Positions 1-27,678 of a stretch of DNA of 27,678 nucleotides are shown here, piece by piece (the first letter of the stretch is position 1; each line of letters begins with the position of its first letter). The notes beneath the pieces are model-generated. The model was given only the letters and a program-made list of their open reading frames with translations, was not told the DNA's origin and searched no databases. The stretch spans positions 1 through 27,678 of IMG/VR virus record IMGVR_UViG_3300048918_000581; one strand, written 5' to 3'. Both the position numbers and the translations under genes were made by a program. Origin of the DNA: a virus.

Positions 1-278
1 TTCCACCCCCGGATAGCAGCAGCGGAGGCGATGCGCCAAGCCGGGCGGTGGCGAAGCCTAGGCGAAAGGCTTGTCAATAAATTTACAGAACCGAGAAATG
101 CCAGTTTTCCGCCATTCTCATCGCGATCACGGCCGAACCGGCGACGCAAAAATGTTGAATCCGTTGACTCGCCACACGTGCGCGCCCTGGTCAACGGCAA
201 GCGATCGGCGTGCGATTTTTCGGAACGAAGTGCCATCCAGGAACTAAAGCAGAACATTTCCTACATTGCCAGCGCAGG
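1..278. other. Host flanking DNA left of the prophage right end
   Basis: This is inferred host sequence, because the Mu-type terminus begins at 279. It holds no convincing gene. A plus-strand frame (31-288) and an unlisted minus-strand frame (ATG at 236, open to the left edge) are both possible, but neither encodes a protein I recognise. A weak hairpin (AAGCCT/AGGCTT, about 55-73) and a perfect GAAC-N7-GAAC SOS-type box (241-255) are the only sites I can name. The stretch is somewhat less GC-rich than the phage and looks intergenic or promoter-like. Confidence 0.5.
241..255. promoter_or_regulatory. Alphaproteobacterial LexA (SOS) box, GAAC-N7-GAAC
   Basis: The sequence GAACTAAAGCAGAAC is an exact direct repeat of GAAC with a 7-bp spacer, which reads GTTC-N7-GTTC on the minus strand. 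This is the published LexA operator form of alphaproteobacteria such as Caulobacter and Rhodobacter. It lies 23 bp outside the inferred phage end, so it should belong to a host SOS promoter. Which host gene it controls is not visible. One exact 8-base match can arise by chance, so confidence is moderate. Confidence 0.5.
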
Positions 279-327
279 TGAAGCGTGACATTTGCTTCTG
301 GCGTCTTTGACACTTGCTCTTGGAGCA
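279..327. other. Prophage right end (attR-type) with two 22-bp-spaced transposase-site-like repeats
   Basis: The end is proposed at the TG of TGAAGCG (279-285), the same seven bases with which the Mu right end begins. Just inside are TGACATTTGCTTCTGG (286-301) and TGACACTTGCTCTTGG (308-323). They match at 13 of 16 positions and are exactly 22 bp apart, the spacing of Mu R1 and R2. The last gene ends at 344, about 65 bp inside. The predicted 5-bp target duplication is GCAGG at 274-278. The exact terminus is inference; the repeats are seen directly. Confidence 0.65.
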
Positions 328-343
328 CCGAACTGAAGCGCGC

Positions 344-550
344 TTAGCGAAATTCCGGGAAGAATGGCGGGCTCGGCCCCTCCAGCTTCAAATCAGCGAG
401 GGCGACCTCAAATGGCCCCGCCTTTGAACCGAAGCGGTTTACCCAAGCCCGATCTCCTTCGATACGCGCTACGCGCATAATGACAGTGCGGGGTCGGTCA
501 TCTCCCGGCGGCACCTGGACCAGCGATCCAACGACGATCTCATCAGCCAT
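344..550 (-). CDS. Small protein at the prophage right end, possible SH3-like fold
   Basis: This 68-residue protein is the last gene before the phage right end. It is preceded by GGAG seven bases before the ATG, and an 80-bp gap separates it from the tail gene upstream. The opening VVGSLVQVPPG, followed by a TVIMRV strand and an aspartate/tryptophan-containing strand pair, resembles small beta-barrel proteins of the DUF2158 kind, but the match is by eye only. In Mu this location carries mom/com, accessory genes not needed for particle assembly, so this may be an accessory (moron) gene. No function can be assigned. Confidence 0.7.
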   Translation of the reverse strand: MADEIVVGSLVQVPPGDDRPRTVIMRVARIEGDRAWVNRFGSKAGPFEVALADLKLEGPSPPFFPEFR

Positions 551-630
551 CGAATATCTCCATTGCGTCTAGGCGGCGCTGAGCGGCCACTCAGAGGTCT
601 CTAAGGGAGATATGTAGAATAGCGGCAGAT

Positions 631-1422
631 TCACAACGGCGCGCTCTCGTCGCCGCCCCATTCCTCGATCGAAAGCTCCCACCGCGTGCGGCCGGGCGAC
701 TGGCGCTCGTACTGCTTGAAGGCGCCGAACAGCCCGTAGTGAATGCGGCGGCGCAAGCCGGCGGTGGCGGCCGGATCTTCCACGACGAGCAGCGGCCGAG
801 ACGTGCCGCGATCGAGGCTGAGCTCATAAAGCTGATCGAGCTCGGCATCGGCCAGATCGCCCAGCGACCAGAAATAGGCGGACTTGCGCACGCCCTCCAC
901 CGAAGCGAAGCTGCCATCGGGCAGCGGCGTCACGGTCCCGGTGTCGATCAGCCGGCGCCCGCTGCCCCACTCCTTGTTGAAGCTGGGCACGAAAGCTTTG
1001 CCGATCTGGACGATGCCGACGGTGAGCGCCGGCGCAGTGTTGGGCTGGGTCACCGTGATCTGGATATAGCGCACGGTCACCGCGGCCCCGTGCCAGAAGG
1101 CGTGGCTGAGCGCCGGCGATCGGCCGGCGACGTCCGGCACCCGCAGCGCGGCCGAGGCTGCGATAGTGGTCTCGGCATAGCCCGCAACGCCGCCCGTGAT
1201 GGACCAGCTCGCTCCAGCCGCCGGCGGCCGCACATGGCCGAGGAAAACCGTGTCGATCGAGCGAGCCGCACCCAGATCGATGCTGATCGTCGCCGCGGTC
1301 CCTGAGCTCACGTCGGCCCACACCTCGAGCGGATGCGGGCTGAGCAGGTTGTCGATGCCGGTGCCCCTGGACGCGGCGATCGCCGAGATCGGCGCCGGCG
1401 ATAGGATCAAGAGATTGAACAT
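631..1422 (-). CDS. Tail-associated protein with a discoidin-like N-terminal half
   Basis: This 263-residue protein is the distal gene of the tail operon. It starts 3 bp after the stop of the preceding gene. Residues of about 25-130 (NLLSPHPLEVWAD, then SIDLGAARSIDTVFLG and a later VRYIQITV strand) have the pattern of a galactose-binding or F5/8-type beta-sandwich, where strands frame ligand-binding loops. The C-terminal half is rich in W, Y and R and unassigned. Equivalent proteins are common in siphoviral Mu-like tail modules, where a tip or receptor-contact role is likely. The domain call is inference from pattern and I give no enzymatic role. Confidence 0.8.
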   Translation of the reverse strand: MFNLLILSPAPISAIAASRGTGIDNLLSPHPLEVWADVSSGTAATISIDLGAARSIDTVFLGHVRPPAAGASWSITGGVAGYAETTIAASAALRVPDVAGRSPALSHAFWHGAAVTVRYIQITVTQPNTAPALTVGIVQIGKAFVPSFNKEWGSGRRLIDTGTVTPLPDGSFASVEGVRKSAYFWSLGDLADAELDQLYELSLDRGTSRPLLVVEDPAATAGLRRRIHYGLFGAFKQYERQSPGRTRWELSIEEWGGDESAPL

Positions 1423-1425
1423 CGC

Positions 1426-1782
1426 CTAGAGCCTCCGGAGCACGGTTACAGTGGACAGGCCCGAGCCATCGTCCTCGACGCCCAGCACGAAGACGTCGAG
1501 GCCAGCGTCATAGCCGAGCTTGTCGATCGTGATCGTGATCACCTGCCCGACGTAGCCGCGCCATTCGCCCGGCAACAGGTGCGCTTCCGATACACAGGGC
1601 GCCCCCATGAAAGCGAGCTGCCGGCCGGCCTCGGCTGCGGCATCGGCCTTGAAGGCGATCGACGTCATTCGCTCGGCGGTGATCGCGCTATCGCCCCAGC
1701 GGGCCACGCTGCCCGCATCCTCGGCGATCGACCAGAGGCCTTCATCCTGGAGCCATTGGGCGAAGATAGGATCGACCGCCAT
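1426..1782 (-). CDS. Hypothetical tail-module protein
   Basis: This 118-residue protein has its ATG overlapping the stop of the large fibre gene (TGATG), so translation is probably coupled. The first 60 residues are mostly helical (DPIFAQWLQDEGLWSIAEDAG), and the second half is predicted beta (VGQVITITIDKL, DVFVLGVEDDG, STVTVLRRL). It has no membrane segment, signal peptide or recognisable motif. Its position between the fibre and the discoidin-like tail protein suggests a small adaptor or tip component. I do not recognise the family. Confidence 0.78.
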   Translation of the reverse strand: MAVDPIFAQWLQDEGLWSIAEDAGSVARWGDSAITAERMTSIAFKADAAAEAGRQLAFMGAPCVSEAHLLPGEWRGYVGQVITITIDKLGYDAGLDVFVLGVEDDGSGLSTVTVLRRL

Positions 1783-4379
1783 CAGCTCGACGCCAGCTTG
1801 AACTCATAATCGCCGCCGGCGGACGCGCTCACCAGAATCCCGCCTGCGGTCACCACGTCGCCACCGTGGACGGTAACGCCCGTGTTGCTGAGCTCGGTCA
1901 GCCGCTTGCCGATGCACCAAGGCGGCATGCGCAGCGTGACCCTATCGACGGCGCCGTTGAAGTGGGCCCAGCCGTAGACGGCATCACCAAGCGGCGCCCA
2001 GGCGAACAGAGGCACGCCGGGATTTGCCTTGCCGGAGAAGACAGAGCGAAGCGCGACGGTCTCGAAATAGCCGTTGGCTGCGGGGAGCGCGCCGAGCTTC
2101 GAATAATAGGCCGGGTACATCTTCTTGATCGCCGACATCTTCATGGCGAAGTTGAGCGTGCTGGCGCTGCGCTCGGGGCCTCGATCGCGAGGATACCAGA
2201 GCGCCTGTCCGCGAAGGATGTTGCCGCCGGCGTCCTTAACGTATTGCATGAAGCGGTTCGGCGGATCGGCGGGATCGCTCCAGACGCCGATCGCGCCGCC
2301 CGAAGGCACCAGGCCCGCCAAGGCCGCCGGATCGGCGGTCTTGCAGAAATAGACGTCGGCGAACGTGCCGCTGATATTCGCGCCGGCGGCGAAGTCGCGC
2401 AGCGTGCCGGCGACGGAGACCGGATCCACCCCGGGGATCAGCTGCCACAGCGTTTCCCCCGCAGACGTCGGAAGCACGCCGGCCTGCATTTCGCCGAAAT
2501 AGCCCCAGTCGTCCGGCGATCCGATCACTCCCAGGTCGACGTCGTTAAGGAAACGCGTGCTCCCCACGATCGCCCAGCTGCCATTTTCGTTGATCCGGGT
2601 CGTGAGCGTTCGAACCACGTCGGCGGCGATCGAGGCGTCGGTCAGGTCGCTGGTCGAGCCGACATGTGCGGCGGCATAGGCCCATTGCGAAGCCGGATTG
2701 AGCACTTCGCGCTGCTCGACGATCGTCACCGACCGACCGTGGGCACGGGCGCCTGTCGCGAGCGGGATGCGCTCTTCGAGCAGTACCGACTTGGGCTGCG
2801 CGCGCACGGCAGGCCGCACCTGCTGCACCGACGCCTGCGCCGCGATCGTCATCGTGCCCGTGTTCGTCGCGCCCGAGACATGGGTGAGCGTCGTGCCCGA
2901 AACCGCCGTCAGGAACGACCAGGCCGGATAGGTCGCCTGGTTCTCGGACATCATCCAGAGCGTGTTCGCGTCGATGATCGCCAGGAGTAGCCAGTTGTGG
3001 TTGGCGATGTCCTTCCACTTCGAAAAGCGGTCCGCGGCGGCCTTGCCGTGCCCCGTCACCGTGATCGGCACGGCGACCGCCGCGCCATGGTCGCCGTCGA
3101 TATAGTTGCGGTTGAACTTCAGCGGCGGCGTGTCGTCCGAATGGAAAGCGACCGAGGACCCGACATTGAAGGCGCCGAGCAGGTCGACGACGGTGGGTGG
3201 CGACTGCACCGCCGCCTGCACGTTGAACGCGTTGTTCGTGCCCGGGGCGCTCCCCGGCACAGGCGCAAGCATTACGAGATCGGCCGTCGCGTCGAATGAG
3301 GTGCGCAGATAGAGGTTGTCGCCCCGCCACTCGACGATGACCCCTGGCGCCGCGAGCGCGAAGGTCGACGGGATGGCATCGGCCACCACGGCGCGCGCCG
3401 GCGGCGAGCCGAAGGGCTCGAAAGCGGTCGGCGCCGGTCCGCGCTCGAGCTGGATCGAGTTGCGATAGGTGTTGAAGTCGTCGGTGGTGTGCGCGCTCTC
3501 CGGGTTGCGCAGGCGGAAGCCGACGGACTTGACGCCGGCGGGCCGCGTGAAGGTGATCCAGCGAGCGCTCTCCGATCCAGTATTGTTGCGCGCGATGAGG
3601 GTAACGCCGGGAAGCACCGGCACGCCGCTGCTCCCGGTGGGAGCTGCGCTCATGCCCAGATAAGCCCCCGCGGCGTTCCAGAAATAGAGCCGGATGAAGA
3701 TGCCCGGCAGCGTGTCGGGCACGGAGATCGTGAAGGTGTCCTCGTCGTCCGGAAGGATGATCTTCCCGGTTATTCCGTTGGGAGAGTCCACCTCACTGCC
3801 TGTGCTGTACTGGAACAGCTTAGCATTGTGGGCCGCCGCCGGATCGAAGAGGTTCTTGCTCGGCGATGCCTCCACGATGGCGGCGAGGGCATCGCCGGTG
3901 GCGGTATAGGCCGCCTCGGCGCCATCCTTGGCGGCAACCGCGTCGGCCAGCAGAGTGCCGATATCGGCCGTGATCAGGTTGCCTGTCCGTTTCCAGTATT
4001 TCGGGTCGGCACCGACTTGGACGAGCTCGTAATAGCCGGCGTTCGGCACGTCGTCTTCGACACCCGGCTCGGCATGCTCGCCTGCATCGGCCGAATCGAC
4101 CTGTGCTACGGTGCCGATCTCGCTGGCCGCCTTCGCCGCATCGAGCTCGGCCCAGCTCTGCTTGACCATGCCGCGCGCGCCGGCGGAGAGCGCGGTGAGC
4201 TTGGCGATCGACGGGACCTTCACCTCGGTGCCATCCGGCATCGTCCAGGGGAAGAAGCCATTGCCGCTCGGTCCGCCGTCGGCCGCGCCGCCGGCGATCT
4301 CCGCCAGCTGGTCGCGGGTCAGCGAATAGGTGCTCAGCAGCGCGGTAACCGCGGCGGCCAGATCGGAGATCTCGCTCAT
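1782..4379 (-). CDS. Large tail fibre / putative receptor-binding protein
   Basis: This 865-residue protein starts at 4379. I chose that ATG over a longer upstream frame because GGAGG lies six bases before it and it begins one base after the previous stop codon. The N-terminal 150 residues are helical and alanine-rich, as in fibre attachment regions. Residues of about 170-360 hold beta-rich segments ending in ERGPAPTAFEPFG, a motif common in phage tail and carbohydrate-binding modules. The remainder is beta-rich with no catalytic signature I recognise. Its size and its location after the tail-tip gene fit the host-recognition fibre, the part expected to vary most between relatives. Confidence 0.82.
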   Translation of the reverse strand: MSEISDLAAAVTALLSTYSLTRDQLAEIAGGAADGGPSGNGFFPWTMPDGTEVKVPSIAKLTALSAGARGMVKQSWAELDAAKAASEIGTVAQVDSADAGEHAEPGVEDDVPNAGYYELVQVGADPKYWKRTGNLITADIGTLLADAVAAKDGAEAAYTATGDALAAIVEASPSKNLFDPAAAHNAKLFQYSTGSEVDSPNGITGKIILPDDEDTFTISVPDTLPGIFIRLYFWNAAGAYLGMSAAPTGSSGVPVLPGVTLIARNNTGSESARWITFTRPAGVKSVGFRLRNPESAHTTDDFNTYRNSIQLERGPAPTAFEPFGSPPARAVVADAIPSTFALAAPGVIVEWRGDNLYLRTSFDATADLVMLAPVPGSAPGTNNAFNVQAAVQSPPTVVDLLGAFNVGSSVAFHSDDTPPLKFNRNYIDGDHGAAVAVPITVTGHGKAAADRFSKWKDIANHNWLLLAIIDANTLWMMSENQATYPAWSFLTAVSGTTLTHVSGATNTGTMTIAAQASVQQVRPAVRAQPKSVLLEERIPLATGARAHGRSVTIVEQREVLNPASQWAYAAAHVGSTSDLTDASIAADVVRTLTTRINENGSWAIVGSTRFLNDVDLGVIGSPDDWGYFGEMQAGVLPTSAGETLWQLIPGVDPVSVAGTLRDFAAGANISGTFADVYFCKTADPAALAGLVPSGGAIGVWSDPADPPNRFMQYVKDAGGNILRGQALWYPRDRGPERSASTLNFAMKMSAIKKMYPAYYSKLGALPAANGYFETVALRSVFSGKANPGVPLFAWAPLGDAVYGWAHFNGAVDRVTLRMPPWCIGKRLTELSNTGVTVHGGDVVTAGGILVSASAGGDYEFKLASS

Positions 4380-4380
4380 C

Positions 4381-4578
4381 CTAGCCCTCCACGATCGCGC
4401 CGGCGACCACCTTGTGGGTACTGTCGAGGAAGAAGTCGCGGTACAGCGGGCCGGTAGGAATTTCGAGTTGGCCAACGCCCCGCGCGTCGGCCGTCGCCGC
4501 GATGTTCTCCGCGGCGCCTTCGGTGATCTGGAGGATGCTGCCGTCCCCGGCATAGAGCACTGCGCGAGCCATGTTCAT
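4381..4578 (-). CDS. Small hypothetical tail protein
   Basis: This 65-residue protein sits between the tail tip and the fibre. Its ATG overlaps the tip stop codon (ATGA), and the fibre starts one base after its own stop. A second ATG two codons in (MARAVLYAGDG) could equally be the start. The sequence is beta-rich and acidic, with no cysteines or membrane segment. Coupling on both sides argues that it is real and made with the tail. A tip-fibre linker is possible, but nothing in the sequence proves it. Confidence 0.72.
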   Translation of the reverse strand: MNMARAVLYAGDGSILQITEGAAENIAATADARGVGQLEIPTGPLYRDFFLDSTHKVVAGAIVEG

Positions 4579-6707
4579 TCGGTCCTTGGAAAGCCTTTGA
4601 CGAAGAGGTTACGGTTGCCGAGCGAGACGCTGCTGTGCGCGCGCCATTGCAGCTCGACATTGTGAGTGCCACCCGCACAGACGAGAGCGCCATTGAGAGG
4701 GACGCTATCCTGGGTGCGACCGCCGCTGACGGTGAACGTGGTGCTGCCGTCGACCAGCAGTCGGAATGCCCAGTCTTGATCGCCCGAGGAAAATCCCTGC
4801 TGGCTGAGGGCCTGCACCTCGACCCAGCCACCATCGGAGGGCAGCACGATGCTGGCCGAGAGCGCGGTCTGCCACGAAGCGCCGACGCCTGCGCCGGTGA
4901 GCGTGGTCGAAGCCGTGGACCAGACCGGCACCACGGCCGTGTTGACCTTCAGCGTGTCCACCTCAACCGCATGGGCGACCATCTTGCCCGCGACGGCGTC
5001 GAAATAGATCAGCGCATCGCCACTGGTCGGGTCCACGAACGCGACCTTGTCGGCAACGAACTGCAAGAGGCTGCCAGCGGCGCCGGCCAGCCCCTCGATC
5101 CCCACGATCGACGTCGGCTGCCCAACCTCATCCACCTCTGCGCGCAACAGGAACCGCGCATATCCGCTCTCTCCATCGGAGAACGCCTCGAGCAACTGCT
5201 GCACGCTCGAGGTGACGCTGCCCAAACTGGCGATCGCGGTTGTCACGAGCGATGCCAGCGCGACCCGCGCGTCGATCTCGCGGCGGACAAGAGTTTTCAC
5301 ATCCGCACCGTCGCCGGCGAAGAGCAGCGCCCGGTCTCGAAGCCGGGCTAGCTCGGCGTTCGATGCCGCCGCCACCTGCGCGATCTGCCCGGCGATCTGA
5401 TCATTGACCAGGTCGCCCGCAGGGACCCCCGCGACATTCGACGTATCGTTAGACGTGCCCTGGCTGGTCACCACGTCCGCCTCGGTCAGCGGTGCGCCCG
5501 AGCTATCGACCAGATCGCCGGTGAAGTCGCCATTGCCGACGAACACGATGCCGGCGATCGAATCGCGGTTCATGACGTTCTGGTTCTTGCGATAGCCCAA
5601 GCGCCGGCGGCCGACCGGCTTGAAGGTCGCCTTGCGCGTCACGCTCAGACTGCGCGCCGAAGCGACCGGCGCGGTCCATTCCCAGCGCCGGATCTGGATC
5701 GCGTCGTCCTCGAGCGCCCACATCAGCGAGACGTCGCTCAGCAGCGCGTCCAACGCTGCCGCCGCAGTCCCGCCTTCCTCCTCGGCCTTCCAGCCCACCG
5801 CGATCGGCCGGGCTGCGTCGGCGACCGCCACGGTTCCGGCTGCGAAGGGTACCGTCGATACGACGCCGGCTATGCGAGCGGCCAGCGATGCCGCCGTCTC
5901 CACATAGCCGGCGCCGACCTCCCCCCGGAGATCCACGCAAAGGTCGCCCGCAGGCTGCGTCCACCATTTGATGCAGGCTATCGACGGGCACAGCACGCCG
6001 CCGCCTTCGGGCGCGACCGCGCTCTGGAGCGCCGCAAAGGTCGTTGCGGCGGTGCCCTGCCAGGCCAGCAAGACCAGCTTCTCGGCCGCCGCCGCGGCGC
6101 CCTTGTCGCGCACCGCGTCGAAGGCCTGGAGCGGGCGCGTCGGATCGGCATAGCAATAGATCCGGTTCGCCGCGTCGATCGGGTCGCCGGTGAGGTTGAA
6201 CAGCCGGCCCCACAGGCGGCGCTTCAACTTGCCGTCCCACTCGGCCGGCCCTTCAAGCCCACCGGTACCGGCATAGCGATCGGTGAGGATCGGCTTGCGC
6301 AGGTCGGTCGCGGGATCGGCGAGCGCGATCTGCGCCACGCCGCTATCCACCGTGACGGTCAGAACCTTGCCGGTGGTGAGCACCGGCGGATAGGTGCCTT
6401 CCGGACCGCGGCGGACCGTGATGGCCGCGTCATCCCAGAGATAGGCCATGTGCTGCGCGAGCACGGCCGAGCTCGACGGCGCCCAGGATAGGGTCATCGC
6501 CTGGGGGACCGAGCCGGTGCCGAGATCGGTGCCATTATAGTCGATCGAGGTGATGATCCTCGGCAGGCCCGAGATCCCGGAAAGCCAGTGCCGGTCATCA
6601 TATCGGTAGGGCACCAGGCCGCCGCCGCCGGCGAGCAGCACGGTCACCTCGGCGCCTGTATCGATGCGACGCGGTTTTACCTCGGCCAGGATCAGCGGTG
6701 CGGCCAT
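4575..6707 (-). CDS. Tail tip / host-specificity protein (J-like hub)
   Basis: This 710-residue protein is coupled to the tape measure gene by TGATG. The first 400 residues form a beta-rich hub-like region. The middle (about 430-520) is a long helical stretch (IAGQIAQVAAASNAELARLRDRALL). Residues of about 540-620 contain FVADKVAFVDPTSGDALIYF followed by a short repeat leading to VDTLKV, the pattern seen near the C terminus of lambda J-type tip proteins. The last 100 residues form a beta-sandwich-like cap. Its place right after the tape measure fits a siphoviral tail tip. Exact subdomain limits are estimates. Confidence 0.8.
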   Translation of the reverse strand: MAAPLILAEVKPRRIDTGAEVTVLLAGGGGLVPYRYDDRHWLSGISGLPRIITSIDYNGTDLGTGSVPQAMTLSWAPSSSAVLAQHMAYLWDDAAITVRRGPEGTYPPVLTTGKVLTVTVDSGVAQIALADPATDLRKPILTDRYAGTGGLEGPAEWDGKLKRRLWGRLFNLTGDPIDAANRIYCYADPTRPLQAFDAVRDKGAAAAAEKLVLLAWQGTAATTFAALQSAVAPEGGGVLCPSIACIKWWTQPAGDLCVDLRGEVGAGYVETAASLAARIAGVVSTVPFAAGTVAVADAARPIAVGWKAEEEGGTAAAALDALLSDVSLMWALEDDAIQIRRWEWTAPVASARSLSVTRKATFKPVGRRRLGYRKNQNVMNRDSIAGIVFVGNGDFTGDLVDSSGAPLTEADVVTSQGTSNDTSNVAGVPAGDLVNDQIAGQIAQVAAASNAELARLRDRALLFAGDGADVKTLVRREIDARVALASLVTTAIASLGSVTSSVQQLLEAFSDGESGYARFLLRAEVDEVGQPTSIVGIEGLAGAAGSLLQFVADKVAFVDPTSGDALIYFDAVAGKMVAHAVEVDTLKVNTAVVPVWSTASTTLTGAGVGASWQTALSASIVLPSDGGWVEVQALSQQGFSSGDQDWAFRLLVDGSTTFTVSGGRTQDSVPLNGALVCAGGTHNVELQWRAHSSVSLGNRNLFVKGFPRTE

Positions 6708-9700
6708 CAGCTGGTCCGCGCGATATTGGCGAGCTGGCTCGTCGTGCCGCCGCCACTGGTGACGGCCTGGAGGATCTGCAGCAGCAGCGCGTTGGTATCG
6801 CCGGCGGCGCCGATCATCTGCGCGTTCTGGTCGTTGTTCTCGTCCAGCGCGGCGTTGGTGGTCGCCAGCGCCGGATCGGTGCCCGCGGCCTGCTGCTGCG
6901 CCTGGTTGATCTTCAGGTTCGCCGCCGCGATCGCCGCGCGCGCCTCGTCCAGGATCTCGCTGCGATCGGCCGCGAAGCCGCCCGTAGTGCCGTAGACATC
7001 CTTGGAGACGGCGTTGAGCTGGCTCAGCAGATCCGCCAGCTTGTCGGCCGCACCATCTACGCCGGCGTCAAGGTCCGCCTTGGTCTGCTCGATCGACGCG
7101 AGCAGCGCGGTGCGCTGGTCCACCAGCGTGCCCTCGAACATCGATCCGCTGGTCATTTCGTCGATCAGCTTTTGCAGCGAGCCGACCTGTTCGTCGAGCA
7201 GCTGCTTGGTCAGCGCCGCCCGCTGTTTGGCGTTGATCTCCTCGGTCTTGACGATATCGAAGCCATATTCCTTGGCGATCCGCAGCCGCTCGGCCGCCTG
7301 GCTCTCGAAATCCTTGAACGCGCTCGCCAGCTCGGCCGGCAGGCCGCCGAGCAGCTGCTCGAGGTCCGCGACCTTGAGTGCTTCCTCGAGCGACTTATCG
7401 ACGTCGGTATACTTCCTGATCGCCTTCTGAATGGCCGGTGAGAGGCCCTTGATAGCCCCGTCGGCGATCGCATCCTGGATCGCGAAGGCGATCGCCGCTT
7501 CCTCGCCGTTGGTGCCGAAATCGTGCAGGCCCTGGTTCTTCGCGGTCTTGCTGTCGAGCTGGCCGGAAAAGCCGGTGGTCGAGACGCGCCACTTCCCGTC
7601 GAACGTGCCGATCGACGTCGCGAAGTTCCCCAGCGTGCCGCCCAGCTGCTTGGCGATGTTCTCGAGGCCGGACTTGACCTGGTCGGCCGCGCCGCCGGCT
7701 GCGATCTCGCCGCCCGCGCGACCCTTCAGGCTGGCGGGATCGTTCGTGTTGGAAATGGTCGCCGTGCCGTAGGACGGCTTGGTGAACAGGTTGCCGATCA
7801 GACCGCCGGCGATCGAGCCGACGATATCGGCCCCGGGCAGCCCGGTGAGCTTGCCGATGGCGCCGCCGATCTGCGAACCCGTCGTGCTCATCTTGATGCC
7901 GAGCGCGTTGCCTAGGCCGGCCACCATCGTGCCGGTCGCGGCGCCTTCCAGGCCCTTGCCGGCATAGGTGCCGATCGTCTTGCCCAGCGCCTTGGCGTTC
8001 TCCGGATCGGTGAAGATATCCGCGAACTTCTCGACCGCGCCGCTTATCGAGCGCTGGAACACATCGAGCTGGGGCTTAAGCGCCTTGGCGACCACGACGA
8101 TCGCGCTCTCGGCATCGGCCCCGCCGCCGGCGAGCGACCCCAGCGCCGCGCCGGCGCCCGACAGCCCGGCGGTCACCCCCGGCGCCGCGGGGCCGTTCAT
8201 GCTGGCAGTGGCATGCTCGGCCGCCGCACCCAGGTCGGCGATCGATTTGCTCGCCGCATCGACCGCCTCGGCCATGCGCGCGCTCGCGTCCTTGACGACG
8301 CTGGTGCCGTTCACCTCGTCCTCGAGGTCGCGGAACATGTCGCCGAACAGCTTCTCGAACAGCTTCTCGCCCTGGAGCGACAGGAAGGCGTCGAGCAGCT
8401 TCTTCGGCGTCTTGATGAACTGGCCAAGGTCGCCGCGCACGAACGCCTGGCTGGCGTCGTCCACGGCATCCTTGATGCTGTGGAGGGCGTCGAGATCCTT
8501 CTGCCGCTTGGCGCGCAGCACGTCGGCCGCGCGCTGCTCCGCCTGAAGCGCCTGGACCGAAGCCAGGATCGCGGCGCGGTGCGCCTCGTCCAGCGGGCCC
8601 ATGACCTTCTCAAGCTGAATGATCTGCCGCAGCGCTTCGGCCTCCGCGTAGTGGCCACGCGTGATCAGCTCCTGGATGCGAAGCGCATCCTGCTGGCTCT
8701 CAATGAACAGCTGATACGGTCGGTTAAGCCCTTCCGTGATCGCCGCCCGCCCCGCCTCGACAAGCTTCTTGTAAGCGTCGAAGTCGGCAGCGGTGACGAG
8801 GCCCTTTTTCAGCTTGGCGGCCTCGGCCGTCAGCAGCGTGTCGTACACGCGCAAGGCTTCCGACGCCTTGTCCGCGAGCGTCTTCGGCGCTTCGAAGGCC
8901 TCGGAAATCGACTTAATCAGGCCAGCCTCGACCGCGTGCTTGGCGGCTTCGGCGCTGACGATCAGGCCCGTAAAGTTCGGCGGCTTCTTGCGCCCCAGAT
9001 CCTCGATCAGATCGTCGAGCGAGCGGATCGCCTTGTCGGCCTTCTGGATCGCGTCTGGCGCATCGCTGAAGCTCTCGGCGATCGACGCGATCCGATCCGC
9101 TGCGTCGCGGCCGAACTCTTCCACGCCCGCCGTCGACTTGGGCTTCTTCGGCTTCTTCGCCCGCCCGGCTTTCTTCAGATCGTCGGGCACACTACCGGTG
9201 GTCGCCGCGGAGATCACCTCCATGTTCGCGGCCTTCGAGACGCCGGCATTTGCGAGCTCGAGGAAGTCGGTCTTCACCTCGATCAGCGACTTGCCGGCAA
9301 CCTTGCCGTTCACCGCCATCGCGTCGAGCTGGTCGTTGATCACGCTCAGCTGCCCGCCGACCACCTTGGCGTAGAGCGATGGGTTGGCCTTGGCGAGCGC
9401 ATCGTTGTTGAGCTGGCGGACGAGCTGGTCGCGCAGCGCCTTGACCTGCGGCGCGTCCAGCTGAGCGGCCGCCTGCTGACCGGCCATCACATCGCCGCGC
9501 GGCCCGCCGAGCCTGCGCATGTCGTTTTCCGGCAGCGCATCGAATGCGGCGTCGCCGGTCGGCTTCTGCTTGCCGGCGGCCGCGTCGATCGTCTCCTGTG
9601 CCTTGAGGAGATTGAGCTGCGCCTGGAGCTTGATCGACTCGACCAGCACCAGGTTCTGGGCCTTCATCTTGCCCGTGGTGAGATCCATGATCTTGCCGAG

Positions 9701-10354
9701 CAGGCTTTGTGCGTCGCCGAACGCGTCCGAAGCCTTGGTCACGCCGTCGAGCCGCTTCTCGAGCTCTTCGGCATTGTCACCCGACTGGAGCAGGTTTGCG
9801 ATCAGCGGCAGCAGCACGATCGCCGCGCCCGTCGCTGCCGCGCCCCACGGCGTGTTCATGAAGGCCGCGGCTTCACCCAGCGCGCCCTTCGCACCCATCT
9901 GCTCGACGGCGTAGGCGACTTGCCCGATCTGCGAGGTGAACACGCGCAGCCAGTTGCCCAGGTTGTCGCCGGCCATGGAGCCCATGACAGCCATGTCCTG
10001 GAACTGCTGGCCGAGCATGCGGGCGCCGAGCTGCTGCTCGCCCAACGACTTTACATTGGTGCGCCCGGCGGCGCCCATCCGCCCAAGCTGGGTCTCGGCC
10101 GCGCCGGCGCCGCCCGAGAGGCCCGCGAGCGCCGCCTGGGCGCCCTTCACGTCGTTCTCGAGCGCGCCGACCGTGGTCAGCGCCTGGCGCAATCCCTTCT
10201 CGAGGCCTTCGCTGCCCGCCTCGGCAACGCGTTCCGCCTGGGCCAGTCCCTCGGCCGAGGTGCTGGCCCGGTCCATGCCGGCGGCGAGATCCGCGACGGC
10301 CTTCTGCGCGCCGTCCGTGTCGCCAGTGATGATCAGGCCGGTGCGCATGTTCAT
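6707..10354 (-). CDS. Tail length tape measure protein
   Basis: This 1215-residue protein is the longest gene here and follows the tail chaperone pair. It is rich in Ala, Gln and Lys helices suited to an extended coiled coil. It also has hydrophobic glycine-alanine stretches (around residues 170-195, AAATGAAIVLLPLIANLL, and around 800-890) typical of tape measures that insert into the host membrane at DNA entry. By the usual rule of about 1.5 angstrom per residue, the tail would be near 180 nm. The C-terminal third (FDGKWRVSTTGFSGQL and onward) resembles the conserved end of Mu-like siphoviral tape measures. I see no lysozyme or peptidase motif. Confidence 0.92.
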   Translation of the reverse strand: MNMRTGLIITGDTDGAQKAVADLAAGMDRASTSAEGLAQAERVAEAGSEGLEKGLRQALTTVGALENDVKGAQAALAGLSGGAGAAETQLGRMGAAGRTNVKSLGEQQLGARMLGQQFQDMAVMGSMAGDNLGNWLRVFTSQIGQVAYAVEQMGAKGALGEAAAFMNTPWGAAATGAAIVLLPLIANLLQSGDNAEELEKRLDGVTKASDAFGDAQSLLGKIMDLTTGKMKAQNLVLVESIKLQAQLNLLKAQETIDAAAGKQKPTGDAAFDALPENDMRRLGGPRGDVMAGQQAAAQLDAPQVKALRDQLVRQLNNDALAKANPSLYAKVVGGQLSVINDQLDAMAVNGKVAGKSLIEVKTDFLELANAGVSKAANMEVISAATTGSVPDDLKKAGRAKKPKKPKSTAGVEEFGRDAADRIASIAESFSDAPDAIQKADKAIRSLDDLIEDLGRKKPPNFTGLIVSAEAAKHAVEAGLIKSISEAFEAPKTLADKASEALRVYDTLLTAEAAKLKKGLVTAADFDAYKKLVEAGRAAITEGLNRPYQLFIESQQDALRIQELITRGHYAEAEALRQIIQLEKVMGPLDEAHRAAILASVQALQAEQRAADVLRAKRQKDLDALHSIKDAVDDASQAFVRGDLGQFIKTPKKLLDAFLSLQGEKLFEKLFGDMFRDLEDEVNGTSVVKDASARMAEAVDAASKSIADLGAAAEHATASMNGPAAPGVTAGLSGAGAALGSLAGGGADAESAIVVVAKALKPQLDVFQRSISGAVEKFADIFTDPENAKALGKTIGTYAGKGLEGAATGTMVAGLGNALGIKMSTTGSQIGGAIGKLTGLPGADIVGSIAGGLIGNLFTKPSYGTATISNTNDPASLKGRAGGEIAAGGAADQVKSGLENIAKQLGGTLGNFATSIGTFDGKWRVSTTGFSGQLDSKTAKNQGLHDFGTNGEEAAIAFAIQDAIADGAIKGLSPAIQKAIRKYTDVDKSLEEALKVADLEQLLGGLPAELASAFKDFESQAAERLRIAKEYGFDIVKTEEINAKQRAALTKQLLDEQVGSLQKLIDEMTSGSMFEGTLVDQRTALLASIEQTKADLDAGVDGAADKLADLLSQLNAVSKDVYGTTGGFAADRSEILDEARAAIAAANLKINQAQQQAAGTDPALATTNAALDENNDQNAQMIGAAGDTNALLLQILQAVTSGGGTTSQLANIARTS

Positions 10355-10361
10355 CGCGCGG

Positions 10362-11047
10362 TCACCCCTGCAGCCCGTTCAGCGCGTCGCGGGCCGTGCG
10401 CTCCATGGTGCGGATGCCCTTCCACAATCCGGGTGTGATGGTGATGCCCTCGGCCTCGAGGCCGGCGCGGGCCGAGGTGTAGTCGAGCCCCTGCCAGTAG
10501 ACGGCGCCCGTCGCGGTCGCGACCGTGCGCCACTGGCTCGAGACCGCCAGGAATGCCAGCAATGTGCCCCAATTGCGCCGCCACACCTTGAACCCGCTGT
10601 CCTGGCTGGCGGCCGCTCTCAGCCGCTCAGCTAGCTCGGGGAGCCCAGCCTCCTCCGCATCGGCGACCGCGCCACTGAGGTCCGCGGTGCCTCCGGTCGC
10701 CCAGACACGCGCGGCCTCCCTCAGTTTCCCTCCGCTTCCCCGTTCAGGCCTTCCCAATAGGCCTGGAGCAGGGGCACGCGCGCCCACTGCTTGGCGATGA
10801 CCTGGTCGCGAAGCTCGGCCGAATATTCGACGGGGCCGGCGTCGCTGACGACGTCGCCGAACGAGAGGATCACGTCGCGAAGGAACTCGGTGGTCCCTGC
10901 ACCGGTGGTGAAATCGAAGGCCTTCGTCTCCTCGATATCGAGGGCCTTGAAGCTTGCCGTGAAGCTCTGCTCCTCAAAGCCGGTGCCGGCGGGAACCTTT
11001 ACCTTCACGAGACGGGTGAAGGTCGGGCGGGTATCGATATTGAACAT
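10362..11047 (-). CDS. Tail assembly chaperone GT fusion (made by -1 frameshift; DUF1799-like T part)
   Basis: The G reading frame (from ATG at 11047) ends in GGGAAAC-TGA. A -1 slip on GGGAAAC reads past the stop into an open frame that continues to 10362, adding 120 residues for a product of about 228. The T part carries FKVWRRNWGTLLAFLAVSSQWR, YWQGLDYTSA and a later WKGIRTMERTA, the pattern of DUF1799 proteins found next to tape measures. As in lambda, G and GT would coat the tape measure during tail assembly. The T frame has its own ATG at 10787, but that lies inside G and is an unlikely start. Confidence 0.8.
10721..11047 (-). CDS. Tail assembly chaperone (gpG-like, unshifted product)
   Basis: This is a 108-residue protein. 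The ATG at 11047 is preceded by GGAG about ten bases upstream and follows the tail tube gene by 26 bp. The sequence TRLVKVKVPAGTGFEEQSF opens a small beta-rich domain, followed by helices (TTEFLRDVILSFGDV and VIAKQWARVPLLQAYWEGL) typical of short tail chaperones before a tape measure. Most ribosomes should stop here, giving an excess of G over GT. The role (tape measure chaperone, absent from the finished virion) is known for the family and inferred here from position and the frameshift. Confidence 0.85.
   Translation of the reverse strand: MFNIDTRPTFTRLVKVKVPAGTGFEEQSFTASFKALDIEETKAFDFTTGAGTTEFLRDVILSFGDVVSDAGPVEYSAELRDQVIAKQWARVPLLQAYWEGLNGEAEGN
10724..10730 (-). promoter_or_regulatory. -1 programmed frameshift slippery site GGGAAAC
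   Basis: On the minus strand the end of the G frame reads GAG GGA AAC TGA, placing G-GGA-AAC in the exact X-XXY-YYZ register. The lambda G/GT site is GGGAAAG. After a -1 shift the frame continues as CTG AGG GAG into the DUF1799-like region. The stop codon directly after the heptamer should promote pausing. I did not find an obvious downstream pseudoknot by eye. Confidence 0.82.
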
Positions 11048-11073
11048 GGGGGAGGTTCTCCGTTGGCCGCGCC

Positions 11074-12036
11074 TCAGCGCAGCGTGATTTTCCACTGGTC
11101 GTTGCCGTCGGTCGGCTGCGGCACGAAGGTCAGCGGCCACTCGACGATGCCCTGCTGGTTATCGATGCCGCTGGGCCGATTGAGCGTGCAGGCGAGCGCC
11201 TCAAAATCGACCTTCCGGCCAACGACTGTGCCGTGCTCGAGCGCGATCTCCATGCGCGGCTTCGGCGACTGCGACGCCTTCGCGTAGGGGTTGAACGTCG
11301 CCATCGGCACGGCCTCGATCGTCGCGGTGATGGTCTCACTGCGATCCACGATCAGGATGTGCTCGGCGCCGACCAGGAACCGGCCCTGGACGTCGTTGCC
11401 CAAATTCATCGCGAAGTTGCGCATCACGAAGGCGGTGCCGTCGATCGTGAACACCGGGGTGTTCGTCTTGGTCGCGACCTGCGGATCGACGAAGTTCGAC
11501 AGGTCGATGCCGGTCGGCTTGGCCTGGTCGCTTGGCAGCGTCCACAGGCCGGTCCAGGTGCCTTTGACCACCGGGATACCGTTGGCGTTGAAGCTGAGCT
11601 CAGCGGTGCCGACGCAGCCGAGCAGGACGTAGCGCGTCGGCCCGATCTGGACGTAGATCGCCGCGCTCTCGAAGTTCTCGCTGATCGGCGTGTACTCGAC
11701 GGTGCCGTCGCCGGGATCATCGTCGGGTGTGACGACTTCGGCTACCCCGAGCGACCGCATCAGCATACTCCAGGCCGGCGCCACGCCGGTCTCGCCGGAA
11801 CCGACGAGCTCGAATGACGCGGTCAGCACTGCGCGCAGGCCAGTCGCGAACATCTCCTGAGCGCCCATGTACGGCAGCTCGAGGTTACGGCTGACGTCCT
11901 CACCTTCCATCGGCTGCAGGCTGACGTCGGTAACCAGGACCGCGTTGGCGGCGGTGGGTGTCGGATCGACGCCGTAGGTGACTTCCTTCTTCACCAGGAA
12001 CGACTTCGACTTCCAGCGGATCGGAGTGAGGGCCAA
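11074..12036 (-). CDS. Major tail tube protein (siphoviral type), TTG start
   Basis: This 320-residue protein opens with LTPIRWKSKSFLVKKEVTYGVDPTPTAANAVLVTDVSLQPMEG, a pattern typical of phage tail tube proteins that form stacked rings of the non-contractile tube. The rest is beta-rich (AAIYVQIGPTRYVLLGCVGT, SETITATIEAVP). The start is TTG at 12036, directly after the upstream TAA. GGAGG lies five bases before it and no ATG or GTG is nearby, so the rare start is well supported. Mu has a sheath gene (L) at this point; here the tube protein stands alone, which is the main evidence for a siphoviral tail. Confidence 0.85.
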   Translation of the reverse strand: MALTPIRWKSKSFLVKKEVTYGVDPTPTAANAVLVTDVSLQPMEGEDVSRNLELPYMGAQEMFATGLRAVLTASFELVGSGETGVAPAWSMLMRSLGVAEVVTPDDDPGDGTVEYTPISENFESAAIYVQIGPTRYVLLGCVGTAELSFNANGIPVVKGTWTGLWTLPSDQAKPTGIDLSNFVDPQVATKTNTPVFTIDGTAFVMRNFAMNLGNDVQGRFLVGAEHILIVDRSETITATIEAVPMATFNPYAKASQSPKPRMEIALEHGTVVGRKVDFEALACTLNRPSGIDNQQGIVEWPLTFVPQPTDGNDQWKITLR

Positions 12037-12303
12037 TTATGCCTCCTGCAGCGTGAGGTGGCCGGTGGCGCGGTCGCGGACATAGCTGCCGCCGCCATTC
12101 GGCTTGGTGATGGGTTCGGGCGACGCTTCGGGCTCGGCCGCCGCCGCCGGCGCCGTGTCGATCGTGCCCGCGGGCTTCTCGGTGTCGAGTACCGGCGAAG
12201 TGACCGCGCCGATCGCGCTGGTCATGACGTCCGCTACGGTGCCGCCGAGCGGCGCCTGTTCAGCCTCGCTCTGTGCGCGGCCCTTACGCTTGGGAGGGGT
12301 CAT
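12037..12303 (-). CDS. Small alanine/proline-rich protein in the gp38 position
   Basis: This 88-residue protein begins at 12303 with an ATGA overlap to the gp37-like gene, and its TAA abuts the tail tube start. It has a basic N terminus (TPPKRKGRAQ), a low-complexity APAAAAEPEASPEP middle, and a C-terminal YVRDRATGHLTLQEA. The end resembles the short DUF2635 type of protein that Mu encodes here (gp38), but the resemblance is weak. It also contains a strong ribosome-binding site for the next gene near its 3-prime end. Function is unknown; probably a small connector or tail factor. Confidence 0.68.
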   Translation of the reverse strand: MTPPKRKGRAQSEAEQAPLGGTVADVMTSAIGAVTSPVLDTEKPAGTIDTAPAAAAEPEASPEPITKPNGGGSYVRDRATGHLTLQEA

Positions 12304-12740
12304 TCGAAGATCCTCAGCTGGTCGTTGAGAGAGAAATCGAGTTGGAAGGTCGCGACGCCGCCAGCGACGCTGACGAGCTCGCCGCGATCGAGCTGGAAAA
12401 CACCGATCGCTTCGTCGGGCGCCCAGCCGGCGATCGCGCAGATGGCCGCCTCGATATCCACGGCGAAGGCATCCGTGACTTGTTCGCCCAGCGGGTCGCC
12501 GATCGCGCGGCGAACGAGCAGCACGCTCAACATGCGATCGAGCCGCTGCGAGAACACGCCGGTAGACGCGCTGGCGGCCCCGCCGCGCAAGGCGAGCGTG
12601 AGGAGGTAGGCGGAGAAATCGACTTGGCCGAGCGTGCTGGTCCGCATCGCTTCGGACAGCTGCAGCGTGGTGCCCACGCGCCCGGCGAGCGCCGGCAGGG
12701 CCGCGACCAGGCGTGCCGTGATCACATCGACCGGCAGCAT
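12300..12740 (-). CDS. gp37-like tail terminator / neck protein (DUF1834)
   Basis: This 146-residue protein is coupled by TGATG to the DUF1320 gene, in the Mu order gp36-gp37. It has the alpha/beta layout of tail terminators: an N-terminal helix (DVITARLVAALPALAGRVG), strands around FSAYLLTLALRG, then a helix pair with IGDPLGEQVTDAFAVDIEAAI and C-terminal strands GVATFQLDFSLND. These proteins cap the tail tube and prepare it for head joining. The family assignment is based on order and general pattern, so the precise DUF is less sure than the role. Confidence 0.75.
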   Translation of the reverse strand: MLPVDVITARLVAALPALAGRVGTTLQLSEAMRTSTLGQVDFSAYLLTLALRGGAASASTGVFSQRLDRMLSVLLVRRAIGDPLGEQVTDAFAVDIEAAICAIAGWAPDEAIGVFQLDRGELVSVAGGVATFQLDFSLNDQLRIFE

Positions 12741-13171
12741 CAGATGAAACCCTTGAGGCTGTCCGCGGTAAAGTCACGCGCGCGATCCGTGGCCTGCACG
12801 CCGCTGGCGCCGGACGATTCGGGCTCGAGGCCGGCGAGCTGCAGCCGGATCGCGCCCGTCGAGATCTTCGCGAGATCCGCGCGGGCGTCGTCATAGTCCT
12901 TCTGGATCTTGTCGTCCGGCTTGAAGGGGTGAAGCTTGTACGCGGCGATCGCCAGCGCAAGATCCGTCACCTGGGCCGGGATGCCACCCTCGATCGGCAG
13001 TCGATACCGCCCGGCAAGGAAGCCGTCGATCATTGCGTCCGTGTCCGCCAGGGCACGGTCCACAACGCCGATGACGATCTCGCCGGTGCGCGGCTCATCG
13101 CGATCGGTGAGCTGGATCATCGTCCGCTCGCCGAGCTTCGCCTTCAGCTGATCGAGGGTGGCATAGGTCAC
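12740..13171 (-). CDS. DUF1320 (Mu gp36-like) head-tail connector protein
   Basis: This 143-residue protein has the typical DUF1320 opening: YATLDQLKAKLGERTMIQLTDRD, then a helix VDRALADTDAMIDGFLAGRYRLP and AQVTDLALAIAAYKLHP. The family occupies the head-completion (adaptor) position in Mu-like phages. The start is GTG at 13171, four bases after the upstream stop; no in-frame ATG fits the family start. The next gene overlaps it by TGATG. It probably docks on the portal ring to let the tail attach. Confidence 0.88.
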   Translation of the reverse strand: MTYATLDQLKAKLGERTMIQLTDRDEPRTGEIVIGVVDRALADTDAMIDGFLAGRYRLPIEGGIPAQVTDLALAIAAYKLHPFKPDDKIQKDYDDARADLAKISTGAIRLQLAGLEPESSGASGVQATDRARDFTADSLKGFI

Positions 13172-13175
13172 GGTA

Positions 13176-13607
13176 TCAGGCCTCGAATGCGGATCGCAGT
13201 TCCGGGTCGGACAGGATCGCGTCGAGCTCGTCCTCGCTGAGCTCCGCGAGCGGAATCGTCACCGGCTCGGGCCCGAAGGCACGGCCGGCGCGCCGGCGGC
13301 CCTTCTTGGGTCCGGTCACGATGATCGCGCGCGCGTCGGCTTCCTCCGCGGCGATGCGCTCGGCTTCGGCCTTGGCGGCTTCCTCCGCGGCGACGCGCTC
13401 GGCTTCGGCCTTGGCGGCTTCCTCCGCGGCGACGCGCTCGGCCTCGGCCTTGGCGGCTTCCTCCGCGGCGACGCGCTCGGCCTCGGCCTTGGCGGCTTCC
13501 TCCGCGGCGACGCGCTCGGCCTCGGCCTTGGCGGCTTCCTCCGCGGCGACGCGCTCGGCTTCGGCCTTGGCGGCCGCGTCCGCCTGGACGGGTGGCTTCT
13601 TGCTCAT
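13176..13607 (-). CDS. gp35-like protein with six 13-residue repeats in its N-terminal half
   Basis: This 143-residue protein starts at the ATG at 13607, six bases after GGGAGA. After a short lysine-rich head, residues of about 13-90 are six copies of AEAERVAAEEAAK, predicted to form one long charged helix like TolA-type low-complexity stalks. The C-terminal 50 residues (TGPKKGRRRAGRAFGPEPVT, then LSEDELDAILSDPELRS) match the short Mu gp35/HI1506-type domain that follows the major head gene in Mu-like phages. The repeat therefore looks like an expansion inserted ahead of a conserved small domain. Its role in the head is unknown. Confidence 0.78.
   Translation of the reverse strand: MSKKPPVQADAAAKAEAERVAAEEAAKAEAERVAAEEAAKAEAERVAAEEAAKAEAERVAAEEAAKAEAERVAAEEAAKAEAERIAAEEADARAIIVTGPKKGRRRAGRAFGPEPVTIPLAELSEDELDAILSDPELRSAFEA
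13339..13572. repeat. Six tandem copies of a 39-bp coding repeat
   Basis: Copies begin at 13339, 13378, 13417, 13456, 13495 and 13534. The first carries gcgatgcgc where the others carry gcgacgcgc (Ile instead of Val). Copies 3-5 have gcctcggcc, while copies 1, 2 and 6 have gcttcggcc. Near-identity at the DNA level indicates recent expansion by slippage or unequal crossing-over, and copy number may vary between isolates. The 39-bp period keeps the reading frame. Confidence 0.95.
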
Positions 13608-13620
13608 GTCCGTCTCCCGA

Positions 13621-14514
13621 TCAGGCGAGCCACGGCACGACGAGCAGCTCGGCCGTGCCTTTCCACTCGTTGGTCTCGCCGCCTGAACCGAGCTCGGAGT
13701 TGAGCAGCTTGCGGCCTGCGCTTTCCTGCGACGGCCCCACGACGAGGAGGTTCGGTGCCAGGCCGAGCGGACGGCCATAGTCGCCCTTCATGCCTGCCAG
13801 CGCGGCGCGTGCGGTGGCATAGTGCGCGGCGTCGAGCGTTTGCTTCGAGCCCCAGGCGAACTGCCAGAAGCCGAAACCGACATTGGCGCGGGCATCGCTG
13901 CCGTAGATGAACTCATTCTGGTCGAAGACGTTGTCGTCCGTCTCCTTGTCCTTCGCGACGAACCGGAAATCCTTGCGCTTCTGCAGGATGATCGGTTTAA
14001 GCGCGCGGCTGACGTCGAGCAGGAACCAGGGCGAGCCGGCGCCGCCATCGGTGTTCGCGACCGAGATCGTCGCGCCGCCGGCGTCGAGCACCGGGTGATC
14101 GGTGTCGAAGAAATACTGGCCGTCATAGCAGGGCGTCGAGAAGCCCGCCTTGAGCAGCTGCCAGACCAGGACGTCCCAGAACGCGCCCGTGGAGCGGCCC
14201 ATCTCCTCGAACAGCGGCGCGTAGACGCCGATATTGTCGGTCTCGATATCGTCTCGATCGACGCTGAGCGTCAGCTCCCACTTCTTCTCGCGGATCTCGT
14301 AATCGCTTTGCGAGAGGTTCTGGACTGCGCGCGGGCCAATCCATTCCCGGACATTGGGGAGCTTGCCGAGCCAGCCATATTTCTGATCCTTCGTCGACGA
14401 AGGCACAGTGGTGGCGACGCGCTGATACATGCTCTGCGCCTGGCCCAGGCCGCCCGTAAAGGAGGTGCTGAAGCCCGTGCGGACAGCCGTGAGATTTGCT
14501 GCGTTGATGATCAT
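13621..14514 (-). CDS. Major head (capsid) protein, Mu gpT-like
   Basis: This 297-residue protein has the Mu gpT-family pattern from its first residues (INAANLTAVRTGFSTSFTGG) through VATTVPSSTKDQKYGWLGKL, NVREWIGPR, FDTDHPV and the C-terminal LLVVGPSQESAGRKLLN. It forms the icosahedral shell. GAGGAT lies eight bases before the ATG, as expected for a highly expressed gene, and a 12-bp gap separates it from the decoration-type gene. Length is normal for the family, with no truncation. It lies directly after protease, scaffold and decoration genes, a complete capsid cassette. Confidence 0.95.
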   Translation of the reverse strand: MIINAANLTAVRTGFSTSFTGGLGQAQSMYQRVATTVPSSTKDQKYGWLGKLPNVREWIGPRAVQNLSQSDYEIREKKWELTLSVDRDDIETDNIGVYAPLFEEMGRSTGAFWDVLVWQLLKAGFSTPCYDGQYFFDTDHPVLDAGGATISVANTDGGAGSPWFLLDVSRALKPIILQKRKDFRFVAKDKETDDNVFDQNEFIYGSDARANVGFGFWQFAWGSKQTLDAAHYATARAALAGMKGDYGRPLGLAPNLLVVGPSQESAGRKLLNSELGSGGETNEWKGTAELLVVPWLA

Positions 14515-14526
14515 GTAGCGATATCC

Positions 14527-14934
14527 TCAGAACTGGACCCAGACGCCGCCGGTGGCGGCGTCGATGCCACGGCAAATGCCGGCGACGGATCGGGTGGTGG
14601 AGCCATTGGTCTTGGCCACGGTCTGATCGTCCACGACGTAGACCTGCTTGCCGTATTCGGTCCAAGCGATCGCGTCGGTCGATGCGCTGTTGGCGAACAG
14701 AAACGTGCCGCGGCGGACGCTGATCGTGACCGAGCTGTCGGCGCCGGAGTTGACGACATGCTCCTCGGCCCGACCCGCCGCGAGAAGCGTGGTCGCGGTG
14801 GCACCGGGGACGGCGAGGCCGGAGGCGTTGAGGCAGACCAGGGCGCCGGCGAAGATCTCGGTCGAGCCCTTCATCGGCAGCTCGAGGATTTCGCCCTTTG
14901 CCTGGGCTGTGTTGCGGTCAGCGGTAAGAGCCAT
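14527..14934 (-). CDS. Capsid decoration-type protein between I and T
   Basis: This 135-residue protein is coupled to the protease gene by TGATG. It is a small beta-rich protein with a recurrent layout: LTADRNTAQAKGEILELPM, then IFAGALVCLNASGLAVPG, VTISVRRGTFLFANS, YGKQVYVVDDQTVAKTNG and a final GGVWVQF. Proteins of this form sit between the protease/scaffold and the major head gene in many siphoviral Mu-like phages and are thought to decorate or stabilise the shell. That role is inferred from location and composition. It has no signal peptide and no cysteine beyond two isolated ones. Confidence 0.78.
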   Translation of the reverse strand: MALTADRNTAQAKGEILELPMKGSTEIFAGALVCLNASGLAVPGATATTLLAAGRAEEHVVNSGADSSVTISVRRGTFLFANSASTDAIAWTEYGKQVYVVDDQTVAKTNGSTTRSVAGICRGIDAATGGVWVQF

Positions 14935-15527
14935 CAGAGCGCCTCCTGCTTGCCCGCGCCGGCGGCGAGGGCCTTTTTGTATTCCTCACGATCGAGGCCC
15001 ATCAGCGCGATGACCTGGTCATCGGCTTCGCCGAGATCGCCGGCATCACCGGTCTTCGGCTGCAGGCCGCTCATGCGGCTGCCCTGGAGGGCGGGGATCG
15101 CACCGATCAGTTGCTCGGCGCGCGCCGGGTTTTCCATGTGGAGCGCGATATATTCGTCGCGCATCGGCTTGACGCCGGGCTTGCCGGCCACGATCGCGCC
15201 ATCGACAAAGGCGATTGCCTTGTCGCGGGCGGTCCCGCTCTTGAGCGTGTCGAGCTCGGTCGAGAGCGTCGCCACCTTGCCCTGGAGCGAGGTGATCAGC
15301 GTATCGTCGGTCTGCCCGGCGGCGAGCGCCTGGACGCCGGCGAGCACGGCGGTCGCATCGGCACCGGCGTCGAGGCCGGCTGCGGTCGCGATCGAGCTCA
15401 TCGCCGACTGGAGCGCGGCCTGGTCGCCGCCACCCTTCAGCTTCTCAGCAAGCGCAGCGAGGATTGCCTCCTCGCTGGCGTCACTGGCGAGCCCGAGCAG
15501 CTCGCGCAGCTTCTCCATCAAATCCAT
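14934..15527 (-). CDS. Nested head scaffold protein (Mu gpZ-like), internal start in the protease gene
   Basis: The ATG at 15527 is codon 157 of the protease frame, and AGGAAGGA lies at 15537-15544, nine bases upstream. This is far stronger than the site for the full-length gene. The 197-residue product (MDLMEKLRELLGLASDASEE onward) is helical and charged, with a coiled-coil stretch around LQGKVATLSTELDTLKSG, typical of scaffolds. In Mu and lambda the scaffold is likewise made from an in-frame internal start of the protease gene. Existence is inferred from the signal and the precedent. Confidence 0.75.
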   Translation of the reverse strand: MDLMEKLRELLGLASDASEEAILAALAEKLKGGGDQAALQSAMSSIATAAGLDAGADATAVLAGVQALAAGQTDDTLITSLQGKVATLSTELDTLKSGTARDKAIAFVDGAIVAGKPGVKPMRDEYIALHMENPARAEQLIGAIPALQGSRMSGLQPKTGDAGDLGEADDQVIALMGLDREEYKKALAAGAGKQEAL

Positions 15528-15995
15528 GTTAGCGTGTCCTTCCTGGTGAAGTGAGGCCATCCCGATCAGGTTCGGGGTGTTGATGAGGCTGGCGCGAAGG
15601 ATGCGGCTCACGACGCCACCCTTGGTGTGGAGGATCGCCGGCGAGATCCCGCGATAGGCCTTGTCGGCGACCATCTGGCGGCCTTCGCGCGTCCATTCGA
15701 CGCGGCCCCAGATGCCGTCCGCGCGGCTCTGAAGTTCGACGATCCACCCGCGCGCCGGCGCCGACTGGCCCTTCGGCGCGGCGATATCGGTGGAGTGGTT
15801 CTCGTCCAGGACGAGCTTGCCGCCATTGGGCAGCGAGGCGGCCATCAGCGCCTTGGCGTCGCCGACACGATACGGGCCGCGGCCATCGTTCGTCCGGATC
15901 TCGCCCGCCGGCAGCAGCTGGATCCACTCCGGCGCGTCATCGCCTTCGACCGCGATCGCGTTTGCGGAGCAGAGGATGATTGCGGGCTTGGTCAT
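14934..15995 (-). CDS. Head maturation protease, Mu gpI-like (with C-terminal scaffold region)
   Basis: This 353-residue protein has the gpI-family protease in residues 1-150. Recognisable blocks are EWIQLLPAGEIRTNDGRGPY, LVLDENHSTDIAAPKGQ (His in a family-typical position), ARGWIVELQ, and YRGISPAILHTKGGVVSRIL with LINTPNLIGMASL. Residues of about 157-353 are the helical scaffold region and match a nested gene. The protease should cleave scaffold and head proteins during capsid maturation. The gene follows a 140-bp gap holding a conserved palindrome, where Mu has late promoter PI. The ATG at 15995 lacks a good ribosome-binding site. Confidence 0.9.
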   Translation of the reverse strand: MTKPAIILCSANAIAVEGDDAPEWIQLLPAGEIRTNDGRGPYRVGDAKALMAASLPNGGKLVLDENHSTDIAAPKGQSAPARGWIVELQSRADGIWGRVEWTREGRQMVADKAYRGISPAILHTKGGVVSRILRASLINTPNLIGMASLHQEGHANMDLMEKLRELLGLASDASEEAILAALAEKLKGGGDQAALQSAMSSIATAAGLDAGADATAVLAGVQALAAGQTDDTLITSLQGKVATLSTELDTLKSGTARDKAIAFVDGAIVAGKPGVKPMRDEYIALHMENPARAEQLIGAIPALQGSRMSGLQPKTGDAGDLGEADDQVIALMGLDREEYKKALAAGAGKQEAL

Positions 15996-16135
15996 GCCGA
16001 CCGTGATGCCCGCGGGTGCGTTGGGGAAACATGCCCGCCCCGGCGGGCAGCAAAGCGCGGATCAGGACTCGCGCCGCCATTTGTTGCCATCCTCGGCCGC
16101 CGAAATCAAACGGCCGATTTGGCAAAAGGTGCCGC
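15996..16135 (-). promoter_or_regulatory. Intergenic region upstream of gene I (candidate PI-type late promoter)
   Basis: This 140-bp gap lies between the G-like gene and gene I, in a phage whose genes otherwise overlap. It holds a 7-bp-stem hairpin (TCGGCCG/CGGCCGA, 16093-16117) about 19 bp after the G stop, the repeated palindrome at 16029-16050, and a small CCCGCGGG palindrome (16009-16016). No T-run follows either hairpin on the minus strand, so classical termination is not supported. Mu places late promoter PI here. I cannot identify a convincing -10 box by eye, as is usual for activator-dependent promoters in GC-rich DNA. Confidence 0.5.
16029..16050. promoter_or_regulatory. Palindrome copy 2 (candidate activator site before gene I)
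   Basis: TGCCCGCC and GGCGGGCA flank a two-base CC centre at 16032-16049. With flanks, 21 of 22 bases are identical to the copy at 25015-25036. Each half site is 8 bp, the symmetry expected for a dimeric activator such as the Mor/C family. It lies about 35 bp upstream of the gene I start codon. A hairpin or attenuator role remains possible. Confidence 0.55.
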
Positions 16136-16621
16136 TTAGTCGGCCAGCGCCAGATGCTCTTCGACGATATCGAGCATGTCGCGTTCGTCCTTGTCGGAGA
16201 GGCCCAGCCAGACGCGCGCGGGGATGAAGCCCCAGGGGATCGGCCTGCCGCGCGCGTCGTTGCCGAACTCGCCCTTGGCCGCGCCGGTCTGCATCGTGCC
16301 GGCATATTCTAGGTTGGAGCCGACCTCGACGCCGATGCTCGAGCTCGAATAGTTGATCTCATTGCCGAGGCGACGGGAAGGCCCGATCAGAGGCTGGGTA
16401 TACTCCCCATCCCCTGCGCGGCGGTAGCGCTCGATCGTCGCCGCCTTCTTCGGCGCCCAGGCGGTGCCGTCTGGTGCGCTGCCGGTCTTGAACCGTTCCT
16501 TGTGCGATCTAACCAGCTGTTCGCCCATCGCGTCGTAGACAGGCTTCATCTCGACGAGCTGGCCCTGAAGGCCGCGCAGCGCCTGGACGATCGGCTGGTT
16601 GTTGAAGACCTGCTTGAACAT
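16136..16621 (-). CDS. Virion morphogenesis protein, Mu gpG-like
   Basis: This 161-residue protein matches the phage virion morphogenesis family: QLVRSHKERFKTGSAPDGTAWAPKK with later LIGPSRRLGNEINYS, YAGTMQTGAAKGEFG and the C-terminal IPARVWLGLSDKDERDMLDI. In Mu, gpG follows gpF and acts in head-tail joining. A 64-bp gap precedes it, with GGGA upstream of the ATG. Length is normal. The next gene starts only after the 140-bp regulatory gap, so this is probably the last gene of its transcript block. Confidence 0.9.
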   Translation of the reverse strand: MFKQVFNNQPIVQALRGLQGQLVEMKPVYDAMGEQLVRSHKERFKTGSAPDGTAWAPKKAATIERYRRAGDGEYTQPLIGPSRRLGNEINYSSSSIGVEVGSNLEYAGTMQTGAAKGEFGNDARGRPIPWGFIPARVWLGLSDKDERDMLDIVEEHLALAD

Positions 16622-16685
16622 TGCTATTTTCCCGTTGCCTGGCCGCGTCCACCCGCGGGCGAATACCCCGAAAATGGAGACGCGG

Positions 16686-17939
16686 TCAGGATCTCTCCCC
16701 CGTCCGCACCAAGTAGCTCAGCAGCGTCATCGTCTTGCGGCGCTTCCAATATTCCCAGCGCGTCACATGGGTCTCGCCGTCGATCTCGGCGCGGATCTCG
16801 AACACGGGCACCTTGTGGCCTTCCGACACGCCGACATAGCGCGGCACACTGCCGAGCAGCTCGGGCAGCCTTGCGAAGTCGGCCGGCACGATCGCGCGTT
16901 GGCCGCGGCCGAGCTCGCCGGCCTGGTCGCCATGCGAGGAACGGATATGGGCGACCTCAGACGGCGACAACGAGAAGTCGAAGCCGGCCGCGTCGAGGTT
17001 GCGATCGGCGCCGATCGCCGCGACCTGGTCGGCGGTCAACAGGCCGAGCGTGCGCCCCGGATCGCCCGTCGGCCGCTCGTCCCACACGCGCTGGGCATAG
17101 CGACGGGCGTCATCGGCAACCGAGGGCAGCTCGCGATAGGCACTCGCCAGCGCGTCGCGCTGGGCCTCGGGCACTTCGTCCAGGAACGCCTTGCCGATGC
17201 GATAGTCCCAGCTGCCGATCTTCTCGGCCATCGCCCGCACGATCGGCGCCACGCTGGCGCCCGGCGCATAGCCCCAGCCTTTGCCGATGCCCGCCGGCGT
17301 GCCGGTCGCGGGCAAGATGATGTTCCAGCCCTCGGGCAGCTTCTTGCCCGGATCGCCGCCCAGGCGGATCGCGGCGCGCACGCTTCGCGCGCCGGAGACG
17401 TAGCAGGAGCAGCCCCAGGCGGAGGGCGGATAGTGGGTGATCCAGAACGGATGCGACGGCTCGAGCACGAGCCCATTCCACGACAGATGCTCGGGCCGCG
17501 GCTCCTTGGAGTTGCCGTGGAAATAGACCCAATAGGCGAAGCCGCCGGCGCTGAGTTGGGCGAAGCGACCCGCGGCGTAGCTGGTCGCTGCATTGGTTCG
17601 GTAGATGGTGCGCGTGCGCCAGGCGCGGCCCGCCTTGGTGTCCTCACCAGTCCAGCCATGCCAGCCATTGCGCTGGACAATATCGCGGAAGTCCTTGCGG
17701 AACGCGCCCAGACTCTTGCCCTCGGCGATCGCGCGATCGACGGCGACGGCGAGATCCTGGAGCAGATCCGCCTTCATCGCGCCGGCGACCATGAAGGCTT
17801 CGTCGTGCGCCTGGGGCTCGAGGTCGGTCCAGCGCCGCGTCGGTACCAGCTTGCCGAGCTTCCGGCGGAAGAACGCGATCTGCTCCGGGAACGGCTTCTG
17901 AAACGCCCCTGAGAGGGCGCTCGGATGCCGCTCAGGCAC
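16686..17939 (-). CDS. Mu F-like minor head protein with a C-terminal barnase/EndoU-type nuclease-like domain
   Basis: This 417-residue protein starts at GTG 17939, overlapping the portal gene by 8 bp. Residues 1-185 are the F/SPP1 gp7 head-morphogenesis region: helical start, RTRTIYRTNAATSYAAGRFA, and RPEHLSWNGLVLEPSHPFWI leading into HYPPSAWGCSCYVS. Residues of about 296-414 form a separate domain: VAHIRSSHGDQAGELGRGQR (His331, His336), FARLPELLGSVPRYVG, PVFEIRAEIDGETHVTRWEY and TLLSYLVRTG. That layout fits phage-associated barnase/EndoU/ColicinE5-D/RelE-like (PBECR) nuclease domains known as fusions to phage head proteins. The fold call is mine; activity is unproven. Confidence 0.85.
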   Translation of the reverse strand: MPERHPSALSGAFQKPFPEQIAFFRRKLGKLVPTRRWTDLEPQAHDEAFMVAGAMKADLLQDLAVAVDRAIAEGKSLGAFRKDFRDIVQRNGWHGWTGEDTKAGRAWRTRTIYRTNAATSYAAGRFAQLSAGGFAYWVYFHGNSKEPRPEHLSWNGLVLEPSHPFWITHYPPSAWGCSCYVSGARSVRAAIRLGGDPGKKLPEGWNIILPATGTPAGIGKGWGYAPGASVAPIVRAMAEKIGSWDYRIGKAFLDEVPEAQRDALASAYRELPSVADDARRYAQRVWDERPTGDPGRTLGLLTADQVAAIGADRNLDAAGFDFSLSPSEVAHIRSSHGDQAGELGRGQRAIVPADFARLPELLGSVPRYVGVSEGHKVPVFEIRAEIDGETHVTRWEYWKRRKTMTLLSYLVRTGERS

Positions 17940-19506
17940 TCTCCGCCTCCACGTCCGACATGCCCGCCGCGGCCGCCGCGACCAGGCCGGGCGCGATCAG
18001 CGCGCCAAGTTTGCTCGTATCGATATCGGGATACGCGGCGAAGAGCATCTCACGGAACTCATCAAGGTCCCTGGCCTTGTCGAGCATCGCCTCGATCGCC
18101 TCGGCCATCTTCGCGATCTCGGGCGCGGTTTCGGCGGCGAGCGTGTCGCCGATCGCGTCGGCCGGCAGGGCCGCGGGCTTCGGCTGCTGGCCGTGCAGCG
18201 AGGGCCGCAGCGACGGCGCCGGCGAGCCGATAGGCGGCATCTGAGGTGACATCGGAGCGTGCAGCAGCTCGGCGCCGGGGTCCGGATCGGAAATGCCGAG
18301 CTTGTCGCGGATCTCGCTCGCCTGCACCCGCAAGCCCATCGGGACCAGCTTCTCGATCGCCGAAATCAGCGGGTCGAGATCCTCCTGCTTCGGTCGCTCG
18401 ATCTTGATGCGCGGGTAGCGCCCGCCGGGCCCATATTCGAGATCCATCCACGGGCGGATGAGATCCCGGTTGAGCGCCGCCGCCAACGACTTGCAATCGG
18501 CCTTCTCGATATCGCCGGCGACACGGTCATGGACCTTGTTGCCACCGTCGCCCAGGCCGCCCGATTTCATGTCGGTGGTACCGGTCTGGCCAAGCACCGC
18601 CTTGGAGACTTGCCGATCGAGCCAGTCCGCCCGGCGCTCGTACAGGTCGGACCCGGCGCCGACGTTCGCCGACTCGATGAACTCGATCATCATCCCCTCG
18701 GGAACGATCGCCGCGCAATCGCCGGCGATGTTCGCCACCGCGCGGAACAGCGTGGCCTTGTCCTCCTTCGTCGCGCCTGGGTGGAACTTGCCGACGCGCA
18801 CGGGCTGGCCATAGGTCTGCGCGAAGATGGCCCAATCCCGCTGGGTGAAGGCCTTGAACATCCACGACCAGACCGCGAGCCGTGCAAGGCCGCCACGCAC
18901 CGGCAGGCCCGACTTCGCCTTCAGCGTGAGGCGGATGAACTTGTAGTCGGGCAGCGGCGAGTCGGGGCTGTTGCCGTCCTCGCCGCCGCGCAGCAGCGGC
19001 GTGCGGCCGTCGATGGGATCATAGGAGAACCAGCGCGGATCGCGCCATTCCAGCCGGGCCGGCATCCACTGACCGGAGCTGGTGTCCCACATGATCTCCG
19101 TGAAGCTGTCGCCCTTGCCGATCGCGTCGAGGATATCGATCGTCTCGTCGGCGAGCTCGTCGCGGCGCAGCCACTCGCGCACCATGTCGGCCTTCTGCAC
19201 GTCGAGCGGATCGTCGCTCGCCGCTTCCACGGTGACGTCGATCTGCGAGACCGAACGCTTCCGAGTGCCCAGAACGCCGGCATAGTGGAGGTCACGCTCT
19301 TCGATCAGCTCGGCGAGCTCGAAATAGCGCAGCGGGTTGCCCTGGTCGGCTTCGCGCAGAATATTGGCGAGCCGAACCGGGTTCAGGCCATCCGCGGGAT
19401 AGCCTGCGAACGGCGAACGGACGCCGGCAAGCGTCGCGCCCGCAACCTCCTGCTTCAGCACGTCCTTGCGCAGCGGCTGGCCGTGAAGATCGACCAATCC
19501 GGTCAT
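17932..19506 (-). CDS. Portal protein, DUF935 (Mu gp29-like)
   Basis: This 524-residue protein has the DUF935 pattern: GLNPVRLANILREADQGNPLRYFELAELIEERDLHYAGVLGTRKR, then DAIGKGDSFTEIMWD, RWFSYDP and GLARLAVWSWMFKAFTQRDWAIFAQTYG, with QTYGQPVRVGKF. It forms the dodecameric DNA channel at the capsid vertex and receives the terminase. Its ATG overlaps the stop of a 45-codon open frame (ATGA), and AAGGGA lies about ten bases upstream. The C terminus is long and proline/alanine-rich, then helical, as usual for the family. No damage is seen. Confidence 0.94.
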   Translation of the reverse strand: MTGLVDLHGQPLRKDVLKQEVAGATLAGVRSPFAGYPADGLNPVRLANILREADQGNPLRYFELAELIEERDLHYAGVLGTRKRSVSQIDVTVEAASDDPLDVQKADMVREWLRRDELADETIDILDAIGKGDSFTEIMWDTSSGQWMPARLEWRDPRWFSYDPIDGRTPLLRGGEDGNSPDSPLPDYKFIRLTLKAKSGLPVRGGLARLAVWSWMFKAFTQRDWAIFAQTYGQPVRVGKFHPGATKEDKATLFRAVANIAGDCAAIVPEGMMIEFIESANVGAGSDLYERRADWLDRQVSKAVLGQTGTTDMKSGGLGDGGNKVHDRVAGDIEKADCKSLAAALNRDLIRPWMDLEYGPGGRYPRIKIERPKQEDLDPLISAIEKLVPMGLRVQASEIRDKLGISDPDPGAELLHAPMSPQMPPIGSPAPSLRPSLHGQQPKPAALPADAIGDTLAAETAPEIAKMAEAIEAMLDKARDLDEFREMLFAAYPDIDTSKLGALIAPGLVAAAAAGMSDVEAESA

Positions 19507-19640
19507 GTCGTAGGTCCCTTTCGATCCAAATGCCCGATTAAGAGGGCTGAGAGGCCACTAAGAGGCCGGTTGGGGTCGTTCCGGCGGCCTCCGGAGCCCG
19601 AAGGCGTCCACGGGCCTCCAGCGCGGCTTTTCGGGCGCAT
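19503..19640 (-). CDS. Possible 45-residue gene filling the terminase-portal gap
   Basis: An open frame starts at ATG 19640, overlapping the terminase stop (TGATG), and ends in a TGA overlapping the portal ATG (ATGA). It therefore spans the 133-bp gap exactly, with the coupling style of this operon. The product is basic and proline/glycine-rich, ending LSALLIGHLDRKGPTT. The DNA here contains short repeated CCTCT(T/C)A motifs. It may be a translational bridge rather than a functional protein. I do not recognise it, and coding potential is uncertain for 45 codons. Confidence 0.4.
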   Translation of the reverse strand: MRPKSRAGGPWTPSGSGGRRNDPNRPLSGLSALLIGHLDRKGPTT

Positions 19641-21412
19641 CAAATCCCACCCCCGCGAAATCGCGATCCAAGCGGCGATCGCCACCAGTCGCCGCGGACG
19701 CCATCGCCATCGTCGGCATCGTCGAAACTGCCCGAGCCACCATGGATCGGCACCGCCTGATAGCCATAGGCCACCGCGTTCTGGCGCGAGGCGTACCAGG
19801 CGAGCATGCCGCCGATCGCCGTGTCGCCGTGTCGATCGAAACCGTCGCTCCCCTTGAAGCGGAAGCCGTCGGGAACCTTGATGATGCCGCCGACGAACGC
19901 GAGCGCCTGGTGGTCGAGCACCACGTCTGCGTCGGCCGCGATCTGGATCGTCGCGCCGCTAAAGGCATCGACATAGGGCACGGCATTCTGCCGGTACCAT
20001 TCCTGGCTGAGCTTCACTTGGCTAACGCGTTCCCCGAAGCCCGGCCGGAAGCTGCCCTTATCCGCGAAGCCGATCGCGCAGACCTCCGCGAGATAGGCGC
20101 CATTGCCGGTGGCATCGAAAGCGGCGTGCCCGAGCCGCGGCAGGCGCGACATGATGAAGAAGGCCACGTCCCGCTGGGTTTCGAACGGCACGTTGCGCAG
20201 CTCGAGGACGAGCTTTTGCCTGCGGACGAGATCCTGCCCCAACTCTGTGACGATCGGGCCGGACACGTCGCCCGATCGCGCGAAGTCCCAGCCCATGTCG
20301 TGCCGTAGCCGCTTGTCCATTCCGGCGAGCACCGGTTCGATCTTCTCGCGCAGGAACGCGTCGGTAAGCGCCTTGCGCGCCTCAGGCCCGAGCTCGGCAA
20401 AGTCGCTGCCAAGCGTCCAGCGGACCACTGCCACCGCCGGCGACGTCACCGACTCGATCAGGACCTGGCTGAGCGCCGTTCCCTCGGCATCGGCCGGGAT
20501 CGCGTCGAGCTCCTGCTGCATCTGCGCCTTGCGCAGACCATAGGCGCCGCGGATCTTGGCTTCCCATTCGCGTTCGGCCTCGGCCGAATATTCCATGCCG
20601 CGCAGCAGGCACACGCGCTTGAACAGGCCGTTGTCGATCGCGGCCTGGAACGGAATGAAGTGGAGGCTGAAGGGCACCTTGCCCGCCTTCGCCTCGTTGA
20701 TCAGCTCGTTGAACGGGTTGAGCTTGCCGTTGTGCGTGGAGATCACGCGGATGCGGCCGCCCCAGATCAGCAGCGCGTTGACGGCGTCCAGGACGGCGCG
20801 GACGTTCTGGTGGAACGCCGCCTCATCGATGCAGACGACACCCTGAAGGCCGCGGATATTCTCAGGCCGGCTCGAAAGAGCCTCCACGCGGTGGCCCGAC
20901 GCGAACTGGACGCGAAAGCCCGAGATGTACTTGGAGGTGCCGTCCTCCTTCTTGTCCTCGAACAGGAACTCCTCGATCGGGAGCAGCTGCTTGGCTACGA
21001 CCTTCGCGAAGTGAGCGACATAGCCGATGAACTCGCGGCCTTTGTCCTTGGTGTCGCCGATATAGAAGACGTTGTCGCCGCCGGCCGAGCGCGAAGCCGC
21101 CGCGATCAGCGTATCGTCCAGGGCCTCGGCATAGGTGATGCCGGTGCGGCGGCCCTTCTCCCCGAGCTTGAGCGCAGACTGATCCTCCAGCCACGCCTTC
21201 TGGTGGGCCATGAGGATGCCATCGGCGAGCGGATCGTGGTCGGCCGGAATCTCGGCGCCACGCGGGAGCTCGAGCGGCAGCTTGCTCGGGTCGCGCTCGA
21301 GCACCGGCGCGGCCGTGACCGTGGCAGCCGCGATCGCGACCGCTGCGACACCGCCGGCGATCGCCGACGCGACCTTGCGCGTCAGGCCGCTACTTTCAGG
21401 TGCGTCGGTCAT
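19640..21412 (-). CDS. Terminase large subunit, Mu gp28-like
   Basis: This 590-residue packaging motor with ATPase and nuclease halves has an adenosine-binding/Walker A-like region (HQKAWLEDQSALKLGEKGRRTGIT, ending near residue 93), Walker B GVVCIDEAAF (Asp196-Glu197) and coupling motif STHNG (225-229). The RNase H-like nuclease carries Asp376 (MGWDFARSGD), Asp433 (DATGNG) and Asp530 (RHGDTAIGG). It cuts and pumps phage DNA, in Mu together with short flanking host DNA. The ATG overlaps the preceding stop (ATGA). The N-terminal 55 residues are extra compared with the usual family start and contain a hydrophobic Ala/Val stretch (14-36). Confidence 0.95.
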   Translation of the reverse strand: MTDAPESSGLTRKVASAIAGGVAAVAIAAATVTAAPVLERDPSKLPLELPRGAEIPADHDPLADGILMAHQKAWLEDQSALKLGEKGRRTGITYAEALDDTLIAAASRSAGGDNVFYIGDTKDKGREFIGYVAHFAKVVAKQLLPIEEFLFEDKKEDGTSKYISGFRVQFASGHRVEALSSRPENIRGLQGVVCIDEAAFHQNVRAVLDAVNALLIWGGRIRVISTHNGKLNPFNELINEAKAGKVPFSLHFIPFQAAIDNGLFKRVCLLRGMEYSAEAEREWEAKIRGAYGLRKAQMQQELDAIPADAEGTALSQVLIESVTSPAVAVVRWTLGSDFAELGPEARKALTDAFLREKIEPVLAGMDKRLRHDMGWDFARSGDVSGPIVTELGQDLVRRQKLVLELRNVPFETQRDVAFFIMSRLPRLGHAAFDATGNGAYLAEVCAIGFADKGSFRPGFGERVSQVKLSQEWYRQNAVPYVDAFSGATIQIAADADVVLDHQALAFVGGIIKVPDGFRFKGSDGFDRHGDTAIGGMLAWYASRQNAVAYGYQAVPIHGGSGSFDDADDGDGVRGDWWRSPLGSRFRGGGI

Positions 21413-21678
21413 TCAGAGGGCTTTCTCGAAACGAGCCTGACAGTCGCCGAGCTGCTGGTCATCTTCCCCTTCTCGGAAAGTCGAAACTCTATCCGCCAGC
21501 CGTTTGCATAGTCCGCCCGCGCACGCCGCGGTCGGCCTTGGCGGTCGAACCAGCCGTCGACGGCGATAGGCGGCTGTCCATCACCACATGGGAAAATCTG
21601 CTCGAGCAGCGGGGCGACCTGCACGGGGTCGAGCCTTGCCCGACGATAGCCCGCGCGCTTGGTGCGGCGAGCTTTCAT
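21409..21678 (-). CDS. Unknown basic protein between small and large terminase genes
   Basis: This 89-residue protein overlaps both neighbours by ATGA. It has a strongly basic N terminus (KARRTKRAGYRRARLD), a DGWFDRQGRPRRARADY segment and a beta-like GWRIEFRLSEKGKM with SATVRLVS. Mu has no gene between gp27 (DUF3486) and gp28. Charge and position suggest nucleic-acid contact or help with packaging, but this is inference. I do not recognise a family, and there are no cysteine clusters or membrane segments. Confidence 0.72.
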   Translation of the reverse strand: MKARRTKRAGYRRARLDPVQVAPLLEQIFPCGDGQPPIAVDGWFDRQGRPRRARADYANGWRIEFRLSEKGKMTSSSATVRLVSRKPSE

Positions 21679-22274
21679 CCGACGCGAAGCCCCAGAACAT
21701 CCCGGCGGATCTGCGCGACCTGGTCGGCGCTGAGCCCCGCCTCGCGCATGACCTGCTCGGCTTCGCCAACCTTCTCAGCCGCCTTCTCGATCTGGGCGTT
21801 CATCCGCTGCTCGAGCGAAGCCCGATATGCAGCCGAGCCCTTCTGGGCGGCGACCAGCGAGCCGAGCGACCGCGACAGTTCGAGGATCTCTTTCGATTTG
21901 AGCTCGCCGCCTTCCACGCGCTCGTAGATCGACGCCTTCAGAATTTCGGCCACCGCGACCGTCACGTCATCCGCGTCGCCGGTACCAAGGCTCGAGACCA
22001 GGTCGTTCGTGATCGAGCGGACCTCGTCCAGGCGTCGGAACTGGATCGACTTGCGGACGGACCAGCGGGAGAAAGCGGACTTGCTTACGCGCTGCTCGAT
22101 CCCGCGCGAGGCGAGCCGCGCATTGAACTGATCCAGGATGAGGTTCTGCGGCATCGAACGCGCGCGCAGCTGCTCGAGCGCCCAGACGATGTCCTCTTCG
22201 GCGCTTTCCGGGAGCAGATCGAGCGTAGATAGCCGTCCGCGCCCCTCGCGGCGGTCCTGGGCGCCATCGGCCAT
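21675..22274 (-). CDS. DUF3486 protein (Mu gp27-like, probable terminase small subunit)
   Basis: This 199-residue protein starts at ATG 22274, four bases after the upstream stop; a longer frame extends to 22334 but would overlap that gene. The N-terminal half has the DUF3486 pattern: LSTLDLLPESAEEDIVWALEQLRARSM, then FNARLASRGIEQRVSKSAFSRWSVRK, a helix-turn-helix-like DNA-binding region. The C-terminal half is a long coiled coil ending AGLSADQVAQIRRDVLGL. In Mu-like phages this gene lies next to the large terminase and is taken to recognise the packaging site. It is separated from it here by one small gene. Confidence 0.88.
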   Translation of the reverse strand: MADGAQDRREGRGRLSTLDLLPESAEEDIVWALEQLRARSMPQNLILDQFNARLASRGIEQRVSKSAFSRWSVRKSIQFRRLDEVRSITNDLVSSLGTGDADDVTVAVAEILKASIYERVEGGELKSKEILELSRSLGSLVAAQKGSAAYRASLEQRMNAQIEKAAEKVGEAEQVMREAGLSADQVAQIRRDVLGLRVG

Positions 22275-22278
22275 TGGC

Positions 22279-22575
22279 TCAGTCCTCGTCCGAAGGGCGC
22301 GACACGCCCTCGATGATCTGGCGACGTTCGACATGATCGCGGCCGAGCTTGGTCATCGCGGCGACCATCACGGAACCGATCTCAGTGAGGTTGACGGCGC
22401 CGAGCTCGTCGAGCGCGCGCAGCTGGGTGCGGACCCAATCGCGCGAACGCTTCATGCCGAAGGCGTCGAGCACGTGCTGCAGGGTCGCGTCATTGAGGCG
22501 GCCATCGGTCTGGCGCGCGAGCTCCTTCAGGATGCACAGCCGCGCATCCCCGGCGAGCAGGTCGGAAAAGCTCAT
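22279..22575 (-). CDS. VpaChn25_0724-type winged-helix phage protein (Mu gp26-like)
   Basis: This 98-residue protein begins MSFSDLLAGDARLCILKELA, followed by LNDATLQHVLDAFGMKRSRDWVRTQLRALDELGAVNL and a final RRQIIEGVSRP. This is the standard pattern of the small winged-helix proteins placed before DUF3486 in Mu-like phages. It is coupled to the DUF2730 gene by ATGA. The fold suggests DNA binding or a regulatory role in late functions, but no experiment on this family is known to me. Length is typical. Confidence 0.85.
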   Translation of the reverse strand: MSFSDLLAGDARLCILKELARQTDGRLNDATLQHVLDAFGMKRSRDWVRTQLRALDELGAVNLTEIGSVMVAAMTKLGRDHVERRQIIEGVSRPSDED

Positions 22576-22898
22576 GCCTTCTCTCCCATGAGGTGCCGCT
22601 CGATCCGCTCGACCGCGCGCTCGAGCACGCCCATGTCACGTTCGATGCCGGAAAATCGGGCGATCACTTCGGTCAGCTTCTTGTCGAGCTCGTGCACCGT
22701 CTCCCTAGTGGGGAGGTGCTCGATCTTGTCTTCGACGCGCTGAATGCGACGATCATGCGCGTCCTGGCCGTCCTCGAGACGATCGAGGCGCGCAGCCTGT
22801 GCAGCTCCGCCCTTGCTCATCCAGGCCCAGACCGTGTTGGCGATGCCGAGCAGCAGCGACAGAGCGGTCAGCCCGGTAATCAACCACGTAAAGAACAT
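22572..22898 (-). CDS. DUF2730 membrane-anchored coiled-coil protein
   Basis: This 108-residue protein has one N-terminal transmembrane helix (FTWLITGLTALSLLLGIANT), a short WMSKGG linker and a long charged coiled coil (ARLDRLEDGQDAHDRRIQRV and onward, ending IERHLMGEKA). This is the DUF2730 layout, in the Mu block between the lysis genes and DUF3486. The ATG abuts the TAG of the DksA-like gene with no gap. It could act in the envelope at lysis, or scaffold the small regulators. The function is not established. Confidence 0.85.
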   Translation of the reverse strand: MFFTWLITGLTALSLLLGIANTVWAWMSKGGAAQAARLDRLEDGQDAHDRRIQRVEDKIEHLPTRETVHELDKKLTEVIARFSGIERDMGVLERAVERIERHLMGEKA

Positions 22899-23114
22899 CT
22901 ACTTCCCCCTACGCTCAAACAGGCCCTGGCAGCGGACGCACCGCACTGCCGAGGGCATCGCCTTGCGGCGCGCTTCGTCGATTTCTTCCCCGCAATCGCG
23001 GCACTCCTCGGCGCCCGGCTCGTCCAGGCGTGCCCGAATGCCGACAATCACGGCCTCGCGCTGCCGGTCGAGCAGAGCGACCTCCGCCTCAACGACGCGA
23101 TCGTCTTCATCCAT
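22899..23114 (-). CDS. DksA/TraR-type C4 zinc-finger protein
   Basis: This 71-residue protein has a helical N terminus with two adjacent acidic residues (DEDDRVVEAEVALLDRQ) and the zinc finger C38-RD-C41 ... C59-VR-C62, with ARRKAMPSAVRCVRCQ as the typical signature. TraR-like short proteins bind in the RNA polymerase secondary channel and mimic DksA plus ppGpp. The gene overlaps the membrane protein gene by 8 bp. Its place in the late operon suggests it retunes host transcription late in infection. Family assignment is secure; the effect is inferred. Confidence 0.92.
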   Translation of the reverse strand: MDEDDRVVEAEVALLDRQREAVIVGIRARLDEPGAEECRDCGEEIDEARRKAMPSAVRCVRCQGLFERRGK

Positions 23115-23322
23115 CGTCGTCGTCCACGTCGAAGCGCTCGCGGATCAGCGTGGCGAGCATCCAGCCGAGCACGCCCCACCACGCGAAGATCAGCACCCAG
23201 CCGAACCACCAGTGGCGGCCCGTGAACTTCCGCCAGGGGCGAAACCACGCGATGATGGCCGAGACGACCACCCATAAGGGCAGGAAGGCGAGCAGAAGGT
23301 ACCAGAGCCACTGAAGGATCAC
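23107..23322 (-). CDS. Small membrane protein of the lysis cassette (two helices, tryptophan-rich)
   Basis: This 71-residue protein begins at GTG 23322 (GTGA overlap with the outer spanin stop). Helix 1 spans about residues 3-27 (LQWLWYLLLAFLPLWVVVSA), a basic loop RPWRKFTGRHWW follows, and helix 2 spans about 38-60 (WVLIFAWWGVLGWMLATLI). The tail RERFDVDDDDG is acidic. Twelve tryptophans is unusually many for its size. Its site inside the lysis block suggests a second holin, an antiholin or a pinholin, but no family is recognised. Confidence 0.75.
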   Translation of the reverse strand: MILQWLWYLLLAFLPLWVVVSAIIAWFRPWRKFTGRHWWFGWVLIFAWWGVLGWMLATLIRERFDVDDDDG

Positions 23323-23732
23323 GGCGTCACCGCCATCTGCCCGGCCTTGATCAGCCCGGCCTTCACCTTGGCCGCCCAGTCTTCGACATAGACGACGCGG
23401 GTTTCGCACGAGGACCAGGCGCCGCGCGCCGGCCCGACGATGAACCGCGCGGTCTGCTCGTCGCGATCGAGCGCCACGTCATAGGAGACCAGCTCGGTAC
23501 CGGCCGCGAGGGTGCGGCCCGAGCCGTCCGCCAGCGTCACCTCCACGGGCGCCACCAGCGTGAACACGACGAACGGCGTCAGCTTCGGGAAAGCCGGGAA
23601 CGCGCGCTGGCAGCCGGTGAGCTGCGCCGGATCGGGCGTGAGCGCGGCGACGCGGACGGGCGCCCCCTTAGGGCTGCACGCCGTCGCCAGACAGAGCGTC
23701 GAGAGCGCTAGTACGCCTGCGATGCGCCGCAT
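23319..23732 (-). CDS. Outer spanin candidate (Rz1-like lipoprotein)
   Basis: This 137-residue protein has an N-terminal signal MRRIAGVLALSTLCLATAC-S with a probable lipidated Cys19; the lipobox has Ala at -3, which is allowed though not ideal. AGGAGA lies upstream of the ATG. It starts inside the inner spanin gene (65-bp overlap, different frame), the classic Rz/Rz1 arrangement. The mature part is beta-rich and longer than lambda Rz1, with two further cysteines (TGCQRAF and SSCETRV) that could form a disulfide. With the inner spanin it would fuse or disrupt the outer membrane in the last step of lysis. Confidence 0.75.
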   Translation of the reverse strand: MRRIAGVLALSTLCLATACSPKGAPVRVAALTPDPAQLTGCQRAFPAFPKLTPFVVFTLVAPVEVTLADGSGRTLAAGTELVSYDVALDRDEQTARFIVGPARGAWSSCETRVVYVEDWAAKVKAGLIKAGQMAVTP

Positions 23733-24018
23733 TGATCTTCTCCTCTTGGGCTTGGACCTGGTTTGCTTCGGCCGCGTCGCGCGCGGCCATGTTGGCGCCG
23801 GCCGATCGCTCGGCGCCGATGGTGGTGTTGAGGACCTTGACGTTGCTCTCGTCGCGATCGACGGCGACCACGGCCGTGTCGTGCCCGGACAGCCAGATGC
23901 GCCAGCCCAGGCGGCCGATGCCGACGATGGCGAGGATCAGCAGCGCCCAGGCGAGCGGGCGAGCCCAGCGCTGGGCCACGCCGCGGGCGAGCAGCCAGTT
24001 GGCGAAGGCGCCGATCAC
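23668..24018 (-). CDS. Inner spanin candidate (Rz-like)
   Basis: This 116-residue protein starts at GTG 24018, in GTGA overlap with the holin stop. It has one transmembrane helix (about 22-42, PLAWALLILAIVGIGRLGWR), then a periplasmic helical region (VAVDRDESNVKVLNTTIGAE through ANQVQAQEEKINAAHRRR). Topology and the overlap with a lipoprotein gene identify it as the inner-membrane spanin rather than sequence identity. Length is shorter than lambda Rz (153). It should act after endolysin has degraded the cell wall. Confidence 0.75.
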   Translation of the reverse strand: MIGAFANWLLARGVAQRWARPLAWALLILAIVGIGRLGWRIWLSGHDTAVVAVDRDESNVKVLNTTIGAERSAGANMAARDAAEANQVQAQEEKINAAHRRRTSALDALSGDGVQP

Positions 24019-24281
24019 TGGCCGCCTCCCGCTGTGGTTTCGAGCTGGACGCGGTCGGCGTGATTGCGCGCGTAGATCGCGGTGACGGTGGCGCCCAAAA
24101 CGCTGGCCCAGCCGAGACCGAACTTCACGCCATCGAATACGCCCGTCTTGGCGTAGTCTGCGATCGACAGGCCGAGGAAGGTGACGCCGCCCAGGAGGCA
24201 AAGCAGCCGGACGATGTCCAGATACTCGTTGCGCCCGCCGTACAGCAGATCCTTGAGCAGCTTTGCGAGCGCGGCGATCAC
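24015..24281 (-). CDS. Putative holin
   Basis: This 88-residue protein directly follows the endolysin (GTGA overlap, GTG start at 24281). It has an amphipathic N terminus (IAALAKLLKDLLYGGRNEYL), helix 1 (DIVRLLCLLGGVTFLGLSIADYA), a short loop and helix 2 (FGLGWASVLGATVTAIYARN), then a hydrophilic tail. Two helices with both ends likely cytoplasmic would fit a class II holin, which forms the hole that releases endolysin. The assignment rests on topology and location, since holins share little sequence. Confidence 0.78.
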   Translation of the reverse strand: MIAALAKLLKDLLYGGRNEYLDIVRLLCLLGGVTFLGLSIADYAKTGVFDGVKFGLGWASVLGATVTAIYARNHADRVQLETTAGGGQ

Positions 24282-24928
24282 TTGCCCAGCTCCGCAGCGC
24301 GTCGGAGCCAGCCCTTCAGGAAGCGCTGCTGGCTGGGATCGGCCGCGACGATCGCGCGGTAGCGATCAGCCGCCGCCTCGCGATACTCCTGAATCAGCAG
24401 CGACATCCCGCAGCCGGGCGCGGCCAGCACCAGGTCGCACAGCGCCCGCGTCGCCGGCCCGATCTGGCCGTCCACCAGTAGCGGCGCGGTATGCGCCGGT
24501 ACGCACGCGGAGGCGGCGTTGAGCGCGCGCTGGAGCAGCTTGCGTGCGGCAGTCAGGCCGCCATTGACGCCCTGGTCGAACATCGCCTCGCCTAGCGGCG
24601 CCGGCAGATCGTCGCAGCCCAGCCGCTTCCAGAAGCAACGATGGAAAAGCGAGAGCGCGTCATTCGGCTTCAGCGCCCGGATATCTGCGCCGTCGATATC
24701 GCCGTCCATGTCCAGGTCGAAGTCGGCGAAGCCGTCTCCGTCCAGATCAACCTTGCCCTCGGAAACGAGGAAGCGCAGCGACACGCCGTACTTCGTCTCG
24801 CCGCCGCGATCGCTAGGATCGTTGACGTGGCCACCCTCGATGCCGAGCACACGCCCGCCCGCAGCACGGAAACGCGGCGACCATGCCGCGACGACGATAT
24901 CGCTCTCGGTAGCTTCCACGATGCCCAC
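24278..24928 (-). CDS. Endolysin, GH108 muramidase with an EF-hand-like insertion
   Basis: This 216-residue enzyme carries the GH108 catalytic signature VLGIEGGHVNDPSDRGGETKYGVS, with Glu31 as the expected acid. Between the catalytic core blocks lies an acidic insertion (61-83) with two Ca-loop-like segments; the second, DLDMDGDIDGAD, has D at loop positions 1, 3, 5 and 12 and Gly at 6. The C-terminal part (DGQIGPATRALCD) is a peptidoglycan-binding module. It has no signal peptide, so release needs the holin. The start is GTG 24928, or possibly GTG 24919, for which GGGGTGG would be the ribosome site. Confidence 0.92.
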   Translation of the reverse strand: MGIVEATESDIVVAAWSPRFRAAGGRVLGIEGGHVNDPSDRGGETKYGVSLRFLVSEGKVDLDGDGFADFDLDMDGDIDGADIRALKPNDALSLFHRCFWKRLGCDDLPAPLGEAMFDQGVNGGLTAARKLLQRALNAASACVPAHTAPLLVDGQIGPATRALCDLVLAAPGCGMSLLIQEYREAAADRYRAIVAADPSQQRFLKGWLRRAAELGK

Positions 24929-24945
24929 CCCAAATGAAGGTGGGC
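24923..24945 (-). promoter_or_regulatory. Hairpin covering the endolysin start codon
   Basis: In the transcript GCCCACC pairs perfectly with GGTGGGC across a nine-base loop, and the GTG at 24928-24926 lies in the 3-prime arm. It would restrict initiation at that GTG and perhaps favour the GTG at 24919. No T-run follows, so it is not a terminator. It is seen in sequence; a regulatory role is inference. Confidence 0.45.
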
Positions 24946-25038
24946 GAGGCAGCTCAACCCCTACGTCGCTACCCCGCCCGGAGATTGGACAGTGCGCGCG
25001 GGAACCATCTGATCACATGCCCGCCGCGGCGGGCAGGA
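24946..25038 (-). promoter_or_regulatory. Candidate Plys-type late promoter region
   Basis: The 110-bp gap between mor and the endolysin is the second clear non-coding gap inside the phage. It begins, three bases after the mor stop, with the palindrome at 25015-25036. In Mu, Plys lies here and needs the C activator. I see no consensus -10 or -35 elements, as expected for an activated promoter. Confidence 0.5.
25015..25036. promoter_or_regulatory. Palindrome copy 1 (candidate activator site before the endolysin)
   Basis: TGCCCGCC and GGCGGGCA flank a two-base GC centre at 25018-25035, giving a perfect 18-bp palindrome. With flanks, 21 of 22 bases match the copy at 16029-16050. It could fold as a hairpin in RNA, but the following bases (ATGTGATCAG on the minus strand) have no T-run. 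Mu positions and the nearby mor gene favour an activator-binding role. Confidence 0.55.
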
Positions 25039-25404
25039 TCAGTTATCGAAGAGGGAAAGTTGGTTGGCGCTGCCCTTGGCGGGCGCGTCCGGTCGGCGAA
25101 GGAACAGCTTGTCCACGCCGCTTTCGGTGATGCCCAGCTTGCGCGCGATCTCGGCGTTGCTGAGTCCCTGGCCGCGATAATGCAGGGCGCGTTGCTCGCG
25201 TGCAAGGGGCACGCGCAGCACGGCAGGCGCGAAGCGGCGCGACAGGCGCAGCGCGCGGACCAGGCCGACCGCCTTGGCGATCTCATGATCCTCGTCCACC
25301 TTGTGAGGAACGTACAGGCGCGTGCCCCCGAACGCCTGGGTCAGCCCGACGAAGCCATCTTCGCCGAGCATCGCCAGAAGTTCGCCCGAGAGCTCGCCTG
25401 CCAT
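25039..25404 (-). CDS. Mor/C-family late transcription activator
   Basis: This 121-residue protein has the Mor-type opening GLTQAFGGTRLYVPHKVDEDHEIAKAVG, in which GGTRLYVP is the family mark of the dimerisation domain. A helix-turn-helix follows at about 78-101 (GQGLSNAEIARKLGITESGVDKLF). It lies between the gp16 block and the lysis genes, as Mor and C do in Mu, where they bind near -35 and recruit RNA polymerase. Only one activator gene is seen, so it may serve late promoters directly. The last residues include QLSLF (115-119), identical to the consensus beta-clamp-binding peptide. Confidence 0.9.
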   Translation of the reverse strand: MAGELSGELLAMLGEDGFVGLTQAFGGTRLYVPHKVDEDHEIAKAVGLVRALRLSRRFAPAVLRVPLAREQRALHYRGQGLSNAEIARKLGITESGVDKLFLRRPDAPAKGSANQLSLFDN

Positions 25405-25405
25405 A

Positions 25406-25666
25406 TCAGTCGAGCGTCCGGCGCGGATCGAGGGAGAAGTAGCGCGAGCGCTGTCCCAGCTTGGGCAGCACCGTGGTGACCGTCCCGCCGCGCACGATGT
25501 ACGAGAGATCTTCGGAACGGATCGAATAGTTCTCGACGCCGATCAGGATGACCTTCTCATGGTGTGGCGAGAAGCGCGCCTGAAGGTCCAAGCGGATGGC
25601 CTCCACGTTGATGCCTTCCGCCCGCTCCAGGTGGCGCAGCAGCGCGTTGTCAGAAATCGCGATCAT
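25406..25666 (-). CDS. Unknown early protein, 86 residues
   Basis: I prefer the ATG at 25666 because it overlaps the preceding stop (ATGA), the style of this operon. An in-frame ATG at 25681 would add five residues. The protein opens IAISDNALLRHLERAEGINVEAIRLDLQARF and ends with strands NYSIRSEDLSYIVRGGTVTTVLPKLG. An N-terminal helix pair with a small beta-sheet is likely. Similar short proteins occur next to mor in other Mu-like phages as far as I recall, without known function. It is in the early block, so a regulatory or host-takeover role is possible. Confidence 0.75.
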   Translation of the reverse strand: MIAISDNALLRHLERAEGINVEAIRLDLQARFSPHHEKVILIGVENYSIRSEDLSYIVRGGTVTTVLPKLGQRSRYFSLDPRRTLD

Positions 25667-25869
25667 GCCCGATTTGCCCATTCAGGATATTGGGGATTGG
25701 CCGGCTCGCCCGGGATCGGTGCGAGCGGCAACGCGGTGGCGCAGAAGGCGCACTCGGCCGAGCTGCGGCCGATGACCCAATGACTGCCGCCGCAGCCGGG
25801 GCACGCGGTGTTGGTGCGGTAGGCGGGCCGGTAACCGGTCAGCGCTTGGCGGATGCCGAAGTCGTACAT
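25663..25869 (-). CDS. Small zinc-ribbon protein
   Basis: This 68-residue protein starts at ATG 25869, sharing one base with the gp16 stop (TAATG). I reject the longer frame upstream because it runs through the gp16 gene. Two knuckles, CPGC (23-26) and CAFC (40-43), spaced by 13 residues with WVIGRSS between, make a compact zinc ribbon. The C terminus is proline-rich (LAPIPGEPANPQYPEW). Zinc ribbons of this size commonly bind nucleic acid or protein. Its exact role in the early operon is unknown. Confidence 0.8.
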   Translation of the reverse strand: MYDFGIRQALTGYRPAYRTNTACPGCGGSHWVIGRSSAECAFCATALPLAPIPGEPANPQYPEWANRA

Positions 25870-26627
25870 TACGACACTCCCTTGGTTTGGCGGAGGACAC
25901 GGCCGAGCTCGCGCGCGACAATGTCGAGCTCGCTGCTGCTGGCGAGCAGGATGCTGATTTCCATGCCGCCGAACTCGAAGGCGGCGCGCGCGGCTGACCA
26001 GCTGCTCGGCACGGCATCGACGGCCTGGAGCTTGAGCAGGATCGCGTCGACTAGCCGCCGCTTGAGGACCAGGACATGGGCGTCGGGCTTCACCCCGCTC
26101 AGATCCTGGCTCCAGCCATCGCGCTCGGCCATTTTTTTGAGTGCTTCGATCAGGCCGGACATGTGCCCCTGATCCGCCCACTGGAGCGCAGTGCATCCAA
26201 GCTGGCGGCGGCCGAAGGCCTCGAGAGCCCTCTCAGAGGCATCGTCGATCACGCCGAGCGCATGGAGCGAGATCCACAAGGCGCGCGCCTTGCGGGCCGG
26301 CGCATGATCGGCACGGCGCGGCCCGGTGCGGCCCTGCGGCTTATCCGATTCCCAGCCACGGGCACGGAAATGGTCGATCACGTCGCCGAGCTGCTCGACG
26401 CTGCAGTCGCCAGCGCTGCGCTTGCCGGTGACGTCGAGCAGGATCGCCCGGTAATCATCATCGGTGAGACCGAGCTTCTTCTTCGCGATATGCACCATGG
26501 CCAGCAGACGCCTCGAGGCGGCGCTGGCACCCGGCTTGGCCGCGTCCGACACAGGCTGGCGCCTGCCAGGCATGCGCGTCACGCCGGCGAACCGGCCAGC
26601 GCCGAAGATGGTGGCGCCGGACTTCAT
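25869..26627 (-). CDS. Mu gp16 / GemA-like protein
   Basis: This 252-residue protein contains the gp16 pattern at about residues 40-95: LLAMVHIAKKKLGLTDDDYRAILLDVTGKRSAGDCSVEQLGDVIDHFRARGW. Then come RKARALWISLHALGVIDDASERALEAFGRRQLG and a C-terminal helical extension. In Mu, GemA/gp16 is an early protein reported to affect host DNA gyrase and gene expression. The ATG overlaps the upstream stop (ATGA). The final 80 residues (VLKRRLVDAILLKLQAVDAV onward) go beyond the core domain and are unassigned. The basic N terminus may be a shorter protein if a later ATG is used. Confidence 0.9.
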   Translation of the reverse strand: MKSGATIFGAGRFAGVTRMPGRRQPVSDAAKPGASAASRRLLAMVHIAKKKLGLTDDDYRAILLDVTGKRSAGDCSVEQLGDVIDHFRARGWESDKPQGRTGPRRADHAPARKARALWISLHALGVIDDASERALEAFGRRQLGCTALQWADQGHMSGLIEALKKMAERDGWSQDLSGVKPDAHVLVLKRRLVDAILLKLQAVDAVPSSWSAARAAFEFGGMEISILLASSSELDIVARELGRVLRQTKGVS

Positions 26628-27067
26628 GCGTGCCTCCCGCGAATTGCGGTGGCGAGCTTGTCCGTCACCTGCCGGAAAGCCGGGTCGCTATCGCGCATCT
26701 CGATCGCTCGGCTGATCGCGTTCCGGATCGTCGAGTGATCGCGGCCGTTCAGCGCGCGCCCAATGCCCATCAGCGAACGCCCGCAGACGGTCGATGCCAG
26801 CCAGACGGCTGCGAACCGGCCGCGCGCGATGCGGCGCTCGCGGCTGTCGCCGATCAGCTCCTCGGCGCTGAGCCCCATCTCGAACGCGACGAGCTCGGTA
26901 ACTTCGCGCACGGTCGGATCGATCTTAGGTGGAACATATGCCGGGGCTTGGACCGTCGAGAGATCGGTGATCCGGACGGTGCCGAACATCTTCTCGAGGC
27001 TCTGCCGGGCGATCAGCACCGGATCGGGCCACATGCCCTCGTCGAGCACGATTGCTAGCGTGATCAC
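26624..27067 (-). CDS. Stand-alone DnaA domain IV (DnaA-box-binding) protein
   Basis: This 147-residue protein starts at GTG 27067 (GTGA overlap with the MuB-like gene). Residues of about 50-130 match DnaA domain IV: VTELVAFEMGLSAEELIG, RERRIARGRFAAVWLA (basic loop) and SLMGIGRALNGRDHSTIRNAI, which aligns with the DnaA signature GRDHTTV whose Asp-His contact the DnaA box. The AAA+ domain is absent, so it cannot assemble as an initiator by itself. The first 50 residues are unrelated. It could guide transposition to replication sites, compete with host DnaA, or act as a regulator; the sequence does not decide. Confidence 0.88.
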   Translation of the reverse strand: MITLAIVLDEGMWPDPVLIARQSLEKMFGTVRITDLSTVQAPAYVPPKIDPTVREVTELVAFEMGLSAEELIGDSRERRIARGRFAAVWLASTVCGRSLMGIGRALNGRDHSTIRNAISRAIEMRDSDPAFRQVTDKLATAIRGRHA

Positions 27068-27678
27068 CGGCGCCTCCGTGCATCGCTGGTGCGACTCGCG
27101 ATCGCTTGCTTGATATGCTCGACCTCGAGCACCGTCTCGGCTCCGATCGCGGCGATGTTGGCCGACTCGAGTACCTGCCGGATCTCGCGCAGGCCGCCAT
27201 GGGCAGGAGAAAGGCCCACATCGACCAGCAAGCGCGTCATGGCGGGATCATCGATCCCGTTGGCATCGAGGAACGCGAGGATATCCTCTTCGAGCGGCAC
27301 GTCCTGGACGTGGAAATAGGCGAGCCGGCTATTGAGGCGCGCATAGGCATGACCTTTGGCATTGCCGCGGATGCGCTCAACTAGCTCTTCGTTGCCGAGC
27401 AGCATCACGCCTAAGCCGGCCTGGTCATGCCAGGCGCGCAGCTCCTCCATCGCCTCGAATGCCAGGTGGTTCGCCTCGTCTGCGATTAGGAGCATTTGCC
27501 GCCCACGCACATGTTCGCGAACCTGGGCTGACCGCTGCGCGACCCAGCCGGACGGACCGGCGAGCTGCATGGCGCGCATCACCTCGGCAATCATGGCGCT
27601 TACGGTCTTGGTCGATTGGCTGAACTCGACATGGACGACACTGTTGCCCATGCTCGCCTTGTAGAAGGCCGCGGCCTC
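27064..27678 (-). CDS. MuB-like transposition target-selection ATPase (5-prime partial)
   Basis: The frame is open to the window edge (EAAAFYKAS precedes the internal ATG at 27651), so the true start and the Walker A motif lie outside. The visible 204 residues carry Walker B (RQMLLIADEANHL), a sensor-like VMLLGNEELVERI and the C-terminal GGLREIRQVLESANIAA region. MuB-type AAA+ proteins bind target DNA as ATP filaments and deliver it to the transposase, which should be encoded just upstream. The stop overlaps the DnaA-like gene (GTGA). Confidence 0.88.
   Translation of the reverse strand, partial: EAAAFYKASMGNSVVHVEFSQSTKTVSAMIAEVMRAMQLAGPSGWVAQRSAQVREHVRGRQMLLIADEANHLAFEAMEELRAWHDQAGLGVMLLGNEELVERIRGNAKGHAYARLNSRLAYFHVQDVPLEEDILAFLDANGIDDPAMTRLLVDVGLSPAHGGLREIRQVLESANIAAIGAETVLEVEHIKQAIASRTSDARRRR

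Follow-up and report, generated by a model that had tools for sequence, protein, structure and literature searches.

Within the literature that we searched, late-gene control in transposable phages has been worked out for phage Mu only. The Mor protein of Mu acts at a 16-bp dyad that is centred at -43.5 and replaces the -35 element of the promoter Pm, the C protein acts at related dyads in Plys, PI, PP and Pmom, and the two activators are not interchangeable (PMC4390567, PMC4287176). The lys and mom promoters of Mu also have a T stretch in their spacers (PMC4461284). Outside Mu, RNA-Seq of phage Fc02, a relative of Pseudomonas aeruginosa phage B3, has delimited three late gene clusters, the first of which runs from the holin-endolysin genes (PMC9936078). 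The sequence analysed here, called the window, is an IMG/VR virus record of 27,678 bp from a Mu-like phage, whose genes lie on the minus strand and follow one another in transcription order as a MuB-like gene, a DnaA-C-like gene, a mor-family gene, lys, the packaging and head genes, G and I. The mor-family activator gene (25039..25404, minus strand) encodes a protein of 121 aa that matches PHROG 836, 'late transcriptional activator', at an E value of 6.4e-17. It is separated by a gap at 24929-25038 from lys (24278..24928, minus strand), which encodes a GH108 endolysin (PF05838, E 1.4e-19) and is the first gene of a predicted lys late operon. A second gap, at 15996-16135, lies between the homologue of the virion morphogenesis gene G (16136..16621, minus strand; PF05069, E 5.8e-26), the last gene before this gap, and gene I (14934..15995, minus strand), which encodes a Mu-like head maturation protease (PF10123, E 2.2e-52) and is the first gene of a predicted I late operon.

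Each of these two gaps holds a copy of the same palindrome. On the plus strand, positions 16029-16050 read ACATGCCCGCCCCGGCGGGCAG and positions 25015-25036 read ACATGCCCGCCGCGGCGGGCAG; the two copies are identical at 21 of 22 positions and share an 8+2+8 core, TGCCCGCC-NN-GGCGGGCA. The copy before gene I is the putative late operator OI (16029..16050, minus strand), a predicted activator-dimer site centred at about -44.5, with the 16-bp core GCCCGC-CGGG-GCGGGC at 16033-16048. The copy before lys, the predicted late operator Olys (25015..25036, minus strand), stands directly after the mor stop codon and has the core GCCCGC-CGCG-GCGGGC at 25019-25034. These are the only exact copies of the palindrome in the window, where four matches are found at no more than three mismatches against 1.05 expected, and the 81 bp around the first copy retrieve the second at an E value of 2.3e-5. 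The window sequence and the profile matches thus bear out what the first-pass annotation had described, namely the two palindromes with their shared core, their location in the G-I and mor-lys gaps, the identity of the neighbouring genes and a mor-family gene close by, which in fact adjoins Olys. In the window there are only the two copies before lys and I, and PP and Pmom of Mu have no counterpart. We consider it very probable that the pair are the operators of activator-dependent late promoters Plys and PI. The late-operator reading that the first-pass annotation had put forward is supported by the pairing of sites within each phage, the fixed offset of a -10-like hexamer and the co-variation of the sites with the Mor recognition helix.

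The pairing was examined in relatives of I and mor gathered from viral contigs and GTDB genomes, which gave 114 loci with both genes and 70 after Mor proteins at least 90% identical had been dropped. For each phage the best 22-mer match between the gap 3' of mor and the gap 5' of I was taken with no palindrome criterion, and it was scored over 18 positions with the central four ignored. A match of at least 15/18 was found in 58 of the 70 phages, compared with rates of 19% among cross-phage pairs and 1.3% among shuffles; at 17/18 or better the figures are 39 of 70, 3% and 0.1%, respectively, and the cross-phage rates are raised because related phages share operator types. A matching pair before lys and I, the places where the first-pass annotation had proposed to search related prophages, is present in most of these phages. 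A clean pair was absent in 11 of the 70, and when the clean pairs were thinned to a Mor identity below 55%, 25 of 26 were still paired. Between phages the arms are of many types, including GCCCGC, GGCCGC, GGCCTC, GGCGAC, CCGCAA, CCGCAC, GGTGAC and CCGAAA as well as CCGGAA, CCTATC, CTACAC and others, matched within their own phage. The pair is identical (18/18) in Rhizobium phage RR1-B and matches at 15/18 in Rhodobacter phage RC1. Third copies, sought before P and mom and upstream of mor, were seen in only 3 of 59 loci, all of them weak. The first-pass annotation had thought of an undescribed phage group, but the layout is not limited to one such group, since 59 Mu-like phages share it and P. 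aeruginosa B3 has it at a spacing that differs slightly. The literature searched contained no account of operators of this kind in the phages compared.

The fixed offset is seen in the 59 clean pairs when they are centred on the dyad. Pair centres were optimised on the palindrome score, a procedure that favours symmetric arms and cannot create a downstream -10 signal. An A at +34 is present in 45/59 lys copies and 53/59 I copies, a T at +38 in 41/59 and 40/59, respectively, and both together in 38/59 of each set, against a background of 2-3% at other offsets; on the mirror, upstream side of the palindrome a -10-like signal is absent in both copies of the 59 pairs. Assuming the host -10 consensus, we take A+34 to be A-11, and T+38 to be T-7, of a -10 hexamer. 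In the window this position, +33..+38 from the centre, is taken by the -10-like hexamers CATCAC of PI (16003..16008, minus strand) and CACTGT of Plys (24989..24994, minus strand), and a sigma-70 consensus promoter was found in neither of the two gaps. In addition, 51/59 I copies have a G at +31, and in about 51/59 phages gene I begins with a start codon at +45/+46. Since transcription would start 7 bases past the hexamer, an I ATG at +45/+46 implies an I mRNA that is leaderless or nearly so. From the -10 position, and for PI also from the offset of the I start codon, the predicted starts are 15995..15996 for PI, with the ATG at 15995, and 24982 for Plys, both on the minus strand; counted from the -10 position, the operator centre would thus lie at about -44.5 from the predicted start. 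Before lys the hexamer stays at the same offset even though the next gene begins farther away, which argues for a constraint on promoter geometry rather than on an mRNA leader.

The candidate for the binding protein is the product of the mor-family gene, which has a C-terminal helix-turn-helix with the recognition helix ITESGVDKLF at residues 92-101. An AF2 model (pLDDT 84) places helices at 69-78, 83-90 and 94-102, consistent with a C-terminal helix-turn-helix, and the best Foldseek neighbour is the NarL helix-turn-helix at 0.8 A over 33 columns, with an E value that is not significant. A solved Mor structure is not among the Foldseek and PDB sequence matches listed for the window protein. 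The Pfam Mor profile PF08765 matches 12 of 13 aligned relatives (best 1.5e-6), the window protein itself has no match at E 0.1, and hhalign of the activator alignment against Mu C alone gives a probability of 3%. Formal assignment of the window protein to the Pfam Mor family is partial. No second Mor/C-family gene was found, there being one per locus in 173 loci. Across phages, operator distance follows the distance between Mor recognition helices with a Mantel r of 0.72, which stays at 0.72 when the I-protein distance is controlled for and falls to 0.54 when the Mor N-terminal domain is (partial Mantel r, permutation p 0.001); the relation of the operator to the Mor N-terminal domain, given the helix, is weaker (partial r 0.26). 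Within the GCCCGC/GGCCGC class, residue 98 follows operator position 7 in 49 of 50 rows, with D, E, G or T going with C:G at this position, and G:C being accompanied by N or A. When the helix columns were left out of the tree, operator base 7 changed six times along it, and only three of these contrasts lie on well-supported branches. In the three well-supported independent pairs residue 98 almost always changes in the same direction and never in the opposite one, a result that is not significant alone (n=3; median p 0.25).

Based on these sequence comparisons, we propose that the Mor-family protein would be made from the last gene of the early operon, as the gene order suggests, and that a dimer would bind each palindrome through its C-terminal helix-turn-helix. 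The operator would be a 6+4+6-bp dyad centred some 44-45 bp upstream of the start, substituting for a good -35 element, and the bound protein would help host RNA polymerase to start from weak -10 hexamers, CACTGT before lys and CATCAC before I. The I transcript would begin at the ATG or one base earlier and so be leaderless, and a single Mor-family protein may thus switch on both late operons in one step. Taken more broadly, we regard it as rather probable that this one-step late switch operates in Mu-like phages of Alphaproteobacteria and in B3-like phages, that the activator-operator pairs have diversified together many times and are orthogonal, with a readable code in which residue 98 sets operator base 7 in the GCCCGC-type group, and that certain lineages also use the operator to attenuate transcription from a second promoter before gene I, one that does not depend on the activator.

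Several other explanations of the palindromes have to be weighed against this proposal. They could be intrinsic terminators, that is, hairpins that end the early (mor) and lys-G transcripts and play no part in initiation. The position of one palindrome directly after mor, the GC-rich stems, the UUCG or GNRA-like loops with CATATTTTTT tails that look textbook in some relatives, and the terminators predicted in the same gaps of the Mu record all agree with such a role. However, no terminator is called at either window site, and a TTTT lies within +7..+20 in only 14/59 lys copies and 18/59 I copies. Neither does termination account for the fixed -10 offset, the pairing of arms within each phage or the co-variation with the Mor helix, and we judge it highly improbable. 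The attenuator alternative that the first-pass annotation had named is weakened, the T-run being usually absent and the window sites being free of called terminators. The UUCG/GAUA loops and ATATTTTT tails had also prompted us to consider an RNA-hairpin terminator or 5' UTR element, a candidate rejected on finding most phages without a T-run and the -10 offset fixed. A dual element, in which the operator also serves as terminator or attenuator for upstream transcription in the T-run subset, is compatible with the operator reading and is a possibility, although we rate it well short of probable. A T-run is present in both copies in 11 phages, in neither in 39 and in one of the two in 9; it goes with an upstream promoter-like site in 6/10 versus 1/15 phages, counts that ignore kinship; and in Mu a terminator hairpin is predicted across part of Pm that includes Mor-site sequence. 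The window palindromes themselves, however, have no T-run. The promoter-like site in question, TTGAYY-N17-CAWCAN, occurs in the G-I gap of some phages and is a possible source of arriving transcription.

The operators might also be read by a different DNA-binding protein, of the phage or of its host, such as one that represses the late genes, and it is true that pairing within phages shows a matched DNA site and not the identity of its binder. Nevertheless, the arms follow the recognition helix of Mor more closely than they follow its N-terminal domain or the I protein, residue 98 of this helix tracks one operator base, a centre at about -44.5 fits an activator better than a repressor, and Mor and C of Mu provide the precedent at such sites, all of which makes a different binder very unlikely. 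GC-rich palindromes commonly occur as host repeats, and this general abundance is what would favour a host REP-like palindrome that landed twice in the phage. In three host genomes of relatives (4.4-4.5 Mb), GCCCGCNNNNGCGGGC is counted 5, 7 and 13 times compared with 3-6 for the reversed control, and two matches per host genome are the prophage's own sites. The first-pass annotation had named a palindrome that is common across the host genome as an outcome that would speak against the operator; the counts are near background and show that it is not common in these three hosts. Since, moreover, the same two gaps are filled in dozens of phages by differing sequences, the chance of a host repeat is negligible. 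Read as late operators, the palindromes give dozens of Mu-like phages that are still uncharacterised a promoter layout open to testing, with start sites and leaderless I mRNAs predicted to within one or two bases. The activator-operator pairs also form a natural series, and the rule by which the Mor/C family recognises DNA may be read from it. A further implication is that a hairpin in these gaps that looks like a terminator can be an operator, and that automated annotation may assign it wrongly.

Among described phages, the beetrevirus P. aeruginosa B3 has three matching palindromes, one each before the holin, I and tape-measure genes; -10-like hexamers follow them, and the I ATG lies at about +44. 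These palindromes, together with the three late clusters of the B3 relative Fc02, also speak for late operators. It differs from the window phage in that mor lies at the left end and not beside lys, in having three sites, in the hexamer being 2 bp closer and in the operator, TTTTCG-N6-CGAAAA. CF78a, Ps60 and Rashabar form a second group, in which the Mor recognition helix and all three sites differ jointly from those of B3, while the -10 hexamers of the holin and I promoters are unchanged; the sites of this group are defined tentatively, being less symmetric. A blind matched-pair test on D3112 and on Mu itself gave nothing convincing, and the lys and I promoters of Mu share only a 10-bp match.

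What the analysis shows directly is the sequences, the within-phage pairing, the constant spacing, the scarcity of the palindrome in hosts and the co-variation, and from these we infer binding, activation, start sites and timing. The window phage resembles the Pm/Mor system in having a candidate activator of the Mor family, a predicted 16-bp inverted-repeat site in place of the -35 element, with a centre close to the -43.5 of Pm, and mor directly upstream of a site. However, its GC-rich arms are 6 bp long and stand 4 bp apart, compared with 5-bp repeats and a 6-bp spacer in Pm, the distance from the centre to the -10 is about 2 bp longer than that read from Pm, and the genes downstream are lys and the head genes rather than C. 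With Plys and PI of Mu it shares the same two genes and the same two gaps, but it has two operator sites where Mu has four (Plys, PI, PP and Pmom), and its I mRNA is predicted to be leaderless, whereas Mu I has an annotated ribosome-binding site. Unlike the Mu cascade, in which Mor leads to C and C to the late genes, a single Mor-family gene apparently acts here in one step. That the palindrome system works like a Mu late promoter is nevertheless well supported by these sequence comparisons.

Upstream of the I operator, the palindrome that precedes gene I and is a predicted binding site of the Mor-family activator, the minus strand carries a promoter-like TTGATT-N17-CAACAA (window 16081-16109). 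Among the 25 phages whose palindrome arms are of the GCCCGC/GGCCGC type, 11 have TTGAYY at -63 to -70 relative to the dyad midpoint of this operator, and TTGA occurs within 122 bp upstream of it in 19 of the 25 versus 24% in shuffled sequence. A T-run after the operator tends to accompany the upstream promoter-like site, being present in 6 of the 10 phages with the site versus 1 of the 15 without it, an association that is not corrected for kinship.

On the same strand, a second hairpin, GCCCACC...GGTGGGC (24923-24945), spans the lys GTG start at 24928 and could hide this start in the mRNA; downstream, at 24919, is another GTG in the same reading frame. A further minus-strand gene (26624-27067), situated between MuB and the mor region, matches Bac_DnaA_C (E 7e-15), the C-terminal DNA-binding domain of DnaA only.

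The rule that the palindromes after mor and before I match within a phage has an exception in one relative (L057), where the lys-side palindrome in the mor gap, TGCCATCG...CGATGGCA, is unlike the I-side copy, TGCCCGCC...GCGGGCA.

In phage Mu, a TransTermHP terminator call (180-201 of the record) overlaps the Mor-dependent promoter Pm, a further instance of an activator site coinciding with a hairpin call. Phage B3 has three TTTTCG-N6-CGAAAA palindromes, at 11566, 19835 and 26818, before holin, I and tape measure; its annotated gene I start seems too far upstream, and the start is likely an ATG about +44 from the palindrome centre. In CF78a, Ps60 and Rashabar, whose less symmetric sites are tentatively defined, the Mor recognition helix has changed in step with all three sites, while the holin and I promoters keep the same -10 hexamers.

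Follow-up and report, generated by a model that had tools for sequence, protein, structure and literature searches.

The Mor/C-like activator encoded in the window, as we call the whole 27,678 nt stretch of DNA that was analysed (positions 1 to 27,678 of the IMG/VR virus record IMGVR_UViG_3300048918_000581), carries near its C-terminus the pentapeptide QLSLF, which has the form of a bacterial sliding clamp-binding motif. Such a motif has persisted in most of the Mor/C family of transposable phages, both Mor and C of phage Mu among them. Judged from the sequences compared here, a clamp-binding tail is very likely a family-wide property of Mor/C-like activators. The explanation that we consider best overall, and that we favour with modest confidence, is that this tail binds the beta sliding clamp of the host (DnaN) and so ties middle and late transcription to replication.

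The genes of the window follow a Mu-like order, MuB, GemA, activator and endolysin (Table 1), with the activator gene placed between GemA and a lysis gene, the endolysin, which is the probable start of the late/lysis genes. Profile matches showed that the window also encodes a Mu-type portal and F protein. Contigs that hold close relatives of the activator come from Aurantiacibacter, Hephaestia, Sphingomonas, Mesorhizobium and similar alphaproteobacteria, and the host of this phage is therefore probably one of these bacteria. Other genes of the window, all on the minus strand, deserve mention. The small protein encoded just upstream of the activator (25406-25681) belongs to phrog_8252, a family whose label gives no function. 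The protein encoded between MuB and GemA (26624-27067) has a DnaA domain IV-like helix-turn-helix (Bac_DnaA_C, E 7.3e-15), and might bind DnaA boxes. In the Mu F-like protein (16686-17939) a weak C-terminal PBECR3 nuclease-like match was seen (E 6.6e-4, below the curated cut-off).

Table 1. Coordinates of the features of the window; the product of the gene in the first line is the window activator of the text.
Feature	Position	Strand	Basis
Mor/C-like (phrog_836) middle/late transcription activator gene, 121 aa + stop	25039..25404 (stop-free 25404-25042)	-	ORF translation, phrog_836, tail-free profile match
Predicted helix-turn-helix, residues 69-102 (helices 69-78, 83-90, 94-102)	25099..25200	-	AlphaFold2, weak HTH/sigma-4 matches, structural HTH matches over model residues 67-110
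Predicted flexible linker, residues 103-114; 6-20 residues in homologues	25063..25098	-	pLDDT ~50-70; linker lengths in 35 aligned sequences
Putative clamp-binding motif QLSLF, residues 115-119, then D-N + stop	25048..25062	-	Translation, Q115 invariance, family statistics, codon variety
GemA, Mu-like phage context marker	25869..26627	-	PF06252 E 9e-32
MuB-like transposition protein (C-terminal part), context marker	27064..27651	-	PF09077 E 1.5e-10, phrog_296 E 2e-34
Endolysin, directly downstream of the activator gene	24278..24928	-	PF05838 E 1.4e-19, phrog_315 E 1.7e-34

The sequence-only reading, which preceded this analysis, had named the protein a Mor-family activator, and this name holds in its wider sense. 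The window activator matched phrog_836 ('late transcriptional activator') with an E value of 6.4e-17, residues 8-119 being aligned to positions 18-132 of the 133 in the profile, and the same profile detects Mu Mor (E 1.2e-10) and Mu C (E 2.1e-11). In a profile-profile comparison (hhalign) from which the tails had been removed, the window group matched 16 Mu-type Mor/C proteins with a probability of 94% over 61 columns, all in the helix-turn-helix half. Weak HTH/sigma-4 profile matches were also obtained. These profiles support the assignment of the window protein to the Mor/C-like activators of Mu-like phages. Pfam Mor membership in the narrow sense was rejected, since PF08765 was absent from its matches at E<=0.01; Pfam and NCBIfam searches gave no confident family. 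Because the assignment is made through phrog_836 and the tail-free profiles, and without a PF08765 match, we call the protein Mor/C-like and not a Pfam Mor member.

Translation of the ORF bore out that QLSLF occupies residues 115-119 of 121 in a C-terminus that reads ...GSANQLSLFDN. The motif itself, from Q115 to F119, corresponds to bases 25062..25048, whereas the span first given to it, 25039-25062, also takes in D120, N121 and the stop. The published motif of bacterial clamp ligands has a pentapeptide form, Q-phi-x-[LM]-[FL], and a hexapeptide form, Q-phi-x-[LM]-x-[FL], with Ile tolerated at the last position and with a second position that tolerates changes, Leu being favoured (PMC11139829). 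QLSLF fits the first of these forms, and its description as a canonical clamp-binding consensus was therefore correct. With the composition of this protein, QL[SD]LF would be expected by chance about 4e-5 times in the 14 tail positions. In the AlphaFold2 model, which was made of the monomer only, the block-mean pLDDT is above 90 for residues 11-100 and ~50-70 in the tail (~50 for residues 111-121). The motif is thus predicted to lie in an accessible, disordered segment that follows the helix-turn-helix, as had been proposed from the letters. Foldseek and VIA-align searches with this model gave mainly generic HTH domains, with alignments that cover model residues 67-114. The PDB has chains named Mor and C (1rr7, 9l0y, 9l0x, 9vw8), and no Mor/C structure was among the matches listed for the predicted model.

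The sequence-only reading had pointed to homologues as the place to check the pentapeptide and would have fallen if close ones lacked the tail; there it is kept, in close and distant ones alike. Removal of exact duplicates reduced 138 homologue rows to 125 distinct ones; rows were also dropped when they were short HTH matches in unrelated proteins (L034-L041), belonged to a large unrelated ORF (L008/L009), were cut by contig ends (L087/L088) or had an in-frame stop (L126/L156). We scored the last 25 residues of each protein, both for a strict motif (the published forms) and for a relaxed one (any residue at position 2), and enrichment was measured over 2000 shuffle rounds on 80 representatives whose cores, with the tail removed, are below 60% identity to one another. 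The strict motif was present in 25/80 representatives and the relaxed motif in 45/80, while the shuffled tails gave means of 0.78 (maximum 5) and 5.0 (maximum 13), respectively; note that these shuffles overstate independence, since the sequences share ancestry. The other 25-residue blocks of the same proteins carried the strict motif in 1/264 and the relaxed motif in 7/264 cases, and the C-termini of other mechanically derived ORFs from these loci in 7/645 and 15/645. At loci with GemA, 38/86 Mor-like tails passed the strict and 67/86 the relaxed pattern, compared to 0/88 of the GemA C-termini for either. The GemA control, like the position counts below, was made on the set without the RQLSFF group and L059.

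The composition of the motif was also examined. Of 71 pentapeptides, 44 have D or S at position 3 and 65 have F at position 5, as in QL[SD]LF. Q115 is invariant in 35/35 sequences of alignment A3, some of which share as little as 30% identity with the window protein, although this is no family frequency because A3 comprises the window protein and 34 hand-picked homologues, with the motif-less L026, L033 and L085 left out. On the tree of the 35 tail-free cores, the tail changed at least 5 times between the pentapeptide and hexapeptide types, and 2/35 tails are of neither type. Synonymous codons are used within the motif (CAG/CAA; CTC/CTG/CTT; TTC/TTT), which argues for conservation of the peptide and not of the DNA. 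Of eight IMG/VR matches listed as close, two are unrelated; the other six end in QLSLDI, in RQLSFF (four contigs) or in RQPSLFGD, and the RQLSFF group (L003/L004/L006/L007) fails both patterns. The relaxed motif is missing in 35/80 representatives, 16 of which lie beside GemA. In some GemA-adjacent homologues (L103, L104, L116, L145 and others) the tail ends in PLPLF, APSLF or TPDLF, with the LF kept and the Gln lost; these could be either decayed or Gln-less clamp motifs.

Next, we looked at whole genomes, where loci were found with phrog_836; its profile contains the tail columns, so motif-bearing matches may be favoured in these counts. Sixty loci, among the matches listed, were translated, and PF08765 loci, which lie mostly in the same places, were not added to the counts. 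The named records comprise Mu with 15 of 58 matching records, 2 of 8 in a further set and five more, the remaining rows being mostly near-identical. Mu Mor ends in QPSLL, and QPDLF lies close to the C-terminus of Mu C. Among the GenBank phages, the tail is QLSLF in ThpS-P1, QLKLPL in Mwe-Yong1, QLALF in BalMu-1, QMRLF in RC1, QADMF in B23, QFDLF in RR1-B, QMSLL in FP_Mushu, QLPLF in RcapMu and QGSLF in POA1180; further phages have QPELF, QPNLF, QRDLF, QRRLF, QGKLF, QMPLL, QGKLDL, QGDLF, QFDMF or QMDLF. The motif was missed in HXX_Dennis, FoX5, Arya, Kp4866-3 (QYSLDM), MT836460 (EPDLF) and Mae-JY22. Only 10/30 named records passed the strict pattern, because position 2 in the Mu-type branch is often P, R or G and not aliphatic, and the clamp affinity of such tails may be low.

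The presence of the motif follows that of GemA. Among the named records it was found in 24/27 with GemA and in 0/3 without (Fisher p 0.005); in six of these 27, nothing matched the domain model of the Mu transposase. The 80 representatives gave a similar picture, with the motif in 38/54 that have GemA nearby vs 7/26 that do not (p 3e-4), where short flanks may hide GemA. HXX_Dennis, FoX5 and Arya (L016, L207, L208) encode Mor-like activators; GemA, the C-terminal domain of the Mu transposase and the tail motif are all absent from them, and they constitute a natural contrast set.

A second motif, of the DLF type, was observed near the N-terminus of Mu-type Mor/C proteins (for instance at L017 1964-1990, which is Mu C, and at L193, L194 and L199): QHDLF in Mu C, QDDLF in Pmp9, QSELF in HS6, QLDLL in MuM16-1 and TEDLF in Mu Mor. 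Within their first 25 residues, 9/25 named proteins contain the pattern [DESN][LMI]F (shuffle mean 1.1; 0/5000 rounds reach 9). The enrichment of the form that begins with Q is weak (5/25 named proteins; shuffle mean 1.8). Possibly each monomer in this branch has a second clamp motif.

How would such a tail work? We propose that the disordered C-terminal tail of the Mor/C-like activator inserts into the hydrophobic pocket on the host clamp. Since the tails take the two forms, pentapeptide and hexapeptide, that are published for clamp ligands of bacteria, we infer that they bind DnaN, and we regard this step as highly probable. Transposable phages, Mu included, copy themselves with the host replication machinery, and therefore the clamp would be at hand. 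Because clamps stay on newly copied DNA, the activator would in turn be concentrated on replicating phage copies, a step towards which we lean only slightly: dimers of the activator would gather on the clamps left behind on freshly copied phage DNA, and the middle and late promoters would be activated as replicative transposition proceeds. The arrangement would be T4-like, with the host clamp and a sigma-70-dependent activator in place of the phage clamp and the phage sigma factor. By analogy with T4, such coupling through the Mor/C tail is plausible, and the recurrence of the tag suggests that late gene expression in Mu-like phages may be linked to the copying of their DNA. Activation of Pm by Mor has been obtained in vitro with RNA polymerase, in assays that are described, in the text available, without clamp (PMC4287176). 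Since Mor works there without added clamp, the contact is expected to enhance or localise, and probably is not an absolute requirement.

Clamp binding could, however, serve other ends. The tail might compete with host ligands and so slow host replication or repair, or it might assist loading of the replisome at the Mu ends, in the hand-over from the transpososome; we consider this rather unlikely. In its favour, the Caulobacter toxin SocB inhibits replication by filling the clamp pocket (PMC9690074), C-terminal clamp motifs are reported in transposases of several IS families (PMC4549789), and the motif tracks GemA. It is found, however, in a transcription activator, and not, in its strict form, at the C-terminus of any other window ORF examined or of GemA. 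Moreover, two separate activators of Mu have it.

Another possibility could be that the tail contacts RNA polymerase (the alpha-CTD, sigma region 4 or the beta flap) and resembles a clamp ligand by convergence. Mor activation needs the alpha-CTD and the C-terminal regions of sigma-70 (PMC4287176), and the tail directly follows the helix-turn-helix. Yet the alternation of QLxLF with QLxLx[LFI], the persistent Gln and the D or S at position 3 make up the published signature of clamp ligands, and the three homologues without GemA and the Mu transposase domain, which also need RNA polymerase, have no tail motif (3/3). We therefore find this explanation improbable. The preference for D or S at position 3 and F at position 5, the switching between pentapeptide and hexapeptide, and the transposable-phage context point to the clamp and not to another partner.

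Short hydrophobic C-terminal tags can also stabilise dimers or signal to proteases, with no replication partner, and the fact that 40/88 motif-bearing distinct tails end exactly at the last residue of the motif would suit such a function. In the other tails, however, the motif lies up to 14 residues before the end (range 0 to 14), the linkers vary in length, and the segment is predicted to be disordered, albeit in a model of the monomer, all of which makes a dimer or protease tag very improbable. Finally, a single pentapeptide in a single protein would be weak alone, but the family-wide enrichment over shuffles and matched controls contradicts a chance or low-complexity resemblance, whose probability we take to be negligible.

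Late expression of Mu depends on replication. If the clamp tether is real, this dependence gains a molecular handle in the best-known transposable phage. A role of the sliding clamp in transcription is known from T4, and a 2022 review presents transcription activation by a sliding clamp, in the part available, as a unique role of T4 gp45 (PMC9690074); Mor/C activators that use the clamp of the host would be a new case of such a role. No link between Mor/C and a clamp motif was found in titles and abstracts of the open-access literature, a scope outside which most subscription papers fall, among them the classical Mu transcription papers and any on 9l0x/9l0y, and in the accessible parts of the open-access literature on Mor/C we found no text that treats the tail as a motif for clamp binding. 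Should the tail of Mor/C bind DnaN, phages of a second, wide group would act in a T4-like manner with the clamp of the host, and a sequence-specific transcription activator would join the bacterial clamp ligands. The broadest form of this proposal is that Mu-like phages as a class use the host clamp as a co-activator or localiser for middle and late transcription, with Mor/C dimers tethered through their C-terminal motifs (in the Mu branch perhaps also through N-terminal ones) to the clamps on new phage DNA, as a second solution separate from that of T4. To this general form we give no more weight than to its opposite.

How does the window activator compare with the systems already known? With Mu Mor/C (phrog_532 / PF08765) it shares the order GemA-activator-lysis, the phrog_836 profile, a helix-turn-helix towards the C-terminal side and a tail comparable to QPSLL/QPDLF; it differs in having no PF08765 match at E<=0.01 and in carrying a fuller consensus motif. 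Bacterial beta-clamp ligands (Pol II, Pol IV, Hda and others) have the same short linear motif, which is C-terminal in some of them, but they are replication and repair proteins, and no sequence-specific transcription activator is among those named in the part of the source available (PMC11139829). The transposases of IS1634 and other insertion sequences are likewise mobile-element proteins with a C-terminal QLxLF-like motif, and their clamp binding has been shown experimentally (PMC4549789); these proteins, however, are transposases and not transcription factors. We know of no homology of Mor/C to gp33 or gp55 of T4. Nevertheless, the parallel with late transcription in T4 (gp55, gp33 and the clamp gp45) holds in anatomy: in both gp55 and gp33 the segment that binds the clamp is C-terminal and sits on a linker (PMC7892883, PMC2988020), as the window activator carries a clamp-type motif, here a predicted one, at the end of a flexible linker. 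In T4 the clamp is phage-encoded and trimeric, gp55 is sigma-like and gp33 does not bind DNA alone, whereas the clamp proposed here is the dimeric DnaN of the host.
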